Origin: Candidatus Daviesbacteria bacterium
GTDB taxonomy: Bacteria > Patescibacteriota > Microgenomatia > Daviesbacterales > UBA10151
DNA: 55,736 nucleotides
Reading direction: 5' to 3'
Assembly: GCA_030699125.1 (NCBI GenBank)
Contig: JAUYKM010000014.1
Coordinates: forward strand, 1-55,736
The stretch's first letter is position 1, and the number at the start of each line of letters is the position of its first letter. The notes below the pieces were generated by a model. It was not told the origin of the DNA, did not search any database, and saw only the letters and a program-made list of their open reading frames with translations. The translations under genes were made by a program, and so were the position numbers. Below, piece by piece: positions 1 through 55,736 of this stretch.

Positions 1-2
1 TT

Positions 3-920
3 TGGCAAAGCTATAGAAATGTTGAAATTATTGTTGTTGATGACGGCAGTACAGATAATACATATGGGTATATAAAATCTAAATTTAAAGGAAAGGTTAA
101 GTATTTGAGAAATAAGATAAATAAAGGTCCGAATTATTCAATGAATTTGGGAATTGCAGCAAGCGATGGAGAGTACATACACTTGTTAGATAGTGATAGT
201 GAAATAATTAATAAGGATATGATAAGGAATATGGTTAAATTCTATAGCACTATTCCTAATGTAGGAACTTTAGGCGGGTACTTTAATATAAATTCAAAAA
301 TTAGCCAAGCGTTTGTAAATGAGAGTAGTGATTTAGTGTGTTTTGACTTAGACGAACCGAATGCCTTAAAAAAATGCGATATTGTATCATCATGTAATTT
401 ATTTGTAAAAAAAGAATTTGTTTATAAATATCGGGGTTTTGATGATTTTATAATTGGGGCGTGTCTAGAGGATGAATTTAATCTTATACTTAGAAAAAAT
501 GGTTTTGTTAATTATTTCGGACAAAGTATTTCCGTAACACACCACAAAGATGCATCTGAAAGGGATAATCTTGGAATAAAAGCAAATTTTGTTGACCCGC
601 AATTAAAAATTATGTTACGAATATTATATGGGGAAAGAAATTATTTAAGATATTACTTAAAAAATATGGGGATTAAGGCATTTCTAAGGGTTTATATCGT
701 TAGATTTTTCCCGGCTTACTTAATCCCTATATTAGCCTTTATAAAACAGTCTTTTACTGGCTTTAAAGATAAGAATATTAATAAATTAAGCTTAAAATCA
801 AAAATGGTTTATTTCTTATTTTTAATTAGATATTCAATAGACCCCTTTGCATGGAATATAATAAACTTTTATAAGATAAAAAAATATAGGAGCGTAAATT
901 TTATAGAGAACAAATTATAA
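3..920 (+). CDS. Family 2 glycosyltransferase, 5' end cut by window
   Basis: The open frame runs from the window edge; the first ATG/TTG inside it is not the true start because the upstream residues already show the GT-A nucleotide-binding motif VVDDGSTDNT. This is followed by the conserved N-LG-A-S-GEY--LLDSD segment containing the DxD-like acceptor region. The C-terminal third is basic and hydrophobic, suggesting membrane association. The role is transfer of an activated sugar onto a growing surface glycan (family knowledge); the sugar cannot be told from sequence. It is convergent with the polysaccharide deacetylase that follows. Confidence 0.85.
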   Translation, partial: WQSYRNVEIIVVDDGSTDNTYGYIKSKFKGKVKYLRNKINKGPNYSMNLGIAASDGEYIHLLDSDSEIINKDMIRNMVKFYSTIPNVGTLGGYFNINSKISQAFVNESSDLVCFDLDEPNALKKCDIVSSCNLFVKKEFVYKYRGFDDFIIGACLEDEFNLILRKNGFVNYFGQSISVTHHKDASERDNLGIKANFVDPQLKIMLRILYGERNYLRYYLKNMGIKAFLRVYIVRFFPAYLIPILAFIKQSFTGFKDKNINKLSLKSKMVYFLFLIRYSIDPFAWNIINFYKIKKYRSVNFIENKL

Positions 921-930
921 TAATTTATTT

Positions 931-1650
931 TCACTTAGGAATAATTTCAGTAATTGCCTGATCTAATGTAACAATTGGGATTCCGCTATTTTTAATAACT
1001 GATAATTGTTTATCAAATTTTTCAGGAGATATGCCCCATTTATTTGGATTTTTTTCAATATTGTGATACAAAAAAACCAACCAGTAGTTATTTTTTTTCG
1101 CTTTATTTATCCAATCTACTATTTCTATAACCGAGGTATTATCGACGATTGTCATGGTGCGTATTTTATGAAGATTCAGATTCCATTTAGTATTATATCC
1201 TACTTGCGTTGTTCTGTTAGATCTATAATTTTTCTTTATTTGTGATAATACTGAATTATTATATATCCCGTAGGGAAGGGCAAAATCTCTTATAGGAATG
1301 TCAAGTAATTTTTGTAGATATCTCTGCGATTGTGATATTTCATCATATATTTTATGAGAACTGATGTCAGCAAGATTTGGGTGACTTACGCTATGTGAGC
1401 CGATATGATTTCCTGCTTTATATAGTACAGTAACTTCCTCTGGTAGCATTCCTCTTATTCCATCAAGTCTATCGGTAGTAATATAGAATGTACCAAGCAG
1501 CCCATATTTTTGCATGATCGGCCAGCCGTTTATAAATTGGGTTCTACTTGCATCATCAAATGTTAGGGTTAGGATTGGCCTATCCAGACCACCTTTAAGC
1601 GACAAATTTACCGAATGTATAAAAGATATAAAGATATATTTATTAAGCAT
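931..1650 (-). CDS. Polysaccharide deacetylase (NodB / CE4 family)
   Basis: The 239-residue protein carries the CE4 signatures: the TFDD catalytic/metal motif at about residues 30-33 and the zinc-binding HSVSHP motif at about 86-91. Enzymes of this family remove N- or O-acetyl groups from chitin-like, peptidoglycan or exopolysaccharide chains. No clear signal peptide is visible, only a short hydrophobic N-terminus. It sits between glycosyltransferase genes, so a role in modifying the cell-surface glycan built by this cluster is inferred. Confidence 0.85.
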   Translation of the reverse strand: MLNKYIFISFIHSVNLSLKGGLDRPILTLTFDDASRTQFINGWPIMQKYGLLGTFYITTDRLDGIRGMLPEEVTVLYKAGNHIGSHSVSHPNLADISSHKIYDEISQSQRYLQKLLDIPIRDFALPYGIYNNSVLSQIKKNYRSNRTTQVGYNTKWNLNLHKIRTMTIVDNTSVIEIVDWINKAKKNNYWLVFLYHNIEKNPNKWGISPEKFDKQLSVIKNSGIPIVTLDQAITEIIPK

Positions 1651-1724
1651 TCATTTATAGATAAATTTCGAATTTACGCAGTAATTATGCTTAACGCATA
1701 AGTATATTACCATCTTTTCACCTT

Positions 1725-2927
1725 CTATAAATACAACTTTTTATTTTGAATAATTGTATTGTATATTTTTAGAATTTTTTTTATGTGACTTTTTGGTCCT
1801 AATTTGTCTTTAACAATTTTTAAATTTATTTCGCCCATTTTTCTAGCAAGAGTTTTATTTGTGTGCAATAAAATTATTTTTTCCGCTATTTTATTAAAGT
1901 CGAATCTGTTTACTAAAAACCCATTTTGTCCGTCTATAATATGATCTTTTACGCCTGCATTGTCAGAAACTATTATTGGCTTACCAAAACTCATTGCCTC
2001 GTATACTACTATTGGACCAGTTTCCTTCCATAAACTAGGGCTAGCTAAACAGAAAGAATACTTAAAGTACTTACTTATTTTATTATTGTTAATTTCTCCA
2101 AGGAATTTAATATTTTTTTCTATTTTAAGTTTTTTAGCTAAGTATCTTAAATTTTCTTCCTCAGGCCCTCTTCCAACAATGCTTAATTTTATTTTCTTGT
2201 TTTTATCTAAAACAAGCCTTAATACTTTTAATAAATATTTAACGCCTTTTTGTGCATGTAATCTTCCCACGTATAAGATTGTATCTGATTTCTTAGTAAT
2301 CATTTTAGGTTTAAAATTTGTGAAGTAAGGTAAATAGATAGCGTTTGTAAATCCAGCATTTATTAATGATTTGTATAACTCTTTTGAGGGGCAGATGAAG
2401 AATTTAATTAATAATTTTTTAATTAGTATATCGTTAAATAAAAGAAAATCTACTAAATAAGTTTGCAGCTTGAAGTCACTGTTTTTGAAGCATTTAAAGC
2501 TTCTGCTGTGTTTGCCATCGCATACGAAGTAATAATTTTTGTTTTTGTAGTTGCACAATGGGCAAAGAAAACCAAAATCATGCACAGTCATAATCTTTTT
2601 ATAGCCTATACACGCAAGTAATATAGTTTTTGATGCCTTGTTAATATTGTTGAGATGTATAATGTCGGGTTCTACTTTTAGTATATAATTTCTTATTTTG
2701 TAGTAAAGCTTGAGATTTATTAAATTTTGAGAGAAAAACCACTGAAGTTTATTTTGAAATTTATTATTAAGTACTATTGGATCTTTATTTTCAATGTGAT
2801 GTTCCTCAGATAAATATAGCTTAAAGACTTTATGTCCGAGATTTTTTAGCTCTCTTGATAGACTATTTATGTAAACTTTTTCTCCACCTATGCCTTCATA
2901 AGAATCATTTATTAGCAAAATTTTCAT
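1725..2927 (-). CDS. Family 4 glycosyltransferase (GT-B fold)
   Basis: A 400-residue GT4 protein. The N-terminus has the acceptor-domain start MKILLINDSYEGIGGEKVY with its GG-E pattern. The C-terminal half has ILYVGRLHAQKGVKYL, a donor-domain signature, and the E-x7-E motif in KETGPIVVYEAMSFGKP, which binds the nucleotide-sugar. It has a cysteine cluster around residues 120-145 (CPLCNYKNKNYYFVCDGKH), seen in some GT4 enzymes. It is the last gene of a leftward operon of four glycan genes; only 3 nt separate it from the upstream GT2. Confidence 0.88.
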   Translation of the reverse strand: MKILLINDSYEGIGGEKVYINSLSRELKNLGHKVFKLYLSEEHHIENKDPIVLNNKFQNKLQWFFSQNLINLKLYYKIRNYILKVEPDIIHLNNINKASKTILLACIGYKKIMTVHDFGFLCPLCNYKNKNYYFVCDGKHSRSFKCFKNSDFKLQTYLVDFLLFNDILIKKLLIKFFICPSKELYKSLINAGFTNAIYLPYFTNFKPKMITKKSDTILYVGRLHAQKGVKYLLKVLRLVLDKNKKIKLSIVGRGPEEENLRYLAKKLKIEKNIKFLGEINNNKISKYFKYSFCLASPSLWKETGPIVVYEAMSFGKPIIVSDNAGVKDHIIDGQNGFLVNRFDFNKIAEKIILLHTNKTLARKMGEINLKIVKDKLGPKSHIKKILKIYNTIIQNKKLYL

Positions 2928-2930
2928 AAA

Positions 2931-3791
2931 TTAAATGAGTGCCCAAATTATACCTAATCTCCAGGATAATTCTGATATAAGTAAAAATGAAGATTCGCCA
3001 ATAGGTTTTTTTATAAACTGAAGTGTAAGCCAAATAGGAAATGAAAAAAAGTTTTTAAGTGATATACTTTCAAACATAAAATGTTTTTTTTCAAAACCGC
3101 TATTTTTGTATTTCTTATATATTTTTGTAGTCCAGAATCCTTTGTTAAAGTTTGATAGGATCGTCTTTATGAAGGAACTTTTGTGGTTGTGTCCTACTTT
3201 TAATAAGGGGATAAATCTTATCTTTGTTTCCTTTTTCAGCCGAAGGTAGAGATCTAGGTCTTCAAAATTTTCTAAATTTGCATCAAACATTATTTTTTTA
3301 ATTGTTGAGGATTTAATTGCAAAATTTTTGGTGTCGATGTGATTTATGTATCTGCCTTCAGTGGTTCTTTTTAGAAATTCTTCATTTGCTTTTTGGATAT
3401 TTCTGGTCCAGTAATTTTTTATCAGGTCTTTTTCTGATCCAATTACAGCGACCTCATTTCCGTATATTATTGGCGCTGTAAGTTTTTGGAGCCAATTTTT
3501 TGGAACAATACAATCTGCGTCAGTCATGGTAATAATTTTTCCAGTCGCAGCTTTAATACCGGCATTTCTTGCAGCTCCTCTGGATATATATTCTTCAAAA
3601 ATATATTTAATATTTTTCTGTTTAAAACTTTTTATTATCTCCTTGGTTCTGTCATTTGAATTATTATTAACAATAATCACTTCATAATTTTTATAAGCTT
3701 GGTCCAAAACTGACTCTAGGCATTGTCTTAACGTCTTTTCTCCATTATATACCGGAATTATTACTGAAACTTTTTTTTTTGAATTGTTCAT
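2931..3791 (-). CDS. Family 2 glycosyltransferase
   Basis: A 286-residue protein beginning KKVSVIIPVYNGEKTLRQCL, a textbook GT2 start, with a nucleotide-sugar binding segment VNNNSNDRT and a metal-binding DAD in MTDADCIVP at about residue 93. The C-terminus is hydrophobic, probably membrane-attached. The start codon overlaps the end of the upstream methyltransferase gene by 4 nt, so the two are translationally coupled. Donor and acceptor sugars are unknown. Confidence 0.88.
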   Translation of the reverse strand: MNNSKKKVSVIIPVYNGEKTLRQCLESVLDQAYKNYEVIIVNNNSNDRTKEIIKSFKQKNIKYIFEEYISRGAARNAGIKAATGKIITMTDADCIVPKNWLQKLTAPIIYGNEVAVIGSEKDLIKNYWTRNIQKANEEFLKRTTEGRYINHIDTKNFAIKSSTIKKIMFDANLENFEDLDLYLRLKKETKIRFIPLLKVGHNHKSSFIKTILSNFNKGFWTTKIYKKYKNSGFEKKHFMFESISLKNFFSFPIWLTLQFIKKPIGESSFLLISELSWRLGIIWALI

Positions 3792-4525
3792 TTTTTTATT
3801 CTTTTAATTAAAAAATATAATGTAGGATTATGGCGTTTCAAAAAGACGCCACATAAGCCAATAGCTCTATCTATTGCTAGGTAGATAGGCAATATTTCTA
3901 TCTCAAAAAGGTTTAATTTATTTTCTAATCTTTCTGTGAGATTTGCTCCTTTATATTTTATTGCATATGTAATTGTATCTACTTTTTTTATTTCTACAAA
4001 TCTTTTTGAGTTATAGATATTTTCCTTAACGACCTTAGTTGGGCCCTTCGTATAATGATATATCGGCTTCTGACTATCATGAAAGGCAATTATTCCTCCA
4101 TTGATAAGATGCTTTTCCCAAAGCAGAAAATCCATTTTTACATATTCATAATCATGCCTTCCATCTATCCACAACAAGCTTATTGGTTTTTGCCAATTCT
4201 TAGCTGCTTGTTTTGAGGTCTTAACAATTGGAGTAATCCAATCATCAATTTTCGCATTTTTTATATTTTTTTTAAATATATTGAATATTCTCTTTTTTTT
4301 TCTGGGCAATATGCTAAAAGGATCTACAGCATAAACCTTACCCTTTTTGTTAATTTTTGCTGATTTTGCAAGAAGAATTGTAGATCCCCCTTTATAAGAT
4401 CCAATTTCAACAATTACTCCTACGCTTGGAATTTTTCCTGGTAATGAATATAATAATTCCCCTTCTTTTAGAGTTAAAAGTGCTTCCGCGTCCTCCATTA
4501 TTTTTTTAATAACTTGCTTATTCAT
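3788..4525 (-). CDS. Class I SAM-dependent methyltransferase (Methyltransf_24 type)
   Basis: A 245-residue protein with motif I as VEIGSYKGGST at about residues 40-50, an acidic VYAVDPF after strand 2, and the later motif LLWIDGRHDYEYVKMDF followed by GGIIAFHDS, the pattern of the Methyltransf_24/cephalosporin-hydroxylase-like families. These methylate sugars or other small acceptors. The start overlaps the stop of the upstream GT4 gene by one base and the stop overlaps the next GT2, so it belongs to the glycan operon and probably caps or decorates the chain (inference). Confidence 0.8.
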   Translation of the reverse strand: MNKQVIKKIMEDAEALLTLKEGELLYSLPGKIPSVGVIVEIGSYKGGSTILLAKSAKINKKGKVYAVDPFSILPRKKKRIFNIFKKNIKNAKIDDWITPIVKTSKQAAKNWQKPISLLWIDGRHDYEYVKMDFLLWEKHLINGGIIAFHDSQKPIYHYTKGPTKVVKENIYNSKRFVEIKKVDTITYAIKYKGANLTERLENKLNLFEIEILPIYLAIDRAIGLCGVFLKRHNPTLYFLIKRIKK

Positions 4526-5604
4526 TATTTAATTATCTTTCTGATTTTTTTAACGAATATTTTTGTATCGAATTTTTTGGCTTGTTCCAGACATGCATCT
4601 TTATATTTTTCCGGACTTTTGCCGAGTTTTTCAATAGCTGATTTTAATTTTTCAGCATTTATGTCGTCTAGTAATAGTCCTGTTTTACCATGAATGATTG
4701 TTTCTTTAAAACCTCCCTCATTTGGAGCAATAACCGGTTTGCCGGATGCCATTGCCTCCACTGCAACCATGCCAAAATCCTCATCCTGGGCTGTGGTTAT
4801 AAACCCTTTACAGTTAGCGTAAAGGTCAATTAATTTTTTAGCCGTTACCCAGCTTAAAATTTCCACATTTTTAGGTTGATGAGCCTTGATAAGCTTCGCA
4901 TATTGCTTAAAATGGCGTGACTGCTCGTAGCTTCCGACTATAATCAGGTTTTCCTTTGGTAATTGTTTAAAAGCTTCCAGTTGCATCTCAATCCGCTTAT
5001 GAGTTATAAGCCGGTTAACGCTTAACCAGAAGTTTCCGTTTTCCCGAAAATAAAATTGTTTCGTCTCGATCGGCGGATAAATAACAACTGCATCTCTTTT
5101 AAGGAAATCACAGACCCGTTTTTTTGTATTATTTGAATTACAAATTATTTTATTGACAGACTTTACGTATTTTTTATTTAACATACGGTTATAGTAGACC
5201 CAAATATCAAAAAGGCTCCTAGCATACCAAGGTACACTATTTTTCCTTGTAAATTCGTGTAAATCCCAAATTTCTCTGATTGGAGAGTGAACATACCATA
5301 AATTGGGCTGATTATTTACTGCAGCCGACATTGCCCAGTCACCGCTGATTATGTAAAGATCATATTTTTTACCTAAATTTAGTTTTCTAAATTTCATTAG
5401 GGCTGATTGCTGCCTGAATGGGGCGTTTGCAGGAACATTTCCAATTGACTTAAATTTAATGTTTTTAAAGCCCATTTTTGCAATTTTCCCGGTATCTATA
5501 TTTGTTGTATACAAATCGGCTTTTAGTTCGCGGGCAAGGGTAAGGCTTACTTTCTCTGCTCCCCCTATGTTATCCATAAAATTATGCAGGATGGCTATTT
5601 TCAT
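4525..5604 (-). CDS. Family 4 glycosyltransferase
   Basis: A 359-residue GT4 protein. It starts MKIAILHNFMDNIGGAEKVS, with the GGAE acceptor-domain motif, and has WYVHSPIREIWD, typical of mannosyl/rhamnosyl-transferases of the WbaZ kind. It ends with the E-x7-E motif in EDFGMVAVEAMASGKPVIAPNEGG at about residues 275-295. It is the first gene of the leftward glycan operon. Immediately upstream lie remnants of two decayed genes, so its promoter region is recent or rearranged. Confidence 0.88.
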   Translation of the reverse strand: MKIAILHNFMDNIGGAEKVSLTLARELKADLYTTNIDTGKIAKMGFKNIKFKSIGNVPANAPFRQQSALMKFRKLNLGKKYDLYIISGDWAMSAAVNNQPNLWYVHSPIREIWDLHEFTRKNSVPWYARSLFDIWVYYNRMLNKKYVKSVNKIICNSNNTKKRVCDFLKRDAVVIYPPIETKQFYFRENGNFWLSVNRLITHKRIEMQLEAFKQLPKENLIIVGSYEQSRHFKQYAKLIKAHQPKNVEILSWVTAKKLIDLYANCKGFITTAQDEDFGMVAVEAMASGKPVIAPNEGGFKETIIHGKTGLLLDDINAEKLKSAIEKLGKSPEKYKDACLEQAKKFDTKIFVKKIRKIIK

Positions 5605-5619
5605 ACAAAAATCCGATTT

Positions 5620-5821
5620 TTATAATAAGTTCAAATTATAGCGGCCATCACCAGCAGCAAGATTCAGCCATTGACCATGAATTTCGATCCTTCTTAAGAC
5701 TTCCAAGGTATCTTTATCGCCAGTCCCCCAAATTGAAGTGACTGGTTTCAAAATAGTTAATTCCTCTGGTGAAGATATACTTATCTTCTTTTGCTTCGTA
5801 GGGTTTTGTTATTTTCTTCAT
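5620..5821 (-). pseudogene. Truncated, frameshifted SAM-methyltransferase remnant
   Basis: Reading leftward from an ATG at 5821, the frame gives MKKITKPYEAKEDKY...INYFETSHF and then breaks at about 5718. Shifting by one base continues as GDKDTLEVLRRIEIHGQWLNLAAGDGRYNLNLL and stops at 5620. LNLAAGDGRYNLNLL resembles motif I of class I methyltransferases (E/D-x-G-x-G-R). Only about 65 residues remain of a normally 200-residue protein, so it is broken by a frameshift and by 3' truncation. Family assignment rests on one motif. Confidence 0.45.
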
Positions 5822-5826
5822 AAAGC

Positions 5827-5980
5827 TTATTTTATTAAGTGTCTTTTTAAAAAAGCTCTTCCGGAACCTGATTTTAAATATTTTTCAAAATTGAAAGCAA
5901 CATACTTATCTATCTTTCAGATTATCGGTACAGCCAATATAGAAACCACCAGAACATTTTAAACTATAGACATAATACAT
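5827..5980 (-). pseudogene. Internally deleted GIY-YIG endonuclease (UvrC N-terminal-like) remnant
   Basis: From an ATG at 5980 the minus strand reads MYYVYSLKCSGGFYIGCTDN followed by LKDR and a stop, the canonical N-terminus of the small GIY-YIG (URI) family. One frame over, YVAFNFEKYLKSGSGRAFLK continues to a stop at 5827; this is the family's canonical C-terminus. The roughly 35 residues normally between the two halves, including the catalytic Arg/Glu region, are gone. It is therefore a dead copy produced by an internal deletion. Confidence 0.7.
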
Positions 5981-6017
5981 ATTTAGATCTACCAATTTTA
6001 AAGGTTAAAGGTCGCCT

Positions 6018-6074
6018 TCGCGAACCTTCTTGCGGACTTTGTCACGCCGAAGGTCCGCTTCGGCGGACCGAAGG
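6018..6074. repeat. GC-rich palindromic element beside tRNA-Ser
   Basis: GGTCCGC at 6052-6058 and GCGGACC at 6063-6069 form a perfect 7-bp stem closed by a TTCG tetraloop. Related CCTTCG/CGAAGG fragments lie on both sides. It starts one base beyond the 3' end of the minus-strand tRNA-Ser(TGA) and could serve as its terminator or processing signal. Its GC content contrasts sharply with the AT-rich surroundings. Confidence 0.55.
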
Positions 6075-6162
6075 CGGAGGGGGTGAGATTCGAACTCACG
6101 GTTGACTTTCGTCAACATTGGTTTTCAAGACCAACCTGATAAACCACTCCAAGCACCCCTCC
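6075..6162 (-). tRNA. tRNA-Ser (anticodon TGA)
   Basis: On the minus strand the 7-bp acceptor stem GGAGGGG/CCCCTCC encloses a D arm, an anticodon loop reading CTTGAAA (anticodon TGA), a long type-II variable arm (TTGACGAAAGTCAA), and a T arm with GTTCGAATC. The long variable arm is the serine hallmark and the discriminator base is G. The 3' CCA is not encoded. It lies 5 nt downstream of the second tRNA-Ser gene, so the pair is probably co-transcribed. Confidence 0.95.
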
Positions 6163-6167
6163 GTATG

Positions 6168-6251
6168 CGGTGGGTACAGGATTCGAACCTGTGTGACATT
6201 GCTGCCAACGGTTTAGCGAACCGTCTCCTTAAACCACTCGGACAACCCACC
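6168..6251 (-). tRNA. tRNA-Ser (anticodon GCT)
   Basis: On the minus strand, GGTGGGT/ACCCACC forms the acceptor stem, the anticodon loop reads TCGCTAA (anticodon GCT), and an extended variable arm precedes the T arm GGTTCGAATCC. Discriminator G, long variable arm and the anticodon all fit serine (AGC/AGU codons). CCA is not encoded. Confidence 0.95.
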
Positions 6252-6282
6252 GTATAAGCAATTTTAACAGAATCCAGCTTCA

Positions 6283-6984
6283 CTATCTAGCCAGAGTGAT
6301 AGCCCACACTTTTTTAGCTCCTGCTCTTTTTAAAATCCAGCAACATTCTCTAAGAGTTGAGCCGGTAGTCCAGACATCATCTATTAACAAACAATTTTCA
6401 TTTTTCAATTTACAATTTTCAACTATTTCAAATGCATTTTTGATGTTTTGATGACGCTGTCTGCTATTGAGTTTAGCTTGAGATTTGGTATAGCGTACTC
6501 TTTTTAGCGCATCCAGATATTTTAAACCTAGTTTTTGGGCCAAAGATTGTCCAATTAAAGAAGACTGATTAAATCCCCGGTCATTTTCTCTCCACCAGTA
6601 AAGCGGTACTGGCACCAGGGCCCAACCCGCTCCTTGATCCTTTTTAATTTGATCTAACACAAATGGCTGATATTTAACCCAATACTCCAAAGTTAAATTA
6701 ACTAACACATCCGACAATTCTTTGATTCTTTTATACTTTAACTTTTGAATGGCAGATCTTAAAGGATCCTGATATATCCCCAGGCTCCACAGTCCATCCA
6801 GACCAAATCTTCTTCTGCAAATGGGATGAGTCTGCCCTCCCATGGCTAAATCCTCACATCTGGGACAAACTAACTCTCCCTGTCTGATATTCCTGATGCA
6901 ATCCTCACAAAGATAGCCTCCATCCCTGCTACATCCAACGCATTTTTTGGGAAATAAAATATCTAGTAAGAAGTTGATTTTCAC
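6283..6984 (-). CDS. comF: ComF family amidophosphoribosyltransferase-like protein
   Basis: The protein has two CxxC zinc-knuckle pairs near its N-terminus (CVGC, CEDC, then CPRC) followed by a phosphoribosyltransferase domain ending in the PRPP-binding motif LLIDDVWTTGST. ComF proteins are needed for DNA uptake in competent bacteria. The start chosen is GTG at 6984 (VKINFLLDILFPKK); the longer open frame to 7053 runs into the divergent tmRNA gene and lacks homology. An inserted degenerate repeat around 6387-6421 encodes CKLKNENC just before the PRPP motif. It may feed the T4SS-like/competence machinery (inference). Confidence 0.88.
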   Translation of the reverse strand: MKINFLLDILFPKKCVGCSRDGGYLCEDCIRNIRQGELVCPRCEDLAMGGQTHPICRRRFGLDGLWSLGIYQDPLRSAIQKLKYKRIKELSDVLVNLTLEYWVKYQPFVLDQIKKDQGAGWALVPVPLYWWRENDRGFNQSSLIGQSLAQKLGLKYLDALKRVRYTKSQAKLNSRQRHQNIKNAFEIVENCKLKNENCLLIDDVWTTGSTLRECCWILKRAGAKKVWAITLAR

Positions 6985-7010
6985 CCCATAATATGGTAAT
7001 ATATTGGCTC

Positions 7011-7373
7011 GGGGATGTATAGTTTCGATAGAATTGCTCTTTAAAAACTGCAAGCCGTTAAGGAAACATTAAACGTATAAATATTGTTTCAAAATACAAA
7101 CGCCAATCTTTTTGGTGTTTTCAATAAGCAACCAGCATACGCTGTAGCTTAAAGATGTTTTAGGGTAGCTTCAAGACGTATCCTTAAGATAAGTACCAAG
7201 TCTTGATGCAGCTTCTGATATCTAATCCATAATCATAAGCCAAGCTTGTTGGATTAAGTATTAACCTTCCTGTTTATGGGTTACAAGTTAATACTCAAAA
7301 AATACATAAACTAAGCTTGTAGAAGTTTTTTAAGAATCTTTTCTAGACGGGGGTGCAAAACCCCCCATCTCCA
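7011..7373 (+). ncRNA. ssrA: tmRNA (transfer-messenger RNA)
   Basis: GGGGATG at 7011-7017 pairs with CATCTCC at 7366-7372, forming the tRNA-like acceptor stem, with discriminator A at 7373. A tmRNA-type D-arm follows (TATAGTTTCGATAGAATTG), and the T arm GGGGG-TGCAAAA-CCCCC spans 7349-7365. The tag reading frame, open from about 7093, ends in QPAYAVA with its TAA at 7150-7152, matching the small nonpolar ending of degradation tags. Three pseudoknot-like stretches fill 7155-7340. CCA is not encoded. It rescues stalled ribosomes together with SmpB, whose gene faces it tail to tail 8 nt away. Confidence 0.93.
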
Positions 7374-7380
7374 CCCATTT

Positions 7381-7821
7381 TTATTCTTTTCCTCTTAATT
7401 CCTGTTCCACCCGCCTGACATGATCCCTTTCTTTAACAACCTTTCTTTTATCAAATTCTTTTTTGGACTTTCCCAAACCCACTTCCAGTTTAAATTTATT
7501 ATTTTTCTCATAAATGGCAACTGGCACAAGAGTGGTGGATTTTCCTGATACTTTAGATGTTAATGAATCTATTTGATCTTTGTGCAACAGCAGTTTTCTG
7601 GATTTAGTAGCATCATAGTCTTTTTGAGAAGACTCTTGGAATTTGGGAATATTGGCATTAACCAAATATGCTTCCCCGTTTAAGATTCTGACATAGGCCT
7701 CACCTAAATCTATCCTACCGGCTCTAATTGATTTAACCTCAGCCCCGGACAGCACAATTCCAGCTTCAATCCGTTCCAAAATATGATAGTTATGAAGGGC
7801 TTTTTTGTTAACAATTTTCAA
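7381..7821 (-). CDS. smpB: SsrA-binding protein SmpB
   Basis: A 146-residue protein of normal family length. It opens with NKKALHNYHILERIEAGIVL followed by SGAEVKSIR, and contains the RKLLLHKDQI segment and the basic C-terminal tail KKEFDKRKVVKERDHVRR, all diagnostic of SmpB. It binds tmRNA's tRNA-like domain and places it in the empty A site of stalled ribosomes (established). The start codon is 4 nt from the upstream gene's stop, so it is the last gene of a leftward operon. Its end abuts the 3' end of ssrA on the opposite strand. Confidence 0.96.
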   Translation of the reverse strand: MKIVNKKALHNYHILERIEAGIVLSGAEVKSIRAGRIDLGEAYVRILNGEAYLVNANIPKFQESSQKDYDATKSRKLLLHKDQIDSLTSKVSGKSTTLVPVAIYEKNNKFKLEVGLGKSKKEFDKRKVVKERDHVRRVEQELRGKE

Positions 7822-7825
7822 GGGA

Positions 7826-9697
7826 TTATTGCTCTTCTTCTGTTTGTTCTTCCTCAGGCGCCTGCAAATCTACTACATAAATTTTTGAACCTTCCAGAAG
7901 ATAAATCTTTTTCCCTACCTCATCCACTACCAAATCTGTAGCTGTGGAGAATTTATTGCCGGCAATCTGGCTCCTGTATACTCCGTCTTTGGCCAGTACT
8001 AACAATCTGGAGTTTCCTGAATCCAAAACATAGAGATTATCAGTATCTTGAGAGGTAAAGAAGCTTTTAGGATCTTTCACTCCCTTGTCCAGTCCTTGAT
8101 AGGTAAAATTATCTTTATTTCCTCTGGTAAATCTTAAAATCTCTCCATTTGATTTTAGAACATAGATTGATGATTCAATCTGCATTCTGCTACTGTCAGA
8201 AAGATCCGCTTCCACATCATCTTTTAAGTAAGAGCTTTTATCTGCATATCCTGATGCAACAGGCACATATTTCCAAATCTGTCCGCCAGCTGGCGGACTG
8301 GAATCTAAAATGTACGCATTTGATCCAAAACTGCCAATATCGGCAATTTCACCCCATTCTTTATCCGCTTCAGCGACCGCAGTTTGTTCTTTACTTTTGA
8401 CATCAGTTCTAATTACTCCTTTATCAGAAGCAAAACTGAAGGCAAAGTTATTATTTAGGATTGCCAGGGAGGCATCACCCAACTGCTCCCCACCTGCCAA
8501 AATCTCATTACTTTTTTGAGAAATATCAACTAAAAGCAGGGTTTTAGTCTGCGGGTCCAAAAGCAAGATATTGCCGGAAGATAAACTCATCTGCTTGGCT
8601 TGAAAACCTTCTTTGGCCAATCCTAAATCCAAGAAAACAGGAAACTCAGATGCTTCAAATTGCTGCAAAATTGATTTTTCCTCTTCATTAATTTGATTTT
8701 GCAGATCCTTAGCCTCACCCTCATTGGGTTTTAGACTTAAGGCTTGCTGCAAATTGGCCTTGGCTGAATCCAGCTTTGTTTTTGCCTCCACCGGATTTAA
8801 GCTTTTGAGCCCTTTGGCAGCTTCAAAATCATCCCTGGAGGATTGGATTAATTGGTTAAACTGAGCATCTCTTTGCTGATCTTTGGCTTGTTTATAATTT
8901 AGCCCCACCCCGATAGCAATTATGACAATTAAGATAACGGCCAACAACAGTCTGCCTCTGCCGCTCGTGGGGAAAAATCTGCCTAACTTCTTAAAAATAG
9001 TTAAAATACCTCCTAGTTTAGTGAGTACTTTTGTCGCTATTTTTTCTCCCTCAGTTGCTTTCACCTCCACTTTTTCTAAATCCTCTTCTTCCTGGGCAAG
9101 CGGGGGAATAGCAGCAGCCTCCTCTCCTTCTACTTCAACCTCAACTAAAACACCGGCCAAGCCTTGGCTTTCAGACTCCTGGCTGCCAATTTTTCCGGAA
9201 ATCTCTTCTTCAAAATTATCAATAGATAAATCCAAAGCTTTATCTAAATCATCTGATAAAAAGCTAACCATGCTTTTAGTGGCAAAGAGCACTTTATCGC
9301 TTTCTTCTAAAAATCCGGAGATTAACTGGCCCTCTGAACCAACGCTTAAAAGCGGTGAGCGTTGACCTGCTCTTTTTAAGTAAACCTCAACCTCTCCCTT
9401 ACCAATAAGATATAGTACCTTGCCGGAAAAGGAACCAACAATTAGCTGATATTCATCCTGTGATAATAATTTGGCCGCCTCGTCAGAAGTGGCTCTCAAT
9501 TTTTCCGCAGGTGTGCCTTCAAATTCAAAATAAAAATCAGCAATCTCAGAGAGAATCTGTCTGCCTTTGGTAAAAGCATCATCTGATATTAGCTCCAAAA
9601 CCGCCGCGAAAGCCTCACTGTCACGCTCAGACGAGATGACCTGGGCAGCTTTTTGGTCAGTATTTAGTCCTTGTACTTTAGCAAATTTTAATAGCAT
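7826..9697 (-). CDS. Membrane protein: degenerate PP2C-like domain, TM helix, beta-propeller-like C-terminus
   Basis: A 623-residue protein. Residues 1-165 resemble a PPM/PP2C phosphatase scaffold (GSFSGKVLYLIGKGEVEVYL, then ESDKVLFATKSMVSFL), but the usual metal-binding DGMGG is absent, so it is probably not an active phosphatase. One TM helix lies near 250-268 (LLLAVILIVIIAIGVGL), followed by a coiled coil (about 270-345). After this come repeated strands such as NLYVLDSGNSRLLVLAKDG, typical of NHL/beta-propeller blades. The soluble ends lie on opposite membrane sides, suggesting a signalling or scaffold role. A 14-bp palindrome at 8282-8295 adds PPAGG inside the propeller. Confidence 0.55.
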   Translation of the reverse strand: MLLKFAKVQGLNTDQKAAQVISSERDSEAFAAVLELISDDAFTKGRQILSEIADFYFEFEGTPAEKLRATSDEAAKLLSQDEYQLIVGSFSGKVLYLIGKGEVEVYLKRAGQRSPLLSVGSEGQLISGFLEESDKVLFATKSMVSFLSDDLDKALDLSIDNFEEEISGKIGSQESESQGLAGVLVEVEVEGEEAAAIPPLAQEEEDLEKVEVKATEGEKIATKVLTKLGGILTIFKKLGRFFPTSGRGRLLLAVILIVIIAIGVGLNYKQAKDQQRDAQFNQLIQSSRDDFEAAKGLKSLNPVEAKTKLDSAKANLQQALSLKPNEGEAKDLQNQINEEEKSILQQFEASEFPVFLDLGLAKEGFQAKQMSLSSGNILLLDPQTKTLLLVDISQKSNEILAGGEQLGDASLAILNNNFAFSFASDKGVIRTDVKSKEQTAVAEADKEWGEIADIGSFGSNAYILDSSPPAGGQIWKYVPVASGYADKSSYLKDDVEADLSDSSRMQIESSIYVLKSNGEILRFTRGNKDNFTYQGLDKGVKDPKSFFTSQDTDNLYVLDSGNSRLLVLAKDGVYRSQIAGNKFSTATDLVVDEVGKKIYLLEGSKIYVVDLQAPEEEQTEEEQ

Positions 9698-9707
9698 AGT
9701 TACCTCC

Positions 9708-9944
9708 CTAAAGTATTCCGAAAATCAAAACAATCAAGCCAATGGCAAATCCTCCGTGGATAATAGCTATAGCCTTTACCACCCCAGAAACAGGTGTGAT
9801 CAAGGTTTTTCCCATCAGATCAACCTGTCTGACAATCAGTAATGCAAATATAGCGTAAAATATCAAAATAAGCAAAACCACTCCTTTTAAAAACCCCTCA
9901 GCCAAAGATGTATTTAATAAATTAGATGAATTAGTAGTCGGCAT
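9708..9944 (-). CDS. Small two-helix membrane protein, function unknown
   Basis: A 78-residue protein with two hydrophobic helices (about 20-40 and 55-77) joined by a short loop RQVDLMGKTLITPVSG. No catalytic motifs are seen. Its start codon overlaps the stop of the PH-domain gene upstream and only 10 nt separate it from the phosphatase-like gene downstream, so the three probably act together in the membrane. Its two-helix form resembles VirB2-like pilin subunits, but the SGGDKE motif seen in those genes is missing. Confidence 0.6.
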   Translation of the reverse strand: MPTTNSSNLLNTSLAEGFLKGVVLLILIFYAIFALLIVRQVDLMGKTLITPVSGVVKAIAIIHGGFAIGLIVLIFGIL

Positions 9945-10492
9945 CAGTTTCCTCCAGACTTTTTTTGTGCCTGGTCCAAAATAAAATCAGCTACCTGATG
10001 TGGTCTTGGTACTTTGTGAAAATCCACACTTTTGCTGGCTCCGGCAGTCTGAACAAAGACATCTCCATAATGGAAAAGTGCTTGTAATATTCCGCCCATG
10101 GAAGATGATACATCTTCTACATTTCTTAAAGGGGCCACATCAATATTTCTAAAAAGCAGTGAGTGAAAATCTATATCCACAATATTTTTATTAGTCACAA
10201 TATAAACATTAAAATACCAAAAAAGAAACCCCTCAAAAACAATTATTAATACTAAAAGATAATTAATTAAAAGAAAAACTAATCTAAAAGATGCCGGTAT
10301 GAAAGATAGATCAAAATTGACAAGTGTCAAGATTCGAGGCAATAAAAAAGGGAGAAAAAATAAAAAAATAGCCAAAATTATCCAAGATAGGTTGGTAATG
10401 GGATGAGCCCTTAAAAGAAGCAGAATCTTTTCATCTCTGTCTTGGCCGGCAAAAGAGCAGTTTTGGGGATTCTCTATATAAGCTGGAAACAT
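9944..10492 (-). CDS. PH-domain (bPH2-type) membrane protein
   Basis: A 182-residue protein. Two TM helices (about 36-60 and 75-100) follow an N-terminal DEKILLLLRAHPITNLSW segment, and a bacterial pleckstrin-homology-like domain follows: YFNVYIVTNKNIVDIDFHSLLFRNIDVAPLRNVEDVS, the usual YxITxxRI-x-x-GxxxxxxxxIPLxxIxDV pattern. Such YdbS/YdbT-like proteins are membrane-associated with poorly known roles. It leads the operon that ends with smpB. A palindromic element (10519-10585) lies just upstream. Confidence 0.75.
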   Translation of the reverse strand: MFPAYIENPQNCSFAGQDRDEKILLLLRAHPITNLSWIILAIFLFFLPFLLPRILTLVNFDLSFIPASFRLVFLLINYLLVLIIVFEGFLFWYFNVYIVTNKNIVDIDFHSLLFRNIDVAPLRNVEDVSSSMGGILQALFHYGDVFVQTAGASKSVDFHKVPRPHQVADFILDQAQKKSGGN

Positions 10493-10518
10493 GGCTCAAG
10501 TATAGCACAACTTCTCCT

Positions 10519-10585
10519 GTCATTCCCGCGCAAGCGGGAATCTATACAAATAAATTTATGGATCCCGGATCAAGTCCGGGATGAC
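10519..10585. repeat. Composite palindromic element, copy 1
   Basis: GTCAT...ATGAC at the ends enclose two hairpins, ATTCCCGC-GCAA-GCGGGAAT and TCCCGGA-TCAAG-TCCGGGA. Copies of the same plan occur at 23731, 24335, 39321 and 45806. This one is intergenic, between the SpoIID gene and the PH-domain gene, both leftward, and may end the first transcript or protect its 3' end. Confidence 0.85.
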
Positions 10586-10593
10586 ACTTTGTG

Positions 10594-12303
10594 TCACTTT
10601 AGCTCAATATTAAATAGCGGTCCTACAATCTGAATATTGGCGGGGGCTCTGAGGTTAAAGAAGTTTTTAAATTCTGCACCATTAAATGTTTCTGATCTAC
10701 CATCACCTGATACTGTCACAGAGGTAGTCATACCAGAGCCAAAATCAGCTGAAACCGTAACTGAGGAAACGCTATTGAAAGGACTGCCTCCTCTCCCTTG
10801 CAATTCTTGTTTGATTCTGGCCTCATCCCATGTTTCCTGCCCCTCAGGATTAGGTTTATCAGTCTGATAAATATGCGCAGAAACCCCTCCATCTCTTTTA
10901 GAAAGCATGATGACATTAGCAATATCCGCTACTTCATTAGATTTAAGCCAGGCAGATTTATTAAATTCTGCTCTGGTACCTTGGGCAGCATAAAAACAGG
11001 GCGATTCTTTGTCATAAGATAAAGAGGAAAGATCCCCAAAAGATCCAATATCGCCTGTGGTGTCTCTTAATCTTTTGGTATAGGAGCGGGAGTTCCAACC
11101 TACATCAGAGGAGCTGAAGGTATACCCCCCATCTGTTGATGAATAATAGGCAGAAATGGGAGAGCCTCCGGAAATCATCACTTTCCCGGCAGTTTGTTCA
11201 ACAGCTGCTTTCCAATTCCCTGATTTGGGAGGCTGCTTATAGACTTGACATGCTTGGGTGGTACAGATTTCTTTGGAACCATTGTTGGTATAGGATAAGG
11301 CATAAGAGCGGGCTGCGATGGCCTGGGCTTTTAAGGCCTCCATGGGCCAAGATTCGGGCATTTCATAAATCCCCAAAAGGTATGTTTCTATGGGCATTAA
11401 TCCATAGCCGGAAACGGAAATATTGATGTTATCTCTTTGTTCAAAGGAAAAATCCTGAAAATATGCCTGTAAAATCTGATCTGCAGATTGTCCTGCCTGG
11501 GCTCTACCTAAGGCTCCGTATTGGTTCATACCTACTCTGTGAGGAATGCCGTAGGTGAAAAAAGCAAAGGCAGGCCTAAACCCGGGATCAAACTTACCCT
11601 CACGATCATCCACGCAAAGAAGGGGGCCTGCGCCCAATGAGGTAGGTAAGTTTAGGGCTGCCTGACGAGAAGCAATAATTTGTTGCTGACGGGCACTTAA
11701 TTGGGCAATCTTGGTGGAAAGTTCTGCCTGGAATGCCTTAGCTTTAGAAACCTCGCCTCCGATAAACTTGGCATTTTTGTCTACCTCCACCTGTAAAGCG
11801 GCCAGTCTTATCTTGTCATTTTCCAGTTTTTCTTTTTGAGTCAAAAGATCAATCACATCCTTGGTGATAGAGGTAATAATTTGTTTGTCATCTTTGGTAA
11901 CTGTTTGATAATAGGATAATTCCCTAAATAGATTCCCTGAAGAGATGGAGGATAAAATTACAGTCATGGGATCAGTTAAATAAGAACGGATATAGTAGGC
12001 TCTGACTCTTTCTTCCAAAAGAGCCTGCTGCAAAGCCAATTTTTCTTCTCTTAAATCCAGCTCTTTTTGTTTGGTTTTAATATTGGCATTTAGTGTATTA
12101 ATAGAGGCTTGAATTTGAGCCAGTTGCCTTTGTAGAGACCGGAGTTGTCCTTCCAAAGGCTTGGTGGCATTAACGGATAACTCCCTTTGCTTGTTTAAAT
12201 CATCAATTTGCCTTTGCAGATCCTCTATTTCATCAGCAGAGGTAAAGCTAACAAGTAACAAGGCACAAGTAACAAGTAGGAAAATTGCCAGGAAACGGGG
12301 CAT
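10594..12303 (-). CDS. Secreted SpoIID/LytB-domain protein with N-terminal coiled coil
   Basis: A 569-residue protein. A signal peptide (MPRFLAIFLLVTCALLLVSF) is followed by a long coiled coil (about 25-215), like that of EnvC/PcsB-type cell-wall regulators. A SpoIID domain then covers about 245-480, seen in IPHRVGMNQYGALGRAQAG, the IETYLLGIYEMPESWPMEAL segment and KAQAIAARSYAL. SpoIID enzymes are lytic transglycosylases that open peptidoglycan. The fusion suggests a cell-division or envelope-remodelling hydrolase with self-regulation (inference). A degenerate AAGTAACAAG-type repeat lies in the signal-peptide coding region. Confidence 0.85.
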   Translation of the reverse strand: MPRFLAIFLLVTCALLLVSFTSADEIEDLQRQIDDLNKQRELSVNATKPLEGQLRSLQRQLAQIQASINTLNANIKTKQKELDLREEKLALQQALLEERVRAYYIRSYLTDPMTVILSSISSGNLFRELSYYQTVTKDDKQIITSITKDVIDLLTQKEKLENDKIRLAALQVEVDKNAKFIGGEVSKAKAFQAELSTKIAQLSARQQQIIASRQAALNLPTSLGAGPLLCVDDREGKFDPGFRPAFAFFTYGIPHRVGMNQYGALGRAQAGQSADQILQAYFQDFSFEQRDNINISVSGYGLMPIETYLLGIYEMPESWPMEALKAQAIAARSYALSYTNNGSKEICTTQACQVYKQPPKSGNWKAAVEQTAGKVMISGGSPISAYYSSTDGGYTFSSSDVGWNSRSYTKRLRDTTGDIGSFGDLSSLSYDKESPCFYAAQGTRAEFNKSAWLKSNEVADIANVIMLSKRDGGVSAHIYQTDKPNPEGQETWDEARIKQELQGRGGSPFNSVSSVTVSADFGSGMTTSVTVSGDGRSETFNGAEFKNFFNLRAPANIQIVGPLFNIELK

Positions 12304-12352
12304 GGTTTTATGATTTTACCATAGAAGAATCTTATCTAGAGCTAAAATAAGT

Positions 12353-12382
12353 TTGACACCTGTCGCCAGAATACCGTACCAT
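12353..12382 (+). promoter_or_regulatory. Promoter of the T4SS-cluster gene at 12389
   Basis: TTGACA (12353-12358) and TACCAT (12377-12382) are 18 bp apart. The -10 box ends 6 nt before the ATG at 12389, so transcription would begin at or next to the start codon, giving a leaderless message. No Shine-Dalgarno sequence is seen. Confidence 0.55.
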
Positions 12383-12388
12383 TAATTC

Positions 12389-14362
12389 ATGGAGCTACCT
12401 AACTTGCCTAACTTACTCAAATTCAAATATACAGAAGGACCTTACTCCCCAAAATACAAACCTGTACCGCCAATTCCAGAAGCTGATCTTGGATCTAATC
12501 CTGTAGATATAGTCTCTCGTCCTATCGAGGGCACCCTTACTATTTCTGAAAAGAAAAAAATTAACCGTACAAATTTTGCTTTAGCTGTAGGAGGTAAAGT
12601 TTTCAATAATAGAGGCGATACTATTGAGGTTGAAGGCATTGCAGAACGGGCTCTAAAATCCATATATCGGGACTTAAAAGCATTTGATGAACGGACTGAA
12701 TTTTTCCAGAAGGAAATTGCAAAAATCCAACCTGATTATGAACCAAGAAGATTTTTGGGTCTTTTTAAACGTCCTTCTATCGCTAGGGAAGGTGCCGAAA
12801 ACACTATTGAGGAATATGAAGATGCAAACCAAAAACTACGCAAACAGATTGCTCAGAAAAGGGAGGGTATTAGTAAGTTACTATCTGAGCATCGTATACC
12901 AGGTGAAGTTTTGGGAGTATGGAATGACTTAATAGGCATTACTAAATTTCTTAGACAGAATCCCCAGGAAGAGGATTTTACTGCAGTACAGAAACAATTA
13001 GACTCCTTAAATATTAATCTCCCGCAAAGGGCCTCAGATGAAGGAGTCTCACCTCGATCATACCTTGAATTATTAATATCTGATACCGAAATTACAAGCC
13101 CTGGTTTTTCTGATTATGTATATTTAAGACTTGGATCACAACCTGCAGATAAGGAACTAGATGTCCTGCAGGAGGAGCTGGATAAACGAACTGTTTCCCA
13201 AAGTGAGGAGGCTAAACAATCTTATCAGCCGCTGGCTGAAACAAAAAATAAGGAAAGGTTACTAGCGCAAGATAAAACTACCTTAGAATTATCTTCTAAG
13301 AAAGGGCAAGAAATTGTTGATGATTTAGAGGTTATTGAAGTAGCTACAGAATTTATTAGGGAGCATTATTTGGTTGATGAATCTGAGATTAGCGCAATTG
13401 ATGATGAAACTTTAAGGATAACTGATTTAAAGGAACGCCTAGTTGCTTCTTTTGCAGAAGCTATCCAACTTTCGCGTGAGGTAAAAAAAATTAGAGGCAG
13501 CGAGCAAGGGAGAATTAGATCCAAATTCGAGCCAGATGCTACACCTGAAATGGAAAAGCAACTTAAGAAGGATGTAGCAACACTGGACAAGCGGCTACAA
13601 CAATTAAAACAGCGGAATGTTGATATTTTCGATTCTAAAAAAAGATTGACGGAAGCACCAGCTGAATTAAAAGCGGCGCTGGAATTAGTTAGCAGGCCAA
13701 ATTTTAATTTAGATCAGATGCCCAGAAATCAACGCAGGATTATTTTGTTGGATAATAAAAATTCCGGGCAGGAAATCTACATTACTGCACTAGTGGAGAT
13801 GGCAGTAGTACTTTTGGGAAAAGGCCAGATTAAAAGTTACGAGATGAATAATTCTGTTGATACTGTTATCAATGAGCAAACAGATTCTACAGAACTTACT
13901 AACCAGGCTAAAATTGCTCCTGAAAAAGTTGTTGAGGCAGTCATAAGAGGCGACGTTGATGCCTTTCAATTTATAGATATGTCCTCCCCTACAGATAATA
14001 AAGACCCTATTTATCTAAATTCAGTAAATAATGTCAGTTATTCTCCCGAACAATTAGCAGATTTTCTTCAAACTAAAGCCGATGAAGAAGCATTATCGGA
14101 TAAAGATACTGAAACTTATATTTACCAACTCATCTTAACAACTTCAAGAGATATGTATAAAGCTATCCTTTTTGAGAACAATACCATTAGGAGCGGGTCA
14201 ATAAACTTGATTAATCAGGAAGAGCTGGAAAACTTATGCAGGAGCTTAAATATGAATATTTCTAACATGGAAATAATTATGCGACTTAGCCAATTAATTC
14301 TAAATTTATTGGGAATAGCTGAAACAATAAGACTTTTTGGGCTGAAAAATCTCAAATATTAA
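12389..14362 (+). CDS. Large charged coiled-coil protein, function unknown
   Basis: I do not recognise this 657-residue protein. It is rich in Glu, Lys and Gln with heptad stretches at about 95-165 and 250-440, has no signal peptide, and has a weakly hydrophobic C-terminal segment (IIMRLSQLILNLLGIAETIRLFGL). It is the first gene of the T4SS-like cluster on the plus strand and lies 64 bp before the adhesin/pilin fusion gene. Together with the 1,232- and 448-residue proteins it is a candidate cytoplasmic component specific to the apparatus (inference). Confidence 0.7.
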   Translation: MELPNLPNLLKFKYTEGPYSPKYKPVPPIPEADLGSNPVDIVSRPIEGTLTISEKKKINRTNFALAVGGKVFNNRGDTIEVEGIAERALKSIYRDLKAFDERTEFFQKEIAKIQPDYEPRRFLGLFKRPSIAREGAENTIEEYEDANQKLRKQIAQKREGISKLLSEHRIPGEVLGVWNDLIGITKFLRQNPQEEDFTAVQKQLDSLNINLPQRASDEGVSPRSYLELLISDTEITSPGFSDYVYLRLGSQPADKELDVLQEELDKRTVSQSEEAKQSYQPLAETKNKERLLAQDKTTLELSSKKGQEIVDDLEVIEVATEFIREHYLVDESEISAIDDETLRITDLKERLVASFAEAIQLSREVKKIRGSEQGRIRSKFEPDATPEMEKQLKKDVATLDKRLQQLKQRNVDIFDSKKRLTEAPAELKAALELVSRPNFNLDQMPRNQRRIILLDNKNSGQEIYITALVEMAVVLLGKGQIKSYEMNNSVDTVINEQTDSTELTNQAKIAPEKVVEAVIRGDVDAFQFIDMSSPTDNKDPIYLNSVNNVSYSPEQLADFLQTKADEEALSDKDTETYIYQLILTTSRDMYKAILFENNTIRSGSINLINQEELENLCRSLNMNISNMEIIMRLSQLILNLLGIAETIRLFGLKNLKY

Positions 14363-14426
14363 GAAACGGCTTAAATAATTAGCCTGATATATACTTTTTT
14401 AAAAAAATTGTGCTAATCTGAAACTA

Positions 14427-15917
14427 ATGTCCAAAATTCTTTCATTCGTTTTATTCTATCTTCTCTGTATAGTTTTTTTTCTATTTCCAAAAAATGTGCA
14501 CGCTGCTGATATAAAAATGTGGGGTATAGAACTGAATACTCCAGGAACGGCAACAATGGAAGTAGATATAAAAACTACCAATCCAGATAAAAATTACACA
14601 TTTTATAGTGATACAAGCAAAGAAACAAATTCTAAACAAAAAAATGATTGCAAACGCTTTGTAAATCCTGGTCCGTGTATAGGTAACCGCTACATAGAAT
14701 CTGCCAGTTCAGGCACTACTAGAATCGAGATTACAGCAGTTCGGAAGTATGTTGATGGAGATTTATCAGACGGAAGCTATAAACTGATTAAAATGGATAC
14801 CCCTGGTGTAAATGGAACAACTATCTGGGATTTAAGAGGTAATGGTGAGATTGGATTTGTGACTTACGCTTGGACTGATGCAGAAAAATCTATACCAGCT
14901 CCAGGAACACCTACTACAAATTTAACTCCAACTGAAGTTGAGAAAAATGGGCAGATTTTAGCTTTAATAAATTTTCCTGATCCTAAAGCCCCAAGCTATA
15001 CAGTTACTATTGCCGATACACTTAATTTACAAAATCCAGTCAGCAGCTTAACTGTTCAATGTGATCCCAATGCTAACAAATGTGATTCTATAACTTCTGT
15101 TAAGAATTTAGACAATGCTAATTTAAGCCCAAATGGAAATGATCTTGGTTTTACCATAATTGCCCAAACCCTTGGTGGTCCAGCAAATTTCCCAATAGAA
15201 GATCATACTTATAACCTGGCAATAACTTATCCTGGGAAACCATCAAGTATCTTTATCGGTAAAACATTTTCAGTAATAGGTACTTCTACACTTAAAGTGG
15301 AATTAAACCCTTCAACCGTAGACCAAACTCAAGGACTCCAATCTATACAAGTAAAGCTGGCTGATGGTACCAGTGAAAGATATGAAGTTAAATTATTGAG
15401 CAAAAGCAATATATTCACTTGTTCAGGAGCCGGGTGTATTTACGATTTGTCTATTCCTCCTTTAACCGAAGGAAGCTATGTTGTCACAGCAACTAATCTA
15501 CGTGATTCAAGTATTCATGGATCAGCTGTTTTGAAAGTTACTGGTAACGTAATCCCGAGTAAAATACCCAGTATAGACTGTAAAAAAGAGCCTGAAAAGT
15601 GTGCTTCTGCTGGTGGGACTCAGTGCGGATCAGATGAAGATCCGGCCATATCAACTGCCATAGGGTGTATTCATACATCTCCTGCCTCATTTGTGAAAGA
15701 TACTATGAAATTCTTTGTTGCTATATCCGGAGGTTTGGCATTTTTAATGATGTTACTCGGAGCATTTCAGATGTTAACCTCTGCCGGTAATCCGGAAACT
15801 TTGGCTGCAGGAAAGGATAGACTGCAGTCTGCAGTCATCGGATTACTAATCATCATCTTTGCCACATTACTGCTAAGAATTATCGGACTTGATATACTGG
15901 GATTACCAGGATTTTAA
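14427..15917 (+). CDS. Secreted multi-domain protein with C-terminal VirB2/pilin-like domain
   Basis: A 496-residue protein. A signal peptide (FVLFYLLCIVFFLFPKNVHA) is followed by about 380 residues of beta-rich, Cys-containing ectodomain resembling Ig-like/adhesin modules. It then ends in the same two-helix domain found in the next five small proteins, with the loop motif SAGNPETLAAGKDRLQSAVIG. It therefore looks like a pilin-type subunit carrying a large surface domain. The -10 box TAATCT (14414-14419) lies 7 nt before the ATG. The stop is 1 nt from the next gene. Confidence 0.65.
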   Translation: MSKILSFVLFYLLCIVFFLFPKNVHAADIKMWGIELNTPGTATMEVDIKTTNPDKNYTFYSDTSKETNSKQKNDCKRFVNPGPCIGNRYIESASSGTTRIEITAVRKYVDGDLSDGSYKLIKMDTPGVNGTTIWDLRGNGEIGFVTYAWTDAEKSIPAPGTPTTNLTPTEVEKNGQILALINFPDPKAPSYTVTIADTLNLQNPVSSLTVQCDPNANKCDSITSVKNLDNANLSPNGNDLGFTIIAQTLGGPANFPIEDHTYNLAITYPGKPSSIFIGKTFSVIGTSTLKVELNPSTVDQTQGLQSIQVKLADGTSERYEVKLLSKSNIFTCSGAGCIYDLSIPPLTEGSYVVTATNLRDSSIHGSAVLKVTGNVIPSKIPSIDCKKEPEKCASAGGTQCGSDEDPAISTAIGCIHTSPASFVKDTMKFFVAISGGLAFLMMLLGAFQMLTSAGNPETLAAGKDRLQSAVIGLLIIIFATLLLRIIGLDILGLPGF

Positions 15918-15918
15918 T

Positions 15919-16236
15919 ATGAACATTCCCTTCTTAAAAGAACTTTTTGAAAGTGAACAAAGTAATCCTGTGGTGAGCAGATTTGATAAGCTTAGCGATA
16001 TCCTATCCGGTCTTTTAAATATTGCCCTTTATATCGGGGTATTTTTAGCTTTTTACTGGCTAATCTGGGGGTCTTTTGAATATATTTTAGCCAAAGGTGA
16101 GAAAGAAGCTTTGGCTAAAGCAAGAGCTAGAATTACCTGGGCATTGATTGGACTGATTGTGATCTTTTTAGCTTTTATTTTGGCCAGATTTGCCGGGGAA
16201 ATTTTCCCTCCGGGAAGAGGAGGTTTACCATTTTAA
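15919..16236 (+). CDS. VirB2/TrbC-like two-helix pilin, paralogue 1
   Basis: A 105-residue protein with two TM helices flanking the basic loop AKGEKEALAKARARITWALIG, the signature shared by this tandem family. The ATG at 15919 follows the preceding stop by 1 nt; the longer in-frame extension to 15889 would overlap that gene and is rejected. VirB2-type proteins assemble the T4SS pilus or transmembrane channel (family knowledge). It has an unusually long soluble N-terminus compared with its neighbours. Confidence 0.72.
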   Translation: MNIPFLKELFESEQSNPVVSRFDKLSDILSGLLNIALYIGVFLAFYWLIWGSFEYILAKGEKEALAKARARITWALIGLIVIFLAFILARFAGEIFPPGRGGLPF

Positions 16237-16535
16237 TGAAAGGCGTTGATATTAGCCAATTTTTCGGCTTTGGGGATATTACTTCTTTGGGGGAAGGTAC
16301 TTCCAGATTGGTGGCCCCTATTTTTTCCATTGCCATGGCTTTGGTACTTATATATTTTCTCTTGGGAGCTTTTAAATATTTAAGAGCCGGGGGCAATAAA
16401 GAAGAGGTGGAGGGAGCAAGACTCATGATTGAACATGCTCTTTTTGGCTTTATTCTTTTAATGTTTAGCTTTTTAGTGCTACAATTTTTATTGTACAGGC
16501 TATTTGGAATTACAGATTTTCAAATATTTAAATGA
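16236..16535 (+). CDS. VirB2/TrbC-like two-helix pilin, paralogue 2
   Basis: A 99-residue protein. Its start ATG shares a base with the preceding TAA (TAATG), implying coupled translation. Two helices surround the loop RAGGNKEEVEGARLMIEHAL. The GG-NKE form is a variant of the SGGDKE motif of paralogues 3-5. No cleavable signal peptide is evident. It is likely an inner-membrane subunit of the T4SS-like apparatus. Confidence 0.72.
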   Translation: MKGVDISQFFGFGDITSLGEGTSRLVAPIFSIAMALVLIYFLLGAFKYLRAGGNKEEVEGARLMIEHALFGFILLMFSFLVLQFLLYRLFGITDFQIFK

Positions 16536-16864
16536 AAGAGGTAAAGGATATTTTCGGCACAATTGAACCGCCCGATCAACTCAAAGGGTTGGTTGGTAAA
16601 GATCAAACAGGTACTCAAGGGCTTAGTTTATTTTTATCCCAATTGGTGGCTTTAATTTATGTGGCAGCAGCTGTCATGCTTTTATTTATGTTGCTTTGGG
16701 GGGGATGGGATTGGATGACCTCAGGTGGAGATAAGGAGAAACTGGCAGCAGCCAGGGATAAGCTAATCCATGCTTTAATTGGTATTGGTCTTTTTGCCGC
16801 TGCCTTTGCCATCATCAGAGTCATTGAGACAGCTTTTGGCTTCAAAATCACCCCGGATATTTAG
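16532..16864 (+). CDS. VirB2/TrbC-like two-helix pilin, paralogue 3
   Basis: A 110-residue protein starting in an ATGA overlap with paralogue 2. Two TM helices enclose TSGGDKEKLAAARDKLIHALI. The polar N-terminus of about 35 residues precedes the first helix. It is closest in loop sequence to paralogue 4, suggesting recent duplication within the tandem array. Confidence 0.75.
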   Translation: MKEVKDIFGTIEPPDQLKGLVGKDQTGTQGLSLFLSQLVALIYVAAAVMLLFMLLWGGWDWMTSGGDKEKLAAARDKLIHALIGIGLFAAAFAIIRVIETAFGFKITPDI

Positions 16865-16905
16865 CATACTTGACAAGTAATTTATAGTATGCCTAAGATA
16901 AGATA

Positions 16906-17235
16906 ATGCAGGACCAAACAAGAGTTACCATTGAAAGACCTACTATAGACGGCGACCCGGTGGGTTTTGCCACTATTGGCGACTTTATTCAAAAAACACT
17001 GGCTTTGGCATTTATTATTGCTCTGATTGTGGTACTGGTAATGCTGATCATTGGGGCCTTTGAATGGATCACCTCAGGCGGAGACAAAGAGGCGGTGGGT
17101 AAAGCCAGGGGCAGAATTATCAATGCCTTAGTGGGTATGGCCATTTTAGCTGTGGCCTTTGCTCTATTCCAACTGGCCGGACAATTCTTAGGATTTAATG
17201 TTTTAGACTTTACCATTCCCACTCCAGCTCCCTAG
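16906..17235 (+). CDS. VirB2/TrbC-like two-helix pilin, paralogue 4
   Basis: A 109-residue protein with two TM helices around TSGGDKEAVGKARGRIINAL and a Pro-rich tail (TIPTPAP). It is separated from paralogue 3 by 41 bp, the largest gap in the array, which contains a TTGACA-like box (16869-16874) and may hold an internal promoter. Role as for its neighbours: T4SS pilus/channel subunit (family knowledge). Confidence 0.74.
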   Translation: MQDQTRVTIERPTIDGDPVGFATIGDFIQKTLALAFIIALIVVLVMLIIGAFEWITSGGDKEAVGKARGRIINALVGMAILAVAFALFQLAGQFLGFNVLDFTIPTPAP

Positions 17236-17238
17236 TAT

Positions 17239-17556
17239 ATGGGTCCAGATCCTGCAGGTTTACAAGAAATTGAGCAGCTTTTTATTAATCTAATCTCAGT
17301 GGTGGTAGGCTTGGGCTTTATTGCTCTTTTGGTCCTACTGGTTTGGGCCGGATTTAAATATTTAACCTCCGGCGGAGACCCTAAAAATGTCCAGGCTGCT
17401 CATCAGACTGTGACCTGGGCTCTCTTGGGGGTATTATTTCTGGCCATTGCCTGGTTGATACTACAGCTTGTGGCGGCTTTTACCGGACTGCCTGTAACCA
17501 TCTTTAACATCAATGCCTTATGTGAAGTCGGCGGCAGAAACTGGTGCCAGCCCTGA
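17239..17556 (+). CDS. VirB2/TrbC-like two-helix pilin, paralogue 5
   Basis: A 105-residue protein with two TM helices around TSGGDPKNVQAAHQTVTWALL. Unlike the others it ends with a short tail bearing two cysteines (CEVGGRNWC), which could form a disulphide on the outer face. It starts 3 nt after the previous stop. A CCCTGAG/CGAAGGG repeat (17551-17578) overlaps its stop codon. Confidence 0.73.
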   Translation: MGPDPAGLQEIEQLFINLISVVVGLGFIALLVLLVWAGFKYLTSGGDPKNVQAAHQTVTWALLGVLFLAIAWLILQLVAAFTGLPVTIFNINALCEVGGRNWCQP

Positions 17557-17578
17557 GCGACCGAAGGGAGTCGAAGGG
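17551..17578. repeat. CTTCGAC/CTCAGGG-type repeat, copy 1
   Basis: CCCTGAGCGACCGAAGGG followed by AGTCGAAGGG. It belongs with the repeats at 17710-17728, 33470-33512 and 50408-50424, which share CCCTTCGAC and CTCAGGG half-sites. It lies at the junction between the last pilin gene and the VirB6-like gene. Confidence 0.7.
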
Positions 17579-17623
17579 TTGCAATTTATCCTGAGACGCT
17601 ATACGCTAGTAGATAATCTGCCT

Positions 17624-19360
17624 ATGCAAGTCCTATTTAGAATTATTTTTTTCGCTTTATTCATTATTCTTACAGCTTTATTCTATTCTCCAACTGTTCT
17701 TGCTCAATCCCCTTCGACAAGCTCAGGGCAAGCTTCCACCCCTTCTGCCACTTTTCCATCCTCTAATTTCCAACCTCTAACTTCCAACCCACCCCCCACC
17801 TCCCCAGCCTATACTGATCTTTTTGTCCATAACATGTTTCATACCTTCTCTTGTTTCAGCATTGGCTCCTCCATTATTGGTCAACCCTGTTTAACTTATC
17901 AGGTGACCCAAAATGCCCAAGGGACCATCCTGTCTGTGCCGATTTTATCATCTGTTAATTTAGGAGGCGGGGCTTTGGGAACAACAGCCTCTTTAATTGG
18001 ACTATTATACACCAATCCACCGATCAGAACCGCTGATTACCTGGCCTCTTTAGGTAAAGGGTTTGGGATAGTTAAGGAAGCTCAGGCCCAGGGAGTGGTG
18101 GGATCAGGCAATGCGGTTTTATCCCCTATTTTAACTTTGTGGCAGGTATCCAGAAATATTGCCTACATCATCATGATTATTATTTTTGTCATCATAGGTT
18201 TAATGGTGATGTTTCGCCAAAGAATCAATCCCCAAACAGTGATCACTGCCCAGGCAGCGCTACCAGGATTAATCATCGGACTGATTCTGATTACTTTCTC
18301 TTATTTTTTTGCAGCCTTACTCACAGATATCGCTTTTGTGGGAACAAATTTGGTGGGTTATTATTTTTCAGCTGCTCAAGAAGTCACCCAGCCAAATTTA
18401 GTAGAAAGATCTGCTGACCAAAGTGTGTTAACTATTTTTAGCAGGTTTATCAATGCAATTACACGGGAAGACATTTCCAGTGCAGTAGGTACTATCTACA
18501 ACAGCGCAGGTACTAACGTCCAACTTTTCTTTAAAGCATTCGCCTCGCTTATTGCATTTCAGTTTGGTAGTGCAATTGGTGGCATATCCCCTGTATTTAC
18601 GGAGACAGTTAAATTAATCACAGGTGCTGTTGCTGCTTTAGCCACAGCGGTTTCCACAGTAGAAATTCTAGGCTGGGTTTTTTGGTTGATATCTATAGCA
18701 ATACTAATCTATTCTATGATAAAGCTATTGCTTCGCCTAATTAATACCTATCTAAACATTATTTTTTTAACTATTACTGCTCCTTTTCATTTTTTGGCAG
18801 CCTCGCTACCAGGCAGACAGGAGATAGCCACAGCCTGGGTTTTAAATATGCTTTGTAATATTCTGGCTTTTCCAGCAGTAATTGGTGTTTTTTATTTTGT
18901 GGCATTTCTACTCAAAGGAACATATCTACCGTTTACTACTACCGCTCCAGCTCCTTTAACCGGTAGTGCTACTTTTCCTCTTTTGGGAGGTTTAGATCTT
19001 AGTTTTATCAATATTCTTTTGGCGTTTGGGGCAATGTTAGCAACTCCGGCTATCCCGGATATCATTTGCAGAACAATCGGCAGAGCGACTCAAGCTGGAC
19101 AGTTACTCGGACAGGAAATCGGAGCCGGTGTGGCCGGTGGGAGGGGATATTTCCAGCAATTTGGCGGTGGGCTAGGTGGAGCAGGAACACAGATTGGTAG
19201 AACTATCGGGGCAGTTAGAGGGCAACGAGCTCTGCGATGGGATGCCGAAGCAAATAATGGAAGAGGCGGATGGGTAGTATCTACAGAACCTGCTGCGACC
19301 TTTGCTCAACCAGGTGAAATAGCTAGGGGCAGAGCTGAGTTAGAAAGAAGGATTCGATAA
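17624..19360 (+). CDS. VirB6/TrbL-like polytopic T4SS membrane protein
   Basis: The protein is 578 residues from the ATG at 17624, chosen because a signal peptide begins there (MQVLFRIIFFALFIILTALF) and because the open frame upstream overlaps the pilin gene. About seven to eight TM helices follow, with the central aromatic/Trp-rich segments typical of TrbL/VirB6 (NIAYIIMIIIFVIIGLMVMF, then GLIIGLILITFSYFFAALLT). The C-terminus is Gly-rich (GGRGYFQQFGGGLGGAGTQIG). The family forms the inner-membrane channel of T4SS. A repeat inserted at 17710-17728 encodes SPSTSSGQAS after the signal peptide. Confidence 0.75.
   Translation: MQVLFRIIFFALFIILTALFYSPTVLAQSPSTSSGQASTPSATFPSSNFQPLTSNPPPTSPAYTDLFVHNMFHTFSCFSIGSSIIGQPCLTYQVTQNAQGTILSVPILSSVNLGGGALGTTASLIGLLYTNPPIRTADYLASLGKGFGIVKEAQAQGVVGSGNAVLSPILTLWQVSRNIAYIIMIIIFVIIGLMVMFRQRINPQTVITAQAALPGLIIGLILITFSYFFAALLTDIAFVGTNLVGYYFSAAQEVTQPNLVERSADQSVLTIFSRFINAITREDISSAVGTIYNSAGTNVQLFFKAFASLIAFQFGSAIGGISPVFTETVKLITGAVAALATAVSTVEILGWVFWLISIAILIYSMIKLLLRLINTYLNIIFLTITAPFHFLAASLPGRQEIATAWVLNMLCNILAFPAVIGVFYFVAFLLKGTYLPFTTTAPAPLTGSATFPLLGGLDLSFINILLAFGAMLATPAIPDIICRTIGRATQAGQLLGQEIGAGVAGGRGYFQQFGGGLGGAGTQIGRTIGAVRGQRALRWDAEANNGRGGWVVSTEPAATFAQPGEIARGRAELERRIR
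17710..17728. repeat. CTTCGAC/CTCAGGG-type repeat, copy 2, inside the VirB6-like gene
   Basis: CCCTTCGACAAGCTCAGGG, an imperfect palindrome, translated in frame as part of PSTSSGQA. It lies in the low-complexity stretch after the signal peptide, where an insertion would be tolerated. Confidence 0.75.
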
Positions 19361-19361
19361 A

Positions 19362-22300
19362 TTAAACATCTCTTATAATACCGGCATTATGGGTAGGATC
19401 CAATTTGCCGAGTATACCATTTGCCACAGTTTCACCCTCTTTTTTCGCCGTATCATACTCCCAGTAAGCTTCGTCAATAAATTTAATATACGCTGCTGAT
19501 GATTTATAGGCCTCAGAACCTCCCAGATATCTCCTGGGCACTCCAGCTGTAGGATCTTTCAGCCAAGCAAAATAATCTTTCCAAAATCTTCGAATCTCCT
19601 TCCAGGCAGTATTGGCACCTCTTGCTCCCCTTGCTTCCTCTAAAATATAAGCACTCCATACAGCCACAGCTTGCCAGCTACCAAATATACCTGATTCTAA
19701 AGATTTCAGAACTAACTCCTCCGCTTCTGCTTGAGCTAAGACTTTCTTACCGTCAACCCCCCTAACCTCAAAAGTCTTAATCATTGCTCTTAATCTATCT
19801 ATACTTCTGGTTGGTTTTTGGAAAATACCCCAATTTCTTTCCCCTTTTTCATCTATAACTCCTTCCGCTGCTGATCTCCCAGGTATAATCCCTTTTAGCA
19901 TATTAAACCAGGTATTTAGTATCCATGAATCATATGCACCTTTCCCTTTTCTTCTGGTTTGAATAAACTCCTTCATACTCCTTACTCCGACGTACTCCCG
20001 AATGCTGGGCAGCCAAAGAGGGATAGAAGGAACCAGATCTCCACCTCTGGAAATATTATGTCTTTGATCCACTAACCACCATGCTTGTGGATACAAGTTT
20101 CTTTGCAAAAGTAAATTAGTATAGGGTATCCAGCTTATATGAGAAGCGTCATTTTTAGCCCATTCTTTATGGGCATATTTCCAGACTAAATAATGCAGGC
20201 TTCTTGACAGTTCAATCTTATCTCTGACTTCGTTTAGATCTTGTTGCTGATTTGTTTCCTTGAGCTCTTTTTTGGGATCTATCACATCCAAAACATGCTT
20301 CAGCCAGGAATTTCCCCCCTCAATCCATCTTTTTAATGAATTAATAATAGTCCGGCCGCGCATGGAATTATAGGTGGCGATGTTGTTATTCTCCATATGG
20401 TCCACCCGAGGATCTTTGATGATATCCTCAAGGGATTTATTTTTCCATTTGGCTTTGAAGCCATCACGCCTGAGTATGGCTACTGCTTCCTGTACGCGTT
20501 GAAGTTCTATCCGGTTGAAACCTAAAGTAATATAACCCACAGCTTTCTCTCCTTCTGGAACTACTCCCAGACCATCGGTTGCCCTCTGATCAAGCTTCTT
20601 AAGGATGTCTCCTGATTCATCAATTGCATACAGTAGGGCATATTTTATAAAGAAAACCACCCAGTCTACCGGAATCTGATCTCCAAATTTTTCTATTCTC
20701 TTTCTTCCTTCAAGCTCAACTTCTCTTTCCGGACCATTTTCCATAATGAATCTGGGGGCAGATTTTTTGGCGCTTTCACCGGTAACATTAAAAAATTGGA
20801 TAGCTAAAGTTAGCGCGCTTTCTGCCTCTTCCCGGGCTTCAGCCCAGGCATCTTTGAATCTATATAATTCCCATTTGGCCCTATTAAGTCTTGCCAGAGC
20901 AGCTTTTTTGTCATCGTAACTTGTCGCTTCATTAAGGTTATTTTGGGCTTCTCTAACGTTTTCCTCTGCTTTTTTATAATCTCCTTCCCAATCGATATCT
21001 TCGAATAAGGTTGTAATTTCTTCATCCGACATTTCACTTTGCATTCTCAGAAGATACGCCTGTCTTTCTGGATAACTTGCTCCTCTTACCTGCAAATTAG
21101 TTAATCCTCTGACCATTGATTCTACCCGAAGACTTTTTAACAAACCCTGCCCGTCAATATTCTCAATCAGTTGACCTCTGTGACCAACAGGAGATAAAAT
21201 CAATTCATTCTCCCGTTCCTCAAGCTCTATGACGGCTTTTATTAATCTACCATCGTACAAAGTGGCGAGGTTTTCAATTCTTTCATCCCCTCCTATATAG
21301 AAATGGTTTTCTGCCATTCCCTGATAAAGCTGCGCCATAGCATTATCTGTGGCAAAATTCATGATTGGATAGTCAAATTCAACTTCCATATCCATAGAAA
21401 TTCTTCTTATTTGTTCATTGCTAAAAAACTTATCCCCCTGTTTAATAAGGGCTTGCAAAAGTAATGATTTTCTTCTTAAAAACTCTTGTGGATCAAACTT
21501 AGGTGAACCATAGTAGGAATCTTTGGTAAATTGTCTGGCTGAAGCAATAAATCTATCCTCTGTTGAATCATCCAATATAACTTCCAATCCCATTCTATAT
21601 TCATATGAACTTGTCCTCTTTTCTACTAATTGCAGCCTTCGCTCTTCGTTATTAATATTCCATTCACCATCCATTCTATGATCTGTTAGAGGAATTTCAT
21701 TTCCTTCAACCATTCTGTTTCTTTTAGCAATCATCTGATCGGTAGCTCTCTCCGCATACAATCCTCTAATCCCCCTAAACTGTGCTACATCATCAGCAGA
21801 TAATTCTTCTCTTAATTGTACTTCTCTCCAGTCTGAGTCATCTTCTATCGTGGATCCATATCTTGCTTTCTCCTGGCGGAGCATCTCTCGCATACCTTCA
21901 TTTGTTAATACCTTTCGGTATTTTTCAAATTTTTGATTTATATCTGTTCTAATATCTCTGGTTATACCTTTTTTACTTGCTTTAACAAACAACAGTCTTA
22001 ATAGTCTATCGTGCTCTACTGGATCCCCTATTCTTTCTAATGCACTTACAGTCCACTTTAACTGCCCCGAGTCATCTTTTTCATTTAAAACAGCTAATTC
22101 TTCAACCGTCGGTTCTAGATCTTCCTCAAGCTCTTCCCTTGGTACGGTTACATAATGCCAGCCTGTCTCAATACTTCCCTTGGTTGCTTTATATCTTTCT
22201 GTTTCCCTTTTCCAGGTTAGTTCCGCGCGCAAATCAAGCAGTTGACGTCTATCTGCTGTATTGATTCCTGTCTGGCTGGCAATTTGATTGGCTAATTCCT

Positions 22301-23045
22301 TTTGCCGATTCTCAATGATTTCGAACTGTCTTTTTGCATCATCAGCCTCTTCTTGGGCTTTTTGTTTGCTCTCCTCGGATAATCTCAGCTGTTCTACCAA
22401 CTGCCCTTCTTTATCCAGTTCCAACCGGGTTTCATATAGAGCACCTTTTAATTTGAGTGTTCTCATTTGATTAGTGAGGTCATCAAATACTTCGAAAGCG
22501 GGCTGAAGATTAGGATATTGATCCCTAAATTGGTGTAATTGATGCTCTATAGTTACCAACTGAGTTTCAATATTGGTAAGTTCACCCGAGCCTAAATAAC
22601 CCAATCCTTCTGCTACGGTACCATCGGCATATTCTTCGATATAGCCATAAAGTTTGTCCAATCTTTGTTCATTTTCAGGTTTTGCTCGTTCTTCAAAAGA
22701 CAACCCGTTAAGTCGGGCTATCTCATCTCCCAGCTCCATAGGAGGAGGTAGTGGCTCAAATTCTGGCTTCTTTTCTTGCTCTACTCCTCCTAATTGACTT
22801 CTTACTTCAATTGGTCTTTCCTGGGAGGCAATTTCTTGTTCCATTTTGCGGTAGGCCTCAACTGAAGGGGAAATACCTGAATCTGTGGGTTTAACTAATT
22901 CTATTGACTTTTCTTTAGGACCACCCACTTGCGGGGAAATAACTACATTTGGTTCATTCAGCTCATCAGCCGGAGGTTGAACCAAAGATTGACCTTCTCC
23001 TGGTGGCGGAGCTAAACCACCTGTATCTGGACTAATTTCTGCCAT
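19362..23045 (-). CDS. Very large cytoplasmic protein in T4SS cluster, function unknown
   Basis: I do not recognise this protein of about 1,227 residues. The start is taken at MAEISPDTGG (23045), with a proline-rich N-terminus to about residue 125. It has coiled-coil regions at about 150-275 and 690-760 and a long alpha-helical, Trp-rich remainder with no TM helix or signal peptide. It lies antisense to, and 1 bp from the end of, the VirB6-like gene, and is divergent from the CoA-synthesis fusion. Its size and location suggest a cytoplasmic partner of the apparatus; this is inference only. Confidence 0.7.
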   Translation of the reverse strand: MAEISPDTGGLAPPPGEGQSLVQPPADELNEPNVVISPQVGGPKEKSIELVKPTDSGISPSVEAYRKMEQEIASQERPIEVRSQLGGVEQEKKPEFEPLPPPMELGDEIARLNGLSFEERAKPENEQRLDKLYGYIEEYADGTVAEGLGYLGSGELTNIETQLVTIEHQLHQFRDQYPNLQPAFEVFDDLTNQMRTLKLKGALYETRLELDKEGQLVEQLRLSEESKQKAQEEADDAKRQFEIIENRQKELANQIASQTGINTADRRQLLDLRAELTWKRETERYKATKGSIETGWHYVTVPREELEEDLEPTVEELAVLNEKDDSGQLKWTVSALERIGDPVEHDRLLRLLFVKASKKGITRDIRTDINQKFEKYRKVLTNEGMREMLRQEKARYGSTIEDDSDWREVQLREELSADDVAQFRGIRGLYAERATDQMIAKRNRMVEGNEIPLTDHRMDGEWNINNEERRLQLVEKRTSSYEYRMGLEVILDDSTEDRFIASARQFTKDSYYGSPKFDPQEFLRRKSLLLQALIKQGDKFFSNEQIRRISMDMEVEFDYPIMNFATDNAMAQLYQGMAENHFYIGGDERIENLATLYDGRLIKAVIELEERENELILSPVGHRGQLIENIDGQGLLKSLRVESMVRGLTNLQVRGASYPERQAYLLRMQSEMSDEEITTLFEDIDWEGDYKKAEENVREAQNNLNEATSYDDKKAALARLNRAKWELYRFKDAWAEAREEAESALTLAIQFFNVTGESAKKSAPRFIMENGPEREVELEGRKRIEKFGDQIPVDWVVFFIKYALLYAIDESGDILKKLDQRATDGLGVVPEGEKAVGYITLGFNRIELQRVQEAVAILRRDGFKAKWKNKSLEDIIKDPRVDHMENNNIATYNSMRGRTIINSLKRWIEGGNSWLKHVLDVIDPKKELKETNQQQDLNEVRDKIELSRSLHYLVWKYAHKEWAKNDASHISWIPYTNLLLQRNLYPQAWWLVDQRHNISRGGDLVPSIPLWLPSIREYVGVRSMKEFIQTRRKGKGAYDSWILNTWFNMLKGIIPGRSAAEGVIDEKGERNWGIFQKPTRSIDRLRAMIKTFEVRGVDGKKVLAQAEAEELVLKSLESGIFGSWQAVAVWSAYILEEARGARGANTAWKEIRRFWKDYFAWLKDPTAGVPRRYLGGSEAYKSSAAYIKFIDEAYWEYDTAKKEGETVANGILGKLDPTHNAGIIRDV

Positions 23046-23133
23046 AAATCTTTCTTTCATATTCCAGTGTAAAACCTTTGGTTAAGTTTAGTCAACCTGA
23101 CTCCTTTTTGCTTGATTAAATCCTTACAAAATA

Positions 23134-23161
23134 CTGACGAATTGGTTCAGAGTAGTATAAT
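23134..23161 (+). promoter_or_regulatory. Promoter of the PPAT-DPCK gene
   Basis: CTGACG (23134-23139) and a perfect TATAAT (23156-23161) spaced 16 bp. Only 8 nt separate the -10 box from the ATG at 23170, so the transcript would start at about the initiation codon (leaderless). Confidence 0.65.
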
Positions 23162-23169
23162 CCTTTCCA

Positions 23170-24177
23170 ATGAAGTTTTCTAATGTAGTTTTGGGCGGGA
23201 CTTTTGATCTATTACACAATGGCCACCAGTTGATGCTTAATAAGGCTTTCCAATCCGGCCGCCTTGCCTTCATTGGTTTAACTACTGATCAGTTTAATGA
23301 ATCCCGCGGCAAAGAGAGCTTTCAGAATCAAAATACCAGGCTTCACAATCTAAAGGCATTTTTGAAACAAAAAAACTACCTTAAAAGATCCGCAATTACT
23401 TTGGTAAATGATATTTTCGGCACCACTTTGGAAGATCCCAAACTTGAGGCCATTGTTGTCACTCAGGAAAATATGCACATTGTGAAGCTGATTAATCAAA
23501 AAAGAATTGCAGCTAGACTAAAACCCTTGCAAACCATTCTTGTGCCTCACCTCAAAGATGAGGAAGGAAGAATTATCTCCTCCACCAGAATTAGAGAAGG
23601 CCAAATTGATTCCTTAGGCAGAAGCTACAAAAAACTGCTTCTTAAGATTGCCGGCAAGAAGCTGAATAATCACATCAGAGAAAAACTTAAAAAACCTTTG
23701 GGCAAACTGCTTACTACTAAAACCATACCTGTCATCCCTGCGCAGGCAGGGATCCATTTAATTACAGTTGGTGATGTAACTACCTTAAATCTACTTAAAA
23801 GAAGAATCCGGCCGAACTTATCCATTGTTGATCAAAGAATACAGCGTAGATTGATGGTTAATTGGATTCCCGCATTCGCGGGAATGACGAAAGGAAATAT
23901 CAAAATTAAAAATCCCCCCGGCCAAATCTCCAGATCTCTTATCTTGGCAATTGACCAGGCCTTTAAAAAAATCCTAGTTCCTAATTCCTCCAGCCTAGTT
24001 CTCTTCATAGATGGTGAAGAAGACTTAGCCACCATTCCAGCTATTCTACTCTCTCCTTTAGGCACCAGAGTCTGTTACGGCCAGCCTAACAAGGGCTTAG
24101 TTGAGGTGAAAGTGGATCTGGAAATTAAGGATTACTTATATAAGCTTCTAATTTGGCGACAGGTTTCCCCCACTTAG
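23170..24177 (+). CDS. Archaeal-type phosphopantetheine adenylyltransferase fused to GTP-dependent dephospho-CoA kinase (DUF359)
   Basis: Residues 1-150 form an archaeal/eukaryotic-type PPAT nucleotidyltransferase: GGTFDLLHNGHQLMLNKAF holds the HxGH ATP site, and ISSTRIREG is the second signature (bacterial CoaD ends in SSSxVR). Residues about 170-335 match DUF359, the GTP-dependent dephospho-CoA kinase of archaea: VGDVTTLNLL, PNLSIVDQRIQRR, NPPGQIS, FIDGEEDLATIPAIL, CYGQPNKGLV. One chain would thus carry out the last two steps of CoA synthesis. Two palindromic half-elements insert IPVIPAQAGIH and NWIPAFAGMTKG into the kinase half without breaking the frame. Confidence 0.85.
   Translation: MKFSNVVLGGTFDLLHNGHQLMLNKAFQSGRLAFIGLTTDQFNESRGKESFQNQNTRLHNLKAFLKQKNYLKRSAITLVNDIFGTTLEDPKLEAIVVTQENMHIVKLINQKRIAARLKPLQTILVPHLKDEEGRIISSTRIREGQIDSLGRSYKKLLLKIAGKKLNNHIREKLKKPLGKLLTTKTIPVIPAQAGIHLITVGDVTTLNLLKRRIRPNLSIVDQRIQRRLMVNWIPAFAGMTKGNIKIKNPPGQISRSLILAIDQAFKKILVPNSSSLVLFIDGEEDLATIPAILLSPLGTRVCYGQPNKGLVEVKVDLEIKDYLYKLLIWRQVSPT
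23731..23888. repeat. Composite palindromic element, copy 2, split inside the CoA-synthesis gene
   Basis: Half-elements GTCATCCCTGCGCAGGCAGG (23731-23750, continuing GATCC) and ATTCCCGCATTCGCGGGAAT followed by GAC (23866-23888) are the two ends of the family. They lie 158 bp apart instead of the usual 67-87 bp, with conserved DPCK sequence between them. The halves seem to have arrived separately or to have been pulled apart by recombination. Confidence 0.75.
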
Positions 24178-24265
24178 TTATGATTATCTCTTTTCCTTTT
24201 AAAACTTTCTCTATTAATTCATAAAAGTGCATTTTTGCTTGAGTGAGACTTACTATTATTTGCAT
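24125..24265 (-). CDS. Short Phd/YefM-type antitoxin, orphan
   Basis: A 46-residue frame reads MQIIVSLTQAKMHFYELIEK followed by VLKGKEIIITKWGKPVAKLEAY, close to the N-terminal DNA-binding core of Phd/YefM antitoxins (S-x-x-x-A-K-x-x-x-x-E-L-I-E-x-V, then I-I-I-T-K-x-G-K-P-V-A-K-L). No toxin gene is adjacent. The gene overlaps the 3' end of the PPAT-DPCK gene by 53 bp on the opposite strand. A strong leaderless promoter precedes it. The toxin-binding C-terminal half is missing or very short, so it may be only a regulator or a remnant. Confidence 0.65.
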   Translation of the reverse strand: MQIIVSLTQAKMHFYELIEKVLKGKEIIITKWGKPVAKLEAYISNP

Positions 24266-24271
24266 AGCTCC

Positions 24272-24300
24272 ATATTGGATAACTTAGCTAACTTTGTCAA
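24272..24300 (-). promoter_or_regulatory. Promoter of the Phd-like gene
   Basis: On the minus strand, TTGACA (24300-24295) and CAATAT (24277-24272) are separated by 17 bp, and 6 nt lie between the -10 box and the ATG at 24265. This is the same leaderless geometry as vapB and the methyltransferase gene. Confidence 0.6.
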
Positions 24301-24334
24301 TAATTTTTTTAGTATGAGTTCAGTTCTTCCCAGT

Positions 24335-24408
24335 GTCATTCCCACGTAGGCGGGAATCCAATCCCGACCGAGAGTTGTTAATTAGATCCCTGCATTCGCA
24401 GGGATGAC
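24335..24408. repeat. Composite palindromic element, copy 3
   Basis: GTCATTCCCACGTAGGCGGGAATCC (two runs joined: palindrome 1) and GATCCCTGCATTCGCAGGGATGAC (palindrome 2) form outer ends GTCAT/ATGAC. It lies in the 294-bp stretch between the Phd-like gene and the convergent zinc-ribbon gene. Apart from this element I see no gene in 24266-24559. Confidence 0.85.
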
Positions 24409-24559
24409 AATCGCTGGGCAATACCGACTAGTTACTTTTTTAAAATTCTTTAGGTGATAAGTCTTGGTGATTAGGGGACCGTTAACTACCACAAGCCTGC
24501 ACGGACCAACACAGGAGGCTCATCAGAAAAATTGTATCATAAAATCAACTAACCACATT

Positions 24560-25906
24560 TTAAATCAAGGCGCCACCGCACTTATAACATTTTTTAGTGC
24601 AGGTATTGGCTTCTCCACATATTATACATTTACCACCCTCCTTACTAAAAATACTACTTAACACAGAAACTGAAGAGACTACTTGATCAGAAAAACCCCC
24701 GATTGAAAAACTTGAAGAATTAGCGCCTCCCCAACTGCCGCAGCCATCCCCGTTAGAGCCTGTATAGCGGGCCAAAATCGCCTGATCCACTGGATTGATA
24801 TATTTACTACTACTATCAATACTTAGTGGAATTGTGGCGGCCAATAAACTATTATCCAACTTTCTGTCGGATAATTTCTCCAGCTTAATTTTTAATAATA
24901 ATTCTTTGGTTTGATCAATAAATTTTTGTCTTATTTCTGATTGTATTTTTGCAACAGGAGTCCTGTTTGTTAATTCAGCTACCAGCCAATCTGCCACCGG
25001 TATTGCCACCTCTTCTCTGATCCTGTCCTGAAGCCTTGTGTCTTGCAAAGCAATTATTGTCTCAACTGGCAAACCAAATACCTCATTCTTACCAGTTGCT
25101 TTTTCCTGAATTTCACCCAATCTTCTCCAGACAGCCTCAATTCCAAAATCGTCTTTTGTCCTAACCACAGTTGATTTAACCTTATCAACCATCGGATGAT
25201 CCAAAAAGAGAGGATTTTGGTAAACTTCACCTTCTAAACTCTCCCAGAAAAGCTGATAAGCTTCAGCATATAAGTCGTTTTTAAAATCATGAACTTCCAG
25301 GGCCCGAGCTCCGTCAATAGTGGTAACTCTTCCATCATATAAAAATCCATACGACCCATTATATTTAACTACCGTTTCACCTTCCCAGCCTTCGGCTCTT
25401 GAACTGAACCAATATAAATGTTCACCTTCTTTAAGAGTATCTTCAGCATCAAGAAATAATGTTCTTACCCCGGTCATAGAAACTTTATCCATTCCTCTTC
25501 TCCAATCAGAGATGGTTTCTAGAATATCTCTCTTAAAATCCTTCCATCTATGTTCGGGAGCAACCATCAAGTACTCCTCTGTATCAGGATCTTTTTCATG
25601 AAAATAATAATGCCTGGGCGGAGTTAGCTGCATGCGGATCCTGTCTTCAACATCAAAGATATACTCTCCCCTGCTATCCTTTTCACCGGATAGTTTTTCG
25701 GTGACTACTCCAACCGAATCATTGATCGCTGCAAATCTCATTATTTCATGAGCCTCCTGAGACGAAAGTCCCAACCCCAGCACGCGATTATAAAGATCTA
25801 CGTACAAAGAAACATTAAATACCTGATAATCATCGAGCGATGGGGCGGTATCTTTTATCTGGCTTTTTCTGTTTAAATCAGAGTTTCTTGTCTCAACTGT
25901 TATCAT
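24560..25906 (-). CDS. Uncharacterised protein with C-terminal zinc ribbon
   Basis: A 448-residue protein I do not recognise. No TM helix or signal peptide. The last 30 residues hold a four-cysteine zinc ribbon, CIICGEANTCTKKCYKCGG, preceded by a Gly/Ser-rich linker (SNGDGCGSWGGANSSSFSIG). The body is mostly helical and acidic. Its leader (25907-26045) has a structured, riboswitch-like architecture ending in a terminator 13 nt before the ATG, so its expression is probably controlled by attenuation. Position within the T4SS-like cluster suggests it is a partner of that system, but nothing in the protein proves it. Confidence 0.7.
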   Translation of the reverse strand: MITVETRNSDLNRKSQIKDTAPSLDDYQVFNVSLYVDLYNRVLGLGLSSQEAHEIMRFAAINDSVGVVTEKLSGEKDSRGEYIFDVEDRIRMQLTPPRHYYFHEKDPDTEEYLMVAPEHRWKDFKRDILETISDWRRGMDKVSMTGVRTLFLDAEDTLKEGEHLYWFSSRAEGWEGETVVKYNGSYGFLYDGRVTTIDGARALEVHDFKNDLYAEAYQLFWESLEGEVYQNPLFLDHPMVDKVKSTVVRTKDDFGIEAVWRRLGEIQEKATGKNEVFGLPVETIIALQDTRLQDRIREEVAIPVADWLVAELTNRTPVAKIQSEIRQKFIDQTKELLLKIKLEKLSDRKLDNSLLAATIPLSIDSSSKYINPVDQAILARYTGSNGDGCGSWGGANSSSFSIGGFSDQVVSSVSVLSSIFSKEGGKCIICGEANTCTKKCYKCGGALI

Positions 25907-25918
25907 ATTTTATCCATT

Positions 25919-25939
25919 AAAAAACCCTCTCTTCGAGGG
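25919..25939 (-). terminator. Leader terminator upstream of the zinc-ribbon gene
   Basis: On the minus strand CCCTC (25939-25935 complement) and GAGGG form a 5-bp stem with loop GAAGA, followed by TTTTTT. It stands between the probable aptamer and the ATG at 25906. Its 5' arm and loop (CTCGAAGA, 25937-25930) is fully complementary to an upstream TCTTCGAG (25966-25959), an antiterminator. Confidence 0.65.
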
Positions 25940-25958
25940 CTTAAAATTTCACTCTTTG

Positions 25959-26045
25959 CTCGAAGAAATTGTAAGGAACCCAGGCAGCCCGACTGTAACG
26001 GTTACGGCATAGTGATAGAGTTACGCTATCTTCCCCTGGAATAAC
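25959..26045 (-). promoter_or_regulatory. Riboswitch-like leader (possible mini-cobalamin-type aptamer)
   Basis: On the minus strand an outer stem CCAGG/CCTGG (26039-26035 with 25984-25980) encloses two hairpins: GATAG/CTATC and GTAAC/GTTAC. The strand order AGGGGAA, CGTAACTC, CCGTAACCGTTA and AGTCGGGCTGCCTGG loosely follows the cobalamin-riboswitch core, but the GCCACTG box and the peripheral arms are missing. Downstream lies TCTTCGAG, an 8-nt perfect antiterminator. That a regulated attenuator exists is well supported by the complementary segments; the ligand class is a guess. Confidence 0.45.
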
Positions 26046-26223
26046 TGGTCTGATCCAATCTGTTCCTGTTATTTAATTGTTAAACTTTAAAGTAAAGCAT
26101 TTGGTTTAAAAAAACAAGGTCCCAGATATTGTATAGTGGCTATATGCCCTATTCACTACATAATATGACCTAGTTTGTACCTCTAGACTGATCTTTTTTC
26201 ACGCAGTAGCATAACTTATAGTC

Positions 26224-27288
26224 ATGGAAGCACATCCTATTCCTCAAAATGTTACTACTTTCCAGTTTCATCTAGTGGGAGATATGACCCTAAAACAATT
26301 TCTGTATCTGGCCGCGGGATCCGGCATTGCTTATTTGTTATTTGTTTTCGTGGCTGCTGACTATCCTCTGATTGCCTGGCCCACAATTGTAATATCCACT
26401 CTTTTGGGGATTGCCTTTGCCTTTTTACCCATTAATTCTCGCCCTCTAGATCATTGGCTGGGCGCCTTTTTAAACGCCATTTATTCACCCACCAAAAGAT
26501 TATGGAAAAAGAATGGTAAATCTTATAAAGATACTCCTGCCTTTAGTAGTCGCTTAACAACTTACTTATCAACCTTAGGGCCAACTCAACCGATCCCTTC
26601 TTTGCAAACCCCAATTAGCCCATTTTTCCCATCAGTCAGTCAGTTTCAGAAACCAATCTTTAAAAAAGCTCCTGCCCCAGAAGAACTGCCCTCCTCTGAT
26701 GAGCTTAAAAAAACTGTGGAGCTTGCTAAACAAGCGCAAGTTTTAAAGCAAAAGATTGTTCAAACAGAGCGAAATCTAGTTCAAATCAGAACTGCTGCCA
26801 CCCAACCCCACCAAACCCCGGAGAATTATTCCTGGCAGGTCAATAAAATTTTATCTGATTTAAAAGAGCTTGTGGAACAAGCCTCTGAGGTCAAACAAAA
26901 GCTGGAATCAGTAGGGGCTGAGCAGCCGAAAGTCTCCCTGCCATCTACCCAGACTCCCAAGGTAATTAAGGTTAAACTACCCCCCAGACCAAAACAACAA
27001 ATGGCTTTAACCACCTTTCCCAATGTTATCAATGGAGTAATCCAAGATGCCAGTAGAAACTACCTCCAGGGAGTAGTGGCAGTAATCTATGATAAAGAAG
27101 GTTTACCGGTCAGAGCCTTAAAAACCAATAAACTGGGCCAATTTTCAGGTTCCACTCCTTTATCTAACGGCGTCTACACTCTTGAACTGGAAAAAGAGGC
27201 ATTCGGTTTTGATGTTTTACAAATAGAGCTTACCGGACAAGTCTTACCTCCTTTAATTATCACTGCTAAGGAGGCAATAAGAAGTTAA
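26224..27288 (+). CDS. PrgI-family T4SS membrane protein with C-terminal carboxypeptidase-regulatory-like domain
   Basis: A 354-residue protein. The N-terminus IPQNVTTFQFHLVGDMTLKQ followed by FLYLAAGSGIAYLLF and a second helix pair is the PrgI domain, which in Gram-positive T4SS sits beside VirB4. A helical linker covers about 150-235, and the C-terminus (about 258-350) is a beta-sandwich of the CarboxypepD_reg type: NGVIQDASRNYLQGVVAVIY, LKTNKLGQFSGSTPL. It starts the gene run PrgI - VirB4 N-domain - VirB4 ATPase - peptidase, each 1-4 nt apart or overlapping. Confidence 0.78.
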   Translation: MEAHPIPQNVTTFQFHLVGDMTLKQFLYLAAGSGIAYLLFVFVAADYPLIAWPTIVISTLLGIAFAFLPINSRPLDHWLGAFLNAIYSPTKRLWKKNGKSYKDTPAFSSRLTTYLSTLGPTQPIPSLQTPISPFFPSVSQFQKPIFKKAPAPEELPSSDELKKTVELAKQAQVLKQKIVQTERNLVQIRTAATQPHQTPENYSWQVNKILSDLKELVEQASEVKQKLESVGAEQPKVSLPSTQTPKVIKVKLPPRPKQQMALTTFPNVINGVIQDASRNYLQGVVAVIYDKEGLPVRALKTNKLGQFSGSTPLSNGVYTLELEKEAFGFDVLQIELTGQVLPPLIITAKEAIRS

Positions 27289-27289
27289 C

Positions 27290-28060
27290 ATGGCTTTAAC
27301 ACAAGAACATCTACCTGTTGCTGATATTAAAGAAGATATCCTGCTGCTCAAATCTGGGGGAGGTGCCATGATTTTACAGGTATCGGCAGTTAATTTTGGT
27401 CTGCTTTCACAAAAGGAACAGATGGCAATTATTGGAAGCTTTGCCCAAATGCTTAATTCTTTATCTTTTAGCATTCAGATTGTCATTCACTCGGAAAGAT
27501 TAAACATTTCATCCTATCTGGACCTTCTTGATCAGGCCAAAACAAGTCAAGTCAACCCTTTACTGGCTAATTTGATGGCTTCATATAGACAATTTATCCA
27601 AACTACCATTAAAGAAAACGAGGTTCTGGATAAAAAATTTTACATTGTCATTCCACTTTTTGCTCTGGAAGTTGGCCTCACTGCAAATATAGAAGCTTTG
27701 TGGCAAAAAGTTAAAACAACCCTGATCCCCAGGCGGGATCAAGTAGTCAGGCAATTGTCAAGAATCGGCTTAAAGGCCAACCAGCTAACCAATATAGAGC
27801 TAATAAAGCTCTTTTATCGCATCTACAACAATACCCAGTTACAAGAGCAGCTACAATATCAACCCCAGTTAACTGACATCAGATTAAAAAATCCCTCAAC
27901 CAATATCCAAAAACCAACTATTTCATCAACTGCCACCTTTAAACCAGCTGTTCAATCTCCTGCTGTGCCTTCTCCAGTCTATAACCCACCCATAGTTGAT
28001 CGCACCCGCCAAGTGAGAACCCATCCGTTTGTAGTGGAGGAATTATCAGATAACATATGA
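27290..28060 (+). CDS. Detached VirB4/TraC N-terminal-domain protein
   Basis: A 256-residue protein resembling the N-terminal, non-ATPase half of TraC/VirB4: DIKEDILLLKSGGGAMILQV opens it, and SFSIQIVIHSERLNISSYL lies near residue 62. It lacks Walker motifs. Its C-terminal 70 residues are Pro/Thr/Ser-rich. It overlaps the start of the VirB4 ATPase gene by 4 nt (ATGA). A split VirB4, with one part as a separate protein, fits what is seen in Patescibacteria clusters (family knowledge). Confidence 0.65.
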   Translation: MALTQEHLPVADIKEDILLLKSGGGAMILQVSAVNFGLLSQKEQMAIIGSFAQMLNSLSFSIQIVIHSERLNISSYLDLLDQAKTSQVNPLLANLMASYRQFIQTTIKENEVLDKKFYIVIPLFALEVGLTANIEALWQKVKTTLIPRRDQVVRQLSRIGLKANQLTNIELIKLFYRIYNNTQLQEQLQYQPQLTDIRLKNPSTNIQKPTISSTATFKPAVQSPAVPSPVYNPPIVDRTRQVRTHPFVVEELSDNI

Positions 28061-29826
28061 ACCTGCCTTTTTTAAATAAAGCCAAATCTCAAGTGGCTCA
28101 AACACCACAGTTTAGTTTAGATGATGTGCTTGCTCCGGCAGAAATTGAGGCGGATTTCAAATATTTAAGGATTGATCAGAGATTTTTTAGAACCTACTTT
28201 GTATCATCCTACCCCCGATACGTGGAACCCAATTGGCTGGAGCCGCTCATCTCTTTTGACCACTCTCTTTTTATTTCCATGTTTATCTACCCTACCCAAT
28301 CACGCGGCGTTTTAGATGAGTTAAAAAGAAAAATTGCTGAGATGGAAGCCACCATTCAAACTGATATCCAAAGAAGTAAAGCCATTGACCCAGCAGTGGA
28401 GGTAGCCTTGGAAGATGCCCGGCTCCTGCAAGATCAACTGGTCAGAGGAACTGAGAGATTTTTTGATTTCTCATTATACGTCACTGTGCCTGCTGTGGAT
28501 TTGTCAGATCTTAATAACACCTCCAAACTGGTGGAATCCACCTTAGCTTCTTTATCAATCAACGCCCTATCTACCACTTTACAGATGGAGGATGGTTTTG
28601 TTACCTCCCTACCTTTAGGGTTGGACCGCCTAAATCTTAGGCATAATATGGATACTACTTCCCTGGCCACCACCTTTCCTTTTGCCTCATCAGAATTAAC
28701 AGCTAATGAGGGCATCATGTATGGTATTAATGAGCATAATGATTCCTTAATCCTTTTTGATCGGTTTTCCTTGGAAAATTCCAACTCGGTAGTTTTTGCG
28801 AAAAGCGGTGCTGGTAAAAGTTACTTGGTAAAACTGGAAGCGTTGCGCTCTTTGATGTTTGGCACGGAGATTCTGGTCATTGACCCTGAGCAAGAGTATT
28901 TATCCTTATGCCGGGCAGTAGGAGGAGAATATATTAATTTTTCTGCTTCCTCCCCGGTGAAAATTAATCCTTTCGATCTTTCCAAGGAGGGGGATCAATC
29001 TGAAAATGAATTATCCAGAAAAATATTGTTTTTAACTTCATTCTTAAAGCTAGTCTTGGGAAATCTGACATCTTTGGAAATGGCCATCTTAGATCGGGCT
29101 CTCAATAGAACCTACCAGTTAAAAGGAATCACAAATGATCCTAAAACCCAGATTAATCCACCAGCAGGACCTCCTGTAATGGAGGATCTTTACAAAGTTC
29201 TGGTTGGAATGAGAGAAAGGGGAGCTCTGGAGTTGGCGGCCAGACTGGAAAGGTTTGTCAAAGGCTCTTTGTCCGGTATTTTCTCTGCCCAATCCAATAT
29301 TGGTTTATCTAACTCTTTTACTGTTTTTTCTGTAAGGGATTTGCCTGATACCTTAAGGCCTTTGGCCATTCAAATGATTCTGGAATTTATCTGGACCAAA
29401 ATAAGAAGTAAGCTAAAAAGAAGAATCCTCATAGTGGACGAGGCCTGGTATTTGATGCGCAATAGCGATTCAGCAGATTTTTTGGTGGATTTGGCTAAAC
29501 GGGCCAGAAAATATTGGCTGGGACTGACTACCATTACTCAGGATGTGGAGGATTTCTTATCTACTGATAGAGGCAAGGAGATTATCTCCAATTCCTCTAT
29601 TCAGGTGCTTTTAAAACAAGCTCCCGCCTCCATGGAGCTTTTGAGTAGAACCTTTAATTTATCGGAAGGTGAGCAAAGATTATTACTTTCTGAAGGCATT
29701 GGTCAAGGATTATTTTTCGCCGGGAACACCCATGTGGCCATGAGAGTGGTAGCCTCCTCTGGAGAACATCAGTTGATTACGTCCAATCCGGCAGAGTTGG
29801 CTGCAAGAGGCCAGATAGGAGGTTAA
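28057..29826 (+). CDS. virB4: VirB4/TraC-type T4SS ATPase
   Basis: A 589-residue protein. Walker A is AKSGAGKS at residues 248-255; Walker B is RRILIVDEAWYLM near residue 460, and the later TTITQDVEDF (about 493) and GQGLFFAGNTHVAM segments complete the TraC-like HerA/FtsK-fold ATPase. VirB4 energises pilus assembly or DNA passage at the cytoplasmic base of the T4SS. It is the clearest diagnostic gene of the cluster. No VirD4 coupling protein or relaxase is present in the window. Confidence 0.9.
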   Translation: MNLPFLNKAKSQVAQTPQFSLDDVLAPAEIEADFKYLRIDQRFFRTYFVSSYPRYVEPNWLEPLISFDHSLFISMFIYPTQSRGVLDELKRKIAEMEATIQTDIQRSKAIDPAVEVALEDARLLQDQLVRGTERFFDFSLYVTVPAVDLSDLNNTSKLVESTLASLSINALSTTLQMEDGFVTSLPLGLDRLNLRHNMDTTSLATTFPFASSELTANEGIMYGINEHNDSLILFDRFSLENSNSVVFAKSGAGKSYLVKLEALRSLMFGTEILVIDPEQEYLSLCRAVGGEYINFSASSPVKINPFDLSKEGDQSENELSRKILFLTSFLKLVLGNLTSLEMAILDRALNRTYQLKGITNDPKTQINPPAGPPVMEDLYKVLVGMRERGALELAARLERFVKGSLSGIFSAQSNIGLSNSFTVFSVRDLPDTLRPLAIQMILEFIWTKIRSKLKRRILIVDEAWYLMRNSDSADFLVDLAKRARKYWLGLTTITQDVEDFLSTDRGKEIISNSSIQVLLKQAPASMELLSRTFNLSEGEQRLLLSEGIGQGLFFAGNTHVAMRVVASSGEHQLITSNPAELAARGQIGG

Positions 29827-29827
29827 A

Positions 29828-32143
29828 ATGGCAGTTAAGACAAAAATTGCTCTTTCCAATCCCACCAGATTTAAAAAACTGGCCCAATTTTTGGCCAAAG
29901 CTTTGGAATACAAATATCGATTCCCTACTTCTCCTGATTATCCCAGCTCTGAGGCGGCATACCTAGGTAGGTGGTCCTGGATTAAAACTGAGCAGCAACA
30001 AGGTATTATTCCTTTAGCAAGGCGGGTTTTTAAAGAATACGGAAGGTATTACGCAAATGACAACGAATTTGTTAATCGATTTGTTTTAGGGAGACAAAGA
30101 AGAGATCCTTTATTGGAAAGGGTTATCCAGAATGACAAACCGACAGAGGAACAGGATATGTTGGCCGGGAGAACTGAAGAAGAGGCGCTTAGAAAAGAGC
30201 AACTGGCACCATCCTCCCAAAAACAAGCAGTCGGCACAGCACAAACTACACCAGCCCCTAAGATACAGCTACCTCCCATCCCCCAAGTTATTATCAAAAA
30301 AGAAGCTATCTCTCCCGAACAGCTTTCAGAAACACCCTCGCCTCAAGAGCCACCACCACCCCAGATATCCCCACAGCCTGAAACTTCCCTCCCGCCTGCC
30401 CCGCCTGCCGGAGGATCAGGCCCATCTGCTGCTCCTACTACTCCACCCCTTAGCGCAACATTAGGCATACCGTCCCCCGGATTTCCCAAAATGCCTTCAG
30501 CTGCAGTCGGTTTTGGTAAAGATTTTGCTTCCAATGCCGGTATATTTTTAAAGAAAAATGTCACCAAATATTTAACTTTTGGCAATATGGTCAGCGGAAT
30601 TTTTACTATTATCGGAGCAGTGGCCGGTGGGATCCTAACTCAGGGCCAAGCTTTAGGGGTAGCTGCGGGAGCAGGCGGAGGAGCGATTGGTTCGTCCTAC
30701 TTAAGAAGCCCTGAAGGAAGAAGGTTTTTGGGAAATTTTGGAACCGGCACGATTAATAGAACAGTGAATTTCTCCAGCCAATTTTCCACCCAATCTTTAT
30801 TTAAAGGCCCTCCTAAAAAAGTCTGGATTGGACTTTTGGTAGGTTTTTTAGCTCTGACAGCCCTGGGCGCAGCCTTCCCTTCATTACCAACCGACGAGAA
30901 ACCCTCAGCAGAAACTTTTCCTCGTCCTACAACTTTCACCGGTAGTCAAGCTCCCCAAGCCAGTTCGGATTACTCTACTTTACATAATGATATCTTGACT
31001 AGTTTCAGGATAGATATTGATCAAAACTTTAGCTATGATTATCTAAAATGGGCCTGGGAAAAATTCTGGAATATCAAAGATACTAAATTCTTCACACTTA
31101 TAAATCCTAACAATATAACCATTTCTGTTATCCGGGATGATACCTTAATAAACGCACAAATAGGTTGCAATGCAATAAGGATGAGAGGAAGAAGTGCAGC
31201 AACCGGCCAGCCCTACCCTGAGTCATTATTTAAGGTAGTTCTTGTACACGAACTATCACATATTATTGACAGTTGCAATCCAGACTCTGTTTCACGCAAG
31301 AGCCAGTTGCCTCAAATAATCCGCCAAGAAGGTTATCTAACAAATTATTCGGCGAATGCTTCCAGCTGCGTTGGCTCTAATAATTTAAATGAAGATTACG
31401 CAGAAATGTTTACTTACTATTTGAACTTGAACCCGGAATTCCCCGAACAAAGCCTAGGGATAGGGGCATTGTGTGAACCTACCATATTAACCAATCCCTA
31501 TAAAAGCAACAAGCCATTACACCAGAGCTTGGTACAGGCATTATTGGGTGTATCAGAGCTAGCTTCTTTATTAAAAACTGCCGATAAGTTAAGCTGCCCA
31601 GTAGACGGCGGTCAAATCTCTACCCCCTCTTACCAAGCCAATCCTCAAACCGGACATTGCGGGGAAATTTACACCAGTCAGGGATATATTTGTGATACTG
31701 ACAGCAGAAGAGCCAAATCAGTTGATATTCTAACTGGTGGACCGGCAGGAAAAGAGGTCAAATTACCCACCATCAACGAACAAGTCCTGGAGTGGACCTT
31801 TAACACAAGACCTCAGGACATACTTCATCTTAACCGTTCCGACTGCCTGCCAAATGAAATGATCGAAGGATTTAATTGTGGTGTAGGTATTGCTTTTCAA
31901 GCAACAGATCAAGATGGACAAAGTTGGATTTTACATCTTCTACATATGCACGAACCCAGTATTAAAACACAATTTGGCAAAAAATATTCCTCTGGTGAAG
32001 TAGTTGGCTTTTCCGAGGCAATACATACCCATGTTACTGTAGGAAAAAATATTTCAGGAGATAAAAACTTTGCTATCGCCGGCTCAAGTGATATCCGCTC
32101 TGGTTGGATTCCTGCTGATCTGGAAATGAAGATGTGCATGTAA
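29828..32143 (+). CDS. T4SS-associated membrane protein with gluzincin-like and M23-like peptidase domains
   Basis: A 771-residue protein. An N-terminal soluble part (to about 130) and a Pro-rich linker (about 145-215) precede a glycine-rich hydrophobic segment (245-300) and a TM helix (about 333-352). The outer part has a metalloprotease motif HELSH (about 473-477) with a downstream NEDYAE (about 518), a plausible third ligand. A C-terminal LytM/M23-like module has HLLHMHEP and IHTHVTVG (about 706-738). It could open peptidoglycan for the apparatus (VirB1-like job). Domain assignments rest on motifs, not on searches. Confidence 0.65.
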   Translation: MAVKTKIALSNPTRFKKLAQFLAKALEYKYRFPTSPDYPSSEAAYLGRWSWIKTEQQQGIIPLARRVFKEYGRYYANDNEFVNRFVLGRQRRDPLLERVIQNDKPTEEQDMLAGRTEEEALRKEQLAPSSQKQAVGTAQTTPAPKIQLPPIPQVIIKKEAISPEQLSETPSPQEPPPPQISPQPETSLPPAPPAGGSGPSAAPTTPPLSATLGIPSPGFPKMPSAAVGFGKDFASNAGIFLKKNVTKYLTFGNMVSGIFTIIGAVAGGILTQGQALGVAAGAGGGAIGSSYLRSPEGRRFLGNFGTGTINRTVNFSSQFSTQSLFKGPPKKVWIGLLVGFLALTALGAAFPSLPTDEKPSAETFPRPTTFTGSQAPQASSDYSTLHNDILTSFRIDIDQNFSYDYLKWAWEKFWNIKDTKFFTLINPNNITISVIRDDTLINAQIGCNAIRMRGRSAATGQPYPESLFKVVLVHELSHIIDSCNPDSVSRKSQLPQIIRQEGYLTNYSANASSCVGSNNLNEDYAEMFTYYLNLNPEFPEQSLGIGALCEPTILTNPYKSNKPLHQSLVQALLGVSELASLLKTADKLSCPVDGGQISTPSYQANPQTGHCGEIYTSQGYICDTDSRRAKSVDILTGGPAGKEVKLPTINEQVLEWTFNTRPQDILHLNRSDCLPNEMIEGFNCGVGIAFQATDQDGQSWILHLLHMHEPSIKTQFGKKYSSGEVVGFSEAIHTHVTVGKNISGDKNFAIAGSSDIRSGWIPADLEMKMCM

Positions 32144-32144
32144 T

Positions 32145-32173
32145 TTGTAGCTCCCACGCGAAGGTGTTATACT
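32145..32173 (+). promoter_or_regulatory. Promoter of the mntA-hepT pair
   Basis: TTGTAG (32145-32150), 17-bp spacer, TATACT (32168-32173), then 7 nt to the ATG at 32181. A leaderless arrangement. Confidence 0.6.
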
Positions 32174-32180
32174 TTTGCTT

Positions 32181-32591
32181 ATGGTAGACAAAAACTTAAT
32201 TCTACAAATTTCTCAAGCCCTAGTAAAAGAGCCGAAAATAAAATTGGCTTATGTGTTAGGCTCTGTGGTTAGTGGTAAATTAAAACTTGATAGCGACTTT
32301 GATTTGGCAATAGTGGTAGATAATAAAGATAAGATTGATTTTAAGTTTGTCTACAGTTTGATATCTCACATCAAATTCCCTAAAAACTTAGATCTTTCAA
32401 TAGTTGATAAGAATTCTTCTCCTCTATTCTTATTTCAAATTGCCAGCACCGGAGAATGCATTTATCGACAGTCAGAAGAGGAAAAAGTGGCTTTTGAAGC
32501 TTTTGTTTTGAAAAATTATTATGACACTGCTCATATGAGAAGCATTTATTATTCTTATTTAAAGGATAAATTCCATCATGCCAATCAGTAA
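32181..32591 (+). CDS. mntA: MntA-like nucleotidyltransferase antitoxin
   Basis: A 136-residue protein from the ATG at 32181; the TTG at 32175 is rejected because it lies within the -10 to +1 interval. The GSx10DxD active-site motif of minimal nucleotidyltransferases is intact: GSVVSGKLKLDSDFD. MntA AMPylates the HepT toxin to neutralise it (established for characterised pairs). It overlaps the hepT gene by 14 nt. Gene order mntA-hepT is the reverse of some systems but common. Confidence 0.85.
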   Translation: MVDKNLILQISQALVKEPKIKLAYVLGSVVSGKLKLDSDFDLAIVVDNKDKIDFKFVYSLISHIKFPKNLDLSIVDKNSSPLFLFQIASTGECIYRQSEEEKVAFEAFVLKNYYDTAHMRSIYYSYLKDKFHHANQ

Positions 32592-33000
32592 ATCATTACT
32601 CTCAAAAAAGTTGGATTTTTTAAATGAGCAAATTCGCAAAATAGAGGATATGGAATTTAGTGAGGAAAACTTTATAGAAAAAGTTGACACGCACGATCTG
32701 GTGGTTTTTCGTATTCAACAGGCTGTTGAAAGTTGTATAGATATCGCAACCCACATCATTGCAGGTATGGACGTCTCTCAAAAAGAAACAGCCAAAGATG
32801 CTTTCCGTTTTTTAGGAGAAAAGGGGATTATTAATCAAGAGTTATCTGCCAGGATGGGACAGGCAGCTGATTTTAGAAACAGAGTGGTTCATGGTTATAA
32901 TGATTTTGACTTTAAATTACTTTTTAAAGATTACAAAGGAGATTTAAAAGATCTTCGTCAATTTGGAACAGCGATTTTAAAATATCTGGAATCTTTATAG
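32578..33000 (+). CDS. hepT: HepT-like (DUF86) toxin, HEPN ribonuclease
   Basis: A 140-residue helical protein with the HEPN motif RNRVVHGY (R-x4-H-x-Y), the RNase active site whose Tyr is the residue modified by MntA. QAVESCIDIATHIIA is the conserved central helix of DUF86. Together with mntA it forms a type VII toxin-antitoxin module, possibly a defence or stability element. Both catalytic motifs are intact, so the module looks functional. Confidence 0.85.
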   Translation: MPISKSLLSKKLDFLNEQIRKIEDMEFSEENFIEKVDTHDLVVFRIQQAVESCIDIATHIIAGMDVSQKETAKDAFRFLGEKGIINQELSARMGQAADFRNRVVHGYNDFDFKLLFKDYKGDLKDLRQFGTAILKYLESL

Positions 33001-33010
33001 AATCAGTCAT

Positions 33011-33469
33011 ATGCACAAGTTAAAAATAATAGTCGGACTAATTTTGGGATCACTTTTAACAATTGCCGGACTGATATTTTTAAACCAGACATTAAACAAT
33101 CCGCCTAAAGACTTAACTTCTTCCCTCGCTATACCACAACCTGCTGATAAAAATATTCCAGCCATAGTTTCCACCAAACCCGATCCGCTGGAAGGAGCAA
33201 TTATTACTGCTTCAGAGGAAATTGAGATTAGCTTTAACAAAACCCTGGAAAATGAGGGTGAGTTTAAATTAAGAATTGATCCGGAAATTCCTTTTAAAAT
33301 TCAGCTTTCTTCTGATAGAAAAACTGCCAAAATTATCCCTCAGGTCCCTTACGAGTTAGGCAAAACATATACCTTATTTATCAAATCAGACACTAAGTTT
33401 GATGGAATAGGCCAGTGGGGTCAGGAAAAGATTTTCCATGTTAATACTGTCAGATACCGGGGGATCTAA
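33011..33469 (+). CDS. Membrane-anchored Ig-like (Big_5/SbsA) domain protein
   Basis: A 152-residue protein. One N-terminal TM helix (IIVGLILGSLLTIAGLIFLN) anchors a single Ig-like domain with the SbsA pattern: PLEGAIITASEEIEISFNKT and, later, YELGKTYTLFIK. Such domains are found in surface-layer and envelope proteins. It stands alone, with convergent dnaN downstream; the boundary is filled with a repeat element. Confidence 0.7.
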   Translation: MHKLKIIVGLILGSLLTIAGLIFLNQTLNNPPKDLTSSLAIPQPADKNIPAIVSTKPDPLEGAIITASEEIEISFNKTLENEGEFKLRIDPEIPFKIQLSSDRKTAKIIPQVPYELGKTYTLFIKSDTKFDGIGQWGQEKIFHVNTVRYRGI

Positions 33470-33512
33470 CCCTTCGACTCAGTTTACCCTGAGTTTATCG
33501 AAGGGCTCAGGG
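33470..33512. repeat. CTTCGAC/CTCAGGG-type repeat, copy 3
   Basis: CCCTTCGAC, then CCCTGAG, TCGAAGGG and CTCAGGG in 43 bp; the outer CCCTTCGA and TCGAAGGG pair as an 8-bp stem. It fills the space between two convergent genes (Ig-like gene and dnaN) and could act as a bidirectional terminator. Confidence 0.75.
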
Positions 33513-33515
33513 CTT

Positions 33516-34616
33516 TCAGCTTAACCTTACCGGCATGACAATATATTCCAATCCCTCCACACCTACCGGTTTAATCAAGGCAGGTGAAAGAGGTCCGGAA
33601 AACTCAACCATAAGCTGTGTGGCAGGAGCATTAGATATGGCATCATGCAAAAATTTGGAATTAAAGGCAATCTTGACTTCATCACCCTCAACTTGAGCAT
33701 CAATCTCATTTTCCTGACTACCTAACTCCCTAGTAGAAGACTCCAGAACCAAAGACTTTTCTCTGACATTTAAAACCAATACATTAGCCTCGTTTCTGGC
33801 AAAGATGGCGGCAAGCTTAAGGGCTTTTAAAAAATCCCCCTTGTCAATCAACATTCTACTGGTTGTTTCTTTGGGGATGATTTTTTCCCAGGAGGGAAAA
33901 TTACCTTCAATCAATCTGGATGAAACCAAAGTTTGACCTAGGTTAAAGATGATTTGATTCTGATCATCCGAGGCAGCGATTGAAACCTGATCCACCTCTT
34001 CCTCTGAAATGATCCTGACCACTTCCTCGTATGTTCTTTTTGGTATGAGCGATTTAAACTGCTTAACTGCCGTCGGCAGCTTAAGGTGTCTGTGAGCCAA
34101 TCTAAATCCGTCTGTTGCCACCATATCCAAAGCATTATCCTTTACCTCTGTCAGGATTCCTGTCAAAACCGGCCTGCCTTCATCAACTGCCGCCGCAAAC
34201 AGAATCCCAGATGTGGACTGGATGACTTCTTTAGAGAAACTCACCCCGTTCTCTTTGGAGGTGGGTATAACCGGGAATTCCTCCGGGGCAATGCCGTTGA
34301 TTTGGGCTTTCAGCTTACCTGATTGTAATGAAGTGATATTGTTTTGGGACTCTATCTCAATAGTTGTTTGACCTATGTTGGAAACCAGATCCACCAGGGT
34401 TTTAGCAGGAACAGTAGTTTCTCCCTCCTCTAAAACATCGACTGTCAAAAACTTGATTACCCCAATTTCTAAGTTAGTTCCTGCAATCTTTAGTTTCTTA
34501 TTCTGAGCAGAAAGTAAGAGATTATCCAATATAGGCAAGGTCGAGCGGATCCCGACAGATCGGGCAACTGCGGAAATTGCCGGTAGAAGATCTTGTTGTA
34601 ATGCTTTAAATTTCAT
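33516..34616 (-). CDS. dnaN: DNA polymerase III beta subunit (sliding clamp)
   Basis: A 366-residue protein of normal length. It starts MKFKALQQDLLPAISAVARS and shows the three-domain clamp pattern, with segments TLPILDNLLLSAQNKKLKI, RPVLTGILTEVKDNALDMVATDGFRLA (read as two parts) and the C-terminal YIVMPVRLS ending, the usual clamp terminus (MPMRL). It tethers the replicative polymerase to DNA. Its start overlaps the upstream endonuclease-like gene by 4 nt. Confidence 0.96.
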   Translation of the reverse strand: MKFKALQQDLLPAISAVARSVGIRSTLPILDNLLLSAQNKKLKIAGTNLEIGVIKFLTVDVLEEGETTVPAKTLVDLVSNIGQTTIEIESQNNITSLQSGKLKAQINGIAPEEFPVIPTSKENGVSFSKEVIQSTSGILFAAAVDEGRPVLTGILTEVKDNALDMVATDGFRLAHRHLKLPTAVKQFKSLIPKRTYEEVVRIISEEEVDQVSIAASDDQNQIIFNLGQTLVSSRLIEGNFPSWEKIIPKETTSRMLIDKGDFLKALKLAAIFARNEANVLVLNVREKSLVLESSTRELGSQENEIDAQVEGDEVKIAFNSKFLHDAISNAPATQLMVEFSGPLSPALIKPVGVEGLEYIVMPVRLS

Positions 34617-35071
34617 GAACCATCTTTCCGGGCAGAAACAAATTTATGAACTTCCTCTTCTGATATCTTAATCAGCCTAAAATTAACTTTACCCTCTATT
34701 ATCAGATTTTTAATGTGTTTTTCCTCATCTGTCAAGATGTGATTTATTCCAGACTTAACTTCTATGAAATCTATTCTGTCTCCATTCTTAATACCGATAA
34801 AATCAATGGGCCAGCCTAAGGGGATAATTCTATCATAATCATATCTAAGCTCTGCATAAGTTAACAACTCAGCCATTTTCCCCTTTTGAGGATTAATTGA
34901 GCCTTGAATAGTTTGTAAAACCCTACTTGGTAAATCTTGTAAACCTCTATATAAATCAATAATGTCTGTAGGAATATCCTGCGGTTTTCTACCATGAAGT
35001 CTTCCTAAAAGATAAGTTATTAAAAAAAGTAAGCTGATTATTCCAACAAAATTCCAGTTAATGTTATCCAC
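34613..35071 (-). CDS. Membrane-anchored PD-(D/E)XK endonuclease related to Holliday-junction resolvases
   Basis: A 152-residue protein with an N-terminal TM helix (VGIISLLFLITYLLG) and a nuclease core GKMAELLTYAEL, GWPIDFIGIKNGDRIDFIEVKSG: the D-x(n)-E-V-K motif of PD-(D/E)XK enzymes. The form matches the COG4741-like 'predicted secreted endonuclease' family. It is placed between dnaA and dnaN, translationally coupled to dnaN, an unusual position for such an enzyme. Its ATG lies in a DnaA box. Confidence 0.75.
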   Translation of the reverse strand: MDNINWNFVGIISLLFLITYLLGRLHGRKPQDIPTDIIDLYRGLQDLPSRVLQTIQGSINPQKGKMAELLTYAELRYDYDRIIPLGWPIDFIGIKNGDRIDFIEVKSGINHILTDEEKHIKNLIIEGKVNFRLIKISEEEVHKFVSARKDGS

Positions 35072-35240
35072 AAGAGGTTAGATTATACTACATAATATTA
35101 ATATAAGTAGTCATAGTAGTATGTGGTGTGGATATGTGTAAAAGCTAATTTTTAAGTTCAGTTTTGGGAGAATTTCGCGTGAGTAAATACCCGGTTTTTG
35201 TGGAAATATATGTGGATAACTATTGAATGGATGTGGATAA
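35064..35240. other. oriC: Candidate replication origin (DnaA-box cluster)
   Basis: Five DnaA-box-like 9-mers lie in 177 bp: TTATCCACA (35064-35072), TGTGGATAT (35127-35135), TGTGGAAAT (35199-35207), TGTGGATAA (35211-35219) and TGTGGATAA (35232-35240, inside the 3' end of dnaA). The first sits in the start of the endonuclease gene. The intervening 35090-35160 is AT-rich and could unwind. A second pair of boxes is upstream of dnaA (36579, 36606). Confidence 0.65.
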
Positions 35241-36548
35241 GTTTTGTTTTACTTCCCCTAAAATCCTTTGAATGTCACGATTCTCCACAATTAGCCTTTT
35301 AATCTTATCCCGTCCGTGCATAACTGTGGTGTGGTCTCTGCCCCCCATGATTTCGCCAATTTTTTCAACTGTTAAATTTAGATCCTCAGACAAAATATGC
35401 ATGGCAAGATGGCGGGGTAAAACTAGCCCCTTGATCCTTCTAGGTCCAATTAAATCCAATTGTTTGATGGAAAAGTATTCGCACACTTTTATTAGAACCT
35501 GTTTTGGCGTTAGATTTTTTAAATCCGTGTCCGCCTTTTTGCCCAGCAGTTTGCTGATATTTTCTGAAGTTGGCTCCATCTTCTTTGTTTTTAAAGCCTG
35601 CAGAATTTGAATAAGTTTTCCTTCCAAATCTCTGGCATTTGTTTCAACTGATGCGGCGATTAGATTAAGCGAGGCCTCATCCAGAAGATATCGTTGCTCA
35701 ATACACTTATTTTTGAGTATCGCCACCCTGGTATCAAAATCAGGAGTCTGCATGTCAACCATCAGCCCACCCTGAAAGCGGCTTTTAAGACGATCTTCCA
35801 ATTTGGCAATTTCATATGGGGGTCTGTCTGAGGTAATGACAATTTGAGAATTTTTAGAGGAAAGCTCGTTGAAGGTGTGGAAAAACTCCTCCTGAGTGCC
35901 TTCCCGTCCGGAGAAGAATTGAACGTCATCAATTAGTAGAATATTGACATTTCTATAACGGGAACGAAAGGCGCCAAATTGTCTGGTTTGCAAAGCCTCA
36001 ACATAGTCATTGGTAAACTTTTCTGAAGAGCAATAATTAACCTTAAACTGTGGGTGCTTTCTCTTGATGGCATTGCCTATGCCCAACATCAGATGAGTTT
36101 TACCAACACCGGTCCCCCCGTAGATAAAAAGTGGGTTATAGGAAGTACCTGGATTTTGAGCAACAGCCTCTGCTGCTGCATAAGCTAAGTTGTTGGTTGG
36201 TCCTACCACAAAGTTTTCCAAAGTGTATTTGGGATTAAGCTGGAAGATAGAAGTTAGTTGGGGTTGAAAAAATGCTTCATCAGGTCCCTCTACCTCAGTG
36301 GGGCTCTCCTTAACAATAAATGAAACTACAACCTTTTTATCCAGTAGTTTAGAGAGAGTTTGCTCAATTAGGTTTTTGTATTTTTGGTCTAAACTTTCTT
36401 TAATAAAAGCTGAGCTGGTGTTTAAGACCACATTATTTGCATCAACGGATTTTAAAAAAGTTTTTAAAAAGTAGGCCTTAAAATTATCAGGTCCTACAAG
36501 CGGTTTAATGATTTGTAAGAATTTATGCCAAAGTCTTAAATTATCCAT
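35220..36548 (-). CDS. dnaA: Chromosomal replication initiator protein DnaA
   Basis: A 442-residue protein. Domain I is present at the N-terminus, the AAA+ domain has Walker A GGTGVGKTHL (about 143-152) and Walker B ILLIDDVQF (about 203-211), and domain IV has the DnaA-box-binding GGRDHTTVMHG near residue 405. It binds DnaA boxes and opens the origin. Candidate boxes lie on both sides of the gene, so it is likely autoregulated. Confidence 0.97.
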   Translation of the reverse strand: MDNLRLWHKFLQIIKPLVGPDNFKAYFLKTFLKSVDANNVVLNTSSAFIKESLDQKYKNLIEQTLSKLLDKKVVVSFIVKESPTEVEGPDEAFFQPQLTSIFQLNPKYTLENFVVGPTNNLAYAAAEAVAQNPGTSYNPLFIYGGTGVGKTHLMLGIGNAIKRKHPQFKVNYCSSEKFTNDYVEALQTRQFGAFRSRYRNVNILLIDDVQFFSGREGTQEEFFHTFNELSSKNSQIVITSDRPPYEIAKLEDRLKSRFQGGLMVDMQTPDFDTRVAILKNKCIEQRYLLDEASLNLIAASVETNARDLEGKLIQILQALKTKKMEPTSENISKLLGKKADTDLKNLTPKQVLIKVCEYFSIKQLDLIGPRRIKGLVLPRHLAMHILSEDLNLTVEKIGEIMGGRDHTTVMHGRDKIKRLIVENRDIQRILGEVKQNLSTSIQ

Positions 36549-36578
36549 GGTTCTGAGTATCTTATAAGCAGACAGGAG

Positions 36579-36614
36579 TTATCCACAATTTAATCTTAAT
36601 AAAAGTTTTCCACA
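36579..36614. promoter_or_regulatory. DnaA boxes upstream of dnaA
   Basis: TTATCCACA (36579-36587, perfect consensus) and TTTTCCACA (36606-36614, one mismatch). Positioned 31 and 58 bp before the dnaA start, they may allow autorepression of dnaA or form part of a bipartite origin. Confidence 0.6.
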
Positions 36615-36643
36615 ATATAGAGAAACTGTTAAAAAGTAGATCA

Positions 36644-36670
36644 ACCACAATTATGTAAACTAATTGTGGT
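36644..36670. promoter_or_regulatory. Perfect 10-bp inverted repeat before rpmH
   Basis: ACCACAATTA (36644-36653) and TAATTGTGGT (36661-36670) are separated by 7 nt. The right arm lies 10 bp before the rpmH -10 box, so a protein bound here would block that promoter. The TTGTGG/CCACAA sequence resembles half of a DnaA box, suggesting possible DnaA-dependent control (inference). Confidence 0.5.
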
Positions 36671-36680
36671 CAAGTTATGG

Positions 36681-36686
36681 TATACT
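36681..36686 (+). promoter_or_regulatory. -10 box of the rpmH-rnpA operon
   Basis: TATACT, 8 nt before the rpmH ATG at 36695. The -35 region overlaps the inverted repeat. The transcript is predicted to begin within 1-2 nt of the start codon. Confidence 0.5.
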
Positions 36687-36694
36687 CATAAACT

Positions 36695-36832
36695 ATGCCA
36701 AAGAGAACGTATCAACCTAAAAAGATCAAGAGAGTTAAAAAACACGGCTTTAGAAAAAGAATGAGCACTCGCGATGGAGCGAAGGTTTTGAAAAGAAGAA
36801 GAAAAATTGGTAGAAAAAGGCTGACAGTTTAA
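36695..36832 (+). CDS. rpmH: Ribosomal protein bL34
   Basis: A 45-residue, strongly basic protein reading [19 protein letters not shown] followed by [20 protein letters not shown], the universal bL34 pattern. It binds the 50S subunit. The stop shares a base with the rnpA start (TAATG), so the pair is translationally coupled. The order rpmH-rnpA-yidD-yidC-jag next to dnaA is the ancestral bacterial arrangement. Confidence 0.97.
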
Positions 36833-37212
36833 TGCTTCCTAAAAGTAATAGATTAAACCTCAAAAAGGATTTTAAGCGGGTTGCCTCAGGCAGAAAACTG
36901 GAATCTAAATACCTGAAGCTTTTTATTAAAGAGGGAGAAAATCATCCGCCAGCCAAGTCAAACTTGGCGCCAGCTGGCGGAGCCAGAATTGGGGTTGCTA
37001 TTTCATCAAAAACTTTTAAAAATGCTACTGACAGAAATAGGGCAAAAAGATTGGTTTTTCAAGCCTTCCAAACCATCATCTCAGGTCTCCCGCCGACTAT
37101 TAATATAGTGGCTCTTCCCAAAATAGGGGTACTTAAGGTAAAATCAGCTGATGTGCTTTCAGATTTGAAGAATGCACTAAAACATGAAAAAAATATTAAT
37201 CTATCTAATTGA
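36832..37212 (+). CDS. rnpA: Ribonuclease P protein component
   Basis: A 126-residue basic protein. It starts [20 protein letters not shown] and has the RNR motif region ATDRNRAKRLVFQAFQ that contacts RNase P RNA. RnpA helps the catalytic RNA mature tRNA 5' ends. A 35-bp element (36946-36980) adds PPAKSNLAPAGGA between strand 2 and the GVAISSKTFKNA strand, a non-conserved loop. It overlaps yidD by 29 nt. Confidence 0.93.
   Translation: MLPKSNRLNLKKDFKRVASGRKLESKYLKLFIKEGENHPPAKSNLAPAGGARIGVAISSKTFKNATDRNRAKRLVFQAFQTIISGLPPTINIVALPKIGVLKVKSADVLSDLKNALKHEKNINLSN
36946..36980. repeat. 35-bp CCGCCAGC...GCTGGCGG element, copy A (in rnpA)
   Basis: Begins CCGCCAGCCAAGTC and ends GCGCCAGCTGGCGG, with CCGCCAGC/GCTGGCGG terminal inverted arms. 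It matches the copy in valS (46272-46306, opposite strand) at 32 of 35 positions. Translated in frame as PPAKSNLAPAGG. Confidence 0.85.
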
Positions 37213-37384
37213 TTTTTATCAAAGCTTTCTCTCTTTTGATGGAGGCATTTTGGCCATCTTCGCTCCCGGGGGTGCTTGCAGATATGAAATTAGATGTTCT
37301 GAGTATACAAAACAGATGATAGTGGAACAAGGAGTGCTCAAAGGTTTAATAATGGGTATCAAAAGAATTTGGAGTTGTCGATGA
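37184..37384 (+). CDS. yidD: YidD membrane-protein insertion efficiency factor
   Basis: A 66-residue protein with the YidD core ACRYEIRCSEYTKQMIVEQG, VLKGLIMGIKRIWSCR (normal form CRFxPSCSxYxxxAixxHG). YidD helps YidC insert inner-membrane proteins. The first Pro-Ser of the motif is replaced (YEIRC), a mild divergence. It overlaps both neighbours, rnpA and yidC. Confidence 0.85.
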   Translation: MKKILIYLIDFYQSFLSFDGGILAIFAPGGACRYEIRCSEYTKQMIVEQGVLKGLIMGIKRIWSCR

Positions 37385-38217
37385 TTATCATTGATATTTT
37401 TAACACCGTATTTTTAGGACCAGTTATTAATGTATTGGTCATTATATTTCAAGGGCTTCATGCTCTTAATATTCCGGGAGCGCTGGGATTTGCGATTGTG
37501 CTCCTTACCATCACCATCAGACTTTTAGTGTGGCCTTTTATGGGCAGCCAAATTAAAGCCACCAAGAAAATGGCTGATTTAAAGCCACACCTAGATGAGT
37601 TAAAAAGAAAGCACGGATCAGACAAACAGGCCCTGGCTTCTGCTCAGATGGCTTTATATAAAGAACATGGAGTTAACCCAGCTGGCGGATGCCTACCTGC
37701 TTTAATACAGTTGCCAGTGTTTATTGCCCTTTATCAATCCATTATTAATATATTACCGGGGGAAAACGGCAATCTGGAACACATCAATTCTTTGCTTTAT
37801 TTTAAAAAGTTAACACTACCTGAGAATATAGATCCCTACTTTTTGGGCTTAAACTTGGCAGCCAGGCCCTCTGACTTTAGCTCTATAGGAGCCTACCTGC
37901 TATTAATACCTGTTGTTACAGCTGCATTAACTTTTATGCAATCTAAAATGGCTATGCCAAAACCGATAAAGCGCTATCCTTCTGATTCTCCAAAAGAGGA
38001 GAAGGAGAAAGAGAAAATGGAAGATACCATGGGGGCTGTGCAGTCCCAGATGGTCTATTTGATGCCTGTGATGATTGGTTATTTTGCCTTTACCTTTCCC
38101 ATCGGACTTGCAATTTATTGGAATGTCTATACAATATTCGGCATATGCCAGCAATATCAACATACTGGCTGGGGAGGGGCTGCTGATATGGTCAGTAAAA
38201 TTCGAAGCAAAGTTTAA
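37369..38217 (+). CDS. yidC: Membrane protein insertase YidC/OxaI
   Basis: A 282-residue, five-TM-type protein without the large periplasmic P1 domain of Gram-negative YidC. The first helix pair flanks TITIRLLVWPFMGSQIKATK, which has the positively charged Arg of the hydrophilic groove, and AGGCLPALIQLPVFIALYQS is the signature region. It inserts proteins into the membrane alone or with Sec. A charged loop (SPKEEKEKEKMED) follows the fourth helix. Confidence 0.94.
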   Translation: MELSMIIIDIFNTVFLGPVINVLVIIFQGLHALNIPGALGFAIVLLTITIRLLVWPFMGSQIKATKKMADLKPHLDELKRKHGSDKQALASAQMALYKEHGVNPAGGCLPALIQLPVFIALYQSIINILPGENGNLEHINSLLYFKKLTLPENIDPYFLGLNLAARPSDFSSIGAYLLLIPVVTAALTFMQSKMAMPKPIKRYPSDSPKEEKEKEKMEDTMGAVQSQMVYLMPVMIGYFAFTFPIGLAIYWNVYTIFGICQQYQHTGWGGAADMVSKIRSKV

Positions 38218-38234
38218 AAATAGAAATTAAATTC

Positions 38235-38744
38235 ATGGAACAACAATTATCCGATGTATTAGATAATCTTTTAGGTTTGTTACTCCTGGAGGGTTCCTAT
38301 GAGATTGAGGAGGAAGATGAGGTCATCAATGTGTTGGTAGAAACTCCTGATGCGGCCAGACTAATTGGGGCAAGGGGTGAATCTTTGCAATCTTTGCAAC
38401 TGGTGGTAAATCAGATTATTTCCCAAAAGGTGGGAAGAGAGCAATTTAAAAGGGTGATTATTGATGTGGCCGGTTGGAGAAAACAAAAAGAGGAAGAGCT
38501 TACCCAAAGAAGTCAGGAGTGGGCTAAAGAAGTATTAGAAAGTAAAAAGGATTTGGAACTGGAGCCTATGCCCTCCTGGCAAAGAAGAATTGTGCATATG
38601 GTAGTTTCAGAAACTGAAGGGGTTGAATCTGAAAGTATAGGGGAAGGTCGAGATAGACACATTGTGATAAAGCTCAAAACTCAAAATTCAAAGCGCAAAA
38701 CTGAAAAAAATAAGAATGAAGATGTTGAAGCTTCAGAAACTTGA
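38235..38744 (+). CDS. jag: KH/R3H RNA-binding protein Jag (KhpB)
   Basis: A 169-residue protein. A KH domain (about 20-85; VNVLVETPDAARLIGARGES has the GxxG loop) is followed by an R3H domain with the R-x3-H motif RRIVHMV near 116-122. The N-terminal Jag-N domain is absent, as in short Jag proteins. It binds RNA and influences cell-wall elongation in other bacteria. The tail is a lysine-rich run encoded by a degenerate AACTCAAAATTC-type repeat. It overlaps the O-antigen ligase gene by 29 nt. Confidence 0.85.
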   Translation: MEQQLSDVLDNLLGLLLLEGSYEIEEEDEVINVLVETPDAARLIGARGESLQSLQLVVNQIISQKVGREQFKRVIIDVAGWRKQKEEELTQRSQEWAKEVLESKKDLELEPMPSWQRRIVHMVVSETEGVESESIGEGRDRHIVIKLKTQNSKRKTEKNKNEDVEASET

Positions 38745-40008
38745 GCAAATACTTCTTTTCTTAACTCTGCTCTTTCTCCCAACCCAGTTAGGCAAGCATT
38801 TTTGGCCTGAATTTAGTTTTATCTATTCCCTGCCGATTGATTATTTATCCCCCACCCTTTATTTTTGGGATCTGTTGGTGGTGGGGTTATTAATAATTTG
38901 GATATTAAGAAGGCCTAAAATAAATCGACTGGCACTTAACTTATTACTGATATTTTTGCTAACACAAACTGTTTCTTTGGTGGGGGCAGAAAATTTTGGT
39001 GCAGGATTGGTACGACTTGAGCAGTATATTCTGGTAGGAGGATTAGGGGTGTATATAGCAAGTGCAAAGTGGGAAGCATTGAGTGCAAAGTTGTATCTAC
39101 CTCTCAGCCTGGCTATCCTGGGAGAATCAGGTTTGGCTATAGCCCAATTTTTAAAAGGAGGGACAATAGGCCTTTGGATTTTGGGTGAGCGAACTTTTTC
39201 CATCTCCACTCCGGCTATTGCCAAATTTGACTTTCAAGGCATCCAGTTCTTAAGGCCGTATGGTACCTTTCCTCATCCCAATGTTCTGGCAGCTTTTATG
39301 GTAATTGTTATACTCTTACTGTTATTCCGGCGAAGGCTCGCTTCGCGAAGCGGGCAGGAATCCAATAATAAACTATTTTATGGATCCCTGATCAGGTCAG
39401 GGATGACCGGGGTAGTAATGTTTTTAGCAGGATTAACTACCCTGGTCACTTTTTCCAGAACTGTTATGTTAGCTGGAGTAGTAGCTGCTTTTATTTTACT
39501 TAATAGCAAGGGTAGATTCTTACTACTTCTGGGTATCGTCCTACTCCTACCAATTTTATATGCTAGATTCTCCTCCCTTTTAAACTTTGATAATTTAACA
39601 TTACTCAGAAGAGAGGAATTATCTTTAACAGCTTTTTCTATCTGGCAGTCCTCCCCTATTTTTGGGGTGGGTTTAAATAATTTCATTCCAGCTGCCTCAA
39701 ATGAGTTGCTTTCCGGCCCCAGCAGGTTTTTGCAGCCGGTGCACAATATTTTTCTACTCTCTTTAGCAGAAACAGGCGTGTTAGGCTTTTTAGGGCTGCT
39801 AGGATTATTAGGGTATCCTATTATTATGCTTTTTAAACTACGAACTATTTTGCTTATTTGGGGAGTAATAATTTTCTTGGGGTTATTTGACCATTACTTT
39901 CTAACTTTACCTCAAGGGTATAGACTGCTTTTTCTAATATGGGGTTTATCTTTATCTCGTTCCGTGAAGCAAGCCATGTTAGAATTAAAAAATGCAAGTC
40001 CTTCTTAA
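38716..40008 (+). CDS. O-antigen ligase / Wzy-like polytopic membrane protein
   Basis: A 430-residue protein with about ten TM helices and the Wzy_C-type large loop ending in RPYGTFPHPNVLAAFMVIV (its PNxxA motif is typical) and SPIFGVGLNNFIPA. The family polymerises or ligates surface glycan repeat units outside the membrane. A composite palindromic element (39321-39407) is inserted in frame, adding RRLASRSGQES to GSLIRSGMTG in a loop between helices. It continues directly into the flippase gene. Confidence 0.82.
   Translation: MKMLKLQKLEQILLFLTLLFLPTQLGKHFWPEFSFIYSLPIDYLSPTLYFWDLLVVGLLIIWILRRPKINRLALNLLLIFLLTQTVSLVGAENFGAGLVRLEQYILVGGLGVYIASAKWEALSAKLYLPLSLAILGESGLAIAQFLKGGTIGLWILGERTFSISTPAIAKFDFQGIQFLRPYGTFPHPNVLAAFMVIVILLLLFRRRLASRSGQESNNKLFYGSLIRSGMTGVVMFLAGLTTLVTFSRTVMLAGVVAAFILLNSKGRFLLLLGIVLLLPILYARFSSLLNFDNLTLLRREELSLTAFSIWQSSPIFGVGLNNFIPAASNELLSGPSRFLQPVHNIFLLSLAETGVLGFLGLLGLLGYPIIMLFKLRTILLIWGVIIFLGLFDHYFLTLPQGYRLLFLIWGLSLSRSVKQAMLELKNASPS
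39321..39407. repeat. Composite palindromic element, copy 4, in the O-antigen ligase gene
   Basis: Starts GTTATTCC (degenerate GTCATTCC), has CGAAGGCTCGCTTCGCGAAG as first hairpin and ATCCCTGATCAGGTCAGGGA as second, and ends ATGAC. Its 87 bp equal 29 codons, so the frame is maintained. Confidence 0.75.
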
Positions 40009-41197
40009 GATCTCCCAGCAGACTTTTTGGCAGATTTTAGGTAAAGTCGTAACTGCAGGTTCGACTTTTGTTATTCTGGGGCTGGTGGCCCGCAGTTATG
40101 GAGAGGAAGGAACCGGGGTTTTTACACTGGCTCTTACATATCTGGCCATATTTTATCTTTTGTCGGATTTTGGCTTTAATGCGCATGTCTTAAAAAGAGT
40201 TAGTAGTTCAGAGTTGGTAGTTGGTAGTGAATGGAATAAATTATTAGGGACAAGGATAGTATGGTCGGTAGTGTTGGTACTTTTGGCTGTTGGTACACTA
40301 CCCTTATGGCCGTTTGCCACAGGGGAATTTTTCCAGGCTGTTATATTTGGCAGTTTGGCCATCATTGGATCTGGGATATTTGTTACCTGTAATTTAATTT
40401 TCCAAAGTAAACTGAGGTATGACCTGTCGGTTTTAGCATCAAGCGCAGGAACACTGATCAGCTTGGCAGTGTTTATCTATCTAATCAGCTCGGGATACCC
40501 TGTTCCACTAATGCTTTTAGCTCATTTGGCAGGTTGGATCATCATAGCTTTGATGTCACTCATTTTGGTGAGTCGGATCTTCCCTTTAGTATCCCCCGTC
40601 TTTGACAGCAGTTATGCCGCTAACCTGTTTAGACAATCCTGGCCGATTGCCGCCACCCTGGCTTTAAATGTGGTTTATTTTAGAGCAGACTCATTTATGA
40701 TTGCCTATTTTAGGTCTAACACTGAAGTGGGTGTTTATAACGTGGCATACTCTGTTTTTCAAACAACTCTAGTTTTGCCTACCTTTATTATGAATGCTTA
40801 TTACCCGATGATGTTAAAATCCTTTAAAGGCATCAAAGTAGTGGTGCTGGGACTTTTGGTGGTAGCCTCTTTTGGGACTATGTTGACGCTAACTTTAGCG
40901 CCGCTAATCATCCAGATTTTGACAGGAGGAGGGTTTGTGGGGGCAACTTCCAGTCTGCAGATCCTCTCACTGGGCTTCCCGGCGTATTTTCTGTCAGCAC
41001 TACTAATGTGGGTAATGGTTGCTCAAGGTAGATATAGAACAATGCTGATAATTTATGCCATAGGTCTGGCTGTCAATTTAGTGCTGAATTTTATCTATAT
41101 ACCGCAGTACTCATTTGTAGCTGCCTCATATATTACGGTAATTTCTGAGTACTTGATTCTTATAATGCAGGGGATGGTATTATGGCGAAGAATATGA
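39992..41197 (+). CDS. Wzx-type polysaccharide flippase (MATE/MVF-like)
   Basis: A 401-residue protein with about 12 TM helices. It starts VLLKISQQTFWQILGKVVTA and has LVARSYGEEGTGVFTLALTY, the N-terminal signature of polysaccharide_synt family flippases that export lipid-linked glycans. It overlaps the ligase upstream by 17 nt and the RNase H gene downstream by 16 nt. A short tandem (GTTGGTAGTTGGTAGT) at about 40210-40226 encodes ELVVGSEW in a loop. Confidence 0.85.
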   Translation: MQVLLKISQQTFWQILGKVVTAGSTFVILGLVARSYGEEGTGVFTLALTYLAIFYLLSDFGFNAHVLKRVSSSELVVGSEWNKLLGTRIVWSVVLVLLAVGTLPLWPFATGEFFQAVIFGSLAIIGSGIFVTCNLIFQSKLRYDLSVLASSAGTLISLAVFIYLISSGYPVPLMLLAHLAGWIIIALMSLILVSRIFPLVSPVFDSSYAANLFRQSWPIAATLALNVVYFRADSFMIAYFRSNTEVGVYNVAYSVFQTTLVLPTFIMNAYYPMMLKSFKGIKVVVLGLLVVASFGTMLTLTLAPLIIQILTGGGFVGATSSLQILSLGFPAYFLSALLMWVMVAQGRYRTMLIIYAIGLAVNLVLNFIYIPQYSFVAASYITVISEYLILIMQGMVLWRRI

Positions 41198-41604
41198 GAT
41201 TGACTATATTTACAGATGGGGCTTCCCGCGGGAATCCAGGCCCAGCCTCATATGGGTTTGTGATTTTAGATGAGGAAGGCAAGCTTATTTATAAAAAAGG
41301 CGAGTATATTGGTCACACAACCAACAATGTGGCTGAATATACGGCTGTTTGGGAAGCCTTAAAATATACCAAAAAACTAATGATTGGGAAAAAACACAGC
41401 GAGATAAAACTTTTTGCCGATTCCAAGCTGGTAGCTGAGCAGCTTTCGGGAAATTACAGGATAAAGGCGGAGCATCTTAAGCCGATTATTGAAAAGATAA
41501 AAATCTTGAGTATTGAGCTGGGAGGCGTCATTTATAGCCATGTCCCTCGTTCTCAAAACATCTTAGCTGATGGGATAGCAAATCATGCACTAGACTCCAG
41601 ATAG
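41182..41604 (+). CDS. rnhA: Ribonuclease HI
   Basis: A 140-residue protein: FTDGASRGNPGPASYGFVIL holds the first catalytic Asp, NNVAEYTAVWEAL the Glu, LFADSKLVAEQL the second Asp, and SQNILADGIANHALD the fourth acidic residue. All four are intact, so it is likely active and degrades RNA in RNA/DNA hybrids. It lacks the basic handle region of E. coli RNase HI, as many short bacterial/archaeal homologues do. Confidence 0.92.
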   Translation: MAKNMRLTIFTDGASRGNPGPASYGFVILDEEGKLIYKKGEYIGHTTNNVAEYTAVWEALKYTKKLMIGKKHSEIKLFADSKLVAEQLSGNYRIKAEHLKPIIEKIKILSIELGGVIYSHVPRSQNILADGIANHALDSR

Positions 41605-41660
41605 TTATCCATTACGATACCTTTGATCTCTCTTGCAATTCTTTTTAGGAGTGATACGAT

Positions 41661-44558
41661 TTGCCCGTGGACGAAAAGCGCATAAATAGCATTCAAAAAG
41701 ATAGCATAAACCTTTCGCGAAATACTCCGCTGGCTTTGGTCGTGGGGGCAGCTTCTTTTTTAGGTGCTCATATTATCGATAAATTACTGGGGAAGGGGGT
41801 TCAGGTAATTGGGGTAGATGATCTATCAACAGGCAAAAAAGAAAACTTAGAAGAGGCTTCCAAAAATAAAAACTTTCATTTTTTGTCTGTTTCTGCGGAA
41901 GATTTGGACATTGAACTGCCCAGACTTGATTATATTTATTTGTGCTCAGATACAAAACTAAAAATGGATAAAATTTTAGATCTTTTTTTGCAGCATAAAT
42001 CCAGATGTTTGCTGCTTTCCTCAATAGATTTATATAAAAGGGATTTAGATTCTCATCTGGAGTATCTGAAAAAAATAGAATCTGAGCTGGCCAAGTTTGC
42101 CAAGGAGAATAATCTCAATGCCAGAATTCTTAGGCTAGGTGCGGTATACGGACCGCGGATGGTTTTTGATCAGGATGATCCTTTGATTAAACTGATACAA
42201 GAAAGTTTAAGAGGGGATTTGCAAAAAGACATCTCTTTGGAATTTTCTACCAGGGCTTTATATATAGATGATGCGGTTGAGTTGATTATTAAAAGTATGT
42301 ATTTGGGCTCCACAGCCCAAAAAATCTTTGATGGAGTACTGCCCTCTCCCATTAAAATTTCCGAAATTAAGCAAATTCTTTTGGACCCACTCTGGTATGA
42401 GGAAAGAAATTTCGAGTCCTCGGAGCTTCCTCCCTGGTCTACTCCCAATCTGGAAAAAACTATCAAAATCCTAAATTGGCGCCCGAAAACAAAATTGATT
42501 AAATCACTCAGGGAAACAATTAGCTATTTTAAGGATCGAGAAATTTATATCCCGAAATTAGGGAGAGGAGGGAAAATAGAGGAAGCCAAGGATAAAGTAG
42601 GTGAAGAGAAAGTTTTTTGGCAGGAGAAGAGGGAGGAGGAAAAATTTTATGTCGCAGAGGAGGAACCAATCAGGCAGTCAAAAAAACTGCCCCAAATTAA
42701 AAATAGGCTTTCTAAATTTCTATCTTTAGCTTATTTTTTATCAGTATCAACCTTAATTTTTTATGCTTTAGTTTGGCCGCTATTAACATTAGGCTGGGGA
42801 GTATTTACTTTTAGACAGCAGCTCACTGAGGCTGAGAAAAATTTGCAAAGCGGAGATTTTGAAAAGAGTTTTTCTAATATAAAACAAGCCAGATGGGGGA
42901 TTGACAAATCTCAGGAAGTTTTAAGATCGTTTGAGGTTTTAAAAGAATTAAGTTTTTTTGAGGGTTATTTTCAATCAGCTGATAATTTAATTAATCTTGC
43001 TCAGTATTCAGCGGATGGTGCCAAGGATACTATTTTGGGGGTACAGTTTCTATACCAGGGATTAAATGCCTTAACCGGAGAAATAAACGATCCCCCGGTT
43101 ACTTATTTTGCCAACGCCCAAGTTGAGCTCGCCTCAGCTGATGAGAATTTCTCCCGGGCTTTTGCCTTATCCCAAAGGGAAGGTTTTAGAGAAAGTGTGC
43201 CAATTTTATTTGATGATCGGGTAGATAAATTACTGGATAAATTGGAAACTTATAAAAATTTAGTAGAAAAGGGTAGGGCGGTGGCTATTTTACTGCCGGA
43301 GGTAGTGGGTACTGAGGAACAAAAAGACTATCTGATTCTTTTTCAAAACAATCATGAGTTGCGTCCCACAGGAGGATTTATTGGTTCTTTTGCCAAAATC
43401 TCTTTTGAAGGAGGTAAGCTAAAAAACTTAGCTGTGAATGATATCTATGCCATAGATGGTCAGCTAGGTATCAATGTGGAGCCGCCTAAAGAAATCCGGG
43501 AGGATTTAGGTCAAAATAAATGGTTTTTAAGGGATTCGAACTGGGAAGCGGATTTTCCCACCTCAGCCAGACAAGCTGAATGGTTTTTTAATCAGGAAAC
43601 AGGGGAAAGGGTGGAAGGGGTGGTGGCTTTAGATATATCTGCTATGGAAAAGCTTTTGGAGGTGATTGGCTCTTTGGAACTGAGTGACTATAACGAAACA
43701 ATCACCGCTGATAATCTATTCGAGCGAGCCATCACCCATGCCGAAGAGTCCTTTTTTGCCGGCTCGCAGGCTAAAAAGAGCTTTTTAACCTCCTTGACCA
43801 ATCAACTTTTAACCAAGATATTTTTCTTGCCCAATCAGAATTGGCCAGGCATTGTCTCAGCCTTGGGTAATTCTTTAGAAACTAAACATATGAGTATTTA
43901 TTTGAATAATCAAAAACTTTTTTCCTATGTAGTTTCCCAAAACTGGGCTTCAGTTTTACCCAGGGTAGCTGAAGAAATAGAGGGTGAAACAGTAGACATT
44001 TTAATTCCAGTAGAGGCCAATTTAGGAGCCAATAAAGTCAACTATTATCTGGAGCGAAATTACCAGCTGGAAACTGTAGTTGGCATTAACGGTACTATTT
44101 CTCATAGGTTGAGAATCAACTATATTAACAGAAGCCCCTCCGCAACCTGGCCGGCCGGAGTTTATAAAAACAGGATGAGGATTTATCTTCCCTTCGGCAC
44201 TACTTTAAGCCGGGTGCTGTGGGGAGAGTCTGATATTACAGGGGATGTTACTCCGTTTGTGGATTATGGCAGAAGCGGTTATTCTTTGCTTTTGGAGCTT
44301 CAACCCAGGGAGCAAAGAAATTTGATCCTGGATTATCAGATCCCCCAGAGTCTGGATTTTAAGGAAGACCAAGCCAAGTATAGGTTAAATATTATCAAGC
44401 AAGCGGGTACCTTGAATGATCCACTGGAGTGGAGATTAACCTATCCTATCAACTACCAAGTCACATCAGGCACTGAAGGCGAGAGAGGAACACAGGAGCT
44501 AACTATCTCCACTGATTTGTCCAAGGATCGCAGTTTTGAGGTCACATTTGCCAAATAA
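41661..44558 (+). CDS. Fusion: degenerate NAD-dependent epimerase + TM helix + DUF4012
   Basis: A 965-residue protein. Residues 1-295 resemble an extended SDR epimerase, but the glycine motif is GAASFLG (not GxxGFLG) and the catalytic Tyr of YxxxK aligns with Glu in LEYLKKIESE, so this part may be inactive. A TM helix lies at about 350-378 and a coiled coil follows. DUF4012 spans about 545-900, marked by LILFQNNHELRPTGGFIGSF. The start is TTG at 41661, preceded by TTAGGAG, one of few clear Shine-Dalgarno-like sequences here. The role is probably in the envelope (inference). Confidence 0.7.
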   Translation: MPVDEKRINSIQKDSINLSRNTPLALVVGAASFLGAHIIDKLLGKGVQVIGVDDLSTGKKENLEEASKNKNFHFLSVSAEDLDIELPRLDYIYLCSDTKLKMDKILDLFLQHKSRCLLLSSIDLYKRDLDSHLEYLKKIESELAKFAKENNLNARILRLGAVYGPRMVFDQDDPLIKLIQESLRGDLQKDISLEFSTRALYIDDAVELIIKSMYLGSTAQKIFDGVLPSPIKISEIKQILLDPLWYEERNFESSELPPWSTPNLEKTIKILNWRPKTKLIKSLRETISYFKDREIYIPKLGRGGKIEEAKDKVGEEKVFWQEKREEEKFYVAEEEPIRQSKKLPQIKNRLSKFLSLAYFLSVSTLIFYALVWPLLTLGWGVFTFRQQLTEAEKNLQSGDFEKSFSNIKQARWGIDKSQEVLRSFEVLKELSFFEGYFQSADNLINLAQYSADGAKDTILGVQFLYQGLNALTGEINDPPVTYFANAQVELASADENFSRAFALSQREGFRESVPILFDDRVDKLLDKLETYKNLVEKGRAVAILLPEVVGTEEQKDYLILFQNNHELRPTGGFIGSFAKISFEGGKLKNLAVNDIYAIDGQLGINVEPPKEIREDLGQNKWFLRDSNWEADFPTSARQAEWFFNQETGERVEGVVALDISAMEKLLEVIGSLELSDYNETITADNLFERAITHAEESFFAGSQAKKSFLTSLTNQLLTKIFFLPNQNWPGIVSALGNSLETKHMSIYLNNQKLFSYVVSQNWASVLPRVAEEIEGETVDILIPVEANLGANKVNYYLERNYQLETVVGINGTISHRLRINYINRSPSATWPAGVYKNRMRIYLPFGTTLSRVLWGESDITGDVTPFVDYGRSGYSLLLELQPREQRNLILDYQIPQSLDFKEDQAKYRLNIIKQAGTLNDPLEWRLTYPINYQVTSGTEGERGTQELTISTDLSKDRSFEVTFAK

Positions 44559-44569
44559 TTGCCAAAATT

Positions 44570-44608
44570 AGCCTCAAACGCACGTGCTTGAGTCTAGGGG
44601 CTTTTTTT
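44570..44608 (+). terminator. Intrinsic terminator after the SDR-DUF4012 gene
   Basis: AGCC...GGGGCT with an inner CTCAA/TTGAG stem and a central ACGCACGTGC, followed by TTTTTTT. It separates the long envelope gene from the bL25 gene. Confidence 0.6.
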
Positions 44609-44638
44609 GGCGCCATATTTATGGTATCTTATCATGTT

Positions 44639-45403
44639 ATGGATAGACTAAGTTTGCATGCTGAGGAAAGACAAATTGTTGGCAAAAAGGTCAAGAGATT
44701 ACGAAGAGACGGTAAATTGCCGGGACACGTTTTTGGCAAAGGTCTCGATAGTGAGATTGTGGTAGTTGATCAAAAAGAATTTTTAAAAACCTTCACAACT
44801 GCGGGTGAAACCGGGTTAATTGATTTAAAAATTGGAGCAGAAAAGATGAGACCGGTTCTAATCAGAGATGTGCAGTATGATCCGGTTACATCAGCGCCCA
44901 TACATATTGATTTTTATCAAGTTAATTTATCAGAAAAAGTGAAGGTATCTGTACCATTGGTATTGGTGGGTGAGCAGCCGGAGTCAGTGCATTTAGGTGA
45001 AGCAATTGTTCTGCAAACCTTAAATGAAGTGGAAGTGGAGGCTCTTCCTACTGATTTGGTGGAAGCAATTGAGGTGGATCAAAGTAGATTAAAAAATATT
45101 GATGATGCTATCAGTGTAGCTCAACTTGATTATGACCGGGAAAAATTAACTATCCAAGCTGACTCTGAAGAGATCGTGGTAAAACTGGCTCCAGCTGTGA
45201 CTGCTGAAATGGAGAAGTTAATGGAAGAGCAGGCTGCTGAAACTGCGGCAGCTGCTGTTGAGACTGCAGAAGGTGCAGTACCTGCTGAAGGTGAAGTTCC
45301 AGCTGAAGGAGAGCTTGTAGAGGGAGCTACCCTTGCTGAAGGTGAAGAAAAGCCTACTGAAGCTGGAGAAAAAGCTACCCCAGAAGAAAAGCCACAAAAG
45401 TAA
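44639..45403 (+). CDS. rplY: Ribosomal protein bL25 (CTC/TL5 form)
   Basis: A 254-residue protein with start MDRLSLHAEERQIVGKKVKR at 44639; the in-frame ATG at 44588 lies in the terminator of the previous gene and is rejected. The N-terminal 5S-rRNA-binding domain includes LRRDGKLPGHVFGKG, and the TL5 C-terminal domain follows (YDPVTSAPIHIDFYQVNLSE). The last 60 residues are an Ala/Glu/Pro-rich repeat tail (PAEGEVPAEGEL) beyond the normal fold. It binds 5S rRNA in the 50S subunit. Confidence 0.92.
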   Translation: MDRLSLHAEERQIVGKKVKRLRRDGKLPGHVFGKGLDSEIVVVDQKEFLKTFTTAGETGLIDLKIGAEKMRPVLIRDVQYDPVTSAPIHIDFYQVNLSEKVKVSVPLVLVGEQPESVHLGEAIVLQTLNEVEVEALPTDLVEAIEVDQSRLKNIDDAISVAQLDYDREKLTIQADSEEIVVKLAPAVTAEMEKLMEEQAAETAAAAVETAEGAVPAEGEVPAEGELVEGATLAEGEEKPTEAGEKATPEEKPQK

Positions 45404-45481
45404 TTTAAAATAAGCGGTGATTGTGCGTTAATTTTGCGGGAAACAATTAGTATTTTATTTTTGTATTTTCCATACTACCTA

Positions 45482-47689
45482 CTACTTGCTACTATCTACA
45501 ATTGTAGGCCAGTTTGTGATCATGACAGAGTTTTCTTTGTGAGGCAGTTTTTGCCAGAGTTCTTCTGTAATATATGGCATAAATGGGTGTAGGAGCTCTA
45601 AAGAAGTTTTCAAGACATATTCCAAAACCGGTTGAGCCTCAGCCCGCCTGTCTTTAGTGGATTCAATATATTTATCTGCAAACTCATGCCAGATAAATTC
45701 ATATAAAGCATCTGAGGCGTCATGAAATCTATAAGTATCCAAAGCTTTAGTGACTTTTTCTGCGGTTTTTGATAACTGTTCCAAAATTTGTTTATCCTGT
45801 GGATTGTCATCCCCGCGTAGGCGGGGATCCAATTCCGAACTGAACTTTTTTAATTGGATTCCTGCATTTGCAGGAATGACAGAAGGATCTAAATGTTTGG
45901 CATCCTCAGGTGCAAAATCGATGATAAATCTGCCAATATTCCAAAGTTTATTGGTAAAATTGCGCATGGCTTGCAGTTTGGGATGAGATATCGATTGATC
46001 ATGCCCGAAAGCTGTGCCATAAATTAGCGCCATACGGATGGCATCTGCCCCGTAAAGGTCAGCAACCTCAATTGGGTTAACCACGTTACCTTTGGATTTG
46101 CTCATTTTCTGGCCGAGAGGATCTAATACTTTCCCATGCAGGAGGATATCTTTAAAAGGCACTTTATTTGTTGCATAAATTCCCAACATTACCATCCTGG
46201 CTACCCAAAAAAGCAGGATATCATACATGGTTTCCATCACAGAGGTGGGATAAAATTTTTCAAAATCTCCTCCGCCAGCTGGCGCTAAGTCAGACTTGGC
46301 TGGCGGACGGGTGGATTGTAAGGTGGCATATGGCCACTGGCCGGAGGAAAACCAGGTATCAAATACATCACTGTCGCGCTCCAGATTGGCATTTTTGCAA
46401 TTGGGGCATACATCAGGTGTTTCACCCTCGGTAACAGTCCATTTTTTACACCCATCACAAAACCAGGCCGGGATTTGCATACCCCAGACAATTTGACGGG
46501 AGATATTCCAATCCCTGATATTTTTCAGCCAGTTAAAATAAGTTGTTTCCCAATTTTTGGGATAGATTTTAATATCGCCATTCTTGATTGCCTCAATTGC
46601 TTTTTTGGCCAAACCCTCTACTTTTATAAACCATTGCTCCAGAGGTAGAGGTTCTATCTCGGTGCCGCATTTATAGCAAGTTGCTACCCTGTTTTGATAC
46701 TCATAATCAATTTTTTCAATCAAACCTTTTTGCTCCATCTCGGAAGCTATAGTTTGCCTGGCTTCTTTTACTCTCATGCCAGAAAATTTACCTGCTTTTT
46801 CATTCAACCGGCCGTCATAGCCAATCACTTGGCGTATTTCCAAGTTATGTCTCTCTCCGATTTCAAAATCTATTGGAGCATGTGCAGGGGTAACTTTGAT
46901 TACACCTGTGCCAAACTCCGGATCTACTGCCTTATCTGCTATGACCTTAATTTTGGCTTTACCCAAAACAGTTTCAATCTCAATTTCTTTACCGATATAT
47001 TTCTGATAGCGTTTATCATCTGGATGAACTGCCACTGCTGTATCGCCAAATTTAGTTTCCAAACGAACTGTTGCCAGGGTCAGCGGGCCGTATTTGATGT
47101 AGTAAAGAGGGGTTTTTCTGTCCTCATAAATTACTTCCAGATCAGAAAAAGAAGTGCCATGTTTAGTACAATAATTAACTATTCTATTTCCTCTATAAAT
47201 TAAGCCCTCATCAAACATTTTCTTGAAAGTTTTATAAACAACTTTGACAATGTCCGGATCAAGGGTGAATTTATATCTGGACCAGTCCAGAGAAAAACCC
47301 AGTCTTTTAAGCTGTCCTTCCATGACCCCTTTATTATCTTGTACAAAGTCCCAAATCATTTGATAGAGAGTTTGTCTGTCATAATCAAAACGGGATTTGC
47401 CCTGAGACTCTAGGTGTTTTTCAAAAACTACCTGGGTTTCAAAGCCGGCATGATCTGCGCCGGGCAGCCAAAGAGTGCTGTCTCCTTTCATGCGGTGGTA
47501 TCTGATTAAAATATCTTCCACCGCATACATGGCATGACCAAAATGCAAGGGGGCGTTAGCATTAGGAGGAGGTAAAATTATGGTATATGGTTTACCATCA
47601 GGATTTATTTCAGGCTTAAAATAACCTGCCTCTTCCCAGATTTTATACCATTTAGGCTCAACTTTGGTCTGGTCATAAATTTTGTCCAT
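45482..47689 (-). CDS. valS: Valyl-tRNA synthetase
   Basis: A 735-residue class I synthetase. HIGH motif: PPPNANAPLHFGHAM (about 40-54); KMSKS in GQKMSKSKGNVVNP. The editing domain, zinc-ribbon Cys pairs (CDGCKKW, CPNC) and the anticodon-binding domain are present; the C-terminal coiled coil of longer ValRS is missing. Two mobile repeats are translated in it: the 25-codon VIPANAGIQ...LDPRLRGDD element and the PPAKSDLAPAGG element. It charges tRNA-Val. It converges with rplY. Confidence 0.95.
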   Translation of the reverse strand: MDKIYDQTKVEPKWYKIWEEAGYFKPEINPDGKPYTIILPPPNANAPLHFGHAMYAVEDILIRYHRMKGDSTLWLPGADHAGFETQVVFEKHLESQGKSRFDYDRQTLYQMIWDFVQDNKGVMEGQLKRLGFSLDWSRYKFTLDPDIVKVVYKTFKKMFDEGLIYRGNRIVNYCTKHGTSFSDLEVIYEDRKTPLYYIKYGPLTLATVRLETKFGDTAVAVHPDDKRYQKYIGKEIEIETVLGKAKIKVIADKAVDPEFGTGVIKVTPAHAPIDFEIGERHNLEIRQVIGYDGRLNEKAGKFSGMRVKEARQTIASEMEQKGLIEKIDYEYQNRVATCYKCGTEIEPLPLEQWFIKVEGLAKKAIEAIKNGDIKIYPKNWETTYFNWLKNIRDWNISRQIVWGMQIPAWFCDGCKKWTVTEGETPDVCPNCKNANLERDSDVFDTWFSSGQWPYATLQSTRPPAKSDLAPAGGGDFEKFYPTSVMETMYDILLFWVARMVMLGIYATNKVPFKDILLHGKVLDPLGQKMSKSKGNVVNPIEVADLYGADAIRMALIYGTAFGHDQSISHPKLQAMRNFTNKLWNIGRFIIDFAPEDAKHLDPSVIPANAGIQLKKFSSELDPRLRGDDNPQDKQILEQLSKTAEKVTKALDTYRFHDASDALYEFIWHEFADKYIESTKDRRAEAQPVLEYVLKTSLELLHPFMPYITEELWQKLPHKENSVMITNWPTIVDSSK
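45806..45880. repeat. Composite palindromic element, copy 5, in valS
   Basis: GTCATCCCCGCGTAGGCGGG (continuing GATCC) and GGATTCCTGCATTTGCAGGA (continuing ATGAC) in 75 bp, exactly 25 codons. On the coding strand it yields VIPANAGIQ and LDPRLRGDD at its ends. It is inserted in the linker preceding the anticodon-binding domain. Confidence 0.88.
46272..46306. repeat. 35-bp CCGCCAGC...GCTGGCGG element, copy B (in valS)
   Basis: Reverse-oriented copy of the rnpA element, three mismatches in 35 bp. On the coding strand it encodes PPAKSDLAPAGG, in a surface loop between the FSSGQWPYATLQ and FEKFYPTSVMET segments. Confidence 0.85.
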
Positions 47690-47720
47690 GGAGTAAGTAT
47701 ATTGTAAGTTCGATTTGAGG

Positions 47721-48113
47721 TCAACGATAATTAGTTTGTGGGATTGGTTTAAAAAGAATTCTACTGTGTTCCCCTTCTGCTAATGGAGTATTCCAAGTTG
47801 CAAATTGTAAATCCTCATTTAAATCCTCATAAGTAATTGTCATAGTATTTCTTTTATGATTTAGAAAAACAACCTTTAGACGATAAACCCCTTCAGAGGT
47901 ATATTTAGTGTTCGGTTTTTTATTGGCATATATGAAATGATCTCCCCATGAAGCTTTAACATCAATTTTATCTAAACCTACAATTTGTTCTCCATCTGTA
48001 TCCAAATAAAAATTATGAACAACTTTTATGCTATCGGATCCTTCGCTTTCTGGTTTATCCCAAAGTTCAGGATTGATTTGCCTTGCTATCTCAGATAAAT
48101 TCTCTATTCCCAT
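47721..48113 (-). CDS. Hypothetical protein
   Basis: A 130-residue protein beginning MGIENLSEIARQINPELWDK (start 48113; the ATG at 48128 lies in the terminator hairpin of the tsaD transcript). The middle is beta-rich with aromatic residues. No signal peptide, TM helix or catalytic motif is seen. I do not recognise the family. It sits between valS and tsaD on the same strand. Confidence 0.6.
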   Translation of the reverse strand: MGIENLSEIARQINPELWDKPESEGSDSIKVVHNFYLDTDGEQIVGLDKIDVKASWGDHFIYANKKPNTKYTSEGVYRLKVVFLNHKRNTMTITYEDLNEDLQFATWNTPLAEGEHSRILFKPIPQTNYR

Positions 48114-48135
48114 AAAAAAAAGCCCCATTCAGGCT
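48114..48135 (-). terminator. Weak intrinsic terminator after tsaD
   Basis: On the minus strand AGCC-TGAATGG-GGCT is followed by TTTTTTT. The stem is only 4 bp. It falls between tsaD and the hypothetical gene, whose ATG follows the T-run directly. Confidence 0.4.
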
Positions 48136-48185
48136 AGTTTGGTATTTTATAGTAATTTTTTAAAAAGTCAATCCCTATTTAATTA

Positions 48186-49283
48186 CTATAGGGATAAATT
48201 TGGGTTTGCTTGGAGAACTAAAGGATCTATTTTTTTGTTTATAAAAAAAGCTGCTGAGGCTATCATAGCAGCATTGTCTGTACAAAGCTGGGGTGGTGGA
48301 ATGTGCAATTTTATTCCTAGTTCCTTGCACCTAGTTCCTAGTTCCAGTTTAAGTTTCTGATTTGCTGCCACGCCACCGGCAATCATGATATCTTTCACAG
48401 GATATTTTTTTAAAGCAAGCAAAACTTTGGCAATTAATGATTGGACAATTGTTTCCTCAATTGCTGCCGCCAAATCAGCTTTCTTGCTGTCACCTATAAC
48501 CTGTCCACTGTTAACTATTCTAGCCACTGCAGTTTTAAGCCCCGAGTAGGAAAAATCCAAATCTTTTGATTCTTTCATGGGAACAGGCAATTTAAATCTC
48601 AAGGCCTGGCCTTGTGAGGCTAATTTGGAAATTTCCGGACCACCAGGGTAGGGTAACCCTAAGAGTCTGGCGCATTTATCGAAGCATTCCCCGGCAGCAT
48701 CATCACGGGTTCCACCCAGGTATTTATATTTGCCATGGTCTGTAAATAAAACTAAGTCTGTATGTCCGCCGGAAACAAGTAAGCCGAGGCAAGGGAATTT
48801 GGGTAAGTCGTCAGGCGTCAGTCGTCGGTCGTCAGACTTTTTTTGTCTTCTGTCTGATAGCTGATAGCTGATAGCTGAAGACTGACTGATCCAATTGGCA
48901 TAAAAATGGCCAAGTAAATGGTTGACTGGAATAAGTGGTTTATTCCATATAGTAGCCAGAACTTTAGTTGTCTCTACTCCAACTAAAAGTGAGCCAATTA
49001 ATCCCGGGCCGTATGTCACTGCAATGGCATCGATTTCCTGTCCACTGTAACCTGCAACCCGTAGACCTTCCTGTATCACCGGAATAATGCTTTTAATCTG
49101 TTCTCTCGCAGCCTGTTCCGGAATTATTCCTCCATATTTAGCTTGTAAGGAAGCAGATGAAGCCACAACATTGGATAAAATTTTTATTCGTTTTAGATCA
49201 GATCGCAAGCTCTGCTTATCGTTATTCGTCAATACAGCAGCTGCTGTCTCATCACAAGAAGTTTCTATTCCAAGTATTATCAT
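48186..49283 (-). CDS. tsaD: tRNA N6-threonylcarbamoyladenosine transferase TsaD
   Basis: A 365-residue protein. It starts MIILGIETSCDETAAAVL, has the metal-binding NHLLGH (about 118-123), LVSGGHTDLV, and AGGVAANQKL, all conserved in the Kae1/TsaD family. It makes t6A37 in tRNAs reading ANN codons together with TsaB/C/E. About 27 residues (SSAISYQLSDRRQKKSDDRR and on) encoded by short tandem repeats are inserted after HFYANW, and the C-terminus has a TAGTTCC-repeat segment. The enzyme probably tolerates both. Confidence 0.94.
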   Translation of the reverse strand: MIILGIETSCDETAAAVLTNNDKQSLRSDLKRIKILSNVVASSASLQAKYGGIIPEQAAREQIKSIIPVIQEGLRVAGYSGQEIDAIAVTYGPGLIGSLLVGVETTKVLATIWNKPLIPVNHLLGHFYANWISQSSAISYQLSDRRQKKSDDRRLTPDDLPKFPCLGLLVSGGHTDLVLFTDHGKYKYLGGTRDDAAGECFDKCARLLGLPYPGGPEISKLASQGQALRFKLPVPMKESKDLDFSYSGLKTAVARIVNSGQVIGDSKKADLAAAIEETIVQSLIAKVLLALKKYPVKDIMIAGGVAANQKLKLELGTRCKELGIKLHIPPPQLCTDNAAMIASAAFFINKKIDPLVLQANPNLSL

Positions 49284-49311
49284 ATTGGTATTTTACTTTT
49301 TTGTCGTGGAC

Positions 49312-49341
49312 TTGACAAACAGCCTATAACTATGGTAATAT
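49312..49341 (+). promoter_or_regulatory. Promoter of the DGR target gene
   Basis: TTGACA (49312-49317), 18-bp spacer, TAATAT (49336-49341), then 10 nt to the ATG at 49352. The space between this gene and the divergent tsaD start is only 68 bp. Confidence 0.55.
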
Positions 49342-49351
49342 CCAATCCATT

Positions 49352-50194
49352 ATGTCAATGAACTATGAAAGAGCTTCACAAGGGATTTTAGAAGCAGACG
49401 CAGTAAAATATGCTGAAGGTATAAGGGAAATGAATGCTCTTGCTAATTCTTTACAGAGGGAGGGTAAATTACCAGTAGAATTTTCAGAGCCTGTTATTGA
49501 AACACCGACAGCTGTAGTAACTCCTGCGCTACAAGACAGACAACTTAGAGATGCTCTTCGTCCTTTTGTACAAGAATACAAAGATGCAAAAGTCCATACT
49601 CCGGAATTAGTTGATCATACTTGGCAAAATATGTGGGGAGAAATAGGAAGAGCTGTTGATTTTAAATATCAAGTCCCATCTTGTGATCGCGCTAGAGAAG
49701 AATTAGCACAGTTAAGAAAAGAGAATAAAGCAGTCTTACTTTTGCCGGATGATATATTTACCCCCGAAGGGTTAGTGAGATTTGGTAGAGCCTTTCCTTT
49801 AATGAGAAGTTGGACTACTGATCCAGAACATGCGGCAAAAATTTCATATGGATCAAACATCGGCGGTTGTATTGATATTGAGATGAGCCTTGATGCTCCT
49901 TATAGAACTTCCAAGGGATACAAACAAAAAGAATTAGTAGATAAAATTGCAGCTGATAAAAGAGCTGGCCAAAGATTACCAACCTACTTTGTTGGTTCGG
50001 AGTTCAGCCAACTTTTAACTGGACACTATTTTGATGAGAATACTTGGTCAAGACTCCCTGAGTCTTTCAGCGAGGGCAGCATGTTGGTTGCTCACTTCCG
50101 CTCAGATGGTAGCGCGGATGTCAACGCCTACTGGCATCCTGAGCTTCGGAGTCCGGACTTGGGTGGGCGTTCTGAGGGAGTAAAAAGAGCTTAA
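49352..50194 (+). CDS. DGR target (variable) protein, C-type-lectin-fold C-terminus expected
   Basis: A 280-residue protein without signal peptide or TM helix. The last ~45 residues, from PESFSEGSML (residue 236) to GGRSEG, are encoded by the variable repeat. Targets of this class display hypervariable residues on a C-type-lectin fold (family knowledge); the conserved framework F-S--G-W-P---GGR is visible. The N-terminal 200 residues are helical and not recognised; a Trp-rich part (PELVDHTWQNMWGEIGRA) lies near 85-103. Since it seems cytoplasmic or non-classically exported, its ligand is unclear. Confidence 0.85.
   Translation: MSMNYERASQGILEADAVKYAEGIREMNALANSLQREGKLPVEFSEPVIETPTAVVTPALQDRQLRDALRPFVQEYKDAKVHTPELVDHTWQNMWGEIGRAVDFKYQVPSCDRAREELAQLRKENKAVLLLPDDIFTPEGLVRFGRAFPLMRSWTTDPEHAAKISYGSNIGGCIDIEMSLDAPYRTSKGYKQKELVDKIAADKRAGQRLPTYFVGSEFSQLLTGHYFDENTWSRLPESFSEGSMLVAHFRSDGSADVNAYWHPELRSPDLGGRSEGVKRA
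50057..50177 (+). repeat. DGR variable repeat (VR)
   Basis: This 121-bp segment aligns without gaps to 50497-50617. There are 19 differences, and at all 19 the template copy has A (11 become G, 5 C, 3 T). Thirteen change an amino acid, mostly Asn codons (AAY) turned into Ser, Val, His, Arg, Asp, Ala, Tyr or Leu. Homology ends at 50177; position 50178 (G versus T) is the first non-A mismatch. Confidence 0.97.
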
Positions 50195-50224
50195 ATCTTT
50201 GACCTTTTGATCTTCTTTGTTCCT

Positions 50225-50252
50225 TTGAACTTCTGTTTTTTTCTGCTATGCT
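50225..50252 (+). promoter_or_regulatory. Possible promoter for the TR RNA
   Basis: TTGAAC (50225-50230), 16-bp spacer, TATGCT (50247-50252). Transcription from about 50259 would produce an RNA with two leader hairpins before TR. Confidence 0.4.
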
Positions 50253-50280
50253 AAATTTGAAAGTAGGTTAATGCATCTCT

Positions 50281-50355
50281 CCTCAAGTGAGGATTGGTCA
50301 CCGAAATTATTGTTTTTCAACAAACTGTCAGAATTTCATAGTCCATGGACTATGA
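50281..50355 (+). other. Hairpin-rich leader upstream of the template repeat
   Basis: CCTCA-AG-TGAGG (50281-50292) and a perfect 20-bp palindrome TCATAGTCCATGGACTATGA (50336-50355), followed at 50408-50424 by a CCTGAGCTTGTCGAAGG repeat. The 302 bp between the target gene and TR carry no convincing gene; these structures may belong to the TR RNA. Confidence 0.5.
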
Positions 50356-50407
50356 GAGAGTACACTAGAAAGACAAGACACTCCTTGTTTGATACTGGTG
50401 GAGATGT

Positions 50408-50424
50408 CCTGAGCTTGTCGAAGG
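50408..50424. repeat. CTTCGAC/CTCAGGG-type repeat, copy 4
   Basis: CCTGAGCTTGTCGAAGG, the reverse complement of the core of the copy at 17710-17728. It lies between the target gene and TR. Confidence 0.7.
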
Positions 50425-50496
50425 ACTACTCCCGGATAAAATACAGTGGTAAGAGAAATCAAACCGCAGTGGAAAAGAAGGTATCAGACAAATAAA

Positions 50497-50617
50497 CCTG
50501 AGTCTTTCAACGAAGGCAGCATGTTGAATGCTAACTTCAACTCAGATGGTAACGCGAATGTCAACAACAACTGGAATCCTGAGAATCAGAATCCGAACTT
50601 GGGTGGACGTTCTGAGG
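50497..50617 (+). repeat. DGR template repeat (TR)
   Basis: The template for mutagenic retrohoming, with 37 adenines in 121 bp. Read in the VR frame it encodes an Asn-packed ladder (ANFNSDGNANVNNNWNPENQ), typical of TRs whose AAY codons are meant to be mutated. Nineteen of its 37 adenines differ in VR. It is on the same strand as the target and the RT. Confidence 0.96.
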
Positions 50618-50632
50618 TAGAGTCTTGTCTCT

Positions 50633-51055
50633 CTATATTGTTTTTAGGGATTTTCTCCACCCTCCAAGCATCCGACCGATCTCTTGGAGGGAAGATTCAA
50701 GCTGTAGATATTTTTTGTTATCTAGTGCTTGGATATCTTTTGCAAGCCTTATTAGGATTTTTAGGAGATCTAAGGAAACAATACTCTTTTCAATTATAGG
50801 CAACTTTCTCTCTTGGGTTAAGTTCCCTGCCATAATAATTAATTCAAATAGTTCCAGAGTGAGATTATCCAGCCTTTGACCCAAGCTGTAGCGGTCTTTT
50901 TTAGGGAAGAGTTTTAAGTACTGATACAATAACTTGTAGAAGTCGTAAATTTTTTGAAATATGGGGATATTAAAATCGTTACCTGTCCTGTCCTGTCCTG
51001 TCCTGTCCTGTCCTGTCCTGTCCTGTCCTGAGCCCTCGCTTGGGTAATTATTCAT
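50633..51055 (-). CDS. avd: DGR accessory protein Avd (four-helix bundle)
   Basis: A 140-residue protein. Residues about 30-140 match Avd proteins: LKLFPKKDRYSLGQRLDNLT, LELFELIIMAG, and SSLQEIGRMLGGWRKSL, a pattern found next to DGR RTs. Avd is a pentameric RNA/RT-binding partner required for mutagenic cDNA synthesis. Here it lies antisense between TR and RT. The N-terminus MNNYPSEGSGQDRTGQDRTG encodes three GQDRT units from the pentanucleotide tract and is not part of the fold; a change of one repeat unit would frameshift the gene. Confidence 0.88.
   Translation of the reverse strand: MNNYPSEGSGQDRTGQDRTGQDRTGNDFNIPIFQKIYDFYKLLYQYLKLFPKKDRYSLGQRLDNLTLELFELIIMAGNLTQERKLPIIEKSIVSLDLLKILIRLAKDIQALDNKKYLQLESSLQEIGRMLGGWRKSLKTI
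50982..51030. repeat. Pentanucleotide repeat CCTGT x 9.8
   Basis: Nine complete CCTGT units and a final CCTG. The tract lies 25 bp inside the avd coding region, between ATG and the folded domain, and 25 bp before the RT start codon. Five is not a multiple of three, so each gain or loss of a unit changes the avd frame. Such tracts are classic substrates for slipped-strand phase variation. Confidence 0.95.
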
Positions 51056-52078
51056 ATGTTGTATTCCCAGCTTATCTCAATTGAACACTTGTTACAAGCC
51101 TGGGAGGAGTTTAAAGTTGGTAAAAGAAACAAATCTGATGTCCAAAACTTTGAAAGAAATCTTGAGAACAGTCTGTTTTCCCTTCACCGCGACTTGAAAG
51201 AGAGAGTTTACCAGCATGCCAGCTATACGGCTTTTAATATTTATGATCCAAAATTCCGCCATATCCATAAAGCTAGAGTTCGAGATAGAATCGTTCATCA
51301 TGCAGTAGTTTCTTTAATTGAGCCTCTTTTTGATAAAACTTTTATCTATGACTCTTATTCTTGTCGGGATAATAAGGGTAGTCATAAAGCAGTTACCAGA
51401 TTGGCCATTTTCATAAGAAAGATCAGCAAAAACTATACTGGGAACTGTTTTGTTTTAAAACTAGACGTAAAGAAGTTTTTTGCCAATGTTAACCAAACTA
51501 TTTTATTTGATTGCATCAAAAAGAGAGTGGAGGATCCGGATCTCCTCTGCTTGATTAAAAATATTCTTGGTAGTTTTTCCAATAATACTGGTATTCCAAT
51601 TGGTAATCTAACTTCACAAATATTTGCCAATATTTATCTAAATGAGCTGGATCAATTTGTAAAGCATGTCCTAAAAGAAAAGTACTACATCCGTTATTGT
51701 GATGATTTTACTATTGTTTCACCCACCAAAAGGCATCTAGAAAACCTAATCCCTCAAATAGAAACCTTTCTTAATGAAAAACTCAGATTATCATTGCACG
51801 AAGGTAAAATAGTTATCAGAAAATATACTCAAGGGGTAGATTTCCTCGGTTATATTATCATGCCCCATGTGATTTTACCTCGGACAAAAACTAGAAGAAG
51901 GGTTTTTAAAAAACTTAGAGAAAAGATTAATAATCTACAAACGGGGATAGTTTCGGAAGGATCATTTAATCAGTCACTGCAATCATACTTAGGATATTTA
52001 GGTCATGCCAATAGTTATAAACTCACTCAAAAACTAAAAAATCAAATTTGGATTTGGGAATCAAAGAGTAATAATTAG
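51056..52078 (+). CDS. DGR reverse transcriptase
   Basis: A 340-residue RT. The first catalytic Asp is in VLKLDVKKFFANV (residue 137). GIPIGNLTSQIFANIYLNEL is the motif-4 form characteristic of DGR and retron-like RTs (SQ instead of the QGxxxSP of group II introns). YIRYCDDF holds the catalytic YCDD (214-217). No maturase or endonuclease domain follows. Its ATG is divergent from avd with no space between (CATATG). A TAATTA box 5 nt before the ATG could be its -10, which would place the -35 inside the repeat tract. Confidence 0.95.
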   Translation: MLYSQLISIEHLLQAWEEFKVGKRNKSDVQNFERNLENSLFSLHRDLKERVYQHASYTAFNIYDPKFRHIHKARVRDRIVHHAVVSLIEPLFDKTFIYDSYSCRDNKGSHKAVTRLAIFIRKISKNYTGNCFVLKLDVKKFFANVNQTILFDCIKKRVEDPDLLCLIKNILGSFSNNTGIPIGNLTSQIFANIYLNELDQFVKHVLKEKYYIRYCDDFTIVSPTKRHLENLIPQIETFLNEKLRLSLHEGKIVIRKYTQGVDFLGYIIMPHVILPRTKTRRRVFKKLREKINNLQTGIVSEGSFNQSLQSYLGYLGHANSYKLTQKLKNQIWIWESKSNN

Positions 52079-52129
52079 GTGCTATTTCGAAGGTATTTTA
52101 ACAGAATGCTCTTTTAGCCATTTGGAGAT

Positions 52130-52249
52130 TTATCTTTTGGCAAGTTCTCTGAGAACATCTGCATGTTCCTTCATAAACTTCTCAACTTCATTTTTGAATT
52201 TAGGAGTAATTTCACTCTGTTTTGTTTTAAACTTAGATTTCCCCTTCAT
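52130..52249 (-). CDS. Tiny lysine-rich protein B of a two-gene pair
   Basis: A 39-residue frame, MKGKSKFKTKQSEITPKFKN followed by EVEKFMKEHADVLRELAKR. Its ATG overlaps the stop of the upstream tiny gene (ATGA). The end EV-KF-KEHADVLRELAK resembles PEVAKLIKELSKKYVGVWKDLAK of its partner, suggesting duplication. No function is recognised. Coding status is tentative. Confidence 0.4.
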   Translation of the reverse strand: MKGKSKFKTKQSEITPKFKNEVEKFMKEHADVLRELAKR

Positions 52250-52380
52250 ACTTTTGCCAAATCTTTCCATACACCAACGTATTTTTTAGAAAGCTCCTTA
52301 ATAAGCTTGGCAACTTCTGGTCTAACTTGTCGGCTTTGTCTTATTGTTAGTTTCAGGCTTTTCCTTGATGTAATTTTCAT
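52246..52380 (-). CDS. Tiny lysine-rich protein A of a two-gene pair
   Basis: A 44-residue frame, MKITSRKSLKLTIRQSRQVR followed by PEVAKLIKELSKKYVGVWKD and LAKV. It is basic and helical, with an overlap to the next tiny frame. It starts next to the putative tsaD fragment. Could be a small DNA-binding regulator; this is only a guess. Confidence 0.4.
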   Translation of the reverse strand: MKITSRKSLKLTIRQSRQVRPEVAKLIKELSKKYVGVWKDLAKV

Positions 52381-52389
52381 GAACTAATC

Positions 52390-52458
52390 TTATCACTTTG
52401 TAATGACATAATAAATTGTAGTCTTATTACAGGAAGTCTCAATGTCAGGAATAATGAT
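52390..52458 (-). pseudogene. Putative fragment of a second tsaD 5' end
   Basis: On the minus strand the frame reads IIIPDIETSCNKTTIYYVIT, close to the TsaD start MIILGIETSCDETAAAVLTN. At DNA level about 24 of 35 bases match tsaD around the IETSC codons. The initiator ATG is now ATC. If real, the DGR cassette lies between an intact tsaD 5' end and this decayed copy in the same orientation. Confidence 0.4.
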
Positions 52459-52495
52459 AAGGCTATTTTAAGAGATATGTGGTAAAATTTTGACC

Positions 52496-52843
52496 ATGAC
52501 GCCGGATAGATTTGTGCCAATTAAGCTTGCTGAATATAAACACTCAGATTTACAGGAAGCGAAGCAATTGCTGGTGAGTATAAATCCAGGTACTGATATT
52601 GAGGAAAGAATAAGGATTGCTCTTACTATGATAGATCAGATGCCCAATAAAGCTGATACTCCAGAATTTGAAGAACTTGCAAAAGGAATCATACAAATGA
52701 GACTTCTGGCTTATAAATTTTGGTACATTAATTGTGTAGAAGAAGGCAAAGTTTTGAGAGGAAATATTTCTGTTTGGCAAAGAACTCCAGATCCTGATTT
52801 TAATAAACTATCTTTTGAAGCCACTTTTGGCGGAAGAAGTTAA
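52496..52843 (+). CDS. Hypothetical protein before the Cas4-like nuclease
   Basis: A 115-residue, mostly helical, acidic protein I do not recognise. The ATG at 52496 is chosen over a TTG at 52490 because a TAAAAT -10 box (52483-52488) lies exactly 7 nt upstream. It ends 2 nt before the nuclease gene, so the two form an operon. Confidence 0.6.
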   Translation: MTPDRFVPIKLAEYKHSDLQEAKQLLVSINPGTDIEERIRIALTMIDQMPNKADTPEFEELAKGIIQMRLLAYKFWYINCVEEGKVLRGNISVWQRTPDPDFNKLSFEATFGGRS

Positions 52844-52845
52844 AG

Positions 52846-53709
52846 ATGATTTCCAAGCCGCAGTTTAAGTACATCAAAAATCCCATATATATTTCCTATA
52901 CTTCTTTAAGGGATTTTTTGAAGTGTCCCCGCTCATATTATTTAAAAAATATTTACAAAAATAAAGATGATAGGCGGATTCAGGTAGCCTCACCTTACCT
53001 TTCTCTAGGCTCAACAGTGCATGATAGTGTGAAATGGTTTTTGGAAACGGCAGAAAAGCCTGCTTTGGATGAGCTGATTAGAAAATACAGGGATCTTTGG
53101 CCTAAATTTTCCGGCAAAAGAGGGGGTTTTAGCTCCCGTGAAGAAGAGGGCAATTTTGGTAAGCGTGGCTTGAAAATGCTGGAAAATTTCTACCGAAATT
53201 GGCAGGTTTTGGGGAAAAAAGCTCCGGAGATAACCTTTCCAAAGTATAACCTGCTGGACAATATTGTTTTGATCGGAAACTTTGATTATATAGGAGAACG
53301 CAAGGATGGCTCGCTTCATGTTGTTGATTTTAAAACCGGGGCAAATGATGAAGATGACCCAACTCAACTTTATATATATTCAATTCTGGCAGAAGTAAAT
53401 TTTGAAAAGAGCGTTTCAGCAGCAGGATTTTGGTATCTGGATAGGGAGGATCAACCAAGAGATATTGTTTTAGATCCGCTGGAGCCAAAGCTGGATTGGC
53501 TAAAGGAAAAAGCTAAAGAGTTAAAAAAGACTATAGAGTTGGGTGAGTGGACTTGCGTTAAAAATGATGCACCAGACGTGGGCTCATCACCCAAGAATGG
53601 TGCGTTATGTAGAGACTGCAAAGACTATCAGGCCATAATAGATGGAAAAGGTGAATTCCAATTTACAGATTATAGGTACAAAAAGGATGTTTATTATTTG
53701 AATAAATAG
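52846..53709 (+). CDS. PD-(D/E)XK nuclease, Cas4/RecB-like, with potential 4Fe-4S cysteines
   Basis: A 287-residue protein. YISYTSLRDFLKCPRSYYLK at the start and a core GNFDYIGERKDGSLHVVDFKTG (catalytic D and DFK) are the RecB/Cas4 nuclease motifs, and QLYIYSIL the QhxxY-type motif. Four cysteines stand in the Cas4/AddB arrangement: Cys27 near the N-terminus and Cys237, Cys255, Cys258 at the C-terminus, probably ligating an Fe-S cluster. No CRISPR or Cas gene is in the window, so a DNA-repair or end-processing role is more likely. Confidence 0.8.
   Translation: MISKPQFKYIKNPIYISYTSLRDFLKCPRSYYLKNIYKNKDDRRIQVASPYLSLGSTVHDSVKWFLETAEKPALDELIRKYRDLWPKFSGKRGGFSSREEEGNFGKRGLKMLENFYRNWQVLGKKAPEITFPKYNLLDNIVLIGNFDYIGERKDGSLHVVDFKTGANDEDDPTQLYIYSILAEVNFEKSVSAAGFWYLDREDQPRDIVLDPLEPKLDWLKEKAKELKKTIELGEWTCVKNDAPDVGSSPKNGALCRDCKDYQAIIDGKGEFQFTDYRYKKDVYYLNK
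53639..53690. repeat. Partial duplication, copy A (3' end of the nuclease gene)
   Basis: This segment reappears, diverged and interrupted, at 54473-54550. The shared core TTTACAGATTATAGGTA is exact; the sequences on both sides (GATGG-AAAG-GA-TTCCA, AAAAAGGATGT) also match. Confidence 0.75.
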
Positions 53710-53770
53710 GATGTCCTTTTACGAGATGACTCTAGAAAAAGACGTATATTTTCTATCTAAATAGCCACAG

Positions 53771-53812
53771 AATGTAATGTAATTTGACAAATGTAATGTA
53801 ATATGGTATAAT
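53771..53812 (+). promoter_or_regulatory. vapBC promoter with direct-repeat operator
   Basis: TTGACA (53784-53789), 17-bp spacer and TATAAT (53807-53812) are a near-consensus promoter, 6 nt from the ATG (leaderless). AATGTAATGTAAT is present at about 53771-53783 and again at 53790-53802, one copy on each side of the -35 box. These repeats are a likely operator for autorepression by the antitoxin complex. Confidence 0.7.
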
Positions 53813-53818
53813 TAATGT

Positions 53819-54073
53819 ATGACTTATACAGTTTCCATTACCTCCCAGGGACAAATCAGTATTCCGGCCAAGTTTCGAAAAGAAATGGGTTTAAATAAAG
53901 GTGGTAAAGTTATTCTCTCCAAAGAGTCTGATAGGCTAATACTTGAGCCTGTTGTGGATTTTTTAAGTCTTAAAGGATCTCTTAAAAGCAACAAAAAACC
54001 GCTTTCAAATAAGGAGCTGGATGAGTTTGTAGCCAAAACAGTAGCAAAGGAATATGCACAAAAGCTTAAATGA
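53819..54073 (+). CDS. vapB: AbrB/MazE-type antitoxin (VapB)
   Basis: An 84-residue protein. A swapped-hairpin AbrB DNA-binding domain opens it: VSITSQGQISIPAKFRKEMG, with LNKGGKVILSKESDRLILEP. The C-terminus (about 50-84) is the toxin-binding tail. It neutralises the PIN-domain toxin encoded downstream, with which it overlaps by 4 nt, and represses its own promoter (family knowledge). Confidence 0.88.
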   Translation: MTYTVSITSQGQISIPAKFRKEMGLNKGGKVILSKESDRLILEPVVDFLSLKGSLKSNKKPLSNKELDEFVAKTVAKEYAQKLK

Positions 54074-54453
54074 AACTAGTTGTTGCTGACACAAATGCTT
54101 TTCTCAGATTTCTTCTCAATGATATTTCAGAGCAGGTAAAAAAATTTGAAAAAATCCTAAAGCAAGCACAAAAATCTGAAATTATAATTGTTGTTCCACA
54201 AATAATAATTTTCGAGCTAAATTTTATCCTGAGTAAGTATTATCTTTTTCCAAAGCAGGATGTTGTTGAAAAGCTTCAATCAATCATAAAAACTCCTTAT
54301 TTTAAAATTCAGGATATTGAGATTTTTAGAGAAGCTATAAAGCTTTATGCTAAATCTAATCTATCTTTAGCTGACTCATTTGTTTACTACTACTGCGAAG
54401 CTTGGAAAGCTGATCTTTTTACCTTCGATAAAAAATTAAGCAATTTAAAGTAA
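54070..54453 (+). CDS. vapC: PIN-domain toxin (VapC)
   Basis: A 127-residue PIN protein. The first catalytic Asp is in VVADTNAFLRFLL (Asp7), the Glu in IIIFELNFIL, and the later acidic pair in LADSFVYYYCEAWKADLFTF (Asp near 103) followed by DKKL. All acidic residues of the RNase site seem intact. VapC toxins cleave tRNA or rRNA. With vapB it forms a complete type II module. Confidence 0.88.
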   Translation: MKLVVADTNAFLRFLLNDISEQVKKFEKILKQAQKSEIIIVVPQIIIFELNFILSKYYLFPKQDVVEKLQSIIKTPYFKIQDIEIFREAIKLYAKSNLSLADSFVYYYCEAWKADLFTFDKKLSNLK

Positions 54454-54472
54454 AGGATTATTAAGCTCTTCA

Positions 54473-54550
54473 GGATGGTAAAGACGAGTTCCATTTACAG
54501 ATTATAGGTATAAGCGAAGTTTGCGGGCTAATCGCTCTTAAAAAGGATGT
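54473..54550. repeat. Partial duplication, copy B (interrupted)
   Basis: A copy of the nuclease gene's 3' end, diverged and carrying about 28 extra bases (AAGCGAAGTTTGCGGGCTAA and on) before AAAAAGGATGT. The vapBC pair lies exactly between copies A and B, as after insertion between duplicated ends. Confidence 0.7.
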
Positions 54551-54557
54551 AATCCCT

Positions 54558-54660
54558 AGGTGTCAACCTAATACACCTCCCAGGTGTCGGAGATAAAATC
54601 TCCAAAAGTTAAGCAGTTTTTAAAGTTTGAGCCCGAACTTTAGAACTTTTCCAGGTTCTA
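54558..54660. other. Array of consecutive perfect hairpins
   Basis: Four stems in a row: ACACCT/AGGTGT (54573-54587), GGAGAT/ATCTCC (54589-54603), TAAAGTT/AACTTTA (54621-54642) and TAGAAC/GTTCTA (54641-54660). AGGTGT at 54558-54563 can pair with the same ACACCT, giving an alternative first stem. No gene lies in the 247 bp between vapC and the methyltransferase apart from this and the duplicate. Confidence 0.7.
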
Positions 54661-54665
54661 AAATC

Positions 54666-54694
54666 TTGAAATCATTATCTAAAGTACTTATACT
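54666..54694 (+). promoter_or_regulatory. Promoter of the methyltransferase gene
   Basis: TTGAAA (54666-54671), 17-bp spacer, TATACT (54689-54694), then 6 nt to the ATG at 54701. Near-consensus and leaderless. Confidence 0.68.
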
Positions 54695-54700
54695 AAGTTC

Positions 54701-55513
54701 ATGGATGAAGTAAAGGAGCAACCACAGACAGGGCAAAGTGTATCAGAAGATAGAGACTTAGCGCACAAGGTGATAGATGCGAGAAGAGATTCTTATGAGG
54801 CTGCTAAAAGGTATGGGGGTTATAAATTAGATAGATCTGTTCATGATTACGAATATGAGCTCCCGAAATTTCAAGCTAAAACATTTAGGGAACATTTATT
54901 GGATAGATTAACCACATCACAAGATGTTTCTATCTTAGATGTTGGCTGTGGTAGAGGAGTTGCTTTGGCCGAGCTTGTCAGGGATAATTCTGGGCTAAAG
55001 GCAGCCGGTATATCTGCTCAAGATTTCAGAGAAGAAATTTCTGATCCACAGCTCAGAGACTCTATTAGAAAAGTTGACTATAAAACTGGAGATGTACAAA
55101 AACTGCGATCAATTTTCCAGGGGCAGGAATTCGACGTTGTGATTTCAGATGGAGTATTTTTTTATTTAGGTGATCCGCTTAACGCTCTTCGTCAATGCTA
55201 TGGAATACTAAAACCCGATGGGATTCTTTTTATAAACTTTACGGGACTACATTTACCGCAAAGTGATGTTGCAAGATTGGAAAAGTATTGGAAAGATATT
55301 GGGGTAGAAGCTGAAGCTAGTATAGACGGAAGAACTAAAGACTTAGTATTTGCGATACAAAAAGGGCTCATTGATAAACTTCCAATGCCTTTCAAGTATA
55401 GCCAACGTACAGAATCAGGTATGTCATCAAGTATGTCTGCCACGTCCTCTGGATGGGATTATGTTCTTGATGAAAGCATATTGAATAGATCTCTTGTTCC
55501 AAGAAATGGTTAA
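54701..55513 (+). CDS. Class I SAM-dependent methyltransferase
   Basis: A 270-residue protein. Motif I is VSILDVGCGRGVALAEL (about 76-92); motif IV region is FDVVISDGVFFYLGDPLNAL, followed by ILKPDGILFINF, the Methyltransf_11/25 pattern. It has an extra N-terminal helical part (1-65) and a Ser-rich C-terminal stretch. The substrate is unknown. It stands alone behind its own promoter, next to an insertion element. Confidence 0.78.
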   Translation: MDEVKEQPQTGQSVSEDRDLAHKVIDARRDSYEAAKRYGGYKLDRSVHDYEYELPKFQAKTFREHLLDRLTTSQDVSILDVGCGRGVALAELVRDNSGLKAAGISAQDFREEISDPQLRDSIRKVDYKTGDVQKLRSIFQGQEFDVVISDGVFFYLGDPLNALRQCYGILKPDGILFINFTGLHLPQSDVARLEKYWKDIGVEAEASIDGRTKDLVFAIQKGLIDKLPMPFKYSQRTESGMSSSMSATSSGWDYVLDESILNRSLVPRNG

Positions 55514-55592
55514 TTAGGAGTATTTTTTTAAAATGTAGGGGGATTAAATGGTATTCCGAAAAAAAGCTAAATTAATCCTAATTTCTCGGTAA

Positions 55593-55620
55593 TGTCGGTA
55601 TGTACACTTAAATATCCGAC
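55593..55620. repeat. Probable terminal inverted repeat of the insertion element
   Basis: TGTCGGTATGTACACTTAAA begins at 55593 and CCGACA closes at 55616-55621; TGTCGG is a common end of IS481-type elements. It lies just beyond the transposase stop codon, as expected for an element's end. Confidence 0.5.
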
Positions 55621-55736
55621 ACTTGATACTGTTTCAAAAACTCATTCGGTGTCTTCATGTTTAAACTCATATGAGGCCTCTTAGTATGATAATACACCAA
55701 ATAATCTGTTAGTTCTCTACTTAGGTTTGGTAACTC
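55608..55736 (-). CDS. IS481/IS3-type transposase C-terminus, cut by window
   Basis: The minus strand reads ELPNLSRELTDYLVYYHTKR and PHMSLNMKTPNEFLKQYQ to a stop at 55608. YHTKRPHMSL-x-x-TP is the C-terminal end of the DDE integrase core, with the YNxxRPHxxL motif. The rest of the gene lies outside the window. Confidence 0.82.
   Translation of the reverse strand, partial: ELPNLSRELTDYLVYYHTKRPHMSLNMKTPNEFLKQYQVSDI

What the first reader, a model, noticed from the sequence alone, without database searches (positions are those of the whole stretch)
49352..52078. Complete diversity-generating retroelement with a perfect adenine-mutagenesis signature
VR (50057-50177) and TR (50497-50617) differ at 19 of 121 positions and every difference is at a TR adenine. 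This is what mutagenic reverse transcription gives and is essentially impossible by ordinary drift. With an intact RT (YCDD) and Avd, the system looks active. The target has no signal peptide, so what a hypervariable, apparently cytoplasmic protein binds is an open question.
Basis: partly seen in the sequence, partly recalled or inferred. Interest (0 to 1): 0.93.

Follow-up and report, generated by a model that had tools for sequence, protein, structure and literature searches.

The report
Phase-variable switch on protein-diversifying retroelement
A tiny, probably host-dependent bacterium carries a genuine protein-scrambling retroelement, and here and in most of its relatives the accessory gene that the element needs contains an unstable stuttering DNA repeat that should flip the mutation machine on and off at random.

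Summary
VR 50057-50177 and TR 50497-50617 differ at 19/121 positions, all at TR adenines (p~3e-12), beside an intact RT (+) and an intact Avd on the minus strand, divergent from RT. As a Patescibacteria DGR alone it would be ordinary.

It is in frame here; a change of 1 or 2 units puts it out of frame. In 192 non-redundant divergent avd/RT junctions, 122 carry such a tract at the same place (poly-G 82, dinucleotide 36, CCTGT 3, tetranucleotide 1; no trinucleotide) against about 0.3 expected. Avd is in frame in 32/122 of these, near one third, versus 66/70 without a tract; all 122 keep an ATG frame just beyond the tract (48 expected). Out-of-frame loci still show adenine-only VR changes. Where RT also reads through the tract, RT and Avd share the same ON phase (18/18).

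Best reading: slipped-strand phase variation of Avd (sometimes Avd plus RT) switches targeted hypermutation on and off. No paper found reports this. Length variation within one population could not be tested.

The parts
49352..50194 (+). DGR target gene, 280 aa, VR at its C-terminus; no known domain
50057..50177 (+). variable repeat (VR)
   Evidence: 19 of 121 positions differ from TR, all at TR A
50497..50617 (+). template repeat (TR), rich in AAC/AAT codons
50633..51055 (-). avd, 140 aa, antisense to the TR-RT transcript and divergent from RT; conserved core from residue 31
   Evidence: PF22296 4.4e-21, NF033474 1.1e-24, phrog_3206 5.8e-28
50982..51030 (.). (CCTGT)9.8 perfect tandem array inside the 5' coding part of avd, between its only in-frame start and its core; only array of this unit in the genome
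51053..51055 (-). avd start codon ATG; only in-frame ATG/GTG/TTG for the avd core
51056..52078 (+). DGR reverse transcriptase, 340 aa, YCDD, IGNLTSQ; its ATG abuts the avd ATG (CAT|ATG), so here RT itself does not read through the array
   Evidence: PF00078 2.2e-25, phrog_1423 2e-110, alignment A1

Best explanation
This is a genuine diversity-generating retroelement of a Patescibacteria (Microgenomates-type) genome whose accessory protein Avd is phase-variable. Shown by sequence: the avd reading frame starts at ATG 51055, passes through a (CCTGT)9.8 array and only then reaches the conserved Avd core; the present copy number is in frame, +-1 or +-2 units is not, +-3 units is again. Shown by comparison: a tract of unit 1, 2 or 5 nt sits at this same place in about two thirds of related DGRs, avd is in frame in about one third of them, and an alternative open frame is always kept ready. 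Inferred: replication slippage changes the copy number, so each lineage switches reversibly between Avd ON (mutagenic retrohoming, new VR variants) and Avd OFF (current VR frozen). In 32 relatives RT also must be read through the tract, and the same slip would gate both proteins.
For: Window: array and frames. Survey of 192 non-redundant divergent avd/RT junctions, 12.2 kb: poly-G>=8 in 82 (0.05 expected from 1.16 Mb of flanks), dinucleotide in 36 (0.2 expected), CCTGT in 3 (0.03 expected), tetranucleotide 1, trinucleotide none. No ATG between tract and avd core in 122/122; an ATG frame within 60 nt beyond the tract in 122/122 versus mean 48, maximum 66 in shuffles. Avd in frame in 32/122 with a tract (not different from 1/3, p=0.10) versus 66/70 without (Fisher p=1e-21). 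ON/OFF has no phylogenetic signal (30 changes, shuffled mean 28), as expected for fast switching. OFF loci keep adenine-only VR/TR pairs in 76 of 82 with enough flank, about 60% of TR A changed, like ON loci; avd keeps dN/dS of 0.09-0.38 in pairs with tracts. RT and Avd ON phases agree in 18/18 loci where both pass the tract. In 12 genomes 15 of 33 poly-G>=9 tracts are at DGR junctions. 68 viral DGRs with same-strand avd: none has a tract. Avd is needed: inactivating it lowered retrohoming to about 1e-9 in the reconstituted BPP-1 DGR (PMC12875486).
Against: No reads or strain series: copy-number variation within one population was not seen; near-identical contigs with different lengths were not found. 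70 of 192 related DGRs have no tract, so switching is not essential. 21 of 122 tract loci have some in-frame start codon on the core side (TTG or GTG only, 13 of them directly at the core edge), so some leaky expression is possible. Essentiality of Avd was shown in BPP-1, not in this clade. Loci are related by descent, so counts are not fully independent.
Confidence: 0.85

Rival explanations
1. The tract is a programmed frameshift or transcriptional slippage site: ribosomes or polymerase slip on it, so some Avd is always made and its level is tuned, without heritable switching.
For: Poly-C/poly-G can promote slippage; all poly-G tracts are G on the RT strand (82/82).
Against: All three phases occur (single-frame loci, nt to add for ON: poly-G 0:14, 1:19, 2:37; dinucleotide 0:3, 1:14, 2:12), whereas a programmed shift would fix one; GT, GA, CT and CCTGT arrays are poor frameshift sites (general knowledge); no-tract relatives simply start in frame (66/70).
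Confidence: 0.08
2. The tract is an incidental microsatellite or a DNA/RNA structural element of the junction with no switching role; the locus is just an ordinary Patescibacteria DGR.
For: Patescibacteria genomes hold a few other short tandem repeats; 70 junctions have none.
Against: Enrichment of hundreds-fold at one site of about 65 nt, unrelated motifs (G, GT, GA, CT, CCTGT) with about 39 changes of type on the RT tree, no unit of 3, and an ATG frame kept beyond every tract.
Confidence: 0.05
3. Out-of-frame loci are dying DGRs (pseudogenes) or assembly errors, so the one-third pattern has no biological meaning.
For: A few loci are truly broken (L045 short RT, L079 and L086 split RT).
Against: Out-of-frame loci have adenine-only VR changes, intact Avd and RT cores and purifying selection on avd; di- and pentanucleotide arrays are out of frame as often as homopolymers; no-tract loci are in frame 94% of the time.
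Confidence: 0.02

Closest known systems
Diversity-generating retroelement (BPP-1 type; Patescibacteria-restricted 'DGR clade 2' of Roux et al. 2021, PMC8144416)
   Same: RT, Avd, TR and VR with adenine-only substitutions, VR at the target C-terminus
   Different: Avd is antisense to TR/RT and divergent from RT (183 of 186 cellular loci), not between VR and TR on the same strand; avd is interrupted by a phase-variable repeat. That this DGR belongs to clade 2 is inferred from its host range; the clade tree was not rerun.
SSR-mediated phase variation / contingency loci (Campylobacter, Neisseria; primer PMC11475388)
   Same: Unstable tract of unit not divisible by three near the 5' end of a coding region, about one third of alleles in frame, very high local enrichment
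   Different: The switched gene is not a surface protein or methyltransferase but the accessory factor of a targeted mutator; one tract can gate two antiparallel genes
Phasevarions (phase-variable DNA methyltransferases, PMC11475388)
   Same: A phase-variable master gene controls a second layer of variation
   Different: The second layer is targeted mutation of one gene, not methylation and expression of many

Membership tests
Diversity-generating retroelement | TR/VR pair with substitutions confined to TR adenines | tested here: met
   19/19 at A, p=2.6e-12
Diversity-generating retroelement | Intact DGR-type RT with catalytic DD and (I/V/L)GxxxSQ | tested here: met
   YCDD and IGNLTSQ, conserved in 16 aligned relatives; phrog_1423 2e-110; best PDB profile match 8ub7 'Reverse transcriptase', E 6e-60, which from memory is the BPP-1 DGR RT
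Diversity-generating retroelement | Accessory protein Avd | tested here: met
   PF22296, NF033474, phrog_3206
Diversity-generating retroelement | Target with VR in a C-type lectin (or Ig) fold | tested here: inconclusive
   VR at the C-terminus ending GGRSEGVKRA, but no family match and no usable model
Diversity-generating retroelement | Mutagenic retrohoming in cells | not testable with these tools
   no reads or culture
SSR phase-variable (contingency) locus | Tandem tract of unit not divisible by 3 in the 5' coding region, downstream of the only start codon | tested here: met
SSR phase-variable (contingency) locus | Unit changes give full-length or truncated product | tested here: met
   in silico: 0 and +-3 units in frame; +-1, +-2, +-4 give peptides of 18-53 aa
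SSR phase-variable (contingency) locus | About one third of alleles in frame, no phylogenetic signal | tested here: met
   32/122; 30 changes versus 28 shuffled
SSR phase-variable (contingency) locus | Copy-number variation among cells or strains of one population | not testable with these tools
   no reads; no near-identical contigs of differing length found

The most novel reading that the evidence does not exclude
Across Patescibacteria, targeted hypermutation is itself under a heritable, stochastic genetic switch: one slipping repeat at the antiparallel 5' ends of avd and RT turns the mutator on in about a third of lineages and off in the rest, sometimes gating both proteins at once, and the tract has been gained, lost or changed in unit type many times.
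Probability: 0.7. Interest if true: 0.92.

Novelty: new variant of a known kind. Interest (0 to 1): 0.86.

Why it matters
How DGR activity is regulated in nature is stated to be open (PMC12875486 calls it 'an exciting frontier'). A phase-variable Avd would be a simple answer for a large group of cellular DGRs: a cell explores VR variants while ON, and its descendants keep a good variant by slipping OFF. It joins two classic diversity mechanisms (contingency loci and DGRs) in one locus, and it is directly testable from existing metagenome reads by correlating tract length with VR diversity. It also warns that gene callers will miss or truncate avd (and sometimes RT) in most of these elements.

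Tried and rejected
Rfam: no match. A second VR in trans: the genome has a target paralog (G000:C1:49024-49671:-, 38%), but only 69% of the non-A positions match this TR, so it is not a current target. Target function: no family or PDB match, failed fold. Within-species repeat variation: no close pair with conserved flanks; the two identical viral contigs L332/L333 have no tract. Programmed frameshifting, neutral microsatellite, decay and assembly error were considered as rivals. Paul et al. 2017 (PMC5436926) is not held, so a mention of the repeats there cannot be excluded.

Full report
OBSERVATION. VR 50057-50177 and TR 50497-50617 align without gaps at an offset of 440. They differ at 19 of 121 positions, every one a TR adenine (A>G 11, A>C 5, A>T 3; 37 adenines in TR; p=2.6e-12). 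Twelve of the hit codons are AAC/AAT in the target frame and no stop arises. TR and VR are the only such sequences in the 1.13 Mb genome, which has one RT of this type.

ANATOMY. Order on the + strand: target with VR (49352-50194), TR, avd on the minus strand (50633-51055), RT (51056-52078). RT is intact, with YCDD and IGNLTSQ. Avd is identified by three libraries. The start codons of avd and RT abut as CAT|ATG. The + strand RNA that carries TR and RT would therefore contain avd in antisense. The target has no known family, and its N-terminus shows no obvious signal peptide by eye.

THE REPEAT. Bases 50982-51030 are a perfect (CCTGT)9.8 array, the only one in the genome. It lies inside avd, residues 9 to 25, after ATG 51055 and before the core that the families recognise (from residue 31). 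No other ATG/GTG/TTG is in frame. With the assembled copy number, and with +-3 units, avd is open; with +-1, +-2 and +-4 units the product is an 18-53 aa peptide. RT starts beyond the array in this locus, so only Avd is gated here.

RELATIVES. Genome searches and collection scans with the RT and region fetches gave 295 loci. After removal of duplicates, avd is antisense and divergent from RT in 183 of 186 cellular loci, while 68 of 79 viral relatives have avd on the same strand upstream of RT. The cellular loci named by their records are Patescibacteria with few exceptions.

ENRICHMENT. In 192 divergent junctions (12.2 kb between the Avd and RT cores) I found poly-G of 8-13 in 82, dinucleotide arrays in 36, CCTGT arrays in 3 and a tetranucleotide in 1; none has a trinucleotide. 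From 1.16 Mb of flanks the expectation is 0.05, 0.2 and 0.03 for the first three. In 12 genomes, 15 of the 33 distinct poly-G>=9 tracts lie at DGR junctions (my count). The 68 same-strand viral DGRs have none near the avd or RT start.

FRAME LOGIC. In all 122 tract loci there is no ATG between tract and Avd core, and in all 122 an ATG frame begins within 60 nt on the far side (48 expected, maximum 66). Avd is in frame in 32 of 122, versus 66 of 70 without a tract (p=1e-21), and 32/122 does not differ from one third (p=0.10). ON/OFF is not clustered on the RT tree, while the tract type is clustered yet needs about 39 changes. One genome, G004, holds six DGRs: one ON, four OFF and one without tract.

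OFF IS NOT DEAD. Of 82 out-of-frame loci with enough flank, 76 have an adenine-only TR/VR pair with about 60% of TR adenines changed, the same as in-frame loci. avd stays under purifying selection (dN/dS 0.09-0.38 in pairs with tracts, saturated pairs left out).

TWO GENES, ONE TRACT. In 32 loci RT has no start between tract and RT core, so RT too must be read through it. Where each gene has a single open phase, the phases agree in 18 of 18; a third would be expected if they were unrelated. This suggests selection for joint switching.

MECHANISM. Shown: the array, its position, the frames, the enrichment and past adenine mutagenesis. From the literature: tracts of unit not divisible by three switch genes at about 1e-3 per division (PMC11475388), and Avd is needed for retrohoming in BPP-1 (PMC12875486). 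Inferred: slippage switches Avd, and thereby mutagenic homing, on and off. Not shown: copy-number variation within a population, Avd essentiality in this clade, translation through the array.

LITERATURE. Full-text searches for DGR with phase variation, simple sequence repeat, slipped-strand, homopolymer or microsatellite found no paper that reports this. The library lacks most subscription papers, including Paul et al. 2017, so novelty is probable, not certain.

VERDICT. The DGR alone is a new member of a well-known kind. The phase-variable Avd makes it a new variant, with strong comparative support.

Noticed in passing
G000:C1:49024-49671 (minus), locus L053: A paralog of the DGR target (38% identity, same C-terminal GGRxEGVKxA end) with no RT or TR beside it; only 69% of non-A TR positions match, so probably an undiversified paralog or fossil VR.
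   Followed up: partly
window 48806-48878: Short tandem repeats (AGTCGTC, CTGATAG) form an in-frame insert in tsaD; a similar CTGATAG sequence lies beside the target paralog on contig C1, so it looks like a dispersed repeat element.
   Followed up: no
window 45482-47689: valS carries an in-frame insert reading SVIPANAGIQ...LDPRLRGDDN, which resembles a translated palindromic repeat element.
   Followed up: no
G546 contigs C5 and C9; G444, G445, G049, G594, G586: A few poly-G>=9 tracts lie away from the DGRs; they may mark other phase-variable genes in Patescibacteria.
   Followed up: no
window 50618-51055 and relatives: The RNA downstream of TR, which in BPP-1 holds the priming spacer, is here the antisense of avd, so the same bases may be constrained both as protein code and as guide RNA structure.
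   Followed up: no
G004 (L028, L029, L030, L032, L035, L039): One genome of about 1.1 Mb holds six DGRs with different tract units and mixed predicted phases.
   Followed up: partly

What the first reader, a model, noticed from the sequence alone, without database searches (positions are those of the whole stretch)
50982..51055. Avd gene appears phase-variable through a CCTGT repeat
The tract of 9.8 CCTGT units follows the avd start codon by 25 bp. At the present copy number the frame is open, adding GQDRT repeats to the protein. A gain or loss of one unit would shift the frame. No good start codon exists downstream of the tract before the first Avd helix. Since Avd is needed for mutagenic retrohoming, slippage would turn hypermutation itself on and off. 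I know of no described DGR with such a switch.
Basis: partly seen in the sequence, partly recalled or inferred. Interest (0 to 1): 0.9.

Follow-up and report, generated by a model that had tools for sequence, protein, structure and literature searches.

The report
On/off repeat switch for gene hypermutation
A slippery DNA repeat sits inside a gene needed for a bacterial system that deliberately mutates one of its own genes, and many related tiny bacteria carry a different slippery repeat in the same place or in the partner gene, so they probably switch their own targeted mutation on and off at random.

Summary
50982-51030 is a perfect 49-nt CCTGT array between the only usable avd start codon (51055-51053, minus strand) and the Avd core. 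At 9 full units avd is in frame; every change that is not a multiple of three units truncates it.

The window is one case of a wider pattern. I compared 110 divergent avd/RT loci, nearly all from Patescibacteria (CPR). 64 have a repeat of 1-, 2- or 5-nt units in this junction, against 61 of 3775 background tiles. With a repeat, the avd ATG is in frame in 13 and out of frame in 50 (1 has no ATG). Without one it is in frame in 43 of 46, and the 3 exceptions have C7 tracts. In 16 further loci the repeat lies inside the RT gene, and in 9 of them the RT frame is broken exactly there. The two positions exclude each other. The nearest relatives have different repeats in the same place, both out of frame.

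Best reading: a contingency-locus (phase-variation) switch on a diversity-generating retroelement. Repeat variation within one population was not tested. I found no description of it in the papers I could search.

The parts
50982..51030 (-). Simple sequence repeat, 9.8 CCTGT units (GGACA on the avd strand); the proposed slippage switch
51053..51055 (-). avd start codon (ATG), abutting the RT start in CATATG
50633..51055 (-). avd ORF, 140 aa, in frame (ON) at the assembled repeat number
50651..50965 (-). Avd core matched by NF033474 (four-helix bundle in the AlphaFold2 model, residues 29-138)
51056..52078 (+). DGR reverse transcriptase; its ATG lies after the tract and its frame is closed by TGA at 51029-51031, so its reading frame does not depend on the tract
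50497..50620 (+). Template repeat (TR)
50057..50180 (+). Variable repeat (VR); 19 of 20 differences from TR are at template adenines
49352..50194 (+). Target gene that carries the VR at its 3' end

Best explanation
The tract is a translational phase-variation switch on avd of a diversity-generating retroelement. The avd start codon lies before the repeat and the Avd fold after it. Slipped-strand gain or loss of one or two CCTGT units moves the core out of frame and yields a short peptide, which removes Avd and so should stop mutagenic retrohoming of TR into VR; a later slip restores it. Shown from sequence: position, frame dependence, lack of another start codon in the window, A-specific TR/VR differences, recurrence of unrelated repeat units in the same junction across one CPR clade, both frame states with intact cores, and the alternative repeat inside RT. 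Inferred: that slippage occurs within living populations, and that loss of Avd stops retrohoming in this lineage as it does in BPP-1.
For: Frame simulation. Junction repeat in 64 of 110 divergent loci against 61 of 3775 background tiles, units 1, 2 or 5 nt, none a multiple of three. avd ATG in frame in 43 of 46 loci without repeat, 13 ON / 50 OFF / 1 no ATG of 64 with repeat; the 3 exceptions have C7 tracts. Avd frame open between repeat and core in 64 of 64, other frames 33 and 48. Two pairs with equal flank lengths differ only in tract length and frame. 16 loci have the repeat inside RT instead, 9 frame-split there; exclusion p 1.5e-6. One internal stop among 114 cores checked. The repeat-coded tail is disordered in the model. 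No MutS in this genome. avd nonsense mutations lower BPP-1 DGR activity to about 1e-9 (PMC12875486 passages).
Against: No reads or same-species genomes were available, so variation within a population is unproven. All loci come from assemblies, many of them metagenomic, whose tract lengths may err. 29 of 108 divergent loci have neither repeat. 21 of 64 repeat loci have some in-frame ATG/GTG/TTG between the tract and the first codons of the core, mostly GTG/TTG within the core, and 7 of 50 OFF loci have an in-frame start further upstream, so some OFF calls may be wrong. Genome G044 keeps a MutS-like match and still has tracts. The loci are related, so p-values are nominal.
Confidence: 0.83

Rival explanations
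1. The repeat is a non-coding spacer between divergent genes that tunes promoter or ribosome-site spacing for avd, RT or both; Avd starts downstream of it from an unusual codon.
For: The tract also lies in the region before RT, 25 nt from its ATG. Repeat loci are in frame in 13 of 63, not far from the one third that chance gives. 21 of 64 repeat loci have an in-frame ATG/GTG/TTG between tract and the first core codons.
Against: Avd frame open between repeat and core in 64 of 64, other frames 33 and 48. The ATG keeps its place near RT with or without a repeat (medians 6 and 9 nt) and is in frame in 43 of 46 loci without one. No in-frame start after the tract in the window. Promoter-like matches near the tract are no more than shuffles give (4 against mean 2.6; none overlaps the tract). 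Repeats inside RT are certainly coding.
Confidence: 0.07
2. Transcriptional or ribosomal slippage on the tract makes some in-frame Avd at any repeat number, so the tract sets a low constant level, not an on/off state.
For: 35 of 64 tracts are C runs, the type on which polymerases and ribosomes can slip (recalled); most loci are out of frame in the assemblies (50 of 63).
Against: Dinucleotide and pentanucleotide tracts serve equally (29 of 64) and are not usual substrates for such slippage (recalled). In the window the shifted frames end within 18-53 aa.
Confidence: 0.06
3. Neutral repeat growth in a tolerant disordered tail, or assembly error; out-of-frame copies are dead genes or artefacts.
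For: Most family genomes lack MutS (39 of 43 without a match), the tail is disordered, and many of the data are metagenome assemblies.
Against: Enrichment at one site or its RT alternative, 64 of 110 against 61 of 3775 tiles; no unit a multiple of three; a single internal stop among 114 cores checked; RT frame breaks in divergent loci occur only at repeats (9 of 9).
Confidence: 0.04

Closest known systems
Bordetella phage BPP-1 DGR (mtd, avd, TR, brt)
   Same: Avd, RT, TR/VR with adenine-specific changes. The RT's best solved relative by sequence is 8ub7 (that this is the BPP-1 complex is recalled).
   Different: In BPP-1 avd lies upstream of TR as one avd-TR-brt operon (PMC12875486 passages); here avd is divergent from RT, lies between TR and RT, and carries a slippage tract.
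Simple-sequence contingency loci (phase-variable surface genes of Haemophilus, Neisseria, Campylobacter; recalled, and PMC11868660 passages)
   Same: Short tandem repeat with a unit not divisible by three near the 5' end of a coding region; both frame states are found.
   Different: The switched gene is part of a targeted mutator, not a surface factor; in-population switching has not been shown here.
mutL/mutS repeat switches of bacterial mutability (PMC2955026, abstract)
   Same: A repeat in a gene that sets mutability, changed by slippage.
   Different: There the mutability is genome-wide through mismatch repair; here it is confined to one VR.
DGR clade 2 of Roux et al. 2021
   Same: Patescibacterial, cell-encoded DGRs (PMC8144416 passages and section 11); probably the same clade, not tested.
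   Different: That main text has no hit for Avd or frameshift, and it leaves open whether slower turnover of cellular DGR targets reflects control of RT activity or selection.

Membership tests
Diversity-generating retroelement | TR/VR pair with substitutions at template adenines | tested here: met
   19 of 20 mismatches at TR adenines
Diversity-generating retroelement | RT of DGR type | tested here: met
   RVT_1 2e-25; best PDB relative 8ub7; phage relatives to 39.6%
Diversity-generating retroelement | Avd accessory protein | tested here: met
   NF033474 86.7 bits, cut-off 80
Diversity-generating retroelement | Mutagenic retrohoming observed | not testable with these tools
   needs reads or an experiment
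Phase-variable gene (simple-sequence contingency locus) | Tandem repeat whose unit is not a multiple of three, inside the reading frame after the start | tested here: met
Phase-variable gene (simple-sequence contingency locus) | Both in-frame and out-of-frame alleles exist with intact downstream frame | tested here: met
   between species only: 13 ON, 50 OFF; pairs L012/L013 and L057/L068; cores intact
Phase-variable gene (simple-sequence contingency locus) | High-frequency reversible change of repeat number within a population | not testable with these tools
   no reads and no second genome of the species were available
Phase-variable gene (simple-sequence contingency locus) | Phenotype follows repeat state | not tested
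   would need VR diversity per ON/OFF cell

The most novel reading that the evidence does not exclude
Across one clade of Patescibacterial DGRs, targeted hypermutation is governed by a rapidly evolving slippage switch. Its position (avd 5' end or mid-RT) is conserved while its repeat sequence is replaced again and again. In a subset (19 loci) one tract overlaps the 5' ends of both divergent genes and throws avd and RT together: the nearest RT-strand ATG before the tract needs the same tract length as avd in 15 of 19, against 4 of 22 in loci where RT has its own ATG after the tract. These bacteria would thus have two tiers of programmed variation: random switching of a targeted mutator.
Probability: 0.55. 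Interest if true: 0.95.

Novelty: new variant of a known kind. Interest (0 to 1): 0.9.

Why it matters
DGRs mutate one gene segment at very high rates, and how cells hold them in check is open; Roux et al. [quoted passage not shown] A repeat switch in avd or RT gives a direct and testable answer for a large clade: most cells OFF with the current VR fixed, a minority ON and exploring. It joins two classic routes to diversity that the DiGReF paper contrasts (contingency loci and DGRs; PMC3521204 passages), with one controlling the other. It also warns that DGR surveys may discard frame-split avd or RT genes as broken.

Tried and rejected
Promoter-spacing and downstream-start models were tested by frame and position and judged weaker. 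Origin of the tract from a REP-like element: CTTCGACNNGCTCAGG occurs 5 times in the genome, once at 50408-50423, and the tract flank reads GGGCTCAGGACAGG; L022 has the same unit without that flank, so this stays a guess. Heptanucleotide arrays before avd in Bacteroidota (L203, L215) and before avd-like four-helix genes (L086, L087) appear to be intergenic: in L203 and L215 the ATG follows the array and the array holds stops, so they are not frame switches. A scan of viral contigs with RT found no relative. In phages the RT has relatives, all under 60% identity (169 records). phmmer of Avd against the PDB gave nothing.

Limits of the survey: loci were chosen by Avd or RT score, not by repeats. 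Of the Avd matches I took the loci the tools laid (at most 30 per call) plus 100 fetched regions (20 each), of which the 20 were chosen as weak-match controls; other weaker matches were not fetched and the list was cut by the tool. Cores had to score 60 bits, and identical cores were counted once. Junction repeats were counted within 110 nt of the core. 199 cores in all: 110 divergent, 39 same-strand, 16 other, 34 without RT. Background tiles include A/T runs (36 of 61 hits). The tree is FastTree only. Classes differ slightly: L165 has no avd ATG and is left out, and L153 moves to the no-start class.

Full report
WHAT IS THERE. On the minus strand the avd gene starts at 51055 (ATG), runs into a perfect (GGACA)n array (plus strand CCTGT, 50982-51030) 25 nt later, and then into the Avd core. 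The RT starts on the plus strand at 51056, so the two start codons abut in CATATG. The Avd call is firm (NF033474 86.7 bits, cut-off 80; Pfam bAvd 4.4e-21). TR and VR show the DGR signature, 19 of 20 differences at template adenines. The tract is unique in the genome, and shuffles do not produce it (max 18 nt in 60). With 9 full units avd is open. In a simulation of 3 to 15 units only multiples of three are open; all others give 18-53 residues. AlphaFold2 with 30 aligned Avd sequences gives a four-helix bundle at residues 29-138 with pLDDT above 90 over most of it, and a disordered tail where the tract is translated. So adding or removing three units should be harmless and one or two fatal (inference).

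THE SAME PLACE IN RELATIVES. The closest Avd in the family search (G003 = L008 = L021, Daviesbacteria, 77% identity) has the same divergent CATATG layout but a (CA)11 tract in place of the pentanucleotide, and its avd is out of frame; it would be open at 9, 12 or 15 units. The Levybacteria locus L022 has (AGGAC)7.4, also out of frame. In the RT tree the three form one group (support 99), so the unit was replaced while the place stayed.

SURVEY. I collected 199 distinct Avd-like cores from CPR and, as a control, Bacteroidota. In 110 the avd and RT are divergent and adjacent. 64 of these carry a repeat within 110 nt before the Avd core, against 61 of 3775 background tiles of the same loci (p 1e-73; loci are related, so p is nominal). 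Strict thresholds give 62 of 110 divergent, 1 of 39 same-strand, 0 of 16 other and 5 of 34 without RT. At the looser thresholds the last group has 6 of 34: L012, L049 and L167 look like divergent loci cut short of their RT, L086 and L087 have 7-mers, and L053 a T9. Units: C (35), AC (16), CT (8), AG (3), ACAGG (2); none is a multiple of three.

FRAME TEST. In 109 of 110 divergent loci an ATG on the avd strand opens into the junction (L165 is the exception). Without a repeat it is in frame with the core in 43 of 46; the three others (L029, L139, L175) hold C7 tracts below my threshold. With a repeat it is in frame in 13 and out in 50 of 64 (Fisher 6e-15 over 109). ON in 13 of 63 is a little under one third (p 0.03). 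The ATG sits at a similar distance from RT with or without repeat (median 6 and 9 nt), but 49 against 21 nt from the Avd core, as if the repeat had been put between start and core. Between repeat and core the Avd frame is open in 64 of 64, the other two frames in 33 and 48. In 43 of 50 OFF loci no ATG/GTG/TTG upstream of the repeat lies in the core frame before a stop. Of 114 cores checked (the 110 plus L012, L049, L157 and L167) one has an internal stop, L186, which is an ON locus; OFF copies therefore do not look like decaying genes. Two pairs have flanks of identical length and differ only in the tract: L012 (23 nt, ON) and L013 (27 nt, OFF); L057 (23 nt, ON) and L068 (25 nt with one interruption, OFF).

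A SECOND POSITION. Among 108 divergent loci whose RT could be chained, 62 have only the avd repeat, 16 only a repeat inside RT (mostly GA, also G11 and a tetranucleotide), 1 both (a weak AT5) and 29 neither. Exclusion p 1.5e-6; 1.2e-6 when three weak tracts are dropped. In 9 of the 16 the RT profile match is split into two frames at the repeat, and no divergent RT is split without one. In the divergent and 'other' loci the tracts cluster at profile positions about 169-193. The same-strand Wolfebacteria locus L038 has (GA)22.5 at about position 126, also frame-split. Of 12 split RTs in the whole set 11 split at a repeat; L202 is the exception. These repeats are certainly coding.

ONE TRACT, TWO GENES? 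In 19 repeat loci the RT has no ATG/GTG/TTG between tract and conserved start, its frame is open up to the tract in 19 of 19, and the nearest RT-strand ATG before the tract needs the same tract length as avd in 15 of 19. Where RT has its own ATG after the tract, 4 of 22 agree and 15 more have no such ATG before the tract (p 1.4e-4). This suggests joint switching, but conserved avd codons opposite the RT start and shared ancestry could bias it. The window is not of this kind; its RT starts after the tract.

TREE AND MISMATCH REPAIR. All divergent DGRs fall in one RT clade (112 rows, support 96); switch position changes at least 30 times on the tree of 159, and repeat unit 10 times among avd-repeat loci. 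MutS (PF00488) has no match in this genome (11 of 14 control genomes score) nor in 39 of 43 family genomes searched, which should make tracts slip freely (inference); but G044, with six Avd matches, has a MutS-like match.

HOW IT WOULD WORK. Replication slippage adds or drops units; out-of-frame cells make no Avd (or no RT). In the BPP-1 system rebuilt in E. coli, nonsense mutations in avd lower activity to about 1e-9 (PMC12875486 passages). The VR would then be frozen until a new slip. Steps shown: sequence, frames, comparative pattern. Steps inferred: slippage in populations, dependence of this RT on Avd, fitness value.

IS IT KNOWN. Nine full-text searches listed no paper that describes phase variation of a DGR. 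Passages of PMC10053308, PMC8144416 (with section 11), PMC6642488, PMC3521204, PMC10907252, PMC6851277, PMC11868660, PMC12135933 and PMC12875486 were seen, and the abstract of PMC2955026. Paul 2017 and Wu 2018 were not held, and bioRxiv is not searched, so novelty is likely but not proven. PMC3521204 treats RT frameshifts as inactivation events.

Noticed in passing
L038 3375-3419 (Wolfebacteria, JAPLZW010000048.1): A same-strand CPR DGR outside the divergent clade has (GA)22.5 inside RT, with the RT frame split there: perhaps an independent switch.
   Followed up: partly
L009, L016, L017, L018, L019, L020 (genome G044): One genome holds six DGR avd loci: one without repeat and ON, one (CA)9 ON, four repeat loci OFF, like a family of contingency loci.
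   Followed up: partly
19 repeat loci such as L193, L132, L176, L015: RT lacks any usual start codon between the tract and its conserved start; either it starts upstream of the tract or from an unusual codon.
   Followed up: partly
L215 and L203 (Bacteroidota): (AACTGAC)12.7 and 3.6 arrays directly before the avd ATG in same-strand DGRs; intergenic, might affect transcription.
   Followed up: partly
window 50408-50423 and four other genome sites: REP-like CTTCGACNNGCTCAGG element, one copy between VR and TR; the tract flank CTCAGGACAGG resembles its end.
   Followed up: partly
window 51027-51044 (+): Terminator-like stem at the end of the tract, before RT.
   Followed up: no
window 50633-51055: avd lies antisense between TR and RT, so a TR-to-RT transcript would run through it antisense.
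   Followed up: no
L186: The only avd core of 114 checked with an internal stop, in an ON locus.
   Followed up: no
all 35 mononucleotide avd tracts: Mononucleotide tracts are always C on the avd strand and never G; most RT-internal tracts are GA on the RT strand. The reason is unknown.
   Followed up: no
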